Made by a program: the position numbers and the translations under genes. The notes beneath the pieces are model-generated. The model was not told the origin of the DNA. It did not search any database and was given only the letters and a program-made list of their open reading frames with translations. A DNA stretch of 64,000 bases from contig CAINVY010000010.1 of assembly GCA_903854335.1 (NCBI GenBank), forward strand, positions 1 through 64,000. The letters run 5' to 3'. Positions 1-64,000 of the stretch are shown in pieces. How positions within the stretch are numbered: position 1 is the stretch's first letter; every line of letters starts with the position of its first letter. The stretch comes from an uncultured Candidatus Peregrinibacteria bacterium (GTDB lineage: Bacteria; Patescibacteriota; Gracilibacteria; Peribacterales; Peribacteraceae).

Positions 1-98
1 GCCACAGGCGGACACCACGCCGACGCGACGGCTGCGAAACCTTGGAGCAGCCGGAGCAAAGGCACAGAGCCGGATGATGAGCTTCGGCGCGCCAGCGC

Positions 99-145
99 TT
101 TCTTTCTCTCTTTCTTTGTCGCGCTTAACAAAGAAAGAGAAGAGC
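99..145. repeat. TCTCTTTCTTTG/CAAAGAAAGAGA hairpin repeat, copy 1
   Basis: 12-bp perfect stem with 10-nt loop; its reverse complement matches the hairpin at 20683-20725 (TTCTCTTTCTTTG-N-CGACAAAGAAA). Confidence 0.6.
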
Positions 146-157
146 CTTACAAAAAAC

Positions 158-180
158 GACCGCCTTGGTTATGGGCGGTC
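158..180 (-). terminator. Rho-independent terminator (minus strand)
   Basis: GACCGCC-N9-GGCGGTC perfect 7-bp stem; on the minus strand it is followed by GTTTTTTG. Nearest minus-strand terminator after pnp. Confidence 0.65.
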
Positions 181-315
181 ATTTCGAATGAAAGAAAGAA
201 CGGGAACTTTCGCATTTCATGCGAAAATCCTGGATCTTTTACACCTTCTACGTCCGCCAAGCAAGCACCCTCTTGCCTGCAGAGCCTTCAGCAGAAAATA
301 CTGTAGAATCTCCGC

Positions 316-585
316 ATGCCGACGTTTGATTTCCAATGCCGCAAGTGTAAGGCGGTCTTCGAGGCTTCTCGCCCCTTCGGAAAAAAGATCAACCCGCCCT
401 GCCCTAAGTGCGGATCGAAACGTACCGAGAAACTCCTCACGCCTCCTGCGATTCAGTTCAAGGGAAGCGGCTTCTACAAGACGGATAACGCGAAACACGT
501 CACGGAGCCAAAGAAGAAACCTACAGAAAGCGCGGTCCCTCCTGAGAAGAAGGAAACCGCGCCTGCAACAGATACGAAGAAATGA
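316..585 (+). CDS. FmdB-family zinc ribbon protein
   Basis: MPTFDFQCRKCKAVFEAS...PPCPKCGSKRTEKL, CxxC...CxxC zinc ribbon typical of the FmdB family. Confidence 0.85.
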   Translation: MPTFDFQCRKCKAVFEASRPFGKKINPPCPKCGSKRTEKLLTPPAIQFKGSGFYKTDNAKHVTEPKKKPTESAVPPEKKETAPATDTKK

Positions 586-2811
586 TCAGCGTCGCGGCGG
601 CCCCCTGTGTCCTCCTCCAAATCCTCCGGGACGAGGCCCGGTTGGTCGGGGCACGAAGCCTTCGGGCGGAGGCGTCATCTGTCGAAGCGACAGACGCGTC
701 TTGCCCTCTGCGGCATCGTACTCGATCACCTTTGCTTCCGTTTCCTGCCCCGCCTTGAGCACGTCCTCGACGTTCTCCGTGCGCGTCCACTGCAATTCCG
801 AAATGTGGATCATACCATCCTTGCCAGGAAGGAACTCGAAGATAGCACCGACACCCGGGATGATGCGCGTCACTTTGCCTTTGTAGGACTTCCCCACTTC
901 CGGCTTGGCTACGATGCCTGCGATCCAGTCCTTCGCCTTCTGCATGGCTTCACCATTCACCGATGTAACGAAGATGAGCCCGCTGTCCTCGATGTCGATC
1001 TCGACGCCGAGTTCGCCCGTGATTCTCTGAATCATTTCGCCGCCCTTTCCGATGACGAGGCGGATATCCTCGGGATTGATTTGGATCGTCTCGATTCTCG
1101 GCGCGAACGGCGAGAGCTCCTTGCGAGGCTCCGCGATGGCCGCGAGCATGACCGCAAGCACCTGAGCACGGCCTTTGGCCGCGCGCGCGAGCGCTTCGGC
1201 GAAGACCGTATCCGGCAAACCCTTGATCTTGATATCCATCTGAATGGCCGTGACGCCCTTCTCGGTGCCTGTCACCTTGAAGTCCATGTCGCCACCGAAG
1301 TCTTCTTCATCCTGAAGGTCCGTGAGGATGATGTACTTGTTCTTCTCCTCGTCAGAGATGAGTCCGAGCGCGATGGCCGAGACGGGGGCCGAGATCGGCA
1401 CGCCCGCCGCCATAAGGGCGAGGGTGGAACCGCAGGTGGCTGCCATGGAGGACGAACCATTGCTGCTGAGAATCTCTGTCACAGTACGAATCGTGTAGGG
1501 GAAGGTTTCTTCATCGGGAAGCACCGGCTCGAGGCCGCGCTGCGCGAGATTGCCATGACCGATCTCACGATTGCCGACGAACAAACGATTGCTGGTCTCG
1601 CCGACGGAGAATGGCGGGAAGTTGTAGTGATGGAAGTAGCGGAGCTTGTGCTCGCCCTCCATTCCTTCGACGATCTGCTTGTCGCCCGGCGCGCCGAGCG
1701 TGCATGTCGTCAGCCCCTGCGTCTCGCCGCGATCAAAGAGTGCGGAACCGTGAACGCGACTCGGCAGGACATCGACGATGGCTGAGAGCGCGCGAATCTC
1801 CTCCACCTTCCTGCCACTCATGCGCACGCCTTCCTCAAGCACCAAACGACGCATTTCGTTCTTGACGATCTTGTCGACGAACTTCGCTCCGTTGCTGAGC
1901 AGTTCCTGCTGCTCCTTGGTCGGCACGTCGCCGATGCCAAACTTCTCCTTCAGTTTCTCTTCCGATTGCTTCATGAGATCATTGAAGATCGCGCGGCGCA
2001 CGTTCTTGGCGAGTGCATCCTTGATGGCTTTGTTGACCGTCGGAAGTGCCCACTCTTTGAGGAAGTTGTAGGCATCCTCCTGCATGAAGGCAGGCGCGAT
2101 TTCGAACTTCGGCTTCCCGATCTCCTTCTGGATGTCTGCGAAGAACCTGGCGATCTTCTGCGCCCACTTCTTCCCGAATTCGATGGCGCGGAGGATGTCT
2201 GCTTCCGGCAGCTGATTCGCCCCTGCCTCGATCATGACCACACGTTCGAGAGACGCCGTAAGGAAGAGATCCAAATCACTCTTCTTCCCTGCTTCGCGAG
2301 AAGGATTGAGGACGAGTTCTCCGCCGATGAGTCCCACGCGCACGCTCCCGAGCGGCCCATCACACGGGCAATCGGAAATCGCGACAGCGAGGTTTGCGGC
2401 GTTCGCAGATGCGATATCGTGTTCATTTTCGGCATCGTAGCTAAGGACCGTACAGAACACCTGGATATCCCGATGCATGTGCTTGGGAAACATCGGACGG
2501 AGTCCGCGATCGATGACGCGTGCCAAAAGGACGTAATCATCGGAGGGCCTGCCCTCGCGCTTACGGAAGCGGCTGCCGGCGATCGCTCCTCCAGCATAGT
2601 ATTTCTCCTGGTACACGACCTGGAGAGGGAGGAAATCGACACCAGCGCGCTCATTCGCGGAAACGGTGCAGTTGCTCATGGAAACCGTGTCGCCCATCTG
2701 GCAAACCACGGAGGCGTTGGCCTGGGTTGCCAGGGCGCCGGTACGAACGATGAGCTGCTTATCGCCGAGCTCGAGCGTGAAGGACTTGTCCTTCGGGAGA
2801 ACAGTGGACAT
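586..2811 (-). CDS. pnp: Polyribonucleotide nucleotidyltransferase (PNPase)
   Basis: Full-length with two RNase PH domains, KH (IRLVIGKGGEMIQRIT) and S1 (GKVTRIIPGVGAIFEFLPGKDGMIHISEL). ATG at 2811 (MSTVLPKDKSF) chosen within the longer ORF. Confidence 0.95.
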   Translation of the reverse strand: MSTVLPKDKSFTLELGDKQLIVRTGALATQANASVVCQMGDTVSMSNCTVSANERAGVDFLPLQVVYQEKYYAGGAIAGSRFRKREGRPSDDYVLLARVIDRGLRPMFPKHMHRDIQVFCTVLSYDAENEHDIASANAANLAVAISDCPCDGPLGSVRVGLIGGELVLNPSREAGKKSDLDLFLTASLERVVMIEAGANQLPEADILRAIEFGKKWAQKIARFFADIQKEIGKPKFEIAPAFMQEDAYNFLKEWALPTVNKAIKDALAKNVRRAIFNDLMKQSEEKLKEKFGIGDVPTKEQQELLSNGAKFVDKIVKNEMRRLVLEEGVRMSGRKVEEIRALSAIVDVLPSRVHGSALFDRGETQGLTTCTLGAPGDKQIVEGMEGEHKLRYFHHYNFPPFSVGETSNRLFVGNREIGHGNLAQRGLEPVLPDEETFPYTIRTVTEILSSNGSSSMAATCGSTLALMAAGVPISAPVSAIALGLISDEEKNKYIILTDLQDEEDFGGDMDFKVTGTEKGVTAIQMDIKIKGLPDTVFAEALARAAKGRAQVLAVMLAAIAEPRKELSPFAPRIETIQINPEDIRLVIGKGGEMIQRITGELGVEIDIEDSGLIFVTSVNGEAMQKAKDWIAGIVAKPEVGKSYKGKVTRIIPGVGAIFEFLPGKDGMIHISELQWTRTENVEDVLKAGQETEAKVIEYDAAEGKTRLSLRQMTPPPEGFVPRPTGPRPGGFGGGHRGPPRR

Positions 2812-3011
2812 AAAGAATGGAGGGGAGACCTTCCGCAGAAACGCGAGAGGAATCTTCCCTGCGATCCTCGACCACTTCACTTGGATTCACATTTGAAGCG
2901 CGCAAACGCGAACCTCGAACGTAAACCCAACCGACGAAAGGAAATGTCGGGAAGGGGTAGGGATGGCAACAGGAAGAAAGAACGTGCACGGATTGTACAG
3001 GATTTTTCACG

Positions 3012-3052
3012 CAAAAAGAAGCTCTTCCTCCGAGTTTCAGCGAAGGAAGAGC
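3012..3052 (-). terminator. Rho-independent terminator downstream of the 3060-3716 gene
   Basis: Minus strand GCTCTTCCT-loop-AGGAAGAGC followed by TTCTTTTT. Confidence 0.7.
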
Positions 3053-3059
3053 GGAGATT

Positions 3060-3716
3060 TCAGGCGAGCACAGCCTCCTTTGCGGAGAGAGGTTTCCCCG
3101 TGTAGGGATCAAATTCCCAATGCGAAGGGAAGGGATCTCCCGGCCCGTAGGAAGTATCTGCGGGAACGATCGGAGGAAGCGGCGTCTCATCGGGGGAATC
3201 GTTCCATGCCCCTCTGGACGTAAGGTGGATGAAGTGCTTCTCGCGCGCATCGAATATCATGAAGCGCAAAGGCTCTCCGCTCACGGGATGAACGTCCATC
3301 CCCTCTCCACGATTCAATTCCTCTGCATCATGAGGCCGATGAAATTTCTTCTGTGTGGGTTTCTCTGTTGAAAAATGATTCTGCATCGGAGAGGGGGAAG
3401 GAGAAGAATGCATGGCATCTAAAGTACTACGCCTTGGGATTGTCGATTCATCGCAGGAGAATCCCGGGTGCACCTCGAGCAAGAGCCGTCCGATTCCCAG
3501 CCGTTTCTTGCGCTTCGTCAGTGCCACCTCGCTTGCCGCCCCCTGCAAAAGCGCATGCAAACTGCCGTTCACCATCGCAGAAATCGCTTCAAGAGAATCG
3601 GCATCGAGCCGGGGGAAACCGAACGTTTCCGGAGATCGGATGAACGTACCTGCGACGCCGCCGTCACACGTACGGAAGGTCTGATCTGTGGCCGTCAGGA
3701 GAGAGAAGGTTGCCAT
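3060..3716 (-). CDS. Hypothetical protein
   Basis: ORF with ATG at 3716 (MATFSLLTATDQTF...) between the TrpR-like gene and pnp; no family recognised. Confidence 0.6.
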   Translation of the reverse strand: MATFSLLTATDQTFRTCDGGVAGTFIRSPETFGFPRLDADSLEAISAMVNGSLHALLQGAASEVALTKRKKRLGIGRLLLEVHPGFSCDESTIPRRSTLDAMHSSPSPSPMQNHFSTEKPTQKKFHRPHDAEELNRGEGMDVHPVSGEPLRFMIFDAREKHFIHLTSRGAWNDSPDETPLPPIVPADTSYGPGDPFPSHWEFDPYTGKPLSAKEAVLA

Positions 3717-3726
3717 GGATTCTTGT

Positions 3727-3744
3727 GTACCGTTACAACGGTAC
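3727..3744. promoter_or_regulatory. 18-bp perfect inverted repeat, candidate operator
   Basis: GTACCGTT-AC-AACGGTAC in the gap between the TrpR-like gene (stop 3784) and the next gene (ATG 3716). Confidence 0.45.
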
Positions 3745-3783
3745 ATCCTCATCCATGACAAAGCAAGAGGGAAATGCCGATCG

Positions 3784-4068
3784 TCATTTCTTGCCCATTT
3801 TCTGCAAAAAGTGCCGAAATCCGCCGCTCCCAAACTGCAGCATGCGCGAACCACGCGTGATTTTGCTAATGCTGAGATCGAGCTTGGATGCGATCTCGCG
3901 CTGCGGCGTCCCCTTCGCTAGCTCGCGAATGAGCTGCCACCTCCCCGCGATATCTTCCAGCTCCTGCGGCGTGAGAATATCTTCCAGAAGCATTCGCGCC
4001 TCCTTCTCGTCCTTCACGGACGCAAACAACCTGTAGACTTCGTTCAATTGTTTCGACGAAACGATCAT
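3784..4068 (-). CDS. Trp-repressor-superfamily protein (YerC/YecD-like)
   Basis: DILTPQELEDIAGRWQLIRELAKGTPQREIASKLDLSISKITRGSRML, TrpR/YerC helix-turn-helix signature. Confidence 0.85.
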   Translation of the reverse strand: MIVSSKQLNEVYRLFASVKDEKEARMLLEDILTPQELEDIAGRWQLIRELAKGTPQREIASKLDLSISKITRGSRMLQFGSGGFRHFLQKMGKK

Positions 4069-4105
4069 GGCGCCATGATAAACCCTCTTCCGCGCCGCAC
4101 CAATC

Positions 4106-4375
4106 TCACTTCTTGAGACCGTGCGCTCCGAGAACCTCCTGGTACTGCTCGGGCTTATTCATGCGCAAATACATCAGAAGCTTGCGACGCTGTGCCACCA
4201 TGCCGAGGAGTCCCCTCCTCGCGGAATGATCCTTCTTATGAATCTGCAAATGCTGCGTCAGGAGTTTGATCTCGCGCGTCAGAATAGCGATCTGCACTTG
4301 AGGCGAACCGGTATCCAGCTTGTGCAAGCGGTGCTTCGTAATTAAGTTCTTCTTCACCGTACGCTTGAGTGACAT
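4106..4375 (-). CDS. rpsO: 30S ribosomal protein S15
   Basis: HKLDTGSPQVQIAILTREIKLLTQHLQIHKKDHSARRGLLGMVAQRRKLLMYL, classic S15. Confidence 0.98.
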   Translation of the reverse strand: MSLKRTVKKNLITKHRLHKLDTGSPQVQIAILTREIKLLTQHLQIHKKDHSARRGLLGMVAQRRKLLMYLRMNKPEQYQEVLGAHGLKK

Positions 4376-4596
4376 AGAGGGTCGGGAACAGGAGAAAAAA
4401 GAATCTGCCGCGCCTCCTCTTGGATGAGTTTCCAGTAAGGGAGCGTGGACGAGGAGTTATTTTACGAATCGACGATAAAAATGCAAGGGTAAAATGCAAA
4501 TGGATGGAAAATTCCACGAGAATGCCTCTTCGCCTTCACATTCGAAGATCGACAAAAGTGGACAGCCGTCCACCGCGTGAGTAGTATCATCCACCT

Positions 4597-5766
4597 ATGA
4601 CAGGCATCTACACACTCCTCGTCGCAATCCTCGGCCTCCTCGTTTTCGCCTCGTGGAAGCTTGCCATCCAGCAAAGGGAACCGGCGGATCCTCGCATGAA
4701 AGCGGAGCTTGAGCGTAAGACGGAAGAGCTCGGAGAGGTGAAGCGACAAATGCAGGATGCGCTCTCCGAGAAGAATGAACTTGCAGGGAAGGGCAAGCAG
4801 CTCTTTGCGGAGCTCACGAAATTGGAATCGAAGTTCGAGAACACGGTGGACGAGAGAGATGCGCTCAAGAAACGCGTCACGCAATTCGAAGCGGAGGAGA
4901 AGAGAATGAAGAAAGATCTGGATTCTCAGCTCACGGAGTTGAGCAACGCGAAGCGCAGTTTCGAGGAGGAACGCCAACGCGTGATCCGGGAGGAAGAACG
5001 AAATCGCGAGAAAGACCGCGAAGAGCATGATCGCATGTGGGCGGAACACGAGAACGCCGTCGTCTCGCTCCTCACGGATCTCTGCAAGAAGAAGGAGTAC
5101 GCCTTCACCGCATTCGACAACACCGATCTCCCCGAAGGATTCCACGGCAATCTGAAGCCGGACTTCCTCATCGAGTTCCTCGGACAGTATGTGATTTTCG
5201 ATGCGAAAGTCTCGAAGGCGACGAACCTGCAAACCTACATCAGCGAACAGGTGAAATCGACGGCGAAGAAAGTGAAGGGCAAGGAGAATATCTACCCCCG
5301 CATCTTCCTCGTCGTGCCGACGCATGCGGTCTCAGAGATGAAGAAGACGTCGTACTACGAGGAAGGATTCACCTTCTTCGTTGTTTCGCCCGAGGCGCTG
5401 GAGCCGATTCTCGCGAGTCTCAAGCGTATAGCCGACTACGAATTCGCGGAAGCGATGGATCCGCTGGAACGGGAGAACATCGTCGACCTCATCGCCCAAT
5501 TCGATTTTCACATCAGCACCAGGAACGCCGCGGATCTCTTCCTCATGCAGCACGGCATCGAAACGATCGGCAAAACCCAGTCGATCAATCCCGATCTCGC
5601 GAAGGAAGTCGCCATCAAGAAAGCGAAGATGCGCGTGCTTTCGCAGAAGAGCTCGGACCAGAAACAATTCATCGCGAATCCCGAGCTGATTTCCGAGCGC
5701 CTACTCGAACTCGTCTCTCCCAAATCACAGATTTCCAAAGAGGATATCGATCAGATGAAGAGCTGA
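4597..5766 (+). CDS. rmuC: DNA recombination protein RmuC
   Basis: N-terminal TM, long coiled coil, then LKPDFLIEFLGQYVIFDAKVSKATNLQTY nuclease-like domain. Confidence 0.85.
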   Translation: MTGIYTLLVAILGLLVFASWKLAIQQREPADPRMKAELERKTEELGEVKRQMQDALSEKNELAGKGKQLFAELTKLESKFENTVDERDALKKRVTQFEAEEKRMKKDLDSQLTELSNAKRSFEEERQRVIREEERNREKDREEHDRMWAEHENAVVSLLTDLCKKKEYAFTAFDNTDLPEGFHGNLKPDFLIEFLGQYVIFDAKVSKATNLQTYISEQVKSTAKKVKGKENIYPRIFLVVPTHAVSEMKKTSYYEEGFTFFVVSPEALEPILASLKRIADYEFAEAMDPLERENIVDLIAQFDFHISTRNAADLFLMQHGIETIGKTQSINPDLAKEVAIKKAKMRVLSQKSSDQKQFIANPELISERLLELVSPKSQISKEDIDQMKS

Positions 5767-5825
5767 CGGAAAACTTCTCGCCGATTGCGAGACAGGAGAA
5801 TGGTCGCACGCTAGAATCGCATCCC

Positions 5826-8096
5826 ATGACGAGCGATCCTATTTTCGATGTCCTCAACGAACCGCAGCGCGAAGCCGTCAGTAACACCAAGGGGCCGTCT
5901 CTGATTCTCGCGGGAGCGGGCAGCGGCAAGACGCGTGCTTTGACGCACCGCATCGCCCACATGATCCGCGAAGGAGTGCCGCCGTGGCAGATCCTCGCCG
6001 TGACATTTACGAACAAAGCCGCGAGTGAGATGAAAGAGCGCATCAAGAATCTCCTAAAAATCACGCACGGGGATTTCGCCTTCGGGGAATTCGGACAGGG
6101 CCAGTTGCCGGTGATGGGAACCTTCCACTCGATCTGCGCGCGGATCCTGCGCCGCGACATCGACAAGCTCGGGAGGGAACGATCCTTCGTAATCTACGAC
6201 ACCGACGATCAGGAGAAACTTATGAAGCGGGTTTTGAAGGAAATGAGTATCGACGAGAAGGAACTGAAGTCCCGTACCGCGCTCGGGTACATCGGCCGCT
6301 TCAAGAGCGAGGCCGTAAGCCCCAAGGAGGCGCTCTCCCAAGCCCAAACGCCCATGATGCAACGCGTCATTTCCGTGTACACCCGCTATCAGAACGCGTT
6401 GAAGGAGGCGAATGCGCTGGATTTCGACGACCTCATCCTCGAAACCGTCCGCCTCTTCCACGACGTGCCCGAAGTACTGGAACGCTATCAGGAGACGTGG
6501 CGCTTCCTCCACGTCGACGAGTATCAGGACACGAACCACGCACAGTATCTCTTCATCTCGCTCCTCGCGCAGAAGTATCGCAACCTCTGCGTCATCGGCG
6601 ATCCCGATCAATCCATCTACGCATTCCGCGGCGCGGACATCCGCAACATCCTCGAATTCGAACAGGAGTATCCGGACGCGAAGCGCATCAAGCTGGAACA
6701 GAATTATCGCTCGACGCAGATCATTTTGACCGCCTCAAACGCCGTCATCGCCCCCAACCCCAATCGTCCGAAGAAGGACATGTGGACGCAACGGAAGGAA
6801 GGACCGAACATCGTCGTGAATGAAGTCCGAGATGAGCGCGCCGAAGCGCAGGAGGCGATCAAGGAAGCGGAAAAATTGAAAGCGGACGGGGTGCCTTTTA
6901 ACGAGCAAGTCGTGCTCTACCGCACGAACGCCCAATCCCGCCTCTTCGAAGAAGCGTGCATGCGCCGCGGCATCCCCTACCGCATCATCGGCGGCGTGAA
7001 GTTCTACGCGCGCAGGGAAGTGAAGGACGTCCTCGCCTACCTGCACCTGCTGCTGAACCCCGCCGACACCATCGCCTTCCTGCGCATTCTCAATGTCCCC
7101 TCACGCAAGATCGGCGATACGACGCTCGGGCATCTGCAAGCCTTCTCCTCCGCAAACCAAGTATCGCTCTGGAACACACTGAAGAGCATCGAAAACATCG
7201 AGGCACTCAATGACGGCGTGAAGGGGCGGCTCACATCTTTTGTAAAAATCATCGAATCGTTCACGGCGCTCGCGCAGGAGAAAGTAGTCTCCGTCGTGGC
7301 TTCGCGCCTTCTCGATGAGATCGGCATGGAGAAATGGCTCAAGGACGGAACCGACGAGGGCGAGGAGCGGTGGGGAAACGTCCAGGAACTCCTCACCGTC
7401 ATGCACAAGTACGACACGCTCAGCTCGACACTCTCGCTGCAGAGCTTCCTCGAGGAAGTCGCGCTCGTATCGGAAGTCGACAAGCTCACCGATGCGAAGG
7501 ATGATGCACTCACGCTCATGACGCTTCACCTCTGCAAGGGGCTCGAGTTCGACTCGGTGACGATCGCCGGCTGCGAAGAAGGCATCTTCCCGCACGCATC
7601 CTGCGTATTTGATCGCGAGCAGCTGGAGGAGGAACGCCGCATCATGTACGTCGGCATGACGCGGGCAAAAACACACCTGCGCATTTTCTTCGCCCGAAGC
7701 CGCATGCTCTACGGAGAGACGAAAGCGAACGCTCCGAGCCGTTTTATCGATGACCTTCCGGACGCCGTGGTCGAGCGGCGCAGCGACGAACTCCTCTCCG
7801 CCTTCGCCTGGGCCACCGAGAGCGGCCGCATGAAAGCGCAAACGATGGATGCTCACCGGGGAGGATCCGTAGAACCGTTTCGGCAAGTCGAGGTCGACGC
7901 CGAATTCAATCAAGATGTACCGCTGGGAGACGACACGAATCAGGATGTCTTCGAGCAGGGCATGCGCATCCGTCACCCTTCCTTCGGCGAGGGGAAAATC
8001 GTTTCCAAGCGAGGCGATATCGTCACGATCCAGTTCGACTCCGGGAAGAAGAAGGATTTCGCACTTTCGATCGCCCCGCTCGAAGTCATTTCCTGA
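5826..8096 (+). CDS. UvrD/PcrA-type superfamily 1 DNA helicase
   Basis: LNEPQREAVSNTKGPSLILAGAGSGKTRALTHRI, VDEYQDTNHAQY, GDPDQSIYAFRGAD; ATG at 5826 chosen. Confidence 0.95.
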   Translation: MTSDPIFDVLNEPQREAVSNTKGPSLILAGAGSGKTRALTHRIAHMIREGVPPWQILAVTFTNKAASEMKERIKNLLKITHGDFAFGEFGQGQLPVMGTFHSICARILRRDIDKLGRERSFVIYDTDDQEKLMKRVLKEMSIDEKELKSRTALGYIGRFKSEAVSPKEALSQAQTPMMQRVISVYTRYQNALKEANALDFDDLILETVRLFHDVPEVLERYQETWRFLHVDEYQDTNHAQYLFISLLAQKYRNLCVIGDPDQSIYAFRGADIRNILEFEQEYPDAKRIKLEQNYRSTQIILTASNAVIAPNPNRPKKDMWTQRKEGPNIVVNEVRDERAEAQEAIKEAEKLKADGVPFNEQVVLYRTNAQSRLFEEACMRRGIPYRIIGGVKFYARREVKDVLAYLHLLLNPADTIAFLRILNVPSRKIGDTTLGHLQAFSSANQVSLWNTLKSIENIEALNDGVKGRLTSFVKIIESFTALAQEKVVSVVASRLLDEIGMEKWLKDGTDEGEERWGNVQELLTVMHKYDTLSSTLSLQSFLEEVALVSEVDKLTDAKDDALTLMTLHLCKGLEFDSVTIAGCEEGIFPHASCVFDREQLEEERRIMYVGMTRAKTHLRIFFARSRMLYGETKANAPSRFIDDLPDAVVERRSDELLSAFAWATESGRMKAQTMDAHRGGSVEPFRQVEVDAEFNQDVPLGDDTNQDVFEQGMRIRHPSFGEGKIVSKRGDIVTIQFDSGKKKDFALSIAPLEVIS

Positions 8097-8099
8097 TTA

Positions 8100-9164
8100 T
8101 CACACGACACTCTTGCTGAGGGCACGATCCAGTTGATCCGCAGTGTCGCGGATGAGGCGTTGCGTGTCGTCCCATCCGAGACAGGGGTCAGTGGCAGAGA
8201 GTCCATCCATGTCCATGGTCGGCGAAATCTTTTGATTGCCTCGCTTGAGGAAGCTCTCGACCATAAACCCCTTCACGGCATCGTATCCTTCGTATCCCCG
8301 CGATTTCGCGCTGAGAACACTCTCCACGACGTGCTGCTGCAGCAGCGGATCTTTGCCGTGACCATTGCGGCAGTTATCGTGACTCGCATCGACGATAACG
8401 GCGGGATTGCGAATCTCACGCTCCGGCTGACGCAGAAGACGCGCCGCGAGAGCGATCGATGCGGGATCGTAATTGCTCTTGTCCTTCGCGCCTCGGAGAA
8501 TAACGTGCGCCCAGGGATTACCGTCGGTCTCCACCTGATGACGTCTCCACGCAAAGGTGTGCGGATGCTGCGCGCACTCCACGCCGTTCACGGCGATTTC
8601 GAGGTTCCCGTCCTCGGGATTCTTGATGCCAACGGGACAATCGCCCTCCGCCGAGAACATGCCCGATGCGACGAATCTGTGCTCCTGATCAGAAGAACTG
8701 CGCGCACCAATGGCGAGGTAACTGAGTGCATCGACGAAGTACCCTTCATTCCCCGTGAAAAGCATTTCGTCGGCAACCGGAAGCATCTTACCGACCTTGT
8801 GCATCATCTCGCGACACTGCCAGATCCCTCTCTCGATATCCGCCGGCTGACGCGGATCGGGCTGCGTAAGAGGGCCGGGCCATCCGAGCGTCGTGCGCGG
8901 CTTCTGGGTGTAGCACCGCAGCACAAGGAATAACCTCTCGCGCACCTCTTCCTGCAATTGCGCCAACTTTTCCGCGTAACGTTCGACGGCGGGAATGGGC
9001 CAGGCTGAACAGGGACCGACGACCATGAGGAGCCGCGAATCTCTTCCGGAGAGAATCTCCGCACCGGTGTCGCGATGCTCCTGAATGCGATGAGCCGGTG
9101 TCATCGGAAATGTTCCGACGACTTCTTCTGCACTGGGAAGATCTTTGGTAATGCGGAATGCCAT
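8100..9164 (-). CDS. 3-deoxy-7-phosphoheptulonate synthase (class I DAHP synthase, AroF/G/H type)
   Basis: VVGPCSAWPIPAVERYAEKLAQL, LFLVLRCYTQKPRTTLGWPG, DASHDNCRNGHGKDP. Confidence 0.92.
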   Translation of the reverse strand: MAFRITKDLPSAEEVVGTFPMTPAHRIQEHRDTGAEILSGRDSRLLMVVGPCSAWPIPAVERYAEKLAQLQEEVRERLFLVLRCYTQKPRTTLGWPGPLTQPDPRQPADIERGIWQCREMMHKVGKMLPVADEMLFTGNEGYFVDALSYLAIGARSSSDQEHRFVASGMFSAEGDCPVGIKNPEDGNLEIAVNGVECAQHPHTFAWRRHQVETDGNPWAHVILRGAKDKSNYDPASIALAARLLRQPEREIRNPAVIVDASHDNCRNGHGKDPLLQQHVVESVLSAKSRGYEGYDAVKGFMVESFLKRGNQKISPTMDMDGLSATDPCLGWDDTQRLIRDTADQLDRALSKSVV

Positions 9165-9184
9165 GGGGTGAGGGGGAAAGAATA

Positions 9185-9215
9185 ACAAACAAAAACGCCT
9201 TCCGCTGGGGGAAGG
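9185..9215 (-). terminator. Candidate attenuator terminator upstream of DAHP synthase
   Basis: Minus strand CCTTCC-CCCAGC-GGAAGG followed by CGTTTTTGTTTG. Confidence 0.7.
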
Positions 9216-9242
9216 TCGTGTGCAAAAGTTCTAAATTCTCAC

Positions 9243-9311
9243 TTACGCACGGCCCTTCCCCGCCATAAAGGCGAAGAACCAGAAGCCGAACGCGTAGGAA
9301 CGAGAGACCAT
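9243..9311 (-). CDS. Aromatic-rich leader peptide, 22 aa (MVSRSYAFGFWFFAFMAGKGRA)
   Basis: ATG(9311)...TAA(9243) between proB and DAHP synthase; 7 of 22 residues are F/W/Y, and it lies directly upstream of the terminator hairpin. Confidence 0.7.
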   Translation of the reverse strand: MVSRSYAFGFWFFAFMAGKGRA

Positions 9312-9355
9312 GTCCAAGCGCGATTGTATCCATACGTGAGTGTCTGTCAAATCGA

Positions 9356-10141
9356 TCAACGAAGAGAGAAGTGCGTCCCCGATATGCCTTCGCTTCCCAT
9401 TCTTCGCAGCACTTGATCGTTCTTCCCATTGGCGATGTATGCCTCGCCCCCCATTTTCGCATGTTCCGCAGCGACGTTGCATTTGCTTTTCATGCCGCCT
9501 GTTCCATTCCCCGACGTTCCGCTATGCAAGTACTGCTCGAAATTATCCGTCACCGGATTGACTTTCGGAATGACGCTTTCCGGGTCTTCGACAGTACGAA
9601 GCAAACCATTGACGCTCGTCAGGAGGATGAGTATTCGCGCCTGCATCATCCGAGCGATGGAAGCTGCGAGCCGATCGTTGTCCCCAATAGTGAGCTCAAC
9701 TGTTGCGACCGTGTCGTTCTCGTTAATGACGGGAAGTACATCATGAAGAAGCATTTCTTCCAACGTGTTGCTGACGTTTTTGTACGGATACGGAGGCTTG
9801 GTGATGTTGAAATCGGCAGGCGTGAGGAGCACCTGTCCGCACACGACACCTTCGTTAAGAAAAAAGTGACGGTACGCATTCATCAGAGGCCCCTGACCAA
9901 CCGATGCGTACATTTGCCGCTCAGAAACGGTTTCATCCGCGCGTCTGCTCTGCCGCATTTCCGCCCTGCCCGCCGCCATGGCTCCCGACGTGACCACGAG
10001 AATCCTGGAAACGGACTGGCGAATCCTCATGATGCCATCAACGATTTGTCTCATCCTCTGCCTGTCGAGATGCCCCTCCGACGTCGTGATGACGTCGGTG
10101 CCAATTTTGATCACGCCGGTATCGTCGCGCAGTTGATCCAT
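9356..10141 (-). CDS. proB: Glutamate 5-kinase-like amino acid kinase (no PUA domain)
   Basis: VIKIGTDVITTSEGHLD, ILVVTSGAMAAGRAEM, NENDTVAT, GTGGMKSKCNVAAEHAKMGG. Only ~261 aa. Confidence 0.75.
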   Translation of the reverse strand: MDQLRDDTGVIKIGTDVITTSEGHLDRQRMRQIVDGIMRIRQSVSRILVVTSGAMAAGRAEMRQSRRADETVSERQMYASVGQGPLMNAYRHFFLNEGVVCGQVLLTPADFNITKPPYPYKNVSNTLEEMLLHDVLPVINENDTVATVELTIGDNDRLAASIARMMQARILILLTSVNGLLRTVEDPESVIPKVNPVTDNFEQYLHSGTSGNGTGGMKSKCNVAAEHAKMGGEAYIANGKNDQVLRRMGSEGISGTHFSLR

Positions 10142-10222
10142 AAGAGCTTGAAACAGGTGACAAGGTATAAGGCTTATTGACGCGGAAAACAACATTTCCT
10201 AACATTTAACTGTCACCACATC

Positions 10223-11017
10223 ATGACAACAAAGCCCCCCGCAACATCCGTCCTCAACGCACTGCAGAATTTCGGTCTCTCGGATCCCGAGATCGCCGTG
10301 TACCTCGCCCTCCTCGAACTCGGATCGCAACCCGCGAGCGTGCTGGCGCGCAAAGCCGACCTCAAACGCGGCCACACGTACAACGTGCTCTCACTCCTGC
10401 GGGAGAAGGGTGTCGTGCAGGAACTGGAACGAAGCGGTGTGCGCACCTTTACGTGCATCGAGCCAGCAAGCCTGCTCAGGCTACTCGAGCGACGCTCCGA
10501 GGACCTCGAAGGCATCAAGCGCAGCCTCCTCCAATCACTCCCCCTCCTCGAAGCCATCATTCATCCGGCCGTCGTACAGCCCAAGGTACGGTTCTACCAA
10601 GGCGTCGAAGGTATCAAACAGATCTACGAGGACACGCTGCGCTTCCCGAAGCACGATCTGTACGCCGTCGGCGACTTCGAGCACTACTTCCCCCGCGAGA
10701 ATTCCCCGGAACTCAACGACTGGATGTGGCGGTATTGCGACAGGAGAGCGAAGGCGGGCATCCGCTACCTTGGCATCGTGAACCAATCGCCGATGACCGA
10801 CCTCGCGTTTCGCAAGCGCAAGGGTCAGAAACGTGTCTTCAAAATGCTGAAGGGAATCGACCTGCCCGTGGAGATCAATATCTATGGCGATCGCACCGCC
10901 ATCATCTCCTCATCGCGGGATATGGTCGGTCTCATCGTCGAAGACCAACCCACCGCGGATACGTTGCGTAATTTTCATCAGGCGGTTTGGTCGCTGCTTC
11001 CCGACTACGAGGTATAG
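10223..11017 (+). CDS. TrmB-family transcriptional regulator
   Basis: LQNFGLSDPEIAVYLALLELGSQPASVLARKADLKRGHTYNVLSLLREKGVV winged helix plus C-terminal effector-like domain. Confidence 0.85.
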   Translation: MTTKPPATSVLNALQNFGLSDPEIAVYLALLELGSQPASVLARKADLKRGHTYNVLSLLREKGVVQELERSGVRTFTCIEPASLLRLLERRSEDLEGIKRSLLQSLPLLEAIIHPAVVQPKVRFYQGVEGIKQIYEDTLRFPKHDLYAVGDFEHYFPRENSPELNDWMWRYCDRRAKAGIRYLGIVNQSPMTDLAFRKRKGQKRVFKMLKGIDLPVEINIYGDRTAIISSSRDMVGLIVEDQPTADTLRNFHQAVWSLLPDYEV

Positions 11018-11026
11018 ACTGCCGCC

Positions 11027-11827
11027 ATGTCACTGCGAGAAGAAGTCACCGAATTCCTCCGGCTCCACCGTCTGCACCTCAATACGAATCTCGGGCAGCA
11101 TTTCCTCGTCGATGAGGACGCGCTGGAGCACATCGTCGATAGTGCCAAGATCACACCTGGGGAAAAGGTGGTGGAGATCGGACCGGGGATTGGCGTCCTC
11201 ACGAGGGAACTTTTGATTGCAGAGGCAAAGGTTACGGCAATCGAGTTGGATGCTCGCCTGATACCGCTCCTGAATAAGTTCACGCACGAGAATTCCTCCC
11301 TCACGATTATCAACCAGAACGCGCTCACCGCTTCCCTCCCAGGCGTTCCGTACAAAATCGTCGCCAACATCCCCTACCACATCACGTCGCCGCTCCTGCG
11401 ACACGTCTTCCTGGAATCGAAACGCACACCGAAGAGCCTGACACTCCTCATTCAGAAAGAAGTGGCGCAGACCATTTGTGACAAGGAGAATGCCGGCATC
11501 CTCACGATCCTCGTGGGACTCTTCGGCGACGCTACGCTGGTATGCAATGTCGCGTCTTCGGCCTTCCTCCCTCCGCCCGCCGTCGATTCGGCGGTGCTGC
11601 ACGTGGAGTGTTTCGACGAACCGAAGGCCGACCGCGAGACAATCGATCGCGTTTTCACGCTGACGAAGGTCGGATTTGGGCAGAGGCGAAAGATGCTGCG
11701 CAACACGATTGGAAATCTCGAAAGCGGCATGGAGCACTTGAGCAGCGTCCAGATCGCACCGACCAGGCGTCCGCAAACGCTCTCCGTGGATGAATGGATC
11801 GCTCTCGCACGAGCGTTCCATGGATGA
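11027..11827 (+). CDS. rsmA: 16S rRNA dimethyladenosine transferase
   Basis: NLGQHFLVDEDALEHIVDSA...VVEIGPGIGVLTRELL...VANIPYHITSPLL. Confidence 0.95.
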   Translation: MSLREEVTEFLRLHRLHLNTNLGQHFLVDEDALEHIVDSAKITPGEKVVEIGPGIGVLTRELLIAEAKVTAIELDARLIPLLNKFTHENSSLTIINQNALTASLPGVPYKIVANIPYHITSPLLRHVFLESKRTPKSLTLLIQKEVAQTICDKENAGILTILVGLFGDATLVCNVASSAFLPPPAVDSAVLHVECFDEPKADRETIDRVFTLTKVGFGQRRKMLRNTIGNLESGMEHLSSVQIAPTRRPQTLSVDEWIALARAFHG

Positions 11828-11854
11828 GGAGAACGGATCAAGCGAGAGCGCGAA

Positions 11855-13453
11855 ATGCAGACGAAGGAACAGGATCGCTCGGCTATCCGATTAGCCGATG
11901 ACGCCGAACCCCGTTGGATTCAAGGTGAACCCGTGCGCCGATCTTCCCTCTCCTATGCCTTCCTGCTTTCGTTCCTCGCAACGATCTTTCTTCTTCAGTG
12001 GGATCTTCGGGCGAGCTACCCCTCCGCACTGTGGCTCACGCTCACGATCGCAGGTCTGCTCTCACTTTGGATAAAGAACAAAACAGCGAGCGCACTCGTC
12101 ATCACCGGTGTCGCGGGTATTTCCGTCGCCTGCTGGAGCGTGACGCACACGACGCACGTGACAACGGCAACAGACGTCGAATTTCACGCATCGCAGTTTG
12201 TGACAATTCACGGCATCGTATGCGATGAGCCGGACAAGCGCGTCACCCAAACCTTCTACACAGTCTGTGCGAAAAGCATCGAGAACGAAAGCGGAGCGGT
12301 GGTGACGAAGGGAAAGACGCTAGTCTCCGATCGAAAACGAATATTTCATCCCGCGTACGGCGATGCCATAGTCGTGAATGGAACGCTGCGGAAACCTCCC
12401 TACCTTCCCTCATTCGACTACGCCAAATATTTGAGTTTCTCGGACATCTACAGTGTACTCTCGGCGAAGGACTTTCGAGCGGACGGTGCGTGGCATGGAA
12501 ATGTCTTCAAAACAGTGCTTTACAAAATAAAGGAACACTTCGAGGGGCGGGTCGAGGAGCTCTTCCCCGAACCGCATGCCTCCTTCCTGGAGGGACTCCT
12601 CACGGGATCGCGTCGCGGAATCCCGCAGGAACTCATGGATGAATTTAACGCGACGGGGCTCTCGCACATCGTCGCGATCTCGGGTTACAACATCACGATC
12701 GTCCTGGCCTTCGTGGGAAGTCTGCTCTTCTGGCTCCCCCTACGATGGCGATTCCTACCCTCCCTCGCCGCTCTCGTCGGCTTCACCATCCTCACGGGCG
12801 CAAGCGCTTCGGTCGTACGAGCAGCCATCATGGGAACGATGGGACTCTTCGCCCTGCAGACTGAGCGAAGGCAGGAAATGCGGCTCACGATCCTCTGGAC
12901 ACTCTTCTTCATGCTGGCGATCAATCCCAAACACCTCTGGTGGGACGCGAGCTTCCAACTCTCATTCCTCGCCGTCGTCGGCATCGCGGAATTGCAACCG
13001 CTCACGAAGAAGCTCTGCAGCCGCGTTCCCACGCTCTTCGGCATTCGCGACGGATTGCAAGTGACACTGGCCGCGCAGCTCTTCACCGCCCCGTGGATCA
13101 TCCTGCTCTTCCAGCGCCTTTCCCTCATCGCGCCCATTTCCAATATCACCGTTCTGCCGCTCATCCCTCCCGCCATGCTCCTCGGATTTGTAAGCGTCAT
13201 GATCAGCTTCATCTCTGCGCCCCTTGGCCAACGCCTCGCCACTGCAGCATGGGGAATTCTCGATCTTATCCTTCGCATCATCGGCGGATTCGCTCGTCTT
13301 CCGTTCGCCGCCATTCCCCTCGACATTTCCAGGACCGAGATCGCCGTTTTCTACGGAATCTGCGCCATCATTCTCCTCCTGCTGCGTCTCCCCATTGGTA
13401 GAGGTACACCCCTTTCGAACCGCGACCGCGCGCCACGCGCTCCTCTTGCGTGA
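11855..13453 (+). CDS. comEC: ComEC/Rec2-family competence protein
   Basis: DUF4131-like N-terminus, then GLLTGSRRGIPQELMDEFNATGLSHIVAISGYNITIV and multiple TMs. Confidence 0.88.
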   Translation: MQTKEQDRSAIRLADDAEPRWIQGEPVRRSSLSYAFLLSFLATIFLLQWDLRASYPSALWLTLTIAGLLSLWIKNKTASALVITGVAGISVACWSVTHTTHVTTATDVEFHASQFVTIHGIVCDEPDKRVTQTFYTVCAKSIENESGAVVTKGKTLVSDRKRIFHPAYGDAIVVNGTLRKPPYLPSFDYAKYLSFSDIYSVLSAKDFRADGAWHGNVFKTVLYKIKEHFEGRVEELFPEPHASFLEGLLTGSRRGIPQELMDEFNATGLSHIVAISGYNITIVLAFVGSLLFWLPLRWRFLPSLAALVGFTILTGASASVVRAAIMGTMGLFALQTERRQEMRLTILWTLFFMLAINPKHLWWDASFQLSFLAVVGIAELQPLTKKLCSRVPTLFGIRDGLQVTLAAQLFTAPWIILLFQRLSLIAPISNITVLPLIPPAMLLGFVSVMISFISAPLGQRLATAAWGILDLILRIIGGFARLPFAAIPLDISRTEIAVFYGICAIILLLLRLPIGRGTPLSNRDRAPRAPLA

Positions 13454-13922
13454 TCGCGAGACCCGGAAAACGGAATACATGCGACACGACGCGTGTACCG
13501 GGGCGAAGTTCTCGTTGAAGCTTCGGGAGAAGCTTCCGCATCATGAACGGACCGACGTACAAAAAGAGGACATCGATCTTCGAGAGATCTTCGTGAAGCG
13601 CATTGCGATATCGAAGCGTCACATCTTGCCCCGAGAAAGCAATGCGGAGTTTGCCGAGAAGCCAGATTCCGAGCGCCACCTCGTAGCCGATCGCTTTTAT
13701 CCCCGGACACTGACGCTTCGCCGCAATCAGGAGACGTCCGTCGCCGGCGCCGATGTCGCACACTGTTTCGCCTTCCCGGATCGCAGCAAGATGGATCATG
13801 GCCTCGGCTACATTCTTGGGAGTCCCGCCATACGGCGTGGCGACACGAATGTGCGCGATAGCCGTAACGAGGATCACGACGATGAACACGGAGACAGCGC
13901 AAAGGATGAGGATCGGCAACAT
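13368..13922 (-). CDS. Class I SAM-dependent methyltransferase, membrane-anchored
   Basis: N-terminal TM, ETVCDIGAGDGRLLIAA motif; ATG 13922. The C-terminus overlaps the comEC 3' end. Confidence 0.75.
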   Translation of the reverse strand: MLPILILCAVSVFIVVILVTAIAHIRVATPYGGTPKNVAEAMIHLAAIREGETVCDIGAGDGRLLIAAKRQCPGIKAIGYEVALGIWLLGKLRIAFSGQDVTLRYRNALHEDLSKIDVLFLYVGPFMMRKLLPKLQRELRPGTRVVSHVFRFPGLAITQEERVARGRGSKGVYLYQWGDAAGGE

Positions 13923-13993
13923 GCGACCAGCGTACAGTCTTTGCGCGGCAGTGCCGAGGTTGGCAGGGAAGAATTTGCGCCTAGAATGGGAGC

Positions 13994-14734
13994 ATGAAAC
14001 TCCCCCTACTTCCAAGCATCCTCTGCCTCTGCGTCGTTGCCCTCGCATCGTGCGCTCCGAAGACTCCTCCCGCCCCCTCCACTTCCACAACCACCATACC
14101 CGCCATCCAACAGACCTCGTCTGGCGGCATGCTCGAACGAACTTCTTCCTCCTCCAAACCACTCTCGATAGTACAGCTCGAGACCAAGGCAGCGGCAGGC
14201 GATCCTCATGCGGCATTTGACCTCGCAACGATCTACCACGACGGGAAGGGCGCTCCGATCGATTACGCAAAAGCGAAGACACTCTTCGTCCAAGCGGCAA
14301 AGAGCGGTGATCCTTTGGCGCAGTTCAACATCGGCTTGATGAGCTACAAAGCAGAGGGGGGAACGAAGAACGTGAAGGAAGCATCCTCATGGTTCCAGAA
14401 AGCATCCAAGCAAGGAAATCTTCGTGCAACCTCCGATCTCGGCCTGCTGGCCTATAACGGAGAGGGGCAGAAAGTGGATTACAACAAAGCATTTCAGCTC
14501 ATCCAAGAAGCCGCGAACGGCGGCTATGCGCAGGCACAGTTCAATCTTGGTGTGATGTACGCCAAGGGCCAGGGCGTTGCGATTGATCTCACACAATCCT
14601 ACGCATGGTTCCTCATCGCACAGGCGAACGGCAACCAGCGAGCCTCGACATCCATTGCCATCATCAAGCCCCAACTGACGGCGGACCAAGTTTCGCAGGC
14701 AGAGTCGCAAGCAAGCGCTTTCAAGAGCGAGTGA
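13994..14734 (+). CDS. Sel1-repeat (TPR-like) lipoprotein
   Basis: Lipobox VVALASC; repeats AAFDLATIYHDGKGAPIDYAKAKTLFVQAAKSGDPLAQFNIG. Confidence 0.85.
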   Translation: MKLPLLPSILCLCVVALASCAPKTPPAPSTSTTTIPAIQQTSSGGMLERTSSSSKPLSIVQLETKAAAGDPHAAFDLATIYHDGKGAPIDYAKAKTLFVQAAKSGDPLAQFNIGLMSYKAEGGTKNVKEASSWFQKASKQGNLRATSDLGLLAYNGEGQKVDYNKAFQLIQEAANGGYAQAQFNLGVMYAKGQGVAIDLTQSYAWFLIAQANGNQRASTSIAIIKPQLTADQVSQAESQASAFKSE

Positions 14735-14750
14735 CGAGCGCAACCAAGCG

Positions 14751-16001
14751 CTACTGCTTCCACTCCACCAGTGTCACCGTCACGTTCTGCTCCTTGCCGC
14801 TGCGCGCAATCTTCAACGTCATCGTGTCGCCGGGATTCTTCGCCTCGATCACGTGCAGGAGAGAAACATCGGCGGTGAGACGATGGCCGTCCACCTCCAG
14901 AATGAGATCCCCATCCTGCAAACCGGCCTTCGCTGCGGGAGAACCGGGAACGACTGCGGGCAGATTCTGCGAATCATCACTGGAGATCAGTACGCCGTAA
15001 TCATAGGAAAGATTCAACTTGCTCTTGAGGTCAGCGGTCACGGGCACGTAGCGGATGCCGATGTATGCACGCACAATGCGACCGTTCTTCTGGAAGCTCG
15101 CCAGCACCTGCCGCAGCTCGACTGCGGGCAAGGCGAAACCGATATTCTGAGCGCTGGCGGCAATGGCGGTATTCATCCCGATGACTTCGCCGCGCGAATC
15201 CAGGAGCGGTCCACCCGAGTTCCCTTCGTTGATCGCCGCGTCCGTCTGAAGAATCTGATCGAGCTGCTCGCTGCTCCCGTCGAGCAATCCCCCCGCCTGA
15301 ATGGATCGCTGAAGTCCCGATACCACACCGACGCTGACGGTATTGCGGAATTCGCCGAGCGCATTGCCGATGGCAATCGCCGTCTGCCCAAGCTGAGCGG
15401 TGTCCTCGGAAGAAATCGTGAGCGGTGTGAAGCCGCTTCCCTCGACTTTGAGGAGCGCGATGTCGTTGACCGGATCGATACTGGCGACTTTCGCGGAGAG
15501 CTTCCGTCCGTCGTTAAGGAGCACCGTGTACTGCGCCTTGGGATCCTCCACGACATGCTTGTTCGTCATGAGGAGTCCGTCACTCGTGACGAAAAATGCC
15601 GTGCCTCCGCCCACCTCCTGCGTCTTCGTCCCCTTCTGCACGTACTGCGGAACCTGGATTTGAAATTGCTGGAAGAAAGGATCGTTCATACCGGGAAATG
15701 CCTTGTCGAAAGGAACGGATTTTTGCTGGAGCACCGGCAGCTTCTTGCTGATGATCACGCTGACCACGGAGGGATCCGCGCGTTTCACCACATCCACAAT
15801 GCGTTGCTCACCCGCCCCGAGCCCTCCTCCCACTCCGGACGATGATGACGATGACACGGATGAAGACAATGACGTCGAAGCGACGGTCGCCCATGGATTC
15901 CAAAGTTTAAATTCCGCGTGGACACCGATCACGATGAAGAACGAGGCGAGGAAAGAGAGAACGCCGATACTGAAGACTGCTTTCGAAACAACGGGCTTCA
16001 T
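14751..16001 (-). CDS. HtrA/DegP-type serine protease with PDZ domain
   Basis: GGGTAFFVTSDGLLMTNKHVV, VNDIALLKVEG, INEGNSGGPLLDSRGEVIGMNTAI, C-terminal PDZ. Confidence 0.93.
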   Translation of the reverse strand: MKPVVSKAVFSIGVLSFLASFFIVIGVHAEFKLWNPWATVASTSLSSSVSSSSSSGVGGGLGAGEQRIVDVVKRADPSVVSVIISKKLPVLQQKSVPFDKAFPGMNDPFFQQFQIQVPQYVQKGTKTQEVGGGTAFFVTSDGLLMTNKHVVEDPKAQYTVLLNDGRKLSAKVASIDPVNDIALLKVEGSGFTPLTISSEDTAQLGQTAIAIGNALGEFRNTVSVGVVSGLQRSIQAGGLLDGSSEQLDQILQTDAAINEGNSGGPLLDSRGEVIGMNTAIAASAQNIGFALPAVELRQVLASFQKNGRIVRAYIGIRYVPVTADLKSKLNLSYDYGVLISSDDSQNLPAVVPGSPAAKAGLQDGDLILEVDGHRLTADVSLLHVIEAKNPGDTMTLKIARSGKEQNVTVTLVEWKQ

Positions 16002-16171
16002 AGGAATGCAGGAAAGGAATGAAGGATGGACACAAAGCGGTTTCACTCCGTCGTCGTTCGCAGGGAATTTTAATGACTGCCGATCATGAGCGTCAATAAT
16101 TTGGCAGAGAATGCAGTGAAAGGAGAACATCTTACGCGTCGAGGAAACTGTACAATGCAGTCGATTTGCGC

Positions 16172-16177
16172 TATAAT
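16172..16177 (+). promoter_or_regulatory. Candidate -10 box TATAAT
   Basis: GCGCTATAATTAAGTGAAATATG; ATG of the next gene lies only 10 nt downstream. Confidence 0.45.
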
Positions 16178-16187
16178 TAAGTGAAAT

Positions 16188-16532
16188 ATGACACAAACAG
16201 AACCTTCGACCTTGGCACTTGCCGTCCCTTCGGGAACGGATCTCTACGATGCGCTAATGGGTGCAATCGAGCCCGACCTCGTAACGGTGCGTCTTCCGCT
16301 CCTCACACAAAAATATAAAAGTGAAACGACCGAGGAGCATGCGGCGCGCATGGACCGCTACCGGAAAGCGTACGAGGAGTACGACCGACAGGCCGAAGAA
16401 TGGATGATGAACTTCCGCGTGCTCGTCACCGCGTGCCGCAAGGAGGCTCTCACGACAGCGGAGAAAAAGGATAAAAACGCGGAATCGACACTCCTTTCAA
16501 ACATCGAATCCCAATTATCCACGCGTTCCTAA
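16188..16532 (+). CDS. Hypothetical protein (114 aa)
   Basis: Complete ORF preceded by TATAAT; no family recognised. Confidence 0.65.
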   Translation: MTQTEPSTLALAVPSGTDLYDALMGAIEPDLVTVRLPLLTQKYKSETTEEHAARMDRYRKAYEEYDRQAEEWMMNFRVLVTACRKEALTTAEKKDKNAESTLLSNIESQLSTRS

Positions 16533-16543
16533 TCCCCTTTCCC

Positions 16544-17854
16544 ATGCAACCAAGTTTCCCCAGTCACCGAGAAAGAGAGCACCGATTGATTTATCTCGAT
16601 GCTGTTCCGTCACAGCAAGAAGCTCCTCAAGACAAAGGACAGCCCAAGAACGGTAACGTCGATCCTCAGAAGGAAACAACTGATAGAACGCAAAAAGCAG
16701 ACAAAGGATTGAGCAGAGAATTCGTCCGAGTGACGGATATGAGAACCGGGATAAGCGTAGAGGGAGACTCCGCATCCGTGACACATGTCATGACGTATGT
16801 AGACAAAATTATGGCAGAGGCGCAGAAGGCGCGCGGGGACGTCAGCACAACGGGAGGAACTGCGAACGCCGCCAACAAAGAGCCCCCTAAGCCGGACCCG
16901 AAGAAGGACAAGGTCGATCTTCCCAGGACAACTGCGGAAACGCCCGCACCAACCCCCGAAAAGCCAGCGGCTCAGCAGCCAACCTCCAAGGAAAAACTGC
17001 CGACTGTGGATGAACTGATGAAGAGGATGGAAGATGCGTGGAAAAAATTCCAAAATGCTCCCGAAGATAAGAAAGTGAGCGCAGGAATCGAACTTGCCAT
17101 GCTCGCGATGGTCACTCTGGGGGCTTTCGGCAAGGGCAAAGTATCCTTCGATAGCGAATCCAAGAAGAAAGAAGACGAAAAAAAGACGGACGAAACAAGC
17201 AAAGAACAAATAGCGGGAAAGAACAAGGAGGCACCGAAGCAGATTTCGCTCAATGAAGCGATACAAGAACGAGAAAAGAAACCAAAGGATATGGAGCAAA
17301 AAATCCAATCGGATGAAGCAAGCATCGCCAAGGATGAGCGGGATAACTCCGAGAACAAAAACAAACTTGCCCAGCTCAAGACCGCATCCACTCCCGCCGA
17401 TCAGATTGCCGCACTGCAGCAAGCCATCGACGTCATGGAAACAAAGCTTACCTCTATGAAAGAGCGTAGTAAGCAAGACAAGCAGGTATTGACTCACCTT
17501 CAGTCCGAAGGGGCCATGCTTTCCAAAATCAAGAACGTTGTTCCGCCCGACGCAAAAATTTCTTTCAATGAGGCCGCAGACGGCTCCATATTGGGCATAA
17601 GATTGGAGATGACCATCAATAAATTGAAACTTGCAATCGCATCAGAAATGGATGGCGAGCCCTACGTTGATGCAAAAAAAACCGATTTCCCAATCATTTC
17701 AACATTCAGCTATTACAATCTCATCAAAAACCCATCGGGTGATCGACTGGAAATAAATATAGATAAGATGACAGAAAAATATCCAGATTTGAAACCTATT
17801 GTAGAGTCTGCAAAACAACTCCTCCAAAAGAACAATCTGACAGCCCAGAGCTAA
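16544..17854 (+). CDS. Hypothetical low-complexity/coiled-coil protein (436 aa)
   Basis: Pro/Lys/Glu-rich linker followed by predicted coiled coil; AT-rich 3' half. Confidence 0.65.
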   Translation: MQPSFPSHREREHRLIYLDAVPSQQEAPQDKGQPKNGNVDPQKETTDRTQKADKGLSREFVRVTDMRTGISVEGDSASVTHVMTYVDKIMAEAQKARGDVSTTGGTANAANKEPPKPDPKKDKVDLPRTTAETPAPTPEKPAAQQPTSKEKLPTVDELMKRMEDAWKKFQNAPEDKKVSAGIELAMLAMVTLGAFGKGKVSFDSESKKKEDEKKTDETSKEQIAGKNKEAPKQISLNEAIQEREKKPKDMEQKIQSDEASIAKDERDNSENKNKLAQLKTASTPADQIAALQQAIDVMETKLTSMKERSKQDKQVLTHLQSEGAMLSKIKNVVPPDAKISFNEAADGSILGIRLEMTINKLKLAIASEMDGEPYVDAKKTDFPIISTFSYYNLIKNPSGDRLEINIDKMTEKYPDLKPIVESAKQLLQKNNLTAQS

Positions 17855-17855
17855 A

Positions 17856-18317
17856 TTACTTCTTCGCCGAGAGCGCTGCGATCACCTTCTGCGCCCAGCC
17901 TCGCACTCTCTCCTCCTGACCATAGGGTTCGTTGACGATGAGGAGCGGCGGGAGGAGCTGCGCCGCCTTCTTGGCCATGCGAAATTTTTGAAGGTGCTCG
18001 ATGCACCGCCCGGTGTAGCGGTAACGCGCATCGCCGAGCCCCACGATCGCAAGCGTCGTCCTGCTCACATCTGCCTCCTTCACGCGATCGAAGAACGCCC
18101 GCATGTGCGGATTGAGTTGCCCCTCCACCCCGTCGGCATTCCACGTCCCACAGGCCAGAATCGTCAGATCGCCCTTCGTTAAATCCGCTGCCATCGCCTT
18201 CTCGCAGCGTGTTGTCGTCACCTCCTGTCCCGCTTCCCGAAGCGCGTCGCCGAGAATCTGCATCACATACTCTGTGTGACCGCTCGTGGAAGCGTAGATG
18301 ATCGAAATCGAAGCCAT
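17856..18317 (-). CDS. Flavodoxin
   Basis: MASISIIYASTSGHTEYVMQILGDAL...LTILACGTWNADGVEGQL...LAIVGLGDARY. Confidence 0.85.
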   Translation of the reverse strand: MASISIIYASTSGHTEYVMQILGDALREAGQEVTTTRCEKAMAADLTKGDLTILACGTWNADGVEGQLNPHMRAFFDRVKEADVSRTTLAIVGLGDARYRYTGRCIEHLQKFRMAKKAAQLLPPLLIVNEPYGQEERVRGWAQKVIAALSAKK

Positions 18318-18348
18318 CGAGGACAGTATAACGCTTCCTGCGAAGGAG

Positions 18349-19371
18349 TCACTTCCTGCGAAGCGGGGGAAGGTCGCAGACAACCTGTACCGGCTTCACC
18401 GTGTGCTCCGGAGCAGCTCCGGCGATCCACTGCGTGATGGACTGGAAGCAGTCGAGGAACATGTTGCGCATGCTGTCGTCGGCGTAGAACGCGATGTGCG
18501 GCGTCGTCACAACGTTCGGGTGCTCGATGAGCGCGCGATTCTCCTGGAAGTTCTGCTCATGCTCGAGCACATCGAGCAGCGCGTGGGCCACCTTCCCGCT
18601 CTCGAGTGCCACGAGAAGCGCGGAAGAATCGATGAGCGAACCGCGAGCGGTATTGACGAGAATGACGCCCTCCTTCATGCGCGCAAATGCGGCAGTATCG
18701 ATAATGTGTTCCGTTTCCGCGGTCGCCGGCGTGTGGAGCGTGATGATGTCGCTCTCGGAAAGTAATGTCTCGAGCGGGACGTACTGCACGCCAAGGAGAT
18801 CCTCGAGCTCGATCGTGCGGCAGTGATCCGCGGCGAGAATCTTCATCGAGAATCCGTGCGCGATGGCCGCGACTTTGCGTCCGATCTTCCCCGTCCCGAC
18901 AATGCCAAGCGTCTTGCCCCGAAGCGACATGCCCCGCAGTCCGTGATAATCGAATGTGCCGCCCTGCACCCGTTTGTTTCCTTCCAGGACACGCCGAAGC
19001 GTGCTCAATAGCAACGCGAAGACGTGCTCCGCGATCACATGGGAACCATAGTCGGGCACGTTGCACGCCGTGATCCCCTTCTCTTTGCACGCATCGAGAT
19101 CGAGGTGATCGTACCCCACCGATCGCGTACAGAGCAGTCGCAGCTTCGGCAGTTTCTCGATGAGTGAGCGAGAGAAAGGAACCGTGATGAATGTCGAGAT
19201 CACCTCCGCATCACTGCACTGTTCGATGATTTCCTGTTCCTTCAACGCGCCGAAGACCGCCGCGGACGGGAAGTGATTGAGGACGAGAGGACGATCCTCC
19301 ACGTCAACATCAAGGAAAACTATGCGCGGAGATGGAGAAGAAGTTGGCATAAGAGAAGGAGGATGCATCAT
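18349..19371 (-). CDS. D-isomer-specific 2-hydroxyacid dehydrogenase
   Basis: GKTLGIVGTGKIGRKVAAIAHGF, GVILVNTARGSLID, NVVTTPHIAFYADDS. Confidence 0.9.
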   Translation of the reverse strand: MMHPPSLMPTSSPSPRIVFLDVDVEDRPLVLNHFPSAAVFGALKEQEIIEQCSDAEVISTFITVPFSRSLIEKLPKLRLLCTRSVGYDHLDLDACKEKGITACNVPDYGSHVIAEHVFALLLSTLRRVLEGNKRVQGGTFDYHGLRGMSLRGKTLGIVGTGKIGRKVAAIAHGFSMKILAADHCRTIELEDLLGVQYVPLETLLSESDIITLHTPATAETEHIIDTAAFARMKEGVILVNTARGSLIDSSALLVALESGKVAHALLDVLEHEQNFQENRALIEHPNVVTTPHIAFYADDSMRNMFLDCFQSITQWIAGAAPEHTVKPVQVVCDLPPLRRK

Positions 19372-19410
19372 AACAGATCATGCCCCGACCATCAGGAAAC
19401 AACTTGCTCC

Positions 19411-20625
19411 TCACTCGTACCGCAGCGCTTCGATGGGTCGCAGATCCGCGGCATTCTTCGCAGGGGCGATCCCGAAGACGAGGCCCGTTCCCACCGCCAT
19501 CCCGAGCGAGAGCAGGACCGCGCTCGGCTTGAGGACGAAGGGGAAATCCCCGAGGAAACGCGAACCGATCAGCGTGATAAACCACGCGAGGCCCGCCCCG
19601 AGGAGGAGGCCGATGAGCCCTCCAATGAGCGTGAGGGCGAGTGCTTCGAAGAGGAATTGGAGGAGGATATCTCTCTTGCGCGCTCCCACCGCCTTGCGAA
19701 GACCGATCTCTCGTGTGCGCTCCATCACGGAAACGAGCATGATATTCATGATCCCGATGCCGCCGACGACCAGCGAGATGCCCGCGATGAGCGAGAGGAA
19801 AAGCGTGAGGGAGAAAGACACCGTCTTGATGATGTCCGCCGCCTGCTGCGCGCTGCGCACTTCGAAATCATCCTTGGCGGCGTCGTTGGTGGGGTTTTGG
19901 ATGCTGTGCCGCTGCCGCAAAACCTGCGTGATATCGGCTTTCGTGAGCGCGACATCGCCCGTCGATTGAAGTGAAATAAGTGTCAGTGCCTTCTGCCCGG
20001 TCAATGCCTTCGCCCGAGTAAACGGCATCACGACGGCATCCTCGAATTCGCGCAGCACCGGAGAGCCGACTTCCTTGAGCACGCCGACGACGGTGAAACT
20101 CGCTCCCCCGATCGTCACACGCTTCCCGAGAGGATCGTCGTCCGCGAAGAGATCTTTCGCCGTCTGATGGGCGATGACGATGACGGAACTCGCCCCATGC
20201 TCGTCATTGGCGTCGAGGAGGCGACCGCTCTCGAGCTTCATCCCATAGTTTGTGAAAAGCTCCTTCTGCGCACCGATGAGATACGGGGAGGAGGATTCCG
20301 TCCTGTAGAGGATTTTCTGCGGGATGATGATCCCCGGTGTGATGCTCGTCACCGTCGCAAGTCGGCGGATCGCGAGATAGTCCTCGTAGGTGAGACTGTT
20401 CAAGTCCGCGCCCAAATCCCGCACACCCTTCGGCACGATGCCCATCGTCTGACCTCCGACCGAGCTGATTTGCGCCAAAATGAATCCTTGAAAGCTGGCT
20501 CCCAACGACTGCATCATCGTCACCGACGCAACCCCGATGATGATGCCGAGCATCGTGAGGAATGCTTGTGATTTGTTTGCGAGAACTCCGCGCATCGCCG
20601 CTCGTGATGTATCTCGGAGAAGCAA
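19411..20625 (-). CDS. MacB/FtsX-like ABC transporter permease
   Basis: AFLTMLGIIIGVASVTMM, VGGIGIMNIMLVSVMERTREIGLRKAVGARKRDILLQFLFEA. No adjacent ATPase gene. Confidence 0.9.
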   Translation of the reverse strand: MLLRDTSRAAMRGVLANKSQAFLTMLGIIIGVASVTMMQSLGASFQGFILAQISSVGGQTMGIVPKGVRDLGADLNSLTYEDYLAIRRLATVTSITPGIIIPQKILYRTESSSPYLIGAQKELFTNYGMKLESGRLLDANDEHGASSVIVIAHQTAKDLFADDDPLGKRVTIGGASFTVVGVLKEVGSPVLREFEDAVVMPFTRAKALTGQKALTLISLQSTGDVALTKADITQVLRQRHSIQNPTNDAAKDDFEVRSAQQAADIIKTVSFSLTLFLSLIAGISLVVGGIGIMNIMLVSVMERTREIGLRKAVGARKRDILLQFLFEALALTLIGGLIGLLLGAGLAWFITLIGSRFLGDFPFVLKPSAVLLSLGMAVGTGLVFGIAPAKNAADLRPIEALRYE

Positions 20626-20682
20626 GGTCTCACTATTATACAGTAAATGGATGTCCGTCTATCTCAAGCCTTCCTTTCTCAG

Positions 20683-20725
20683 GGTTCTTCTCTTTCTTTG
20701 CCAGGGCGACAAAGAAAAACAAAAA
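20683..20725. repeat. TTTCTTTG/CAAAGAAA hairpin repeat, copy 2
   Basis: TTCTTCTCTTTCTTTG-CCAGGG-CGACAAAGAAA; matches the reverse complement of 99-145. Confidence 0.6.
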
Positions 20726-20734
20726 AAAGTAAGT

Positions 20735-20877
20735 GTGTCACCCTGAGGGATTTCGCAAAGCGAAATCGTCACGAAGCCACGACGTTCGAGAACGCCGTGG
20801 CGAAGGGCGACACACGAATCGCAACGTGATGGTTCGTGACGCTCCGTGCGCGGAGCTCCTCACCATGACACGTTGCT
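20735..20877. repeat. Palindromic modular intergenic repeat, copy A
   Basis: GTGTCACCCTGAGGGATTTCGCAAAGCGAAATC...CACCATGACACGTTGCT; reverse complement near-identical to 44172-44291, apart from an extra 29-nt hairpin module. Confidence 0.92.
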
Positions 20878-21027
20878 GCGTGTTGCGCGCTCCGGCTTTG
20901 TCAGTGTGTGATGTTTTGTTCTGCGCCGAAGCGCAACAAACAACAAAATTCCATGGTTCCCACTGAATCTCCCTCTGCCAACTCTGCAGATTCCACAAAT
21001 TGTTACCGTTAGGAGGGTAAAGGGGGT

Positions 21028-21070
21028 GTGGGGGACCTAGGGAACCGAACAAGGTTCCCTGGTCCCCCAC
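21028..21070. repeat. Long perfect hairpin (18-bp stem, one bulge)
   Basis: GTGGGGGACC(T)AGGGAACC-GAACAA-GGTTCCCTGGTCCCCCAC; no T-tract on either side. Confidence 0.8.
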
Positions 21071-21125
21071 GAAAAATCCATGACGAAAAAGAGGGGCAGC
21101 TATCTATGTTGGAGTTCATTGCGCC

Positions 21126-21743
21126 ATGAGAAAGAAATATCGTGTTAGAATGCTGCGTCCTCCTATGCAATACACCTTCCAAGTCATCTCCGCCCTCGCT
21201 CTCCTCACCATCCTCGGTCAGGCGATCGCACTGGTTTTCCTCGCAAACCTGCTCTGGCAGGCAATGCGACGTGATCGTTCCACCTTCCTCACACGCCTCC
21301 TCTCGCGTCGCGGCCTCCTCTTCATGTTCGTCGTCGCGCTCGTTGCAACATGCGGAAGCCTCTTCTTCTCGGAAATCGCCGGGCTCCTCCCCTGCAAATT
21401 CTGCTGGTTCCAGCGCATCTTCATGTACCCGCAGACACTCCTCCTTCTCATCGCTCTGTGGCGCAAAGACAGAGGTATCGCTGTTTCCATTCTCGCACTC
21501 TCCCTGATCGGCATGGCATTTTCCGTCACACACTACAGCGAACAGGTTCAGGCGGTGTTGCACCCCGTTGCGATCGGGAATTCTCTCGTCGCCTGCGATC
21601 CCAGCGGCATCTCGTGCGCCGCAACGCAAATCTCATTCCTGTTCGGATACATCTCGATTCCGCTGATGGCCTTCACGGCATTCCTCCTCAACGCATTGAC
21701 ATCGCTTTCGTTACTACGACGCAATAAAGAGAATTGGGCATAG
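21126..21743 (+). CDS. DsbB/BdbC-family disulfide bond formation protein
   Basis: Multi-TM protein with LPCKFCWFQRIFMYPQT and a second Cys pair (VACDPSGISCA). Confidence 0.85.
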   Translation: MRKKYRVRMLRPPMQYTFQVISALALLTILGQAIALVFLANLLWQAMRRDRSTFLTRLLSRRGLLFMFVVALVATCGSLFFSEIAGLLPCKFCWFQRIFMYPQTLLLLIALWRKDRGIAVSILALSLIGMAFSVTHYSEQVQAVLHPVAIGNSLVACDPSGISCAATQISFLFGYISIPLMAFTAFLLNALTSLSLLRRNKENWA

Positions 21744-21772
21744 AAACCAAACAGTCCTATACTGGCGACACT

Positions 21773-24277
21773 ATGAAAAAATCCGTTGCCGCTGTTCTCC
21801 TGCTCGCCATTACGCTTTCCGGATGCTCGAGATTCTGGAATCCCACATCCCCCACCGGATCCGGAGCATCCTTTTCCATCCCAACCATCGCGTCTGGGGC
21901 GGATCTCACGGCGCACGCCGCCGTCTTCGGCAGTGAAACGCCTTACAGCGAACCGACCGTCGCCATCAATCCCGATCTCGCCAAGGACTTCTCCATCGCT
22001 GACGTGAAGAACATCGATGCCATCACGAAAGCCTACGGCATCACGCTCTCCCCGGATGATAAGAAACTTCTTGCCGAGCGGAAGTTCGTAATGAAGCGCC
22101 TTCCCGATACATCGATTCAACCGCTCCTCAGCGGAGACCGGGATCGAGAATTCCTCGGACTCTACAACGCCGTCTCCGGGGGAGACGAGAAATCCCGCAC
22201 GCAAGCCAATACCCTCTTCTGGAGTTCCGACATCTTTCTCCACTCCTACTCGCTGCTCGAGACGGAATTACTGAAGGAAATGGAGAACACGATGTTCGCC
22301 CCATCGATGAAAACGCTCTCGAAAGCCTTCTTCGAAGCCGCCTCTGCTCATCTTGCGCAGGCAACATCCGACGCTGATCGTGTGAAGTGGACAAAGGTGC
22401 GCAATTACTTCGCCGTTCCCTACGCGCTCCTCTCGACCTCCCTCCCGACATTGACCGACAAAGACTATCAGGGAGCCAATGGCAACAGTCTCGATCCCAC
22501 GACGGTTCAGGCGAACTTCCAGGAGAAGGATAAGAATGCCGACTCAGAGGATGCCGCAAAGGCATTCATCACCTCTCTGAAGCTTGATAAGGAGAGCGAA
22601 GGCCTCGTCCTCTCGGATCTCGCAACGGTGTACGCGGCAAGAGGCAAAGACACCCCCGCGATCTTCAAGCCGGAATACGATGCGTATACGGCAAAGATGC
22701 ACATCGATTTCGGTGTGGATTTCTCACAATTCACGCCCCGCAGCCACTACACGAGCTCGAGCCTGCGCCGACAGTACTTCCGCGCGATGAACTGGTACAT
22801 CCAGTTGCCATTCTTCGTCGAGAGCGATCCTCTCACCACGTACGCCTTTGCGATCAGCCAGCTCATGGCGGAACACCCGCAGGAGCAGAAGAGTTACGGA
22901 CTCCTGGAAGCCACGGTCAACTTCCTCGTCGGCACGAGTGATGATCTCATGCCGTCCGACTACCTCACGGCACTGGAGGAAACGAAAGGACAGAGCGATC
23001 AGGCGGCGGCGATCCGCGCAGCCCTCCTCAAGATGAAGAGCCCCCGCATCAAAAATCTCCCCGCCTCCTACCCGTCGATCGGCCAAGTGCAATCTGCGGA
23101 TGTCCTCGCCGCCACCAAGGGCATGCGCTTCTTCAGCGGAAAATTCATTCTCGACTCGTACTGGACGGGCTATCTGACACAGGGAGACGAAGCCCCTCGC
23201 CCCGGCTACGCGCAGAAGCTTCCGCCTATGGCCTCTTCTCTCGAAGTCCTCTCGCTTCTCGGATCCACATATGCCACACAGAAGATCCCGACGCTAGATT
23301 TCTACACGCCGGATAATGCCAAGGCCATCGATCAAGCCATGAGCGATCTGCGAAAGGAAACGGAGGCGATGACGGAGAATGACTGGCGTGAGAACGCGTA
23401 CACTACGGCGCTGTGGGTGGTTCGCGGCCTCTTCTCCTTCAGCCAAGATCACCGTTTTGAACTTCCATCATTCATGCAGAGTGATGCGTGGCCGGCGGAA
23501 GTCCTCGAATCGGGAGCGGGCTTCTGGACGGAGCTGCGTCACACCGTGCTCCTTTACGCCAAACAATCTTTCGCGGAACTCGGTGGCGGAGGACCATGCG
23601 ATACGCGCACAGTCCCCGAACCTGCGAAGGGCTACATCGAGCCGCAGCTCGTTGCGTACACGCGTCTGCGCTACCTCGCCGAGCGCACGCTCACCGGTCT
23701 CCAGGATCTCGGCTTCGCGCTACAGAATTTCGTACCTCTGAAAACGTACATTTCCACCATGGATACGGTCATCGGGTACACCCAGAAGGAACTCTCTGAC
23801 CAAGCGTTCTCGGAAAGCATCTCCAAACACAACGATTCCGACTGCATCTGGTATAACGTGGATCGCAGTGACTGGGAACCGCTGCGAAAAGAATTGGTGA
23901 ATGATCTGAAAGCTGCGCTGCCGATCCCCGTCGAGGGGCCGGTCCTCTCCGTGAAAGACAAACGTGCGGCCATCGTTGCTGATGTCCATACCGGCGGAGA
24001 CTCCGCTCACCCGACCCGTATTCTCTACGAAGGAACAGGCATCCCCTACGTGATTCTCGTCGCCGTGAAGGACACAAACGGACCGCGCCTCGCGATCGGC
24101 TTCACCTACTCACAATTCGAAACAACCGAACCGTACGGGGGACAGAGAAAAACGGACGAGCAATGGCAGCAGAATTTCTATAAGGGTACCGACGACAACG
24201 CCCCGTTCGATTACACCGCTCCCTCCGCATGGCCAAAGCTCAACAGTTGGTTTGGCACACTCTTCAACACACATTGA
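21773..24277 (+). CDS. DUF3160-domain lipoprotein
   Basis: Lipobox LAITLSGC; long DUF3160-like body (FLGLYNAVSGGDEKSRTQANTLFWSSDIFLHSYSLLETELLKEME). Confidence 0.75.
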   Translation: MKKSVAAVLLLAITLSGCSRFWNPTSPTGSGASFSIPTIASGADLTAHAAVFGSETPYSEPTVAINPDLAKDFSIADVKNIDAITKAYGITLSPDDKKLLAERKFVMKRLPDTSIQPLLSGDRDREFLGLYNAVSGGDEKSRTQANTLFWSSDIFLHSYSLLETELLKEMENTMFAPSMKTLSKAFFEAASAHLAQATSDADRVKWTKVRNYFAVPYALLSTSLPTLTDKDYQGANGNSLDPTTVQANFQEKDKNADSEDAAKAFITSLKLDKESEGLVLSDLATVYAARGKDTPAIFKPEYDAYTAKMHIDFGVDFSQFTPRSHYTSSSLRRQYFRAMNWYIQLPFFVESDPLTTYAFAISQLMAEHPQEQKSYGLLEATVNFLVGTSDDLMPSDYLTALEETKGQSDQAAAIRAALLKMKSPRIKNLPASYPSIGQVQSADVLAATKGMRFFSGKFILDSYWTGYLTQGDEAPRPGYAQKLPPMASSLEVLSLLGSTYATQKIPTLDFYTPDNAKAIDQAMSDLRKETEAMTENDWRENAYTTALWVVRGLFSFSQDHRFELPSFMQSDAWPAEVLESGAGFWTELRHTVLLYAKQSFAELGGGGPCDTRTVPEPAKGYIEPQLVAYTRLRYLAERTLTGLQDLGFALQNFVPLKTYISTMDTVIGYTQKELSDQAFSESISKHNDSDCIWYNVDRSDWEPLRKELVNDLKAALPIPVEGPVLSVKDKRAAIVADVHTGGDSAHPTRILYEGTGIPYVILVAVKDTNGPRLAIGFTYSQFETTEPYGGQRKTDEQWQQNFYKGTDDNAPFDYTAPSAWPKLNSWFGTLFNTH

Positions 24278-25890
24278 AGAGAATCCTCTTCCTCTTCGTC
24301 ACCTGCGCGCTTAGCTCCTGCAGAGGGGCAGGGCAAGCAGTGACCATCACGCTCCCGCTGGAAGGAGACGCGCTGCGCACAACGGAGCAGGGATTATTCG
24401 ATGCCACCAAGCTTCTGCCGCGAGGAACGACGCCGGCGATCCCCGTTCTCATCGTTCCCCACCACCTCACAGCAGCCGTGACGATCGCCGCGGGCCTCCA
24501 GGCGCTGATACCGAAGCATCCATCCTCGATCCTCCTCCTCTCCCCCGATCACTTCCACGCTTGCTCGTCGCTCCTCTGCACCGGGAATATCCGTTTTGAG
24601 ACGCCGTTTGGAACGACGAATCCGGATCCACGTACGCAGAGTCTCCTACGCTCCTCCCCGCTCGTGGGAGACAATCCCCATCTCTTCGAAAACGAGCACG
24701 GCATCACCGCACTCATCCCCTTCATTCAAAAGCTCTTACCCGAAACTCTCGTAACTCCGGTGGTGATAGCGCAACGTCCGGATTGGAAGGGGCAGGAAGC
24801 AAGCCTTCTGGAACTTCTCAAGAACACGACTGCCAGTGGAACAGCCTTCGTCGTGAGCAGTGATTTCTCGCACTACTTGCCCCTGCAACTTGCCGACGCC
24901 GCCGATGAGAAAACGGCGCTGGCGCTCTTCTCCGATGACACAAAGGCACTGGAGAATCTTGCAAATCCTTCACAGAGCGATTGTCCCACTTGCCTCTGGC
25001 TGGCAGCAAACATCGCATCCGTCGATGATGCCTTCAATCCCTCCGTGCTCCTCCATACAAATTCAGCCCGAATCCTGAAAGAAGAAAAAGTGCAATCAAC
25101 CACGAGCCATTTCGCCATCGCATTCTACCGCAACGCCGATCTCCCCTCGGAGGATGTGACATTCGGCGGTGATGTAACGCTCACACGATCGCCATCCGTA
25201 TCCGCTCTTGCCCCGCCTCAAAGCGCACGAAAATTCTGGTCAGGAAAAGGTGCAAGGGTAGCCAATCTGGAAGGCCCGCTGGCAGAGCAGTGTGCGTCCA
25301 ATACGAATCCATTCATTTTCTGCAATCCGCTTGCTCTCTGGATAAGCATCAAGAGCATTGCAACGATTTGGAACATCGAGAATAATCACAAACTCGATCA
25401 AGGCCAAGAAGGATTTAGAAATACAATCGAGTTACTTAAAAGAAGTGGATCAGAAGCCCTAAGCGACAAAGGTATAACTGTCGAAAACATCAGAATTTTT
25501 GCCCTCACGAATATCATAAACCCCGTGGCCGCTGCAAACAGTGCCGACCTGCAGGGACAGTATCGCCGCGTTCTCGAAGCGCTGCGTGCGGGGAGCGGCT
25601 CGGCACCCCAAGTCGTCTACGTGCACTCGGGAACGGAGTATGAAGCGCTTTCCTCCGCATCGCAGGAGAAATATCTGCGCAGTTTCGTGGACAGCGGCGC
25701 ACGAGCGGTCATCGCAGTTCACAGTCATGTGATCGGGGACATGGAAATGTATAGAGGCGCGCCCATCTTCCGAGGCGTGGGAAATTTCATCTTCGATCAA
25801 TACGATCAAACGGCGACAAAGACTGCGAAGCTCGTCCGCCTGAGCTTCACCGCGACCCAGACGTTCTTCCAGACGATGATCGGACACTGA
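24229..25890 (+). CDS. Memo/AmmeMemoRadiSam B-like domain fused to CapA/PgsA-like domain, lipoprotein
   Basis: Lipobox CALSSC; Memo half IPVLIVPHHLTAAVTIAAGLQAL...LLLSPDHFHA; CapA half VTFGGDVTLTRS, VANLEGPLAE, VVYVHSGTEYE, VIAVHSHVIGDMEMYRGAPIFRGVGNFIFDQ. Confidence 0.78.
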   Translation: MAKAQQLVWHTLQHTLKRILFLFVTCALSSCRGAGQAVTITLPLEGDALRTTEQGLFDATKLLPRGTTPAIPVLIVPHHLTAAVTIAAGLQALIPKHPSSILLLSPDHFHACSSLLCTGNIRFETPFGTTNPDPRTQSLLRSSPLVGDNPHLFENEHGITALIPFIQKLLPETLVTPVVIAQRPDWKGQEASLLELLKNTTASGTAFVVSSDFSHYLPLQLADAADEKTALALFSDDTKALENLANPSQSDCPTCLWLAANIASVDDAFNPSVLLHTNSARILKEEKVQSTTSHFAIAFYRNADLPSEDVTFGGDVTLTRSPSVSALAPPQSARKFWSGKGARVANLEGPLAEQCASNTNPFIFCNPLALWISIKSIATIWNIENNHKLDQGQEGFRNTIELLKRSGSEALSDKGITVENIRIFALTNIINPVAAANSADLQGQYRRVLEALRAGSGSAPQVVYVHSGTEYEALSSASQEKYLRSFVDSGARAVIAVHSHVIGDMEMYRGAPIFRGVGNFIFDQYDQTATKTAKLVRLSFTATQTFFQTMIGH

Positions 25891-26152
25891 GAACGCGCTT
25901 CTTCGTCCTTTTACGACCCACCAACTCCTCCTTCTGCACCTTTCGCCAGGTCTTCACCTGCGCTTCTCTTCGCAATGCCTCGGGATACGTCCTGAACTCC
26001 TCGCTGTATACGATCTTAACCGGCCCGCGAGAGCGTGTGTACTTCGCCCCCGTGCCATCATTATGCTTTTTCTCACGCGCGCTGAGGTCTTTGCAAGACC
26101 CCGCATAGAGAGAGCCGTCGCTGCATCGTGCAAAGTAGAAGTAGAAAGGCAT
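25847..26152 (-). CDS. GIY-YIG nuclease domain protein
   Basis: FYFYFARCSDGSLYAGSCKDLSAREKKHNDGTGAKYTRSRGPVKIVYSEEF. Confidence 0.88.
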   Translation of the reverse strand: MPFYFYFARCSDGSLYAGSCKDLSAREKKHNDGTGAKYTRSRGPVKIVYSEEFRTYPEALRREAQVKTWRKVQKEELVGRKRTKKRVLSVRSSSGRTSGSR

Positions 26153-26192
26153 GCTCCTATCATTGTACGCCACGCAAAGAAATCACTGATCC

Positions 26193-26756
26193 TCAGATTA
26201 ATTTTCGTTTCACTTCCTCCACCAACTCCGGAAAATCCAGATCGAAGAAGTGTCCTCTGTTCGTGTATTCGTGATATTCCGTATGCAATGCTTCGCTGAC
26301 ATGCCTCGGCTCTTCAGTCGGAAAGTAAGGATCATCGACGGATGCGAACTGCACGATCCACTGCTGATGCTCCCGGATCGCGCGCCAATCCCAGGGCTTA
26401 TCGAAATACCCACTCATCTTCTCGTATCGGTCTCCCGTGTCCGTGTAGTACGCACCGACCAGCACCGAACCGAGAATATGATTGTGTTCGGCATAGCGCA
26501 TCGCGGCAATCGCGCCGGAACTGTGTCCGATCAAAATGGAATGCTCATCGGCTCCGCACACATCCTTCAGGAACGGTAACCAGATGCTCATCCGAGCGAC
26601 CTTCGGATCCGGGAAGTCCTTCGCGATGACACGCAACCCCATCGCCTCGAATGCGCTCTTGGCGGACGGAAACCAGTAGTCATGCGCCGCGCCTCCGTCA
26701 CCGTCGCCGCTGTTGTTGCCGTGGAGGAAGATGATGTTCACCTTTTGCGTGTCCAT
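26193..26756 (-). CDS. Alpha/beta hydrolase (RBBP9/YdeN-like serine hydrolase)
   Basis: VNIIFLHGNNSG, SILIGHSSGAIAAMRYAE nucleophile elbow, TNRGHFF. Confidence 0.8.
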   Translation of the reverse strand: MDTQKVNIIFLHGNNSGDGDGGAAHDYWFPSAKSAFEAMGLRVIAKDFPDPKVARMSIWLPFLKDVCGADEHSILIGHSSGAIAAMRYAEHNHILGSVLVGAYYTDTGDRYEKMSGYFDKPWDWRAIREHQQWIVQFASVDDPYFPTEEPRHVSEALHTEYHEYTNRGHFFDLDFPELVEEVKRKLI

Positions 26757-26900
26757 GATCGGATCATAGGGAAGGAACGCCTCATTTCCCAGATATGAGC
26801 TCTTTCTGTTTCTTTTGACTATTGATTGTACAAATGGCGAAAGAGAGTATCCTCGAGACCTTACGCGTGTGCGTTTTTTCATTTTTTTTCTCTCCCTTAC

Positions 26901-27098
26901 ATGCCTACAGGCACTATTAAGAAGAAAACAGACAAGGGTTTTGGTTTTATCACCGTCGAAGGTTCGCCGGACGTCTTCTTCCACTCGAGCGCGTGCCAGG
27001 AAGTGACTTTCGATCAGCTGCAGGAAGGACAGGCTGTGCAGTTTGAAATGGGTCAGGGACCGAAGGGCCCCAAAGCGGAAAACGTGAGACCCGCATGA
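26901..27098 (+). CDS. Cold-shock protein
   Basis: [62 protein letters not shown]. Confidence 0.95.
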
Positions 27099-27104
27099 TG
27101 TTCA

Positions 27105-28376
27105 ATGGATAATTCCCTTTCGCCATCAGGACACACGTTCCAGGACCTCGGAGTAGATGAGGTCCTCTTACGTGTGCTCCTGGCTCGAGGGATTTCGGTT
27201 CCGACTCCCATTCAACGTCAGGCGATCCCCATCGCCCTCGAAGGCAAAGACGTCGTGGGCATTGCGCAGACCGGCACTGGCAAAACTCTGGCCTTCGGGA
27301 TTCCCCTTCTCCAGAAACTTTCCAAGGGTGGAAGAGCGCTCATCGTCCTCCCGACGAGAGAGCTCGCCACACAGGTGGAAGAAGCCCTCCTCCCTCTCGC
27401 TCAGGTCCTGAATATCCGCACCGCCGTCTTCATCGGAGGCGCCTCGATGTACAAACAGCGCGAGATGCTCAGGAGAAACCCTCGCATTCTCATCGCGACT
27501 CCGGGGCGTCTCAACGATCACCTCGAACAGGGAACCGTGACGCTCAAAGAAGTCGTCGTTCTCGTGCTCGACGAGGCGGATCGCATGCTCGACATGGGCT
27601 TCAAGCCACAGATCGAGCGCATCCTGCGTCACGTGCCGCGCGAGCGTCAGACGATGCTCTTCTCGGCCACCATGCCGCAGCAGATCCTTCAACTCGCGAA
27701 TCATCACATGCGATCTCCTCTTCGCATAGAAGTGGCTCCCACGGGCACGACCGCCGCCAAAGTGGAGCAGGAACTCGTCATCGTGAGGCGCGAGGAGAAG
27801 ATGCCGCTCCTCACCACGATCCTCACCGAAAACCAGGGATCCGTCCTCATCTTCTCACGCACGAAGTACGGAGCGAAGAAGATCACGCGCTCCGTGCAGG
27901 ACATGGGACACCGCGCCGCAGAGATTCACTCCAACCGCTCGCTCGCCCAGCGCAGAGAAGCCCTCGAAGGCTTCAAATCGGGAAGATACAGGGTCCTTGT
28001 GGCCACGGACATCGCCTCACGAGGCATCGACGTCTCGAACATCGCCATCGTCATCAACTACGATCTCCCCGACGATCCAGCTGATTACGTCCATCGCATC
28101 GGTCGCACCGCGCGCGCGGGGAAGGAAGGCCGCGCCATCTCCTTTGCCACGCCGGAACAAATGGGGAACATCCGCGACATCGAGCGTCTCATCCGCTCCC
28201 CCATTCGTCGCCGCACCTCTCCGCGACCGCTCACGAATCCCACGCTCCCAATCCATCGTCAGGAAACCCCCAATCATTCCACGCCACCTTCGACTCCCGC
28301 TCATCATCCGGACAATCGAAGGCAATTCCGGCGTTCGTACGGAGGAAGGGGACGACGAAGCGGCGGAGGAAGATAG
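27105..28376 (+). CDS. DEAD-box RNA helicase (RhlE-like)
   Basis: FQDLGVDEVLLRVLLARGISVPTPIQRQAIP, AQTGTGKTLAF, VLDEADRMLDMGF, SATMP, HRIGRTARAG. Confidence 0.95.
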   Translation: MDNSLSPSGHTFQDLGVDEVLLRVLLARGISVPTPIQRQAIPIALEGKDVVGIAQTGTGKTLAFGIPLLQKLSKGGRALIVLPTRELATQVEEALLPLAQVLNIRTAVFIGGASMYKQREMLRRNPRILIATPGRLNDHLEQGTVTLKEVVVLVLDEADRMLDMGFKPQIERILRHVPRERQTMLFSATMPQQILQLANHHMRSPLRIEVAPTGTTAAKVEQELVIVRREEKMPLLTTILTENQGSVLIFSRTKYGAKKITRSVQDMGHRAAEIHSNRSLAQRREALEGFKSGRYRVLVATDIASRGIDVSNIAIVINYDLPDDPADYVHRIGRTARAGKEGRAISFATPEQMGNIRDIERLIRSPIRRRTSPRPLTNPTLPIHRQETPNHSTPPSTPAHHPDNRRQFRRSYGGRGRRSGGGR

Positions 28377-28398
28377 CCCACAGGTCATTGTTCGAACT

Positions 28399-29676
28399 CT
28401 ACGGAATACGCACGTCTTCTTCGGCGCGGATATTCGCGGCACCGACCACGGGATCGGAGGATTCGATGGCGAAGCTGCGCCTGTGCAGAGTCAGCATGCC
28501 GATGGCGGCGGCAACGATGGCCGCGACCCCTCCGATGGCCAATCCGAAGCGCGGTCCGAACATCTCCGCGACCCATCCGACAATGGGGCCGCCGATGGTC
28601 GTGGAGCCGAGGAACGCAATCGTCCACAGAGACATGACACGCCCGCGCATCTCGGGGGCGCTGCTGAGCTGGAGAATGCTATTGCTGAGCGATGTGAAGT
28701 GAACGGAGAACGCGCCGACGATGATCAGCATGATAATAGACAGCATGTAGGTGGGCATCGCCGAGGCCAAGAGAACAACGACGCCGAAGAGCGCAGCCGA
28801 AGTGATGAGGAGAGAAATCGATCCCTTCTTCTGACTCGCAATCACCAATCCCCCCACGATCGATCCGACGCCCATTGCCGTCGTCATGCCCGCATACCCG
28901 CTCGCGCCCGCATGGAAGAGGTTGTCCGCCAGAAGCGGCAACGTCACCTGAAATTCGTATGTAAACGTCCCCACCACAGCCATCATCAAAAGTGCATCGA
29001 GAATTTCTCTATGGGCCAGCACGTAGCGAAACCCCTCCCGAAGAAGCCCGTTACTCTGTTTGGAGCGTTTGACTGGGTGCAATTCATCCGTCCGCATCAT
29101 GAAAAGAACAATGAGAACGGCGATGTAGGAAAACGCATTGATGAGGAAACAGAAGGACAGCCCTACCGTCGCGATCAGAACGCCGGCAATGGCGGGCCCG
29201 ACAATACGTGAGATGTTGTAGAGAGAAGCATTGAGTGCAACGGCATTCTTCAACTCCGCGCCTCCCACCATTTCGAAGATGAAGGTTTGTCGCGTCGGGT
29301 TATCCACGACGTTGATGAGTCCGAAGATGACGGCAAGCACGTACACCATCCAGAGCTGTACCGCTCCCGTGAAGACGAGCACCCCGAGGATGAGCGCCTG
29401 GAGTCCCGCCGCTGTCTGCGTCACGTACTGCAATTTCCGCTTGTTAAAGCGATCTGCGATGACACCGCCGAACGGACCGAGAACAAGAACCGGTAGGAAC
29501 TGTAACGCCACGACGAAGCCGAGTGCCGAACCCGAATGCGTGAGGCTCAAGACAAGCCACGACTGCGCAATCGTCTGCATGAACGTTCCCGACATCGACA
29601 CCACCTGTCCGATGAAGAAGAGGCGGTAATTGCGAATGCGAAATGAGGAGAACGTGCGGCGAAAATATTCTTTCAT
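28399..29676 (-). CDS. MFS transporter (enterobactin-exporter-like/DUF894)
   Basis: Multi-TM; FFIGQVVSMSGTFMQTIAQSWLVLSLTHSGSALGFVVALQFLPVLVLGPFGGVIADRFNKRKL. Confidence 0.9.
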   Translation of the reverse strand: MKEYFRRTFSSFRIRNYRLFFIGQVVSMSGTFMQTIAQSWLVLSLTHSGSALGFVVALQFLPVLVLGPFGGVIADRFNKRKLQYVTQTAAGLQALILGVLVFTGAVQLWMVYVLAVIFGLINVVDNPTRQTFIFEMVGGAELKNAVALNASLYNISRIVGPAIAGVLIATVGLSFCFLINAFSYIAVLIVLFMMRTDELHPVKRSKQSNGLLREGFRYVLAHREILDALLMMAVVGTFTYEFQVTLPLLADNLFHAGASGYAGMTTAMGVGSIVGGLVIASQKKGSISLLITSAALFGVVVLLASAMPTYMLSIIMLIIVGAFSVHFTSLSNSILQLSSAPEMRGRVMSLWTIAFLGSTTIGGPIVGWVAEMFGPRFGLAIGGVAAIVAAAIGMLTLHRRSFAIESSDPVVGAANIRAEEDVRIP

Positions 29677-29729
29677 GGAAGGAGGGTAGCAGATGGAAGA
29701 GAAGGTGAAGCAAAACAATCCGATTGTCG

Positions 29730-30326
29730 TTATTTCCGCAATCTCATCGAGGAAAATTTGAAGAGCGCATAGGCTCCGATAAGGACAAGGAAAGCGCCCA
29801 CGATCACTCCCGTCACGCTGGAGAAGATCTCGCTGATAAGATCCGACTGGCTGCTGAATGCATATCCTAAGCCTCCGAACATCACGATCCATGTCGCTTG
29901 GCCAAGGGCATCGATCGACAGGAATCTCGGAAAGGAATAGGCGCCGTTCCCGGCAATCAGAGTGGTCGGGAATGCGAGAGGAGTCATGAACCACCGCGTC
30001 ATGTAGACCGCGATGCCTGCGTGCCGATTGAAGGCGTTTTCCACGTTGATCCATTTCGCGGAAAACTGGATACGCCTCGGAATCCATGAGCGCCCCATGC
30101 GTCCAAGTCCATAGATAATCAGATCTCCGCTAACACAAGAAACGAGCGCCAAGGACGACGCTATGTAGGGGTTGAGAATGCCGTCTCGCACAAACGCCCC
30201 GAGCAAGATGACGATGATCGTGCAGGGGAAGGGCGCTCCGAGCGAACCGATGAATAAGATGGCGCAGGCAAAAGGTAAACCATACATGGTCACCGCGTTC
30301 ACGATGAATGTGCCGATCTCAGTCAT
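29730..30326 (-). CDS. DedA/VTT (SNARE-associated) family membrane protein
   Basis: GAPFPCTIIVILLGAFVRDGILNPYIASSLALVSCVSGDLIIYGLGRMGRSW. Confidence 0.75.
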   Translation of the reverse strand: MTEIGTFIVNAVTMYGLPFACAILFIGSLGAPFPCTIIVILLGAFVRDGILNPYIASSLALVSCVSGDLIIYGLGRMGRSWIPRRIQFSAKWINVENAFNRHAGIAVYMTRWFMTPLAFPTTLIAGNGAYSFPRFLSIDALGQATWIVMFGGLGYAFSSQSDLISEIFSSVTGVIVGAFLVLIGAYALFKFSSMRLRK

Positions 30327-30804
30327 GCGACGGCTGAGGAGTGCTGCCCGAACCTCCCAAACGTCTCAGATCACCTCCCGATCCGTACATCTGGGGAGGC
30401 GGGGGGAATCTCATCCGGTATAAATCAATCGCTTTACGCACCTTATCCAACAGCATGAAGAGGTTGTCTCCTGAACCGAAATGGTATTGGTCGCTCAAGA
30501 GCCGAAATGACAGCACGCTGTTTGATTCCGTCATCGGCACTCCGATCCGCCGAAAGAGATATTCCTGAGGTATGTGGTACGCGGAAGACACGAACCCCAC
30601 GCTCATCCAAGGGCGCACGACGGATGTGTCGGGGTTGTTCCCGTAGAAATGATGCATGTGCGCGAACCGGATCTCCCTGAACGTATCGAACATCCCCGCT
30701 CCGTAGTAGACGATCGCGCCGATCCCGATCCCCATCAAGAGGATCCCCGCGATCACGATGATCCGTTTCGACGAGAGAACAGATGGAACCATGGATTTCA
30801 GCAT
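30319..30804 (-). CDS. Hypothetical membrane-anchored protein
   Basis: N-terminal TM; overlaps the start of the VTT gene by 8 bp. Confidence 0.6.
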   Translation of the reverse strand: MLKSMVPSVLSSKRIIVIAGILLMGIGIGAIVYYGAGMFDTFREIRFAHMHHFYGNNPDTSVVRPWMSVGFVSSAYHIPQEYLFRRIGVPMTESNSVLSFRLLSDQYHFGSGDNLFMLLDKVRKAIDLYRMRFPPPPQMYGSGGDLRRLGGSGSTPQPSHD

Positions 30805-30856
30805 ATGGGGCGATTCGAGGTGTGTCTACATTTTTCTCGACCGCAGAGGAGGATCG

Positions 30857-31438
30857 TCACGAAGCGAAAGCCTCGACAATATCCGCGGTCGTGCGCACGC
30901 GTCCGATGCGCGGAAAGATGCGACTAATGGCGAACGTGTGATCCGCAGCCGTACGGGAAGCCATCGCATCGGATGCGAAGATCAACCGATATCCCCTCTC
31001 GAACGCGTCGCGCCCCGTCGACTCCACGCCAAAGTTCGTCGCAATTCCCCCAAGCACGATGGTCTTGATGCCACGGCGTCGCAATTGGAGATCGAGTTCT
31101 GTGCCGTAGAACGCTCCCCACTGGCGCTTCGTGACGATGCAGTCTCCGTCCTTGCGATCGAGGGTCGGCATGAGATCCGCAAAATCCGCCGTCGGTTTTG
31201 TCGGTCTTACCATCGGCTCATCGGCGTCGGGAGAGAGCATATCCTTCCCGTCACCCGACCCCGTCACGCGCACGAACACGACGAACGCATCCCGCTCATG
31301 GAACGCCTTGAGAAGAACATTGGCATTCTCCAGGACGTTCTCCGCGGGAAGGGGCTCCGTCGGAAAGGATGCGATGCCTTTCTGCAAATCGATGAGGACG
31401 AGCGCCGTTTCTTTCGGGATGAGAGTGATCGTATCCAT
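30857..31438 (-). CDS. Isochorismatase-family cysteine hydrolase
   Basis: TALVLIDLQKGI, KRQWGAFYGTELDLQLRRRGIKTIVLGGIATNFGVESTGRDAFERGY. Confidence 0.88.
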   Translation of the reverse strand: MDTITLIPKETALVLIDLQKGIASFPTEPLPAENVLENANVLLKAFHERDAFVVFVRVTGSGDGKDMLSPDADEPMVRPTKPTADFADLMPTLDRKDGDCIVTKRQWGAFYGTELDLQLRRRGIKTIVLGGIATNFGVESTGRDAFERGYRLIFASDAMASRTAADHTFAISRIFPRIGRVRTTADIVEAFAS

Positions 31439-31452
31439 GACCGCAGTATACA

Positions 31453-31471
31453 GCCTCATTGACAATGAGGC
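31453..31471. promoter_or_regulatory. Perfect inverted repeat GCCTCATT-GAC-AATGAGGC between divergent genes
   Basis: 8-bp arms; overlaps TTGACA at 31459-31464. Confidence 0.45.
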
Positions 31472-31510
31472 CCCCGTTGGTGTTCGATATCCCCCTTTCT
31501 CCCCTTACCC

Positions 31511-31903
31511 ATGCCGGAAACTCCTGAAAGAATCGTTTGGACAAATACCGAAGCAGGCAACGATCACGCCGTTATCGCGCGCCCGGGATCCATCTCAATG
31601 CGCGTCAAAAAGCCCGGTACTGATGCAAGAAATACATGGGAGTCCGGACCTGTCGCAACAGTCTCAACGCCGGAAGAATGGGAAGCAGCATTCAGAGGAC
31701 TTGGACCACAGTGGAATCAACTGTTTCAAAACAATACAGGCGATCACTACACGGCTGATCGACGAGTGAATACAGAAAGAGAAGAACTCATTTGGAGAGT
31801 CGATCACACAAAAATTGGGAAAGAAGTGTACGAAATTCGCGACCAATTAGCCGCGGTTCTCCTCAAGCAGCAATCTGATAAAGCGACAGGCTCCGCTCAA
31901 TGA
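31511..31903 (+). CDS. Hypothetical protein (130 aa)
   Basis: Complete ORF, no family recognised. Confidence 0.6.
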   Translation: MPETPERIVWTNTEAGNDHAVIARPGSISMRVKKPGTDARNTWESGPVATVSTPEEWEAAFRGLGPQWNQLFQNNTGDHYTADRRVNTEREELIWRVDHTKIGKEVYEIRDQLAAVLLKQQSDKATGSAQ

Positions 31904-31924
31904 AAGAGAGATCATTGCGACGTT

Positions 31925-32407
31925 TCAAGAATGCAATTCGTGTGCCTTCTTCACGTTGTATTCCTGCCAGGCGAGCACGACGATGATCGCATCGAGCATC
32001 GTGAGGCCCACGAGAAGCAAGGAGTGACCGTGCACAATCTGAATGATCTGGAAGACGATGAAACAGAGAATAATGACGATGGCCAGCGGGTAAGCCCAGA
32101 GCCTGCCGCGGAAGAGCTGCCACACGAGAAAGATTTTGACGAGACCATGGCCCAAAAGAAAAATTGCGGAGACGAGCTTCGCATGCGGCGAGATGTGCGT
32201 CAGTGTTTTCAAGATGATATTGGCGAGAAAGTTATGAGGATCTTCCGACAATTCCGTGTGCGTGATGAAGGAGGCAAACCCACCCATCTGCGCGGGGCTC
32301 AGGAGAAGAACAAGTACTCCCCCGATGACTTCTAAAACTCCATCAATCCCCTTCAGCGCGATACTGATGTCGAAGAATTGGAGAAGCCGTTTCTGCGAGA
32401 GATGCAT
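31925..32407 (-). CDS. DUF2127 membrane protein
   Basis: FDISIALKGIDGVLEVIGGVLVLLLSPAQ...LGHGLVKIFLVWQLFRGRLWAYPLAI. Confidence 0.8.
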   Translation of the reverse strand: MHLSQKRLLQFFDISIALKGIDGVLEVIGGVLVLLLSPAQMGGFASFITHTELSEDPHNFLANIILKTLTHISPHAKLVSAIFLLGHGLVKIFLVWQLFRGRLWAYPLAIVIILCFIVFQIIQIVHGHSLLLVGLTMLDAIIVVLAWQEYNVKKAHELHS

Positions 32408-32419
32408 AGAAAGGATATT

Positions 32420-33781
32420 CTACAGGAAGAGCGACGTAACCGCCGCAGCGCCGGCGACTACCATGATTCCCGTAATGATCCATCCGATGGCGGTCGTCAG
32501 GCGACTGTTCACACGATCCTTCATGACCTTGCGATTGCTGCTGATGAGCACGACGAATGCCAGCATGACGGGGGCGACGACCCCATTTGCCACGGCCGAG
32601 TAGATGAGCGCCTTAATCGGATCCATCCCGATCAAATTCATGAAGAATCCGAATGCCACTGAGAGAATAATCACACCGTAGAATGCGAGCGCTTTATTGA
32701 GCTTGAGATCGAGACCAGAACGCCACCCGAAGTTTTCCGCCAACGCATAGGAGGAAGAGCCGGCAAGGACGGGAATGGCGAGGAGGCCGGTGCCGATGAT
32801 GCCGAGCGTGAAGAGGAGAGAGGCGGCGTTGCCGGCGAGCGGACGCAGCGCGGCGGCGGCATCGGCTGCGGAGACGATATTCGTGATGCCATGCGTATGC
32901 AGCTCCGCGCCACACGCGGCAATAATGAAGAACATGATGAGATTCGAGAAGAACATCCCCGTCCAAACATCGATCCGCATGTGCCGGACTTCCTCATCCG
33001 TCGTGCCCTGCCGGAGCTTGAGCGTCGTCTGCCCCTTCTCGATTTCCTCCTCCACTTCCTGCGATGTCTGCCAGAAGAAAAGATAGGGGGAGATCGTGGT
33101 GCCGAGGATGGCACAGATGAGGATGAGCTGATTCTTCGAGAAGGTAATCGCAGGGAAAAAACTGTGCCTCATGATCACGCTCCAATCCGGATGAACGAGG
33201 AATGCGGATAAGACGTAGGAGACAAGGATCATTGCCAACCACTTCAGGAGTCGCGCGAAATGCCGATAGGAACTGAAGATGAGGAGACCCAGAATGAGGA
33301 CCGTGAAAAAGACGATGAGCAAGAGATGATTCACGTGCGGCGTCAGCAGTTGCGTTGCCTGCGCCATGGAACCCAAATCCGCTCCAATATTGAATGTGTT
33401 GGCTCCGACGAGAAGCAACGTGCAGACATCCAGCGCCCAACGCGGGTAATGATGACGGATGTTTCCGGCCAATCCCCTTCCCGTCACAAGCCCGATGCGG
33501 GCGCACATCTCCTGAATCAGCGCCATCAGAGGAAAGCTGTACGCAGCCATCCAGAGGAGCTGAAAGCCGTACTGCGCTCCCGTCTGCGAGTAAGTGGCGA
33601 TGCCCGAAGGATCGTCGTCCGCCGCGCCGGTGGTGAGGCCCGGTCCGAGAATTTTCCAAAATTGCGCGGCTTTGCGCATCGGAAGAGCGATGCCGTAGCT
33701 CAAACGTCCGGAACTGTTGATCGTACGTCCGAGAGCGGCGGCCGGCGCTTCGACGATGCGCTGAAGGAGAGGTTTCGGCAT
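32420..33781 (-). CDS. Nramp-family divalent metal transporter, divergent motif subfamily
   Basis: GPGLTTGAADDDPSGIATYSQTGAQYGFQLLW (TM1) and GTTISPYLFFWQTSQEVEEE (TM6). Confidence 0.88.
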   Translation of the reverse strand: MPKPLLQRIVEAPAAALGRTINSSGRLSYGIALPMRKAAQFWKILGPGLTTGAADDDPSGIATYSQTGAQYGFQLLWMAAYSFPLMALIQEMCARIGLVTGRGLAGNIRHHYPRWALDVCTLLLVGANTFNIGADLGSMAQATQLLTPHVNHLLLIVFFTVLILGLLIFSSYRHFARLLKWLAMILVSYVLSAFLVHPDWSVIMRHSFFPAITFSKNQLILICAILGTTISPYLFFWQTSQEVEEEIEKGQTTLKLRQGTTDEEVRHMRIDVWTGMFFSNLIMFFIIAACGAELHTHGITNIVSAADAAAALRPLAGNAASLLFTLGIIGTGLLAIPVLAGSSSYALAENFGWRSGLDLKLNKALAFYGVIILSVAFGFFMNLIGMDPIKALIYSAVANGVVAPVMLAFVVLISSNRKVMKDRVNSRLTTAIGWIITGIMVVAGAAAVTSLFL

Positions 33782-33841
33782 GCAGGTAGGGGGAGCTCAG
33801 AAAAGATTCATTGCATGGGATCCACAGATTTTCGTCTATCA

Positions 33842-33935
33842 TACAGGTGAATAATTCAGGGAGCATCAAGAACCGGTAGCCCGACGGTACAGTCCCGCTG
33901 CCCCCGGCCCGCCTGAAGTACGAGCCGGGGGTATT
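33842..33935 (-). ncRNA. Candidate structured 5' leader upstream of the Nramp gene
   Basis: Minus strand CCCCCGGCTCG-loop-CGGGCCGGGGG plus a second GGGA...TCCC-closed structure in an otherwise non-coding gap; no T-tract after the strong hairpin. Confidence 0.35.
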
Positions 33936-33965
33936 CCATCCAAAAGAAAAAATATTTAACCTAAC

Positions 33966-34442
33966 CTAGGGAACGTACGGGGGAAGATCCATGACGAGGA
34001 ATCCCGAACCCGTTTTGTCGACATGGTAATCGAATGCCGTTTCGGTTGGCTGCATTTGTTCCGTTGCTCCGCAGCAAGGACCACGCGTGAAGAGCGTTCC
34101 GTCTTCATTCGAAAACTGCACGCGAAAGAGGAATTCCTTTTGCGAAAGTTGGCGCTGACTGAGAATATTTCTCACCTCGAGACACCTAAAAAGTTCACAA
34201 CTATACGTAAGCAAAGCGATATGATCATCAGGGCTTATGTCAGGAGCCCCATTATTAATTCTCTCAAATCCTCCCCCATGATACCGCAACGCATCATTGT
34301 ATTGATGGTCATGAAGAAGTCTGAAATACGTGATCAGTGCATCACGCGCACGCTCTACATCAGAATTTTTTCCTGAATCCTTACAACCCTGAGTACAAAG
34401 AAGAATGAAACAAAGACCAATGATGGAAAGAGAGCGGGGCAT
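33966..34442 (-). CDS. Hypothetical lipoprotein
   Basis: MPRSLSIIGLCFILLCTQGCKDSGK lipobox. Confidence 0.65.
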   Translation of the reverse strand: MPRSLSIIGLCFILLCTQGCKDSGKNSDVERARDALITYFRLLHDHQYNDALRYHGGGFERINNGAPDISPDDHIALLTYSCELFRCLEVRNILSQRQLSQKEFLFRVQFSNEDGTLFTRGPCCGATEQMQPTETAFDYHVDKTGSGFLVMDLPPYVP

Positions 34443-34459
34443 TAGAAATGGGGGGATAA

Positions 34460-36148
34460 TTATGAAACACACTGATATTTGTATGATTGATATTTACCGA
34501 GGAAATAACTCCATGAATAATAGCGATACGAAACTCCATCGAACTTTCCGTAACCGTACGCCGGGACACCAACAGTCGACTCCCACACATACGCGCCATT
34601 ACCATCAATGCGATCGACAAGCATTACGTGATTCCCCGGATAATCCAATATATCACCCGTGCTGAGATTGAATGTATTAATGGACGTACTGAAGTTCAGA
34701 AGAGAAGCTGTCGTTTGCTGACGAATATTCCACACACGCGAAACGAAACCTGAGCAGTCAACGCCGGCTAGCGATGTACCGAAGCAAGATGGATAAGTCA
34801 TTCCCGAATTGCCCGCCACCCTGTCACTATCCATTGCGCTATTGAATGTGCCCGGGAGGTCATACCCTCCCCAGAGATACGGAACCGATGGGAAAGTCGT
34901 TGTCGTCTTCTTGCCTACAAACTGCGAGGGTGCAGTTCTCTGCTTGTCACATCGCGTCGGCGCGGCGATGTCCATGTTGCGCATGGTCAGTGATTTGGAG
35001 TTGCTCAAATAGGCATTCGCCTGCGTTGCCATCGCGGAACGCGTGCGGGTTTTGAGATCGGGGTTCGTCTTGCCGCTGCAATCGACTGTAACCGAGGCGG
35101 TGAGTGCGGTGGCTGGCGTTGCCGATGGAACGGCGACAGGTGAGAGACTCTTCTGGAGCGACAAACGAACGATATTCGCGCCGTCTGGTCGTGTGATGAG
35201 CGCATAGAGCGTGCCATCGGAGCCGGAGGCGACGCTTTCCGGAACAGAAATGTAATTCTCGGCGACCGGAGGCCGTGCCATTCCGCGCAGTTTCCCGTCG
35301 GGACCGTAACTGCGCATCACGTCATCGACAGGCATGGCAGAATTGTCCGTCACCTCCGTCGTTCGCGCCTCAAACGCACCGTTCTCGTGCGCGGGGAACA
35401 CCTTGAATGCATGCATCCGCGAGTGGAACCCGATCGTGTCGATCGTACGACCTTTCACGTTCAGCTCATCGGTCTGCGCATCCTTGGAATGAATCTCCAC
35501 CGCCGCGTTCATCGCGGCTTTCTTCACATTGGAAGCCGAAACGAGCGGCACATCCACCGTAGATCGCAGAGCGGAATCCGTGATCTCCAGAACAAGATCG
35601 CCGCTGGCATTCACTTTGAGCGTATCGAAGACCTGCATGCCGCTGCTCCTTGGAGGTGTGATCGGATTCGCATCCAGCACTTTGCCATCCATTGAGAGGT
35701 GCATGAGCTTCCACTGATCATTTTGGAACCCAACGACGTAGAGCTCATGCCCATAGATAATCGTGTCAAACAGCGTGGTTGCAGGAAGTTCCAGCGTCCC
35801 CTGGAACGTGCCGGAAGAGCTGTAGCGAAGCAGACGATTCGCCGCCGCATCAAAGACGAGGAATGTGCCGTCGTCTGTGATCATCAAACGCCGCGGCCCT
35901 TGGGGAAGCATCTCCGGCGTGTTCTCATGAGCGTACGTGACTCCGCTCTTCCCTCCCTTGGGGATGGAGAAGAGAACGGTGTAAGGAGTGGTTGCCGATG
36001 ATGGTGTTTGCGCGATCGAAGCGCTGGGCTCCTGCTGCGCGAAGAGGATGGGAGAGAATGTGGAGAAGAGAAAGACGACGAGGGCCACGGAAGAAACGCG
36101 CCGAGCCTGCCGGAATCTGCATTCCCTCGCTTGTGGAAAGAGGGGCAT
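34460..36148 (-). CDS. Secreted protein: NHL/propeller-like N-terminus and NlpC/P60-like C-terminus
   Basis: Signal-like N-terminus; C-terminal VPYLWGGYDLPG...GVDCSGFVSRVWNIRQ...GDILDYPGNHVMLVDRI. Confidence 0.7.
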   Translation of the reverse strand: MPLFPQARECRFRQARRVSSVALVVFLFSTFSPILFAQQEPSASIAQTPSSATTPYTVLFSIPKGGKSGVTYAHENTPEMLPQGPRRLMITDDGTFLVFDAAANRLLRYSSSGTFQGTLELPATTLFDTIIYGHELYVVGFQNDQWKLMHLSMDGKVLDANPITPPRSSGMQVFDTLKVNASGDLVLEITDSALRSTVDVPLVSASNVKKAAMNAAVEIHSKDAQTDELNVKGRTIDTIGFHSRMHAFKVFPAHENGAFEARTTEVTDNSAMPVDDVMRSYGPDGKLRGMARPPVAENYISVPESVASGSDGTLYALITRPDGANIVRLSLQKSLSPVAVPSATPATALTASVTVDCSGKTNPDLKTRTRSAMATQANAYLSNSKSLTMRNMDIAAPTRCDKQRTAPSQFVGKKTTTTFPSVPYLWGGYDLPGTFNSAMDSDRVAGNSGMTYPSCFGTSLAGVDCSGFVSRVWNIRQQTTASLLNFSTSINTFNLSTGDILDYPGNHVMLVDRIDGNGAYVWESTVGVPAYGYGKFDGVSYRYYSWSYFLGKYQSYKYQCVS

Positions 36149-36388
36149 AGAGAGAAGGGGGAAGAAATGAAGAAGTGAGGAGCAATCCCCGCCTCGCGCG
36201 CGCAGAGGAAGACATCGCTCTCACAACCAGCTTGAGATATCCCCCTGTGTTTTCTCAGACCCCCGACGATCGATCGCCCGCGCAGCATCGCCCTCCCCGT
36301 ACGAGCACGGGAAAAAGGAAGTACCACGGCATCGTGGAACCGGGCAAAACTCTGTGAAGAACAAGAGACGTTCTCAGTGCCCCCTCGC

Positions 36389-36817
36389 TCACTTCTCCCC
36401 CGTCGCAATCAAGATACTCGTCAGCTTTCCATCACTCGTCGTCGCATGCACCGTTGCCATACGTGCCGCCTTCGTACACATTACGGCCGTATACTTGCCT
36501 CCGTCCGTGATTCCATCGACGGTCCATCCATTGTCCTTGAGCGCCTTCGCATAGAAAGCCGACACTTGCTTCGGTGTGTCCGACGTCTCCATCGAAAGCA
36601 TGCTGCCGGGCTTCGTGGAATCGGGATTGAACGCCGCCGACGTGCTGATCTTCGCTCCCGGATACACGGGAAGATCCTTCGGCCAATCCGAAGGAACGGT
36701 CCAACCCGTCGTCGCACCATCCTTGGGTGGTGTGTTCGAAGGATTTCTGTCGCAAGCAACCGTAAAGAGTGCAAGGGAACAGAGAAGACCGATCGTAAGC
36801 GAGGAAGAGAAACGCAT
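36389..36817 (-). CDS. Hypothetical lipoprotein
   Basis: MRFSSSLTIGLLCSLALFTVACDRN lipobox; PKDLPVYPGAKI. Confidence 0.65.
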   Translation of the reverse strand: MRFSSSLTIGLLCSLALFTVACDRNPSNTPPKDGATTGWTVPSDWPKDLPVYPGAKISTSAAFNPDSTKPGSMLSMETSDTPKQVSAFYAKALKDNGWTVDGITDGGKYTAVMCTKAARMATVHATTSDGKLTSILIATGEK

Positions 36818-36882
36818 GGGAGAACAGGGGGAAACGCACATCAGTATTCTCCATTGTCCTCCAGGAGACAAATCGTCCGACA

Positions 36883-39363
36883 CTACATACTCGCAAGTTC
36901 CTCCGCATTCACCATGGATGCGTAGAACCAACGCTTCACGGCTTCCACGAGGAAAAGATACACCACCACCATCCCGATAATGGCTTCAATGGCTAACCAT
37001 GGGATGGGCCCGAACGTAAAGAGAGAACGAAGCGGCGAAAGTGCAGTAATCCAGCCGACGGCAACCATCACGACCGTTCCCGCCACGAGATACACGCTCG
37101 GCCTGCTCTGCACGAACGGAATGAGCTTCGTGCGAATGATGTAGACAACGAAAATCTGGGTTGCGAGCGACTCGATGAACCAGCCCGTCTGAAATTGATG
37201 TTCCGGAAGATGGAGGAACACCCCCAAGAGAATGAACGTAAGAAAATCGAAAATGGAGCTGATGGGCCCGATAATCACCATGAATTTTTTGACGATACCG
37301 AGCTGCAACTTCTTCGGGCTCCTGAGATCGCGCTCATCAACATGGTCCGCGGGGAGAGAGAACTGGGATGTGTCGTACAGCAAATTATTAAAGAGCACCT
37401 GCCCCGGAAGCATCGGCAAAAACGGAAGGAACACGGAAGCGCCCGCCATGGAGAACATGTTCCCGAAGTTCGAGGAGAGCGCCATCATCAGGTACTTCAT
37501 GGTATTCACGAAGGTCTTGCGACCCTCGATCACCGCTTGAATCAAGTCATCCAATTCCTTGCGCACCATGATGAGATCCGCGGATTCTTTGGCAATGTCC
37601 GTGGCATTGTTGACCGAAATACCCACATCGGCGGCCTTGAGCGAGAGCGCGTCGTTCACGCCGTCACCGATGAAACCGACGACATGCCCGTGCCTCTGCA
37701 GCGTCTTGATGATACGCATTTTCTGGTCGGGATTGACGCGCGCAAAGATATTGACGCCATGCGCACGCTCGTTGAGCTCGTCGTCACTCAACGCGTCGAT
37801 CTCGCTTCCGAGCAATATTCCCGTCACGGGGAAAGCGATTTCCTCCGCAACCCGCTTGGTCACGAGTTCGTTATCTCCGGTGATGATCTTGATGCCGATG
37901 CCGAATTCCTGCATTTTCTTCAGTGTCTCAGAGACGGATTTCTTCGGCGGATCGAGGAAAGCGAGGAACCCGAGAAAACGCAGATTGCTTTCGTCTTCGA
38001 CGTCGTACGCTTGCTGTGTGGGCATCTCCCGATACGCCAGCGCCAACACGCGAAACCCGTCGCGGCTCATGGATTGGTACATCTCCTCGGCAGCCTTCAA
38101 GACATCACCGGTAGCCTGCGCGTCACTCCGATGCATCTCCGTACAGATCGGGAAGACCGCTTCCGAAGCGCCCTTGCAGATCAAGAGAGCCTTGCCATCG
38201 TGCTCGAGCACCACGGACTCTCTGCGCCGATTGAAGTCGAACGGAATTTCGTCGAGCTTCGTGAATGACGCGGTATCGATGTGACGGAAATCGCGGATGG
38301 CTTCGTCCAGGGGATTTTTGAATCCCTCCGAGAACATGCTGTTGAGATACGCGTACTTGAGCACATCCTCTTCCACCTTCCCGAACGCATCGACATATTT
38401 GATCAGCGCAATGCGATCTTCCGTGAGCGTCCCCGTCTTGTCCGTGCACAGCAAATCCATGCTGCCAAAGTTTTGAATGGAAGAGAGGCGCTTCACGATG
38501 ACGCCACGCCGCGCCATGGCGAGCGACCCCTTGCTCAGATTGATGGTGATGATCATCGGCATCATCTCCGGCGTCATGCCGACCGCAAGGGCGACTGCGA
38601 ACATCAGGGATTCCAACCAATTCCCTTTCAGCACCGCATTCACCACGAAGACGAAGAGCATCAGAGCGACCGTCGCCTTGATGATCAGCATGCTAAAATC
38701 CCGGATCTCATGATCGAACTCCGTCGGCGTATCCACGGCACTCAAACCCGCAACGATGTGATTGAAGCGCGTCTTCGTGCCGGTTTCGGTGACGGTCAAG
38801 ATCGCCTCCCCCGTGGTGATACTGCTGCCCATCCACACCTCATCATCGTTATTCTTGGGAAGGGGGAAGGATTCTCCCGTCAGGACGGATTCGTTCACGT
38901 AGAAATGTCGGATCTCGGAGACCTTTCCGTCCGCTGGGACGATGTCCCCCACCCGCAAGAGCACGCAGTCGCCCGGGACAATCTCGGCGATGCGCGTTTC
39001 CACTTCTTTTCCGTCGCGGATGACCGTCGCAGTCACCTTGATGGATTCTCTGAGCTTCTCGGCTTCTTTGCTGGATTTAAACGTATTGAACAGATCGAGG
39101 AGCGAGCTCAGAAGCACCATCGCGAAGATGACCAAAGCACTGCGCACATCGCCGAAGTATGCGGAGACGCTCGCCGATGCGATCAGCAGAAGAATGAGCG
39201 GACTGCGCAGCAGGAGCAGGAACTGAAAGAGCAACGACCGTTTCTTGTCGAAGGTTGCGGCATTCGGGCCGAAGCGCAGCAGCCTCCGTTTGGCTTCTTT
39301 TTGCGTGAGCCCCACATGGCTATGCGTGAGGCGAGAAGCGGGCTTTGAGCGAGTTTTATTCAT
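36883..39363 (-). CDS. Mg2+-translocating P-type ATPase (MgtA/MgtB-like)
   Basis: LLCTDKTGTLTEDRIALIKYVD, IGDGVNDALSLKAADVGISVNNATDIAKESADLIM; MgtA-like C-terminus. Confidence 0.9.
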   Translation of the reverse strand: MNKTRSKPASRLTHSHVGLTQKEAKRRLLRFGPNAATFDKKRSLLFQFLLLLRSPLILLLIASASVSAYFGDVRSALVIFAMVLLSSLLDLFNTFKSSKEAEKLRESIKVTATVIRDGKEVETRIAEIVPGDCVLLRVGDIVPADGKVSEIRHFYVNESVLTGESFPLPKNNDDEVWMGSSITTGEAILTVTETGTKTRFNHIVAGLSAVDTPTEFDHEIRDFSMLIIKATVALMLFVFVVNAVLKGNWLESLMFAVALAVGMTPEMMPMIITINLSKGSLAMARRGVIVKRLSSIQNFGSMDLLCTDKTGTLTEDRIALIKYVDAFGKVEEDVLKYAYLNSMFSEGFKNPLDEAIRDFRHIDTASFTKLDEIPFDFNRRRESVVLEHDGKALLICKGASEAVFPICTEMHRSDAQATGDVLKAAEEMYQSMSRDGFRVLALAYREMPTQQAYDVEDESNLRFLGFLAFLDPPKKSVSETLKKMQEFGIGIKIITGDNELVTKRVAEEIAFPVTGILLGSEIDALSDDELNERAHGVNIFARVNPDQKMRIIKTLQRHGHVVGFIGDGVNDALSLKAADVGISVNNATDIAKESADLIMVRKELDDLIQAVIEGRKTFVNTMKYLMMALSSNFGNMFSMAGASVFLPFLPMLPGQVLFNNLLYDTSQFSLPADHVDERDLRSPKKLQLGIVKKFMVIIGPISSIFDFLTFILLGVFLHLPEHQFQTGWFIESLATQIFVVYIIRTKLIPFVQSRPSVYLVAGTVVMVAVGWITALSPLRSLFTFGPIPWLAIEAIIGMVVVYLFLVEAVKRWFYASMVNAEELASM

Positions 39364-39379
39364 AGAGATTGCGCTTTCT

Positions 39380-39408
39380 ATTGTACGCCAAAACGCGATG
39401 GAAGACAA
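39380..39408 (-). promoter_or_regulatory. Candidate promoter for the MgtA-like gene
   Basis: Minus strand TTGTCT-17 bp-TACAAT, roughly 17-20 nt before ATG 39363. Confidence 0.5.
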
Positions 39409-39515
39409 TTTCTTGCATTCCACGCAATCGAGTTCTGTCGAAATTCGATACAAGCAAACATTGCATCCCTTTCTTTATATCTTTGCCACACAACCTCTGT
39501 TACGGTCAATATCCC

Positions 39516-40157
39516 ATGTGCTTCTCTGCAACTGCGAGCTTCACGGCCGGATGTGCTCTCAGCGCGATGGGAGGAGTAACCATTGCGAAAGTGCGACGGA
39601 AATCGGAAATACTTTTCGCGGCGATCCCGCTGCTCTTCGGCGTGCAACAGCTGACGGAAGGAGTGATTTGGCTCTCGTTCCAACATCCCATCCTGCTGTC
39701 GGTCATGACTAGTATCTATCTATTCTTTTCCAACGTGCTCTGGCCGACGTGGATTCCGCTTTCCATCCTCCTCATCGAACGAAAGCCCTGGCGCCGCAAT
39801 ATCCTCCGCGTCTTTTTCGCCATCGGCATTGTCGTAAGCCTGTACTACGCCTACTTCCTTTGCACGGAAACGGTGAAAGCGGAAATCGTGAATCTCTGCA
39901 TCTCCTATGTAGCACCGCACTTCTCCGCAATCCCCATGTTCTCCGCATACACCATAGCGACGTGCGCAAGTTGCTATATTTCAAGTCACCGATTCATTAA
40001 TCTGTTTGGCGTCGTCACCCTTCTCTCCGCTCTCGTGGCGTTTCAGTTCTACGAGCACGCATTTATTTCGGTCTGGTGCTTTTTTGCCGCGATTCTCAGT
40101 GTCATCATCTTTTTGCACTTCCATTTTGCGAATCAACATTCATTGAAAAAAGGATGA
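39516..40157 (+). CDS. DUF6629-like membrane protein
   Basis: MCFSATASFTAGCALSAMGGVTIAKVRRKSEILFAAIPLLFGVQQLTEGVIWL. Confidence 0.7.
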   Translation: MCFSATASFTAGCALSAMGGVTIAKVRRKSEILFAAIPLLFGVQQLTEGVIWLSFQHPILLSVMTSIYLFFSNVLWPTWIPLSILLIERKPWRRNILRVFFAIGIVVSLYYAYFLCTETVKAEIVNLCISYVAPHFSAIPMFSAYTIATCASCYISSHRFINLFGVVTLLSALVAFQFYEHAFISVWCFFAAILSVIIFLHFHFANQHSLKKG

Positions 40158-40206
40158 GCCGGACTGAACGATCGCACACTGAAGATCTTCCGTCGTCACC
40201 ATCCCA

Positions 40207-40977
40207 TTACCCGATTCTTAACGATGTCATGGTGAGTGAACCTGCGACTGCCTTATCATTGAAGATGCTCGCCTCTTCGTCATCCTTCTGCAGCGCCAAT
40301 ACATAGAGCAACGGAAGGAAATGTTCGGGAGAAGGAATTGCGAGATTCCATGACTCGCCTTGCGATGCATACGCCAGAAGACGCTCATGGCCCCTGTCCG
40401 CGATACACGCATTGATCTGCTCCTTCGCCTCCAGAGCCCAATCATATCCATACTGCGTATTGATCTTCTCCCATGCAACCAACCCGAGGTTGTGCACGAT
40501 GTTTCCGCTGCCGACGATCAGAATGCCCCTCTCGCGCAGCGGCGCGAGCGCCCTCCCCAGCGCATACTGTTCCTGCGGCGTCTTCCTCACATCCAGACTC
40601 AGCTGAACAATCGGAATATCTGCATCGGGATACATGTGCCTCATCACGCTCCAGCATCCGTGATCGAGTCCCCACTCGTCATCGAGACGAATCTCGGTAC
40701 TCTTCACGATTGCTCGTACCTCGTGTGCCAAGGAAGCATCGCCCGGGGCCGGATATTGGACATCGTACAACGGTGCCGGGAATCCGCCGAAGTCATGAAT
40801 GGTCTGCGGATGTTCCATCGCTGTGACAAAAGAACCGTCCGTCTCCCAATGCGCCGATATACAAAGAACGGCAGTCGGTCGCGGAATCGTCCTCGCCGCA
40901 TTTCGCCATCCTTCGGTGAATTCGTTCTCCTCAATGGCATTCATCGGACTGCCGTGCCCGAGAAACAAGACGGGCAT
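40207..40977 (-). CDS. ygiD: 4,5-DOPA-extradiol-dioxygenase-like protein (YgiD, class III extradiol)
   Basis: MPVLFLGHGSPMNAIEENEFTEGWR, ISAHWETDGSFVT, FGGFPAPLYDVQYPAPG, LDHGCWSVMRHMYPDADIPIVQLSLD. Confidence 0.88.
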   Translation of the reverse strand: MPVLFLGHGSPMNAIEENEFTEGWRNAARTIPRPTAVLCISAHWETDGSFVTAMEHPQTIHDFGGFPAPLYDVQYPAPGDASLAHEVRAIVKSTEIRLDDEWGLDHGCWSVMRHMYPDADIPIVQLSLDVRKTPQEQYALGRALAPLRERGILIVGSGNIVHNLGLVAWEKINTQYGYDWALEAKEQINACIADRGHERLLAYASQGESWNLAIPSPEHFLPLLYVLALQKDDEEASIFNDKAVAGSLTMTSLRIG

Positions 40978-41153
40978 GATTGCTCTGCTGGAAGCGCGTT
41001 CAACCATGAACCACGATTCTATCGCTGAATGGGAGCTCGATAAAGAATGATCTTTCAGCCTGCCAAAAATGAATGAAGCAACCTTAACGATCTCTTAAGA
41101 CCAACTACCGTACGATCGCGTCTTACCAATCATATTTCTTACCCCCAAATTCT

Positions 41154-41507
41154 ATGTACGAGCAATGTTCCGGTACTGCGTGTGGCCCCGTAGGCTGTCA
41201 AAGCCAGATGGGTTCCTGCCCCTGCCAATATCAAGATTCCTGTCAGTCTCCTACCACGTGTTCCTGCGGCTGCGGAGCCAGCGAGAATTGCAAAGGAGGT
41301 GATCTCCTGGATACGGTAACGTGTGCCAAGAAGAGCCTCTTGAAAGACAAGATCAAGGAACGGCTCGAGAAGAAAATGGGCAAGAAACTCGATGCCATAG
41401 CGGATTTGGCAGTCGAGATGCTCATGAGCAAGTACGAAATGAAGAAGGTCAAAATGACGAAGAAAATGGAGATGATGGAAAAAATGAAAAAAGCCATGGG
41501 AGAGTAA
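41154..41507 (+). CDS. Small protein with Cys-rich N-terminus and Met/Lys-rich C-terminal helix
   Basis: 11 Cys in the first 58 residues (CSGTACGPVGCQSQMGSCPCQYQDSCQSPTTCSCGCGASENC); strong terminator follows. Confidence 0.75.
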   Translation: MYEQCSGTACGPVGCQSQMGSCPCQYQDSCQSPTTCSCGCGASENCKGGDLLDTVTCAKKSLLKDKIKERLEKKMGKKLDAIADLAVEMLMSKYEMKKVKMTKKMEMMEKMKKAMGE

Positions 41508-41520
41508 TACGGGAAGAAAG

Positions 41521-41546
41521 AGGGCAGGTTCGCCTGCCCTTTTTTT
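41521..41546 (+). terminator. Rho-independent terminator
   Basis: GGGCAGG-TTCG-CCTGCCC-TTTTTTT. Confidence 0.9.
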
Positions 41547-41637
41547 GTGAAACAGCGCGGTCAGGTTATTAAATCTTGAATTCTGGAGAACGTTCTGAGG
41601 GGATAGACTACGCATCAAACGAGTATTTGATTGACTA

Positions 41638-41657
41638 ATACTTGATATATCAAGTAT
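41638..41657. promoter_or_regulatory. Candidate MarR-type autoregulatory operator
   Basis: Perfect 20-bp palindrome ATACTTGATATATCAAGTAT, 11 bp upstream of the MarR gene ATG. Confidence 0.75.
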
Positions 41658-41668
41658 ATTGAAAGTAT

Positions 41669-42097
41669 ATGAAACACCTGAGCACACCCCTGCAATTCTT
41701 CATCGGATTGGCGAAAGTTCAGTCCGTTGTGAGCCGCCGTTTCGATAGCGGGCTCCAAGGATTGAGCTTCAGTGATTTCCAAATCCTTGTTCATTTGAGT
41801 CAGGCCCGTGAAGGGAAACTGCGAAGAGTGGATCTGGCCGAGAAAGTCGGTCTCACTGCCTCGGGCATCACGCGTCTGCTCGCACCAATGGAGAAAGTCG
41901 GTCTCATCAAAAGGGAAAAACATGTGAACGATGCGCGCGTCAGTTATGTGCTGTTGGCACCCGGAGGTCGACGCAAACTCGAGGAAGCACTGGAGAATGC
42001 CGACCTTCTTTCCGAAGAGCTCCTTCGCCACGTTGATGGGAAATTCGTCAAAGAGGCATCGACGATGCTGGGGGATCTCGGCGGCAGATCGCTGTGA
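41669..42097 (+). CDS. MarR-family transcriptional regulator
   Basis: FSDFQILVHLSQAREGKLRRVDLAEKVGLTASGITRLLAPMEKVGLIKREKHVNDARVSYVLLAPGG. Confidence 0.92.
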   Translation: MKHLSTPLQFFIGLAKVQSVVSRRFDSGLQGLSFSDFQILVHLSQAREGKLRRVDLAEKVGLTASGITRLLAPMEKVGLIKREKHVNDARVSYVLLAPGGRRKLEEALENADLLSEELLRHVDGKFVKEASTMLGDLGGRSL

Positions 42098-42178
42098 TTA
42101 CGTGGCAGAACAGCTCGATCGTGAGCTTACGACTCTGAATCCTAGACAACGATTTTGAGGGAGTGGGCCCCGGAGAAT

Positions 42179-42577
42179 TTAGGCCACCACGGTTGGGCCA
42201 TTCTGGGCCACCGCGGCCTTCACGAGCGCCTTGAACGCGCGGGCATCGACCTTTTCCCCTTCATGGATATCGATCGCCCTACGCGTAGCGCCTTCCAAAC
42301 TGGAATTGAAGATGTGCGATGGGTCTGGAATGCTGGCACCCCGAGCAAACGTGAGCTTCACGACCTTCGCGTACGTCTCCCCGGTACAAACGACACCGTT
42401 ACAGGACCACACCGGGACCCCCACCATCGCATTGGACGGCTTCTTCCATTTCCGCTCCTCGATCATCTCGGGAACGGCCTCCAAGATAAGAGCTCGCATG
42501 CGGGCCAAGGTCTCCTTGCGCCAATCCCTCTGTGGCTTGCTTGCGCTCGACGTGCCTTTAGCCTTCGCCGGATTCAT
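42179..42577 (-). CDS. DUF1801 (YdhG-like) domain protein
   Basis: WRKETLARMRALILEAVPEMIEERKWKKPSNAMVGVPVWSCNGVVCTGETYAKVVKLTFARG. Confidence 0.75.
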   Translation of the reverse strand: MNPAKAKGTSSASKPQRDWRKETLARMRALILEAVPEMIEERKWKKPSNAMVGVPVWSCNGVVCTGETYAKVVKLTFARGASIPDPSHIFNSSLEGATRRAIDIHEGEKVDARAFKALVKAAVAQNGPTVVA

Positions 42578-42695
42578 GATTCAAGTATAGAAGGAATTTC
42601 TTCCTGCGCACCCAGTTCATAAACAAAATTTCGCAGCAAACAGCACCATGTCCTGATGCTCAACTGGCAGAACAGCGCACTCGAGATTCGAATTC

Positions 42696-43565
42696 CTAGC
42701 GAAAGAGCATCGTTGCGGAATCCATTTTGAGTTGCAACACAAGGCTACCATCCGGATTCATCAGATACAGCTGTGTGTTCGACAGATCCTGAAGGAAAAT
42801 ATCCTGCTGAGATCCCTCGCAATACATCATGGTTGCACCGAAGGTACCAAAAGACAGTTTGCCGTCGGCAACCGTTGCACGACCGAAGAAGCTGTTGCAG
42901 TCGGTGGTGCCGGTTACGCTCCCATCATCGTGAAATGTAACAGTGAATGCATCTGCTTTCTTCGGAGAAACGAGCGCGCCGCTGTTCATCTGCGTATGTA
43001 TCCACTTCCAAGCGCGATTCGTAATCGTAGACAGCCTTTGTACCGGTACAAGCTGGCCAGCCGTAACGGTAAAGTACTTTGAAACACCCAGAGAAGGTTG
43101 CGTAGTCATCGGCTCACCAATGTTGCGATCGGCGTAGTTCGCGATCACCTGGCCGCTGGCAGTTTCCACATTCTGTGGAGCGATGCGATCTCCGAGTAAT
43201 ATGGCGTTCGTACCTTGATTCAGACCAGCCTGATTGATATCCGCCGCAACGTAATAGAATGTTCCGCTGCCACCCGTGTCACGAACGAGCATTACTGCGG
43301 CATCATCCGTACCATCGCCATTCAAATCCCCGCCCATCGGCTGCCCGAACATCGTCGTTGTCACGGCAACCTCAGACCCGGATGCCGTTTCAACAGCCTT
43401 GCCATTCACCAACGTGATCGGTCTACCGTCGAAGGTGTAGGTTGCATTCTCCGGATCAAACGCTGCGGGCGGCACTGGCGTTGCCGACTGTTGGCAAGCG
43501 ACCAAAGCTACCGTTATTCCAATCGTGATTGTGCCGAACCATGGATATTTGTGCATGGAAGACAT
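42696..43565 (-). CDS. META-domain (HslJ-like) lipoprotein
   Basis: Lipobox TVALVAC; AWKWIHTQMNSG...FTVTFHDDGSVTGTTDCNSFFGRATVADGKLSFGTFGATMMYCEG. Confidence 0.8.
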   Translation of the reverse strand: MSSMHKYPWFGTITIGITVALVACQQSATPVPPAAFDPENATYTFDGRPITLVNGKAVETASGSEVAVTTTMFGQPMGGDLNGDGTDDAAVMLVRDTGGSGTFYYVAADINQAGLNQGTNAILLGDRIAPQNVETASGQVIANYADRNIGEPMTTQPSLGVSKYFTVTAGQLVPVQRLSTITNRAWKWIHTQMNSGALVSPKKADAFTVTFHDDGSVTGTTDCNSFFGRATVADGKLSFGTFGATMMYCEGSQQDIFLQDLSNTQLYLMNPDGSLVLQLKMDSATMLFR

Positions 43566-43650
43566 CGTGAACCTACTCTGCAACAATAGCGACCATTTGA
43601 GCCATAAATGTAGCCTTTTCAACAAAGGCAGCACGGTCACGTGCGCGTAG

Positions 43651-43725
43651 TGGCAGCCCCACGGGGAATCGAACCCCGATTACAGGAATGAAAATCCTGT
43701 GTCCTAACCGTTAGACGATGGGGCC
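43651..43725 (-). tRNA. tRNA-Glu (anticodon TTC), CCA encoded
   Basis: Minus strand GGCCCCATCGTCTAACGGTTAGGACACAGGATTTTCATTCCTGTAATCGGGGTTCGATTCCCCGTGGGGCTGCCA, full cloverleaf. Confidence 0.95.
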
Positions 43726-43870
43726 AGAATGTATAAATGAACAGAAACCTACCGAACAAGATTTCCCCGAACCTCTCGCCCGGCGTAGCCCCGCGCAGCG
43801 GGGCGAAGTCGGGTGGGGCTGCAAGAAATCAGGCAGGGAGAGTATAGCGAAGGCTCCCCGAATTTCCATT

Positions 43871-43902
43871 TATAAAAAGAGGCGACCGAAGCCGCCTCTT
43901 TT
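43871..43902 (-). terminator. Rho-independent terminator after the CGSC micropeptide
   Basis: Minus strand AAAAGAGGCGGC-TTCG-GTCGCCTCTTTTTATA, 12-bp stem with UUCG tetraloop and U-tract. Confidence 0.92.
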
Positions 43903-43914
43903 GGAACGTAACGA

Positions 43915-44004
43915 TCAGCTGCAGCTGCCGCAACCGGGGCCAAAACTACAACTACCGCAGCCGGGGCCGAACCCACAGCTTCCACAACCTGGACCACTGA
44001 TCAT
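43915..44004 (-). CDS. Cys-rich repeat micropeptide, 29 aa: MISGPGCGSCGFGPGCGSCSFGPGCGSCS
   Basis: ATG 44004 to TGA 43915; three tandem GPGCGSC units (6 Cys) then a strong terminator. In-frame upstream ATG at 44034 gives a 39-aa alternative. Confidence 0.7.
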   Translation of the reverse strand: MISGPGCGSCGFGPGCGSCSFGPGCGSCS

Positions 44005-44171
44005 AATTTTTTGGGGAAGAAGATACGCATGCATTGTAAAGGATGGAGAGGGAAATGTCTAGCACTCTGAAACAGTGAGTGCCAATTTCCCTGCACAAGA
44101 ACAACATATTCGACAGAGAAACGACGAAAGGAACATGAATAAATATGTCGGGATTTTCACAGAGATGGTGA

Positions 44172-44291
44172 AGCAACGTGTCATGGTGAGGAGCTCCGCG
44201 CATGCGGGGCGTCACGAACCATCACGTTGCGAATTCTTCGCATGTCGCCCTTCGTGACGATTTCGCAGAGCGAAATCCCTCAGGGTGACAC
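44172..44291. repeat. Palindromic modular intergenic repeat, copy B
   Basis: AGCAACGTGTCATGGTGAGGAGCTCCGCGC...TTCGTGACGATTTCGCAGAGCGAAATCCCTCAGGGTGACAC; inverted near-identical copy of 20735-20877. Confidence 0.92.
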
Positions 44292-44300
44292 GCATGCCAT

Positions 44301-45125
44301 TTAGAAAAGATGTTTCCGCCCGAGCTCATCTCGATGATAGGTGCCGAATTCCGAGATCTGACGCACCAGTTCTCCATTCACCACGGGACCGTCGACGCAG
44401 AGACGAATGCCCAGGGGATCGACGCTGCAATTACCACAGAGTCCGTAGCCGCACTTCATGTAGCGTTCGAGCGAAAGCAGACAAGGTATCCCCCGCTTCT
44501 CGCAAAGAGCGCACACTGCGACCAGCATCCGCTCCGGACCGCAGGCGAAGATCTGATCGAATCTCTCCCCGTCGTCGAGCATCTGCTCCAGCACCGCGAC
44601 GTTGTGCCCCTTGTGCCCCGCCGAACCGTCATCCGTCGCGATGTGAACGGTCGTGCGAGGTAGCGATGCGAACGTCTCCTGATACAGGAGATGCTCTTTG
44701 CTCCGCGCTCCGATGATGACATCGAGCGTGCAACCGTCTTTGGCCGCCTGCGACGCGGCGAAGAACATAGGTGCCGCTCCGTAGCCACCCGCGACGAGCC
44801 CGAGACGCTGCTTCTTCTCCCACGCGTACGACGTGCCGAAGGGGCCACGAATCCCCACGAGTTCCCCCGCCTGGAGCTTTTGCAGCGCTTTCGTCATGTC
44901 ACCGACGGCGAAGAATGTGACGTGGAGGTTCTCACCGTCATCGAGCGCGATGCTCATCGGAATCTCATCCTTCCCGGGCAACCAGAGCATCACAAATTGG
45001 CCGGGAAGAGAGCCGAGCGAAATCGGAAGAATGAACGTCGTGACCATGTCGGTTTCTTTGCGCACCTGCGCGATGCGCACCGTTCGCGGTAAGCGAGTCT
45101 GAAGAGGAATGCTATTCGCACACAT
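44301..45125 (-). CDS. pyrK: Dihydroorotate dehydrogenase electron transfer subunit (PyrK-like)
   Basis: FMLWLPGKDE, GPFGTSYAWEKKQRLGLVAGGYGAAPMFFAA, C-terminal [2Fe-2S] Cys cluster MKCGYGLCGNCSVDPLGIRLCVDGP. Confidence 0.88.
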   Translation of the reverse strand: MCANSIPLQTRLPRTVRIAQVRKETDMVTTFILPISLGSLPGQFVMLWLPGKDEIPMSIALDDGENLHVTFFAVGDMTKALQKLQAGELVGIRGPFGTSYAWEKKQRLGLVAGGYGAAPMFFAASQAAKDGCTLDVIIGARSKEHLLYQETFASLPRTTVHIATDDGSAGHKGHNVAVLEQMLDDGERFDQIFACGPERMLVAVCALCEKRGIPCLLSLERYMKCGYGLCGNCSVDPLGIRLCVDGPVVNGELVRQISEFGTYHRDELGRKHLF

Positions 45126-45177
45126 AGAACACTCAGAGTATACGGAGAAAAAAGAGATAATGCGAAAAGATAGCAGC

Positions 45178-45250
45178 GTGTCATGATGAGGTGCTTGCAC
45201 ACCTAAGCCTTCGTGGCTTTTTGCTATGCAAAAAGCACCTCAGGCTGACA
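45178..45250. repeat. Palindromic intergenic repeat, diverged copy C
   Basis: GTGTCATGATGAGGTGC...CCTTCGTGGCTTTTTGC-TAT-GCAAAAAGCACCTCAGGCTGACA; flanks conserved with B, inner stem covaries. Confidence 0.75.
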
Positions 45251-45309
45251 AGGAAGGGACTTGAGTGAAAGCAGCAAGCCACGAACCATCGATACGCTAC
45301 AGAAGTCTC

Positions 45310-46254
45310 TCACTTTCCCTTCCGTAGTTGCCTGTGCATTCCCCCCACCAATTCCTCCAAATCCTCCACTCCTTCCCTCTCTCCCCACTCCTGCATCTCG
45401 CGCGCGACTTTGGCGAAGACATCGAATCCCCGCGTGCCGATGGCGGTGCCGATGCCGATCAGTGTCGCTCCGGCGAGCATGAGCTCGATGGCATCTTCTC
45501 CGGTATGGACGCCGCCAGTCCCGATGATCGGGAGTTTTCCTTCGGTCGCGGCGTAGACGTCCGCGATGCATCGCACCGCGATGGGCTTGATAGCCGGCCC
45601 CGACATGCCACCGACTCTGTTTGAGAGAATCGGCATGCGGCTGCGGATATCGATCGCCATGCCCGGCCCGACGGTATTGATGACCGTGAAGCCGTCCGCA
45701 CCTTCCTTCGCGCATGCAATCGCGATCTCCGCGATGGAGAGCGCATTGGGCGAAAGCTTGATGAAGACGGGCGTCTTGCCGGCAATCGCTTTGACCGCTT
45801 TGGTGACGGCAGCTGCGGCGGGCGCGGAGCAGGCGAAGGGCTTGCCGAATTCATCCTCCACGTTCGGACAGCTGATATTCACCTCCAAGAAATCCGGCTT
45901 CATCGGCAGCAAAGCCGCCGCCGTCAGGGCGTAATTCTCAACGGTGTCGGCAATGATGTTGAGGATGAGGGGGGCAGGCTTTCGCACCATGTACGCCGCG
46001 ATCTCCTCACGTGCTTTCTCGGGACCCGCGTCCGGCACGCCGACGGCATTGAGCGTCCAGTGCTCGGTGGAAATAATCGTCGGATTGGGATGCCCTTTGT
46101 GTTCATGCAACCAGATCGACTTCGTCGTGACGCCTCCCGCGCCTCCCACCTCCGCCGCCCTGCGCCAGCTTGCCGCCGTGATTCCCCAAATTCCCGACGC
46201 GAGAACAGTGGGGTTTTGGAAGGTGACCCCGTGAACGGTCTGCAGGAGTTTCAT
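45310..46254 (-). CDS. pyrD: Dihydroorotate dehydrogenase
   Basis: VTFQNPTVLASGIWG, EVNISCPNVEDEFGKPFAC, VFIKLSPNA, GPAIKPIAVRCIADVY, IIGTGGVHTGEDAIELMLAGATLIGIGTA. Confidence 0.93.
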   Translation of the reverse strand: MKLLQTVHGVTFQNPTVLASGIWGITAASWRRAAEVGGAGGVTTKSIWLHEHKGHPNPTIISTEHWTLNAVGVPDAGPEKAREEIAAYMVRKPAPLILNIIADTVENYALTAAALLPMKPDFLEVNISCPNVEDEFGKPFACSAPAAAAVTKAVKAIAGKTPVFIKLSPNALSIAEIAIACAKEGADGFTVINTVGPGMAIDIRSRMPILSNRVGGMSGPAIKPIAVRCIADVYAATEGKLPIIGTGGVHTGEDAIELMLAGATLIGIGTAIGTRGFDVFAKVAREMQEWGEREGVEDLEELVGGMHRQLRKGK

Positions 46255-46345
46255 GGAGGGAAGTGTACATCAAACGAACGACGAGGACGAAGAATGCGAG
46301 GAAAATGAATCCCTGATAGGATCAATGATGATTCCCCCATTTCCC

Positions 46346-48349
46346 ATGCGCAAACTCCTCATCACGCTGCTTCTACTGATGCCACTCTGCGCCTCGGCAA
46401 CAGGCACCCCTTTCTCGGACGTCCCGCCGAACTTTCCGTACGCACAGGCGATCACCAATCTCGCCAGTAACGGAGTGATTTCCGGATACTCCGACGGCAC
46501 GTTTCGTCCGGAGAATCCCATCAACCGTGCGGAGTTCACGAAGATCGTAACGCTCTATAAGTTCGGTGCCGATATGGTTGAGAAATGCGGGAGTCACATG
46601 CAATTTTCCGATCTCTTGTTCGACGCTTGGTACGGGAAATACATCTGCCGAGCGAAAGATGCACATCTCATCGATGGCTATCCTGATGGAACATTCCGCC
46701 CCGCGCAGAACATTAATTTTTCGGAAGCAGCGAAGATCATTGCCCTCACGGCCACGCTGAATGCCGGTGACCCCATACTTCCGTCCGATGACGGCGGACC
46801 ATGGTACAGCAGATACGTGAGGTTCCTTAGCGAGGCTCATGCGATTCCCACGAGTATCAAGAGCCTCGACCAAGTCATTACGCGCGGCGAGATGGCGGAG
46901 ATGATTTGGAGACTGAAAGATACTCAGAGGAATCTGCCATCGAATACCTATAACAACCTCACGAAACAGCACCAAACGTACACGAATACGAACGAATCGA
47001 TTCAATTCCAATATCCCGCAACGTACAGAATAATCACAGACGGAATCCAACAGAAGTTCTCTTCAGGAAAAAACTGGTATCGCATCGATCTGTCCGATCC
47101 AGAGAGCCCGGCAAAGCCTTCTTTGAGAGTCGAAGTGAATCCGGATGGATACGGGCCAGACGGCGCAGACGCCATCCTCTCCGTTATAGAGAATGGAGAT
47201 GGCTCACTGCACATCGTCGATACGAAGAAGCTACAAGACCACAACAGCGATATCCGCACTGTTGTCGTCAAACCCTTCATAGCGTCCAACGGCAACACCT
47301 ACACATTTTCCTTCTCGTTCAATACAAAGATGAATGTTGAACCCGATTTTTTCGATGTGTTGAATAGCGTGAGGATCTCAAACGGTTCCCTGCCGCAAAC
47401 CCCTCAGAAAAGTATCTACAGCAATCATGGCGACGGATTCCAATTCACCTACCCGTCAGACATGGCAGTGACGAGGCTTAGGGACAATGTCCTCGTTGAC
47501 CTGAAGAACGGTATATTCACACAAGGATCAGTTCTGGCATTCCCATCGCGATTGAGCGAGGGCACGAATCTCCAGAACGCATCTGTTAATGTCGCAACCG
47601 TCCCTTGTAACGCTCTCCCCTCGGGAACAACGATCTCCATCAATGGCGTAGATTTCCAGACCTGGTTCGCTGCTGATGACGCACAACTTGGGAACGGCAC
47701 GGAAGTCTCTACCTACGCAACTATGAGGCACGGAAAGTGCTATTACATGGCGCTCGAATGGAACTATCGACGCATGGATACATACTCTGGCCTGCCAAAA
47801 GCACCGCCCGAGTTCGATAGACAGACGTTCGAATATATCTTCACGCAAATCATAAATTCGTTCACCTTCGTCGATCAAGGTACGACGTCGATTTTGCCAT
47901 CAAACGATCTTCTCTACCGTAACTCTTTGTACGGATTCACAATTGAATTGCCGGCGGGCACGAAATTCCTCGGAGACAATGGCACAGCGTCCTTCCAGAT
48001 TCCCATCCTCATCCCCGGCACAAATCTTACAGAGAAAACTCTGACAATCTCCGAGATTACTTCTTCCACCTGTTCCGATGCCAACCTGGGAGGAGGACCA
48101 TCCAAACCATCTCAACTCGTGCTCATCAACAACATCTCTTTTCTCAGGCAGGAAGGCGGCGATGTGGGAGCGGGTCAAATCTATAATAGTACGAACTACG
48201 GAATCGTCCGTAATGGCTTATGCATCACCTTCTCGTTCGTTCTTCATGCTTTCAATCCCGACATTCCGGACGTGCGCCCCCCTGTCTACGACCCGCAAAA
48301 GGAATCCGCCGTCTTCGAAGAAATACTGCGCTCGCTCACGTTCGAGTAA
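46346..48349 (+). CDS. S-layer-homology (SLH) domain surface protein
   Basis: Signal peptide; SLH repeats TPFSDVPPNFPYAQAITNLASNGVISGYSDGTFRPENPINRAEFTKIV and AKDAHLIDGYPDGTFRPAQNINFSEAAKI. Confidence 0.9.
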   Translation: MRKLLITLLLLMPLCASATGTPFSDVPPNFPYAQAITNLASNGVISGYSDGTFRPENPINRAEFTKIVTLYKFGADMVEKCGSHMQFSDLLFDAWYGKYICRAKDAHLIDGYPDGTFRPAQNINFSEAAKIIALTATLNAGDPILPSDDGGPWYSRYVRFLSEAHAIPTSIKSLDQVITRGEMAEMIWRLKDTQRNLPSNTYNNLTKQHQTYTNTNESIQFQYPATYRIITDGIQQKFSSGKNWYRIDLSDPESPAKPSLRVEVNPDGYGPDGADAILSVIENGDGSLHIVDTKKLQDHNSDIRTVVVKPFIASNGNTYTFSFSFNTKMNVEPDFFDVLNSVRISNGSLPQTPQKSIYSNHGDGFQFTYPSDMAVTRLRDNVLVDLKNGIFTQGSVLAFPSRLSEGTNLQNASVNVATVPCNALPSGTTISINGVDFQTWFAADDAQLGNGTEVSTYATMRHGKCYYMALEWNYRRMDTYSGLPKAPPEFDRQTFEYIFTQIINSFTFVDQGTTSILPSNDLLYRNSLYGFTIELPAGTKFLGDNGTASFQIPILIPGTNLTEKTLTISEITSSTCSDANLGGGPSKPSQLVLINNISFLRQEGGDVGAGQIYNSTNYGIVRNGLCITFSFVLHAFNPDIPDVRPPVYDPQKESAVFEEILRSLTFE

Positions 48350-49768
48350 TCACTGCGGCTTCGTCATCTTCCACGGATCGAGCGCGCGGCTCAGGACTTC
48401 CTCCGAGAGAACCTGCTTCTCGCTGCAGAGTTCCCGAATTGTTTTGCCCGAGGCGAATGCCTCCTTCGCGATCGCAGCCGCCTTCTCGTAGCCGATCAGC
48501 GGCACGAGGCCCGTGACGAGCGAGAGGCTCTTCTCCACGCCCGCCTCGCATGCCGCGCGATTCGCCTCCAGGCCCTTCAGGCAGAGATCGGTGAACGCGG
48601 CAATGACGGACGAGAGGAGTCGGATGCTCTCAAGCAGCTTCTCCCCCATCACCGGCATCATGATGTTCAATTGAAACTGGCCGCCGTTCGCACCCGCAAA
48701 AGCGATCGTCTGATCGTTGCCGAGCACCGTGGCGCACACCTGCATCACGCTCTCGCAGAGCACCGGATTCACTTTGCCCGGCATGATGGAGCTTCCAGGT
48801 TGGAGGTCTCGGAGGATGATTTCGTAGATGCCGCAACGGGGGCCGGAGCCGAGGAAGCGCAGATTGTTGGCGATGGAATGGAAGGAGACGGCGACGGTGC
48901 GCAGGAGTGAGTGACATTCCACGATCGCATCGCGCTGCGCATTCGCCTCGAAGTGATTGTCCGCCTCCCGGAAGCGCAGGCCCGTGTCCTCTCGCAGAAT
49001 CATGCAAACCGTCTGCGCGAATCTCGAGTGCGTGTTGATACCGGTGCCGACTGCAGTGCCGCCGACGGGGAGCTCCAGGAGCGCTTCCCCCGCCCGCTGC
49101 GCGCGTTCGCGGGAGAGTGCAACCTGCCTGGCGAATCCCGAGAACTCCTGCCCGAGCGTCATGGGCGTGGCATCCGCGAGATGTGTGCGTCCGATTTTCA
49201 ACACATTCTGCCACGCACGCGCCTTCTCCTGGAGGACATCCTCGCAGGCGCGAAGCGACGGAAGCAGAGCATCGCGGATCATCTTCGCCGCGGCGATGTG
49301 AATGGCGGAGGGGAAGATGTCGTTCGTGCTCTGTCCGAGATTCACGTGGTCGTTCGGATGAATGAGGCCCGTCTGCGCGAAGCGATCTCCGCCGAGGATC
49401 TCGGTCGCACGATGCGCGATGACCTCGTTCGCGTTCATGTTGCTCGACGTTCCCGATCCGGTCTGGAACACGTCGACGGGGAATTGATCGTCGAATGTTC
49501 CCTGCGCCACTTCCTTCGCGGCCTTCACGAGCGCATCAACTTCCCGCGATGCGAGCTTCTTCGCACCCGATGCGAACATGCCAAGATCATGATTGGCCCA
49601 CGCCGCCGCCCACTTGATGAGACCGAGCGCATGAATGAGGGCAGGGGAAATCTTCTGGCCGGATATCGGAAAGTTCTCCACGGCACGCTGCGTCTGCGCT
49701 CCGAAGTACGCAAGGCGCGGAACCTGCACTTCTCCCATGGTGTCTCGTTCGCTGCGAAAATCTGTCAT
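48350..49768 (-). CDS. fumC: Class II fumarate hydratase
   Basis: TGSGTSSNMNANEVIAHRA, GSSIMPGKVNPVLCES signature. Confidence 0.95.
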   Translation of the reverse strand: MTDFRSERDTMGEVQVPRLAYFGAQTQRAVENFPISGQKISPALIHALGLIKWAAAWANHDLGMFASGAKKLASREVDALVKAAKEVAQGTFDDQFPVDVFQTGSGTSSNMNANEVIAHRATEILGGDRFAQTGLIHPNDHVNLGQSTNDIFPSAIHIAAAKMIRDALLPSLRACEDVLQEKARAWQNVLKIGRTHLADATPMTLGQEFSGFARQVALSRERAQRAGEALLELPVGGTAVGTGINTHSRFAQTVCMILREDTGLRFREADNHFEANAQRDAIVECHSLLRTVAVSFHSIANNLRFLGSGPRCGIYEIILRDLQPGSSIMPGKVNPVLCESVMQVCATVLGNDQTIAFAGANGGQFQLNIMMPVMGEKLLESIRLLSSVIAAFTDLCLKGLEANRAACEAGVEKSLSLVTGLVPLIGYEKAAAIAKEAFASGKTIRELCSEKQVLSEEVLSRALDPWKMTKPQ

Positions 49769-49819
49769 GACATCATGATAGCAAAAAGTCTACTGACGTG
49801 TGCATGTCGTATGAAAATG

Positions 49820-51575
<1,756 letters not shown>

Positions 51576-51618
51576 GACGAGCTTACGACGCTCGCCGCTC
51601 GCGCGAAACATTCGAACC

Positions 51619-51972
51619 TCAGCTTCCTTTGATCACCTCCTTCGCCGCCTTCGCCCCTTTCTTCATCGCTTTCTGTGCCTCCTTCTCGCCCTTCTTCACG
51701 AGCGTTTCCATCCCCTTCTTCGCCTCCTTCAATTTCTGGGTCGCATACTTCTTGGCCTTACCGAGATTCTTCTGGACGTCATCGCTCTCGACGAACTTCT
51801 TCGCCTCCTTCGCCATCTTGGCGCCATCGGCCTGCAAATGCTTACCGAGGAGCTTGGCAGCGGTCTCGGGATCCTTCGCTTTCTGTAATTCTCCACGAAG
51901 CTTCTCATTGCTGAGGAGATAACCGGCGAGCGCGCCGCCGAGTGTGCCGAGGAGGAGGGAGAATTTCTTCAT
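51619..51972 (-). CDS. YtxH-like small membrane protein
   Basis: MKKFSLLLGTLGGALAGYLLSNEKLRGELQKAKDPETA then Lys/Ala-rich helix. Confidence 0.7.
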   Translation of the reverse strand: MKKFSLLLGTLGGALAGYLLSNEKLRGELQKAKDPETAAKLLGKHLQADGAKMAKEAKKFVESDDVQKNLGKAKKYATQKLKEAKKGMETLVKKGEKEAQKAMKKGAKAAKEVIKGS

Positions 51973-52112
51973 GAGTACAAAGGGGAATGAGGTACGAAGT
52001 ATAGGAGCGGGAGGGGAAAAGAGCAAAGAGATGACAGAACGATTCCGAAGAAACTGAGGATGCCTAGGATCAAAAAATACAGTGGGTATCCCATCAAAGC
52101 TAGGACGCTTAG

Positions 52113-52152
52113 GTGTTATGGTGAGGTGCGAACCATCACCTAGGCTTCAGGG
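52113..52152. repeat. Possible decayed copy D of the palindromic repeat
   Basis: GTGTTATGGTGAGGTGC...CACCTAGGCTTCAGGG aligns to copy C GTGTCATGATGAGGTGC...CACCTAAGCCTTCG. Confidence 0.45.
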
Positions 52153-52181
52153 AATAGTTACCAAAATAATTATCGGAATCC

Positions 52182-54587
52182 TTATAAATGCTTCCTCACC
52201 TCCCGCACCTGCTCCTCGCTCAGTACCTCCCGCAATTGCGCATCTGCTGACTCCCGCACGCCCGCCGCGCTCCCGAACTTCCTGAAGAGCTTCTTGCGTG
52301 CCTCCGCGCCGATGCCGGGAATCCCATCGAGCGCCGATTCTTTCGCCGCCTTGACCCCGCGAGATTCACGATGCCTATTGGCGAAGCGGTGCGCCTCATC
52401 GCGCAGTCGCATGAGGAGAAACTTCGCCGAAGAATCCGAGGGGAAGATGACCGGAACGGCCTTGCCGGCGACGAACACTTCCTCCTCGCGCTTCGCCAAG
52501 CCAATGACGGGAATGGCGATATCCATCGCCTTCAGCACTTCCAACGCGGCACCAAGCTGCCCCTTGCCGCCATCAATCACGAGCAGGTCCGGGCGCGCGG
52601 CGAGGGAGGGATCGATCTTGTTGAGTGCCGCTTCCCGCATGAACACCTCCTGTCCCGGCTTCACCTTCCTGCGGAGAGCTACGGGCGCCTTGCGCACATG
52701 TCGAAAACCGACTTCCGCGTAGTACTCTTCCAATTCCGGTTTGCAGATGATGTACACCTTTCCCTTCTTCACGGTGCGTAGAATTTTGCGGAGGAGAAAT
52801 TGACCGAGATGCGCGCCGCGTTCCTTGGGGGAAACCGAGAATGATGAAAGAAGGAAAAGCCCCGAGGGGAGACGCTCCAATCGACACTGAGCGATGCGCT
52901 CCTTTTCTCGTCTCGCCAGGAGGAATTCCTTCGCTTGCTTCGCCTTCACCTTCAGCTCCTTGAGCTCTTCCTTCCGCGCATGGCCAAACGTTACGCCCTC
53001 GCTCTTCCAGAAACGCTCCTCTTCCTTCACCGCCTCCGCGAGGTGACGCAATCTGCGTCGCAGTACTTCCTTCAGTGACTTGTAATCGTCCACTTCCCCC
53101 TTCTTGAGCGATCGCAGCGTGAAGGATCGATACTGGTCGTTCGCCGTCCTCCCCTCCTTCATCACCGTCATGCTTCCGACGGTCTCGGTACCGCCGAGAT
53201 GTGAGATGTCGTACCCCTCGATGCGGCGCGGAGAGGCGGGAAGCGCGAGAATGTTCTGAAGCTGCTGCAGCGCATCCTCCGTATTCTTCCTCTCCGACTC
53301 CCACTTGAGCTCACGCTGACGTGCCTTCTCCCGCACGTTCTTTTCCGCCAATTGCAGAAGATGCGATCGCTTCCCGCGCTGGGGGAGCACGAGCTCGACG
53401 TTCCTGCCCTTCTTCTTGGTGAGCCACTTCCCGATCACGTCGCCATCGTCGATATCATCCGACACGACCACCGCATCCGGAATCTCCTGACCGTCCTCGT
53501 AGTACTGTGGGAGGAATTGCTCGAGGACTTCTCCGCCATCGTTCGCGGAGCCCGCAAGGGAGTAGAACGTGTCGCCGATAAGACGACCGTTTCGCCGCTG
53601 CATGACGACGACATCCGCGCGCATGGAGAGGACGGAAACCGCGATGATATCCATGTCCTCACCCGACGTATCGGTAGCGAGTTGCTTGCCCTGCAGACGA
53701 TCGAGCGAAGCGAGGGAATCTCGGAACTGCGACGCGAGCTCGAACTTACGATCAGCCGCAGCCTTCTTCATGCGCTCCTCCAGGAGCGGACGAATGCTCT
53801 CGCAGTCCCCTTTCAGAAATCTGATCACGCCGTCGATGCACTGCTCTCTGTACGCCTGCGGCGAAATCGCGCCAACGCACGGTGCAACGCACTTGCCGAT
53901 GTGATGATCGAGGCAAGGAGTCGGCCGATCCTTGTGATGGCATTCAACATCAAGTGGCAATACCGAATCTCCGTCAATATTGCCTTCGCTGTGTTCTTTG
54001 CCCCCCCTCAACGCAATCCCCATCCTGCACGTCCGGAAAGGGAACACGCTCCGCAGCATCGCGAGCTTCGCCTCCAGCTCACCCGCCGAAAGGAACGGCC
54101 CGAAATGCAGCGCATTATCCTTCTCCTCAATCTTGCGCACGGTATCGACCCGCGGGAATTCCTCACGCGTGATGCGGACGTAGATGTAGTTCTTATCGTC
54201 CTTCATGAGGACGTTGTACTTGGGACGCAGCTCCTTGATCTGGTTCGTCTCGAAGATGAGCGCCTCGATCTCCGTGTTCGTCACGGTCACTTCGAAGTCC
54301 GCGATCTTCTGGAGGAAGCTCTGCTTCCAGGGGCCCGCGGCGCTATCCTTCGTCACATAGGAACGCAGCCGATTGCGCAGATTCTTCGCCTTCCCGACGT
54401 AGAGTACCTTGCCATTTTCATCGAGCCAACGGTACACGCCCGGACTTTGCGGAGCCGACGCGATGCGCCGACGAAGCACGCTCAGTCGATCGTTTGAGAC
54501 GCGGTGCTTCTTCGGCGGAGGGAGCTTTCGGGGCACGGAGTAATCATACCGAAAAATCAGGCGACGAGATCCTGGAACTCCATGCAT
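52182..54587 (-). CDS. uvrC: UvrABC excinuclease subunit C with an internal GNAT-like insertion
   Basis: GIY-YIG PGVYRWLDENGKVLYVGKAKNLRNRL; EGYDISHLGGTETVGSMTV; RPDLLVIDGGKGQLGAALEVL; C-terminal HhH. ~130-aa insertion at about aa 530-660. Confidence 0.9.
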   Translation of the reverse strand: MHGVPGSRRLIFRYDYSVPRKLPPPKKHRVSNDRLSVLRRRIASAPQSPGVYRWLDENGKVLYVGKAKNLRNRLRSYVTKDSAAGPWKQSFLQKIADFEVTVTNTEIEALIFETNQIKELRPKYNVLMKDDKNYIYVRITREEFPRVDTVRKIEEKDNALHFGPFLSAGELEAKLAMLRSVFPFRTCRMGIALRGGKEHSEGNIDGDSVLPLDVECHHKDRPTPCLDHHIGKCVAPCVGAISPQAYREQCIDGVIRFLKGDCESIRPLLEERMKKAAADRKFELASQFRDSLASLDRLQGKQLATDTSGEDMDIIAVSVLSMRADVVVMQRRNGRLIGDTFYSLAGSANDGGEVLEQFLPQYYEDGQEIPDAVVVSDDIDDGDVIGKWLTKKKGRNVELVLPQRGKRSHLLQLAEKNVREKARQRELKWESERKNTEDALQQLQNILALPASPRRIEGYDISHLGGTETVGSMTVMKEGRTANDQYRSFTLRSLKKGEVDDYKSLKEVLRRRLRHLAEAVKEEERFWKSEGVTFGHARKEELKELKVKAKQAKEFLLARREKERIAQCRLERLPSGLFLLSSFSVSPKERGAHLGQFLLRKILRTVKKGKVYIICKPELEEYYAEVGFRHVRKAPVALRRKVKPGQEVFMREAALNKIDPSLAARPDLLVIDGGKGQLGAALEVLKAMDIAIPVIGLAKREEEVFVAGKAVPVIFPSDSSAKFLLMRLRDEAHRFANRHRESRGVKAAKESALDGIPGIGAEARKKLFRKFGSAAGVRESADAQLREVLSEEQVREVRKHL

Positions 54588-54590
54588 TTT

Positions 54591-57500
54591 TTAATTCCAA
54601 TCCTGACTCTTCAAATCCTTCACTATGTCATCCACAGAGCCCCCATGAATCTTTCCCCACGCTTCCAAATTTCGCCAAAGCTCGTCGAGGAATTTCTTCT
54701 TTTTCTCGGCAGGCAGCGAATGATAGAGCGGTCTGACAGCGTCGAAGAGCTCCCTTTTGTAATTACGAGACGAAAAAATCAACGACGTAACTGCCGATGG
54801 CGTGTACACGTACGAGGGGTAGATGTTCAAAATACGATGAAGGGGCGCGTCATCGCGATCTTCTAGTGGCGTCGTCAGAACTCCTCGAATCATCGACTTC
54901 TGTTCATCGCTGAGGTTTTTCTGATTCCAGAATCCGCCATAGACATTCCACGATATGCCTGTATCCACGATCGTGAATCGAAATGGATGATTTACCTTCA
55001 CCCAACCATCAGGCGTCATTTCAGGCTCATTGAACGCACCCCCTATTGTAGTGTCTACTGCCACCTGTTTCCCACCAATATCATAGAGCATACGATTTTT
55101 TTTTGTCTGGTTATCGATCTCTCGAAATTCATCATAACTGAAGTTCGCCCTATCAAGCCTGTGCTTCTGCCTCTCGATTTCTTCCTTGGAAGGCGGAAGA
55201 ATAGATTGCTGAAATTCTTCAAATAATTTCTGAAATGTAGGCTCCAATTGCTTGGCCTGATCCGGAAATTGCTTCACCCAATCCGTGAATTCCATTTCTG
55301 GCGAATGTATAGTTCCGATGCCAGTGCCATCCATCGCCCACCGTTCCTGTGCCGTATGGGTTGTCACCATCCAACCATTGCGCGAAACCGTATCGCACGA
55401 GAAGCAACTCGCGGTGACGACACTTTCATGACGCGACGAATTGAGGACTACCAGATTTAATTTGCGACCAAGAGCCGGCTTCAAATCTTCGGAATCTTGA
55501 AATGCCCGTATGTAGAGGGCCCTAATCCCAAGATCATATCCTCCGGAGATAAAGCATGGCTGTTCAGCAGTCAGAGGAAGATATTTCCGAAGATCATCGG
55601 GCACCGGGGCAAGCTTGCCGCCCTCCTTCTGGCTCGCTAAGGAAATTGCGCGGGTGATCGCTTCCTGAGCACCCCGCATCTCCGTCATAGTCGGACGACG
55701 TTCCGCGAACCTGGCAACGATTGCGCTCACGGGTTCCAGTATGCGATTGAATTCCTCTGCGGTTTTTTCATCATACTTTGCACCACGGAAATACTCACCG
55801 AGATCCTTCGAAGATTGCATCAGACCATCCTTCATGCGAATCATTTCCTGCTCTATGAGTTCCTCACTTTCTCTTTCCTTAAAATGGTCATACAGACCAA
55901 CAACACCGGGAACAAAAGAATCAATGGGATGCTTCATATTAAATTTATCGAAGTTCTTGAGCACAGAGTCGATCATCCCCGCAAAATCCGTCAACGTTTT
56001 GAGAATGAGAGAACCATCTATTTCCTGAACCGGCCGCGTTTGACGAGCGAGATCCACTGCGAAATCGGGAACGGATCCCGCCCCGGCATACTCGAGTGCC
56101 TGATGCTTCTTGATCACGTATGCAGCTTTTGCTTCCAACCCCGAGTGAGCAAATTCCGTTATGCCAAGGGTTTCAAGCTGGCGAAAATTCTCTGACGGTC
56201 CGAACCACGTATTGCGATCGTATACCTGCAAGTGACGGAAGACGCTCAAGTCCTTCGCAAAGGCACAGGATTCCTGAATCAGAGAATCCCACTTCTTGAT
56301 CACTTCCGATTTGCCGGATTGGCGAATGCGCTGATTCAGCTTGCAGAGTGGATGATTACTCGAATAATTGGAATTTCCGGCCAAAGCCCAACCAAGCTGG
56401 GTATCAAGCGTCTCCCCCGCGGTAAATGGCGTCGTATCATCCGTCAAAAATCCGACGATGCTCGGCATCTGATACGGCGACTGAACGATGCCCTCTTTCT
56501 GGAGATCATTCTGCAATTCGATTTCCTCCGAACGCAGCGACCGCACCGTCCTGAAGGCATCGAAAGACCACATGCGCACGCGATCATTTTCCTTCCATGC
56601 CTCCTCCCACGACCCGTCATTGCGCTTGCGCATCGCATCGCGCTCTCCGACGGTCGGAAGATTGATTAATTCCAGATCGTATATTTTCTCTATGATCGGC
56701 GATGCTTGCTTCTTCTCAGCAGCTTGGACCGAGTTATCCCAGGTGTCCTGATCAAACGTCAACTCCCTTGAATTCCCCATCTTCATCCCGAGAGTGTTCA
56801 TCATCGTCGTCTCATTCTCCACCTTGTCCTTCAGCCCACCATTGGCTATATCCAACAACGTGATAACGTCAAAAGCAGAGCCTAACGCCAAGATATTAAG
56901 GCCGTGCCCCGCATAGAGCTTCGCCCTGCTCTCGGGAATCTTCTTATCAATCCAGGTTGCCCATTCATCAATGTATTTCGATAAACCCAACATAATGGCG
57001 ATCACGATGACAAATTTGACCGGTCCCGGAGCCTTCGAAAAGAAATTGAGTACCCGACCCAGACGTACATACCCGGCACCTGCGGCTCTTAATGCCAGTG
57101 CAGTGAAAGCCCGCTCAAAGACACCGATCAGCACACTCGAACCGGAACATACGGCGAAATACATGGCGAATTCGATGCCTGCTTTGGTCTTATTTTCAGC
57201 GTAATGCATGATGTAGCAAAACAGCAGGTAATCGACTGCATTGAAGTGAATGAGCCCCTCCTTTAAATCGTTCGCGATATTCCCGAATTCGCCTCTTTCG
57301 TTGTAGAGATTCTGCCTCTCGAGAAGCTCTTCCAGCTTCGGAAATTTTTTCGTATCGACACCCTTCGCTTCCAACTTGGCTCGGACCTCAATATCCGCTT
57401 TTTTCAGACGTTCCATCTCGGCATCCGAAAACTTCCGATGTTCGGGAGGAGGAGGCGGCTTGATCAGGGCATACAGCTTCTGCACCACTTGGAGTTCCAA

Positions 57501-58316
57501 ACCAAACGTGATGAACTGCGTGGCATTGCCATACCATTTCTTCGCGTTCGGAATATGGCGCACGGTCGCTTCGTAGGAATCACGCTCCTGGAGATACACC
57601 ATCATGCGCCCCAGGAGTATTTTGAAGGCGGAGGGATCGATCTTCTCCCCCTTTCGCATGCTCACCAAGAGAGAGCGGACGCCGCCGGGATCATCGAGAA
57701 TTTCCTTCTGCTGCTCCGTCAAGAATGTGTGCATTTTTTTCAGATGGAGCACCCACTCTTCATCGAATTCTTTGTCATCCTCCGGCACGGGGGATAGGGG
57801 CAGCTCGAATTCTCCGAGGAATCTGCGCGTGTCATCCGCACCCATGAGCTCTTCCCCTTTCTCATCCTTTCCACTCGGGATGTGAAGCTCCTTGCTGAAT
57901 TGAGTGAGTAAAGGAGTATCGATGACGGGATCATCTCCCACATTCCGCATCTTCTCCTCCCATGCGGATGCCGCCTTCTGATAGGCGGCGAGAGCGTTCT
58001 GCAAGATTCCGCGAAGCTCTCCTTTCTCAGCTTCGGGACGCGTGGGTATCAAGAGAAGAAGATCTCGAATTTTCGCCGGCTGTTCGTGTTGTATTTCAAC
58101 ATACTCATCGTGATATCTCGAGATCACAAGTGACGAAAGGGTTTTTGCAGGCAACGATGGCTTTGGCTGTGTGTCCTTGGCAATCTGCAGGAGCAACGTT
58201 CGATCCTCAGGTTTGAGGGAAGCAAATACGCTCTCGAGAGACAAGATCTCCTTTTCAGAAAGAGTCTTAATTTCGGGAGCGAAGTTTGCCGTTTGACGTT
58301 CTGGTTGTTCAGCCAT
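54591..58316 (-). CDS. Very large hypothetical protein (~1241 aa), at least one hydrophobic segment
   Basis: Single continuous ORF; hydrophobic stretch FVIVIAIMLGLSKYID; no family recognised. Confidence 0.75.
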   Translation of the reverse strand: MAEQPERQTANFAPEIKTLSEKEILSLESVFASLKPEDRTLLLQIAKDTQPKPSLPAKTLSSLVISRYHDEYVEIQHEQPAKIRDLLLLIPTRPEAEKGELRGILQNALAAYQKAASAWEEKMRNVGDDPVIDTPLLTQFSKELHIPSGKDEKGEELMGADDTRRFLGEFELPLSPVPEDDKEFDEEWVLHLKKMHTFLTEQQKEILDDPGGVRSLLVSMRKGEKIDPSAFKILLGRMMVYLQERDSYEATVRHIPNAKKWYGNATQFITFGLELQVVQKLYALIKPPPPPEHRKFSDAEMERLKKADIEVRAKLEAKGVDTKKFPKLEELLERQNLYNERGEFGNIANDLKEGLIHFNAVDYLLFCYIMHYAENKTKAGIEFAMYFAVCSGSSVLIGVFERAFTALALRAAGAGYVRLGRVLNFFSKAPGPVKFVIVIAIMLGLSKYIDEWATWIDKKIPESRAKLYAGHGLNILALGSAFDVITLLDIANGGLKDKVENETTMMNTLGMKMGNSRELTFDQDTWDNSVQAAEKKQASPIIEKIYDLELINLPTVGERDAMRKRNDGSWEEAWKENDRVRMWSFDAFRTVRSLRSEEIELQNDLQKEGIVQSPYQMPSIVGFLTDDTTPFTAGETLDTQLGWALAGNSNYSSNHPLCKLNQRIRQSGKSEVIKKWDSLIQESCAFAKDLSVFRHLQVYDRNTWFGPSENFRQLETLGITEFAHSGLEAKAAYVIKKHQALEYAGAGSVPDFAVDLARQTRPVQEIDGSLILKTLTDFAGMIDSVLKNFDKFNMKHPIDSFVPGVVGLYDHFKERESEELIEQEMIRMKDGLMQSSKDLGEYFRGAKYDEKTAEEFNRILEPVSAIVARFAERRPTMTEMRGAQEAITRAISLASQKEGGKLAPVPDDLRKYLPLTAEQPCFISGGYDLGIRALYIRAFQDSEDLKPALGRKLNLVVLNSSRHESVVTASCFSCDTVSRNGWMVTTHTAQERWAMDGTGIGTIHSPEMEFTDWVKQFPDQAKQLEPTFQKLFEEFQQSILPPSKEEIERQKHRLDRANFSYDEFREIDNQTKKNRMLYDIGGKQVAVDTTIGGAFNEPEMTPDGWVKVNHPFRFTIVDTGISWNVYGGFWNQKNLSDEQKSMIRGVLTTPLEDRDDAPLHRILNIYPSYVYTPSAVTSLIFSSRNYKRELFDAVRPLYHSLPAEKKKKFLDELWRNLEAWGKIHGGSVDDIVKDLKSQDWN

Positions 58317-58338
58317 AGAAATCACAGGCACTCAACGA

Positions 58339-61300
58339 TCACAACTTGGGAAGTTCACGGGGGACCTCTATTTCCGGCGCTCGAGGACCAATGCGGCCTC
58401 CCGAACCGGCAGGAGGACGAGGTGGTTCAGGGGAAAATCTAGGGTCCTTCCTCGGCTTGCCATTGAGACCTTCCTTCGGCTTGCCATTGAGACCTTCCTT
58501 CGGTCCTTTTGGATCAACATCACGCTTTGCATTATTCGTATCCACCTCTCCTTGTGTTGGGAACGCAGGATCAAGCGTTTGAGGTTCGCCCGAAGGAACA
58601 CTGGCCAATCGAAGTTTAATCTTCACTCCTTCCTTTGCTTCAAGGACAAGAGGGCTGACCTTCCCAAGCTGCCCGAGGATGGTCGCGGCTCGCTGAGGCG
58701 CGTCGAGTGGTGGATTGCCTTTCACAGGCTTCACTTGCGCACCATCGATCATCATCTCCCATGTCCCATCGAGAGCGAGAACGGAAACGGATGATTTCCC
58801 GATTAAGTATCTGCATTTTCCTTGTGAATCGACAACATCGAGAACATTGCTCTTGAGCGCCTGATTGCACGCGTCGGCGAGAGGAGGAAATACTTCAACC
58901 GCGGGTCTTGCATTGGGACTGGGGTTCGGTGGTTCGGTAACGGGTTCCGTTTTGACTGGGTTTGGAGAAAGTGGATTCTCTTTGGGCCCCGTTGGTTGCG
59001 GCTGAGACGCTTGCGCGGGACTTGGCTCTGCTGGCTTCGGAGGAGCAGTATCCTTCCCTGAAGCTGGTGGTTCTGTCGGGGGCACTTCTTCAGGATTTGG
59101 CGTGGCAGTAGGTTTGGGAGTGACGGGATCCGCTGGTGGCGTCTTCGGCTCAGGTGGGGGCGGCTCTGGGGAAGTTGGCTCTGGCTGCGGCGGCTCATCA
59201 GAGGCGGGCTTCGGAGGTTCGTTGGCTGGAGATGGATCTCGAGGAGTGGGATCCGGAGAAGGATCGGGTGATCCCGCGGGGGGGTTGGGCGTTAGGGAAG
59301 GAATATCTGCTGGATCCACTCCCGCCGCTACGAGTTCTTCCGGCGTCACACCGGAGCGCAGCAGTCTTTCGGGCGTCACGCCTGCCTCAAACAATTCCTT
59401 CGCTGTCGCTGTTCCGTCGCTCAGCAATCGCTCAACGTTCAAATGTTCGATATCAGCGAAGGTGAATCTCAGGTCTTTCATTAAGCCTTTCCAGGAATAA
59501 GGAGTACCTCGAATAAGCTTTCCCCATCTATAACGTACAAAATCTTGTAATGAATCTCGGAACGTATGAGTTGTTCCGTACTTCTCAACGTTCTTTTTCA
59601 TCGCGTCAAGAATATGCTCCCGATAGATTTTGATGTCTTTGTCGAATTTTGCTCCAATCTCTTTTCCGATTTTTTCTAATTCCGTGAAATCATCAGATGT
59701 CTGAACGATGCTAACCCACTGAGCACGAATGCGAGACTTTCCACAGACCCTGCTCAGTTCTCTTGCCTTAAGCAAAGGAAATTTTTTGAATATTTGGAGT
59801 TCATCGAACACATGACCGACATCTCTTATGTCCTGCACCATTGATACTAACGGCGTCGCTGATCGAACCGCATGCCGTATCCGGTTTGTGGGCCCGCCAC
59901 CCACCATAAATCTTTTTATTCGAGCAAAGCACTCCTTGCTAAGGGCAAACATGGTGCAAGCGACTGCTCCGTCCGTGAAGTTACAAACGAAATCGGTCTT
60001 TTCTCCATGAACAAGTTTCATGATTTCACCCCAGGAAGCATCTTTCTGTGTTTTGAAATAGTGCGGAATGCCATCGACGACATCGACACACACGAGCAAA
60101 TCTCCCAGAAGCATGGCGACGGTACCGTTTTTGGCAATATGCTTTCCTCTCTTCATCGCTTCTCCCTGTAAGATTTCAAACTGTTCCTTCGCCCTAGTAT
60201 AGACGTGCTCATAATACGGTTCGCTTTGCATCATTTGATCCGAAAGAGCGTGGATCCGCTGCGTATCGATAATTGCCGGATCGACACTGAGGTCGAATCC
60301 CTCCGGCATGCTCGGATCTTTCCAGCGTACTATCCCATCCTTGGTTTCCAAGGAAACCGGCGATTTCGGAAATTTCGAAAGTACCGCTTCCAGCTTCTTC
60401 AAGAGTTCCCCTGACTTCGTCCCTGTCACCACCGTACCACTGTGCTCACGGATGTACGTTTCCTCATATTCTTTCAAGCATTTCAGCGCTTCGTCATACT
60501 GCAATATCTCGCCATCCTGCATCTCCTGATTCGTGTTGTTTCCCGGCTTTGCTCTTTGTGCCAAATACACCCGGAGAGACTCAATACCACGCTTGATATT
60601 GTCTTCAGCTGATTTTTCGGGAGTCGTTGTGAGTTTTTCGGGAACCTTATTCGTAAGAAAATTCCACATTTCACTCAACTTCGTTTTTATCCAGTCGACA
60701 TAGCTCCCATCAATCAACCCCATTTTCCGAACCTCGGATGCAACGGAAGTAACAATGCGCGGCTCATCACCAACCGCATTCAGTGCTGCTTTACCCTCGT
60801 TCGAACAAACCTTGGAAAATTCTTCAAGATTTCTCGGCAACCAGACAGAGTCTTTGAGCGTTCTCAATGTTGCGATCGTTCCGGCCAACCCAAGAAGAGA
60901 AATAATGGGATGATCGATTCCCCACTCCAACATCGCTTTTGCCAAATTCTTTGCCGTGACAAGAGCTGTGGTACCTGCACTTAAAATTTTTCGGAGAACT
61001 GCTAATTGTCCGACAACAACCGTGCTCACGAGTACTCCCGCAAGGACTGCCGCTTCGTGATCTTTAACCCATCGTTCCACTTCCGAAACAGCCGAGGCGA
61101 TGTTGTCCTCATAGTTGCGTATCGCAACGGAAGCACGTGCGTAGTGAACGCCATCTTCAAGCTTGTCCTGATGTCTTTCATTCATTGCCTTCAGAAAATC
61201 CTCAAAACGAGCCTCTCGATGCCTTGCGTTATATATTTTTTCGAGTCCCACACGTCGATCTTTCTCCGGAGTCCGCCGACAGATCTCTTGTGCTTTCCCC

Positions 61301-62040
61301 CATTCCTCCTCCGTGAGATCCCATTTTGTCCACTCGGCTCCGCTGATCGGATGCGTGATTTGATTTTTCATCCACGTTAATGATTCATTCACTTTTTTGT
61401 CCACGCCATCAAACAACTTCGCATACCCATCGAACTTCTTGAGCATTTCGTGCGCGGCAACGAGACCTACGATCGCAAGTCCGACTCCCGGAATCCAGTA
61501 GAGGAGATTCCCGAAGAGCCCCTTCTTCGTCTCGGTATTCGGCTCCTTCTTCTTGCCCCGTACCAAATTCCAGAGCTTGCGCGCGAGAACGACAAGACCG
61601 ATACCCCCAAGCGAAACCGCGGAAGCGGTGGCGATCTCCTTCGCCGTCCACTCGTGCGGATTCCAGGTATGCGGAAGCCAGGAGTCACCCCCCTTCTTCG
61701 TTTCCGGCTTGGTCTGCGTCACCGGAGCCTTTTCGACCGCTTTACTCTGAGGAAGTTGCGCAGGCTTCTCCGTTGTTTTCGGCGCAAGCGTCTCCGTCAC
61801 GCGTCGCATTGCATTCAGTTGATTTTGCACCTTCTCGATGGAGAGAGATCGCAAATTTTCATTAATCAATTGCTTCTCGGTCTCCTCAAGAGAATCAAAT
61901 TTCTTCTTGAAGTCCTCTGCGAATTTCTGACGATCTTTTTCCTCGATGCCATTCAGGCTGGTTTCGAGCTGCTCGGCAGGAACATCTTTCTTTTTCAAAA
62001 GTTCGGTAACGACTTCGACGGGAGATGTTTGTGAACTCAT
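58339..62040 (-). CDS. Very large hypothetical protein (1233 aa) with TM segments and a Pro-rich linker
   Basis: Single ORF; TM-like VSLGGIGLVVLARKLW, LLYWIPGVGLAIVGLVAA; ~130-aa Pro-rich region near the C-terminus. Confidence 0.75.
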   Translation of the reverse strand: MSSQTSPVEVVTELLKKKDVPAEQLETSLNGIEEKDRQKFAEDFKKKFDSLEETEKQLINENLRSLSIEKVQNQLNAMRRVTETLAPKTTEKPAQLPQSKAVEKAPVTQTKPETKKGGDSWLPHTWNPHEWTAKEIATASAVSLGGIGLVVLARKLWNLVRGKKKEPNTETKKGLFGNLLYWIPGVGLAIVGLVAAHEMLKKFDGYAKLFDGVDKKVNESLTWMKNQITHPISGAEWTKWDLTEEEWGKAQEICRRTPEKDRRVGLEKIYNARHREARFEDFLKAMNERHQDKLEDGVHYARASVAIRNYEDNIASAVSEVERWVKDHEAAVLAGVLVSTVVVGQLAVLRKILSAGTTALVTAKNLAKAMLEWGIDHPIISLLGLAGTIATLRTLKDSVWLPRNLEEFSKVCSNEGKAALNAVGDEPRIVTSVASEVRKMGLIDGSYVDWIKTKLSEMWNFLTNKVPEKLTTTPEKSAEDNIKRGIESLRVYLAQRAKPGNNTNQEMQDGEILQYDEALKCLKEYEETYIREHSGTVVTGTKSGELLKKLEAVLSKFPKSPVSLETKDGIVRWKDPSMPEGFDLSVDPAIIDTQRIHALSDQMMQSEPYYEHVYTRAKEQFEILQGEAMKRGKHIAKNGTVAMLLGDLLVCVDVVDGIPHYFKTQKDASWGEIMKLVHGEKTDFVCNFTDGAVACTMFALSKECFARIKRFMVGGGPTNRIRHAVRSATPLVSMVQDIRDVGHVFDELQIFKKFPLLKARELSRVCGKSRIRAQWVSIVQTSDDFTELEKIGKEIGAKFDKDIKIYREHILDAMKKNVEKYGTTHTFRDSLQDFVRYRWGKLIRGTPYSWKGLMKDLRFTFADIEHLNVERLLSDGTATAKELFEAGVTPERLLRSGVTPEELVAAGVDPADIPSLTPNPPAGSPDPSPDPTPRDPSPANEPPKPASDEPPQPEPTSPEPPPPEPKTPPADPVTPKPTATPNPEEVPPTEPPASGKDTAPPKPAEPSPAQASQPQPTGPKENPLSPNPVKTEPVTEPPNPSPNARPAVEVFPPLADACNQALKSNVLDVVDSQGKCRYLIGKSSVSVLALDGTWEMMIDGAQVKPVKGNPPLDAPQRAATILGQLGKVSPLVLEAKEGVKIKLRLASVPSGEPQTLDPAFPTQGEVDTNNAKRDVDPKGPKEGLNGKPKEGLNGKPRKDPRFSPEPPRPPAGSGGRIGPRAPEIEVPRELPKL
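58453..58500. repeat. Two perfect tandem copies of a 24-bp coding repeat
   Basis: CGGCTTGCCATTGAGACCTTCCTT x2, encoding KEGLNGKP x2. Confidence 0.9.
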
Positions 62041-62067
62041 ATCGTAAGAGGAAAAATAATTTGGATT

Positions 62068-62325
62068 TCAAGAAGAATGTTTTTCTCCTTTGCGGGGAAC
62101 TTCACTCTGGAGAGGTTTGGTGCCAAGGAGACCGCTCAGCGCGGCTCTCCCGACCTTCAGACTATTGCGAGTAAGCGATCCCAATCCATCAGCCACCAAA
62201 ACCGCCACATCTCCCGACCCATCTATGAAGTTGCGAAGTGGAGGTCCCAATTCGAGGATTCTCCTCCGCGTTTCGCGGGAAACGGGATGCAGGTGGTCCT
62301 GCTTTGGAGCCTCAGCGTTTTTCAT
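62068..62325 (-). CDS. Hypothetical protein (85 aa)
   Basis: ORF with ATG 62325 just downstream of a strong promoter; first gene of the giant-protein operon. Confidence 0.6.
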   Translation of the reverse strand: MKNAEAPKQDHLHPVSRETRRRILELGPPLRNFIDGSGDVAVLVADGLGSLTRNSLKVGRAALSGLLGTKPLQSEVPRKGEKHSS

Positions 62326-62351
62326 AGGATGTGGGTGAAATAAATCTTGAA

Positions 62352-62380
62352 ATTATAGCAGAAATACCGATATTTGCCAA
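62352..62380 (-). promoter_or_regulatory. Sigma70-type promoter for the 62325-54591 operon
   Basis: Minus strand TTGGCA-17 bp-TATAAT. Confidence 0.75.
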
Positions 62381-62488
62381 GATTTGGTTTTAGGAGGGAT
62401 GTAACCATTGCCAGGCCATCCAAAATCTTTTACTCTCTGGGGGATATGCGGCTTTCCGCAGATTTCCGTCTTCCCTCCCATATTTTCT

Positions 62489-64000
62489 ATGACACACTCT
62501 CTCATTCTTGAGCTTTTTGCTCCCGTTGTGGCCATCGTCGGCCTCCTCTACAGCCTCGTCTTCTGGAATGGAGTGACGAGCGCCGATAACGGCACCCCCG
62601 CCATGCAAAAGGTGGCGCATGCGATTTCCACCGGCGCACGCGCCTTCGTGAAGCGCCAGTATCGCACCATCGCGGTGCTCTCCGTCGCCGTCGCTCTCCT
62701 GATCTTCTTCGTCTACGGCTTCGCGGACAAAGCAGCCGGTTGGACACACGGCACGCAAGTCGCCATCGCCTTCCTCCTCGGCGCATTCCTCTCGGGACTC
62801 TCGGGAATCGTGAGCATGATCGTCGCGACGAAAGCGAACCTGAAGACCGCCAGCGCCTCGCAGCGCGGACTCAACAGCGCACTCAAGATGGCCCTGCGCG
62901 GAGGCGCGGTTTCCGCCATCGTCGTCACCGCACTGAGCTTGCTCGGAATCAGCGGTCTCTACCTCGTCTACCGCTTCGCCTTCGGATTCACGTCAACGGA
63001 CATCCCGAAGCTCATCGGCGGCTACGGATTCGGCGCGAGCTTCGTCGCCCTCTTCGCACAGCTGGGAGGAGGAATCTACACGAAGGCGGCGGACGTCGGC
63101 GCAGACCTCGTCGGCAAGATCGAAGCCGGCATTCCGGAAGATGATCCTCGCAACCCCGCGGTCGTCGCGGACCTCGTCGGCGATAACGTCGGTGACTGCG
63201 CGGGACGCGGCGCAGACCTCTTCGAATCCATCTCCGCGGAGAACATCGGAGCCATGATTCTCGGTGTCGCCACGTTCGGCCTCCCCGGCATCATGTTCCC
63301 CTTGGTTCTGCGTTCCATCGGTCTCATCGCCTCGATCATCGGCGTCTACACCGTCAAAGCGAAGGACAACGAAGTTCCGATGCAAGCGCTCAAGCGCGGC
63401 TTCTGGATCACGACTCTCCTCACCACCATCGCCCTCTACTTCACCACGAAACTCCTGCTCAGCGGCCCCAACAACGCCGCCATGTGGTACTTCCTCGCAG
63501 GACTCTGCGGCGTGCTCTGCTCCGCTGCGTTCGTCTACATCACGGATTACTACACGGGGAAGGAACACCGTCCGGTTGAAGCCATCGCTCAGGCTTCCAC
63601 GACGGGTCACGCAACCAACATCATCTCGGGTACGGCTATCGGCATGGAATCGACGGCTCTCTCCGTCATCGCCGTGTGTGCTGCTCTCTACCTGAGCTAC
63701 CTGTGCGGCATGCAGACCGTTCCCACGGGAGGTCCCGCGGCACTGGCTGCCGGTATCTACGGCACGGCCATCGCCACGATGGGCATGCTCTCCGTCGTCG
63801 CCTACGTTCTCGCCATGGACATGTTCGGACCGATCACGGACAACGCCGGAGGCATCGTCGAAATGTCGAAAGCACCGGAGGAGTTCCGCAAGGTCACCGA
63901 TGAGCTCGACGCGACGGGCAACACGACGAAAGCGCTCACGAAAGGCTACGCCGTCGGTTCCGCCGCTCTGGCAGCCTTCCTCCTCTTCTCCGCCTTCATG
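62489..64000 (+). CDS. hppA: Membrane-bound proton-translocating pyrophosphatase (truncated by window end)
   Basis: [68 protein letters not shown]. Absent from the ORF track because it runs off the window. Confidence 0.95.

Follow-up and report, generated by a model that had tools for sequence, protein, structure and literature searches.

In the trpL and pheL leaders of E. coli, the cognate codons lie in the first of four RNA strands, which pair to form a protector (1:2), an antiterminator (2:3), or a terminator (3:4). CPR bacteria are mostly uncultured and streamlined, and are often considered poor in amino-acid synthesis or regulation. According to two articles through which we cite Neshat et al. 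2014 (PMC11802643, PMC7356990), the C. glutamicum leader peptide AroR, which is aromatic (Phe-Tyr-Phe), is encoded upstream of the DAHP synthase gene aroF, and ribosome stalling raises transcription under Phe limitation. A survey of Actinobacteria described trp, cys, and branched-chain attenuators, and found no conserved structures upstream of Phe, Tyr, and Thr operons (PMC1262725).

The window, i.e., the whole stretch of 64,000 nucleotides that was analyzed, carries on its minus strand what we consider, with a probability of roughly 93%, to be a ribosome-mediated transcription attenuator similar in kind to trpL and pheL, which would sense aromatic aminoacyl-tRNA and control DAHP synthase. Its parts follow one another in the order promoter (9350–9323), leader ORF (9311–9243), terminator (9215–9198) with U-tract, and DAHP synthase (from 9164), which places the intrinsic terminator after the leader ORF and ahead of the structural gene. 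The regulated gene (8100–9164, minus strand) encodes a class I DAHP synthase of the aroFGH family (TIGR00034, 255 bits against a cut-off of 173 bits), whose two closest named matches are from uncultured Candidatus Peregrinibacteria; no Shine-Dalgarno-like sequence was found upstream of its ATG. The upstream neighbor, proB (glutamate 5-kinase, 9356–10195, minus strand; TIGR01027, 216 bits, above the cut-off), lies outside the switch and is mentioned as context only.

The leader ORF comprises 22 codons (MVSRSYAFGFWFFAFMAGKGRA; five F, one W, and one Y) and ends with UAA at 9245–9243; its sensor codons, read directly as Y-A-F-G-F-W-F-F-A-F, are codons 6–15 (9296–9267). Strand 1 (CGGC plus UUCUUCGCC, 9288–9270), which is located within the sensor codons, is predicted by folding to pair with strand 2 (GGCGGGGAAGGGCCGT, 9264–9249), which is itself in the reading frame (Ala-Gly-Lys-Gly-Arg codons). 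As the original prediction had pointed out, the core of strand 2 contributed by the Gly-Lys-Gly codons (GGGGAAGG, 9254–9261) is perfectly (100%) complementary to strand 3 (CCTTCCCC, 9208–9215), which serves both as the 5' arm of the terminator and as the antiterminator partner of strand 2. Strand 4 (GGAAGG, 9203–9198) completes with strand 3 the hairpin CCTTCC-CCCAGC-GGAAGG, followed by CGTTTTTGTTTGTT with the U-tract at 9195–9184. The aromatic 22-residue leader and the hairpin with its U-tract were likewise found as originally described, except that the gap between stop codon and terminator stem is 27 nt rather than 28 nt. The promoter and the 1:2 hairpin, in which the aromatic codons pair with strand 2, had both escaped the original prediction; its pheL/trpL logic, which is supported by the conservation, covariation, and codon-pathway match described below, was in this respect incomplete, since the protector hairpin makes it a full 1:2:3:4 switch.

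The promoter is of the sigma-70 type (TTGACA-N16-TACAAT, 9350–9323) and matches the consensus at 11 of 12 positions. At 100 homologous sites, the mean match to the -35 and -10 boxes is 9.4/12, as compared with 6.4 at a control offset, and the spacer is mostly 16 nt; consensus match and conservation together suggest a promoter from which transcription would pass through the leader before reaching the gene. The leader ATG lies 11 nt past the -10 box, and a transcription start at about 9316 would leave the leader mRNA nearly leaderless. As the start codon is usually found 6–12 nt past the -10 box at the homologous sites, leader mRNAs of this kind probably start within a few nucleotides of their start codons. 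Such a likely leaderless leader resembles the leaderless attenuator peptides of Actinobacteria.

Among 1,608 start-to-stop windows of 15–40 codons in the 64 kb, only two distinct ORFs, the leader being one of them, are as aromatic as this (at least 7 of 22 codons), and the 1.17 Mb genome, which was searched with covariance models and patterns, contains a single instance of the exact pattern of strand 2, N20–50, strand 3, loop, and strand 4. A model scan of the 64-kb window at full sensitivity detected no second site, and at the Rfam gathering score the whole window yielded only a tRNA (43654–43725), and no T-box, riboswitch, or leader family. Modeling suggests that the leader RNA can adopt two alternative folds: with the first 20 nt removed, strand 1 (CGGC, UUCUUCGCC) is predicted to pair with strand 2 (GGCGGGGAA, GCCG) while the terminator forms, and in a longer leader the best predicted fold has strands 2 and 3 paired in an extended helix. 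The single sequence folds mildly better than its shuffles (z = -1.87), which is weak evidence by itself; in our sequence comparisons, it is conservation that settles the reality of the element.

In an alignment of 53 sites to a covariance model (R1), 86.5% of the cells of the 2:3 structure are paired and all 15 of its pairs show two-sided changes, values reached by none of 500 shuffles; sliding the partners lowers pairing to 37–67%. Since this alignment was itself fitted to 2:3, we also compared the duplex energies of cognate and swapped strands, which include stems 3:4 and 1:2 that are absent from the model. Cognate strands were favored for 2:3 (z = -10.6), 3:4 (z = -5.9), and 1:2 (z = -3.3), and remained so in a less redundant subset (z = -9.6, -4.4, and -2.9, respectively). 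The comparison thus supports stems 2:3 and 3:4 strongly, as the original prediction required of the relatives, and the 1:2 protector hairpin over the sensor codons, which is also seen in the predicted fold, moderately; complementarity, covariation, and strand swaps agree on an antiterminator that excludes the terminator. Leader-peptide control of translation is known elsewhere, and a stalled ribosome might act on translation initiation of DAHP synthase or on mRNA stability instead of on termination. However, a U-tract follows the 3' arm, as in an intrinsic terminator, both here and at most homologous sites, and the hairpin does not include the start of DAHP synthase, so that we regard control at these levels as quite improbable.

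The genome containing the window belongs to a family sampled by 74 genomes. The element is found in cis at all nine class I DAHP synthases of this family that have visible upstream DNA; relatives thus possess both the peptide and the stems, on the absence of which the original prediction would have foundered. At eight of the genes it is directly upstream, with one small gene between in G050 and G051, while the ninth (G019) follows, at 28 nt, a prephenate dehydratase gene that bears the element. A contig end truncates a tenth match (G062), which is outside this count. The same DAHP synthase fragment as on the G062 contig is present in JAIPIN010000013.1 (26,607 bp), the title of which, a Kiritimatiellales MAG, looks wrong. 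The relatives' leader peptides vary in sequence and keep their aromatic character (FFGAYWYPF, YFYGFFFTPY, FGFFAFPF, NYGAYTFSF, FFNGYWSFAF), which is specific to the frame: over 51 sites, aromatic residues number 6.3 per 12 codons in frame versus 0.45 and 1.5 in the two alternative frames. The interchange of F, Y, and W among these relatives makes 'any aromatic' the probable signal.

The same cassette was also detected in front of other genes. Model R1, which was built on eight leaders, identified it (E <= 1e-3) in 34 genomes of the family and in none of 279 others in the class, and a broader covariance model, R2, in 51 of the 74 family genomes versus one of the 279 outside. Aromatic leaders are not confined to class I DAHP synthase: they also precede the DAHP synthase of the B. 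subtilis type (G005, G018, G020, G065), prephenate dehydratase (G014, G018, G019, G048, G049, G054, G058, G070), and prephenate dehydrogenase; G002 carries the element twice, ahead of DAHP synthase and again ahead of a prephenate dehydrogenase-like gene. Leu leaders (e.g., MQQKGLLLGLLLLLLTEGGRLRA) are found before 11 of 13 LeuA genes and none of 12 low-scoring paralogues; four of them came out of the model searches when the downstream gene had yet to be recognized, after which the complete set of LeuA genes was inspected. Ser/Cys leaders (e.g., MNSAYVLSCSPVSSCCSLAGG) precede 10 of the 12 members of a SerA subfamily (nine recognized by a composition filter and one, MNGAYVLHCSPVSSCFW... in G072, by eye), and Pro leaders precede ProB in G005, G061, and G020, the G020 gene having been assigned by similarity. 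In each case, as for DAHP synthase, the amino acid that the leader would sense is a product to which the downstream gene contributes. Read in frame, each class is pure, and the other frames give mixtures: per 12 in-frame codons, Leu leaders contain 0.1 aromatic residues and aromatic leaders 0.3 Leu. A strict scan for a short ORF plus terminator, of reduced sensitivity, returned as its only off-class hits one Pro-rich ORF in the set of 13 LeuA genes, two ORFs in a set of 26 PGDH paralogues (one rich in Pro, the other in Ser), and one Leu-rich ORF that overlaps an aromatic leader in the wrong frame. The window itself encodes, at 18397–19248 on the minus strand, a phosphoglycerate-dehydrogenase-like protein of a widespread type of roughly 342 aa; in relatives, this type lacks the Ser leader seen with the SerA type of roughly 455 aa.

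The hydrophobicity of F- and L-rich leader peptides, and the precedent of peTrpL of Sinorhizobium meliloti, a leader peptide with functions in trans (PMC7298713), could suggest that the peptide is a functional small protein, acting in trans or in the membrane, and that the pairing is secondary. A membrane-peptide function, however, does not predict leaders whose residue class changes according to the pathway behind them, with Ser/Cys and Pro among the classes, and the strands covary; we therefore give this explanation very little credence. Equally little is left for a plain terminator of the upstream proB with an accidental aromatic ORF and accidental complementarity: proB is on the same strand, and a terminator behind it would be ordinary, but a near-consensus promoter separates it from the leader, the stems covary, the codon class tracks the gene downstream, and ORF, strand 2, and terminator are kept in relatives having other genes upstream, a conservation that already contradicts it. 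The notion of a pyrimidine-rich strand rather than a sensor, raised by UUC, CUC, and CCC codons that all pair with the purine strand 2, was rejected because the classes stay pure and UAC, UAU, and UGG are used freely, and a chance ORF is ruled out by the frame test and conservation.

From the parts of the attenuator, their conservation and covariation, and the match between codons and pathway, we infer stalling, readthrough, and a response to starvation along the following lines. RNA polymerase would start a few nucleotides before the leader AUG. With ample charged Phe-, Tyr-, and Trp-tRNA, the ribosome would reach the UAA and cover strand 2, so that 3:4 would form and transcription would stop short of the aro gene. 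Under a shortage of aromatics, the ribosome would stall on the F-G-F-W-F-F codons and occupy strand 1, leaving strand 2 free for strand 3; no terminator would form, and DAHP synthase would be transcribed. On a leader free of ribosomes, 1:2 and 3:4 would form together and transcription would end. Counting from the AUG as nucleotide 1, the strand 2 core occupies nucleotides 51–58, the stop codon 67–69, and strand 3 begins at 97, and by textbook footprints a ribosome at codons 8–13 should leave strand 2 free, while one at the stop codon should cover it.

This reading is weakened by the many homologous sites in relatives at which the next gene is a small orphan instead of a known biosynthetic one. 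In the genome containing the window there are two sites, the DAHP synthase element and a Leu-type site on another contig (G000:C13:104374–104483, plus strand; L046:787–884), in which the Leu-rich leader MTSSRTLLQSLALLLLLTEGKRLAA is followed by an orphan ORF of 113 aa; no leuA match was found in this genome. A conserved protein family of about 105 aa lies directly behind aromatic attenuators (L009, L018, L020, L026, L027, L029, L030, L010) and, in G050 and G051, between the attenuator and DAHP synthase; considered as a chorismate mutase, it gave no Pfam match and no credible PDB match. A second small family, of about 100 aa, is found behind the upstream copy of tandem attenuators, which occur in twos or threes, roughly 450–1,300 bp apart and each with its own gene behind (L008, L010, L018, L020, L047, L050, L051, L052, L053, L049), some mixing amino acids (aromatic, then Pro, in G005, G040, G052, and G054). 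Some Leu leaders (leuA, L137, L139, L141, L146) have an in-frame insert of about eight codons in the middle of the Leu run (PALSVVEG, PALSRVEG, ALSLIEG), which may be a repeat element inserted there. Ile-run leaders (SIRSTIIMAEGELRA; TIAIAIIAIPARAG) at L092 (the second site of G017) and L096 (G025:C20:1127–1235) hint at an Ile class, and the leader MRLWTLVYR... (L060, L096) precedes an RhtC/LysE-type amino-acid exporter in G023, with a closely similar gene in G025.

Tentatively, and at slightly less than even odds, we propose that one ancestral cassette has spread within this one CPR family and had its codons swapped, to give a leader-peptide regulon that responds to starvation for aromatic amino acids, for Leu, for Ser/Cys, for Pro, and possibly for Ile; where a genome lacks a pathway, the cassette would switch on small orphan proteins under starvation, which might serve to scavenge from a host or neighbor. 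As the codon run names the sensed amino acid, the leaders offer clues to what the unknown genes behind them do. The sequence comparisons indicate, furthermore, that conserved, pathway-matched attenuators would allow at least one CPR family to tune its remaining synthesis to the supply of charged tRNA with only RNA and ribosome.

The original prediction knew of no such attenuator in this type of bacterium, and we likewise found nothing relevant on attenuation in CPR, Patescibacteria, or Peregrinibacteria in the open-licence literature, to which our search was limited, an absence that speaks only weakly for novelty. The mechanism is a classical one, and attenuation of DAHP synthase by a stalling ribosome is already known from AroR of C. 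glutamicum, as outlined in PMC11802643. What is new is the CPR setting, the placement of strand 2 inside the reading frame, and the reuse of one cassette for several amino acids, of which the Ser/Cys and Pro versions are apparently new within the literature searched. Compared by logic alone, and as far as the accounts cited above describe AroR, both systems place an aromatic-codon leader before a DAHP synthase gene, but they belong to different phyla, the CPR leader adds Trp to Phe and Tyr, and the CPR cassette also serves other amino acids. As in the Actinobacteria attenuators (PMC1262725), leader peptides serve several amino-acid pathways outside the Proteobacteria, whereas the CPR family has one alignable cassette for several amino-acid classes. 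With E. coli trpL and pheL the CPR element has the four-strand logic in common; it differs from them in having strand 2 in the reading frame, before the stop codon, in its almost leaderless leader mRNA, and in its target, DAHP synthase.
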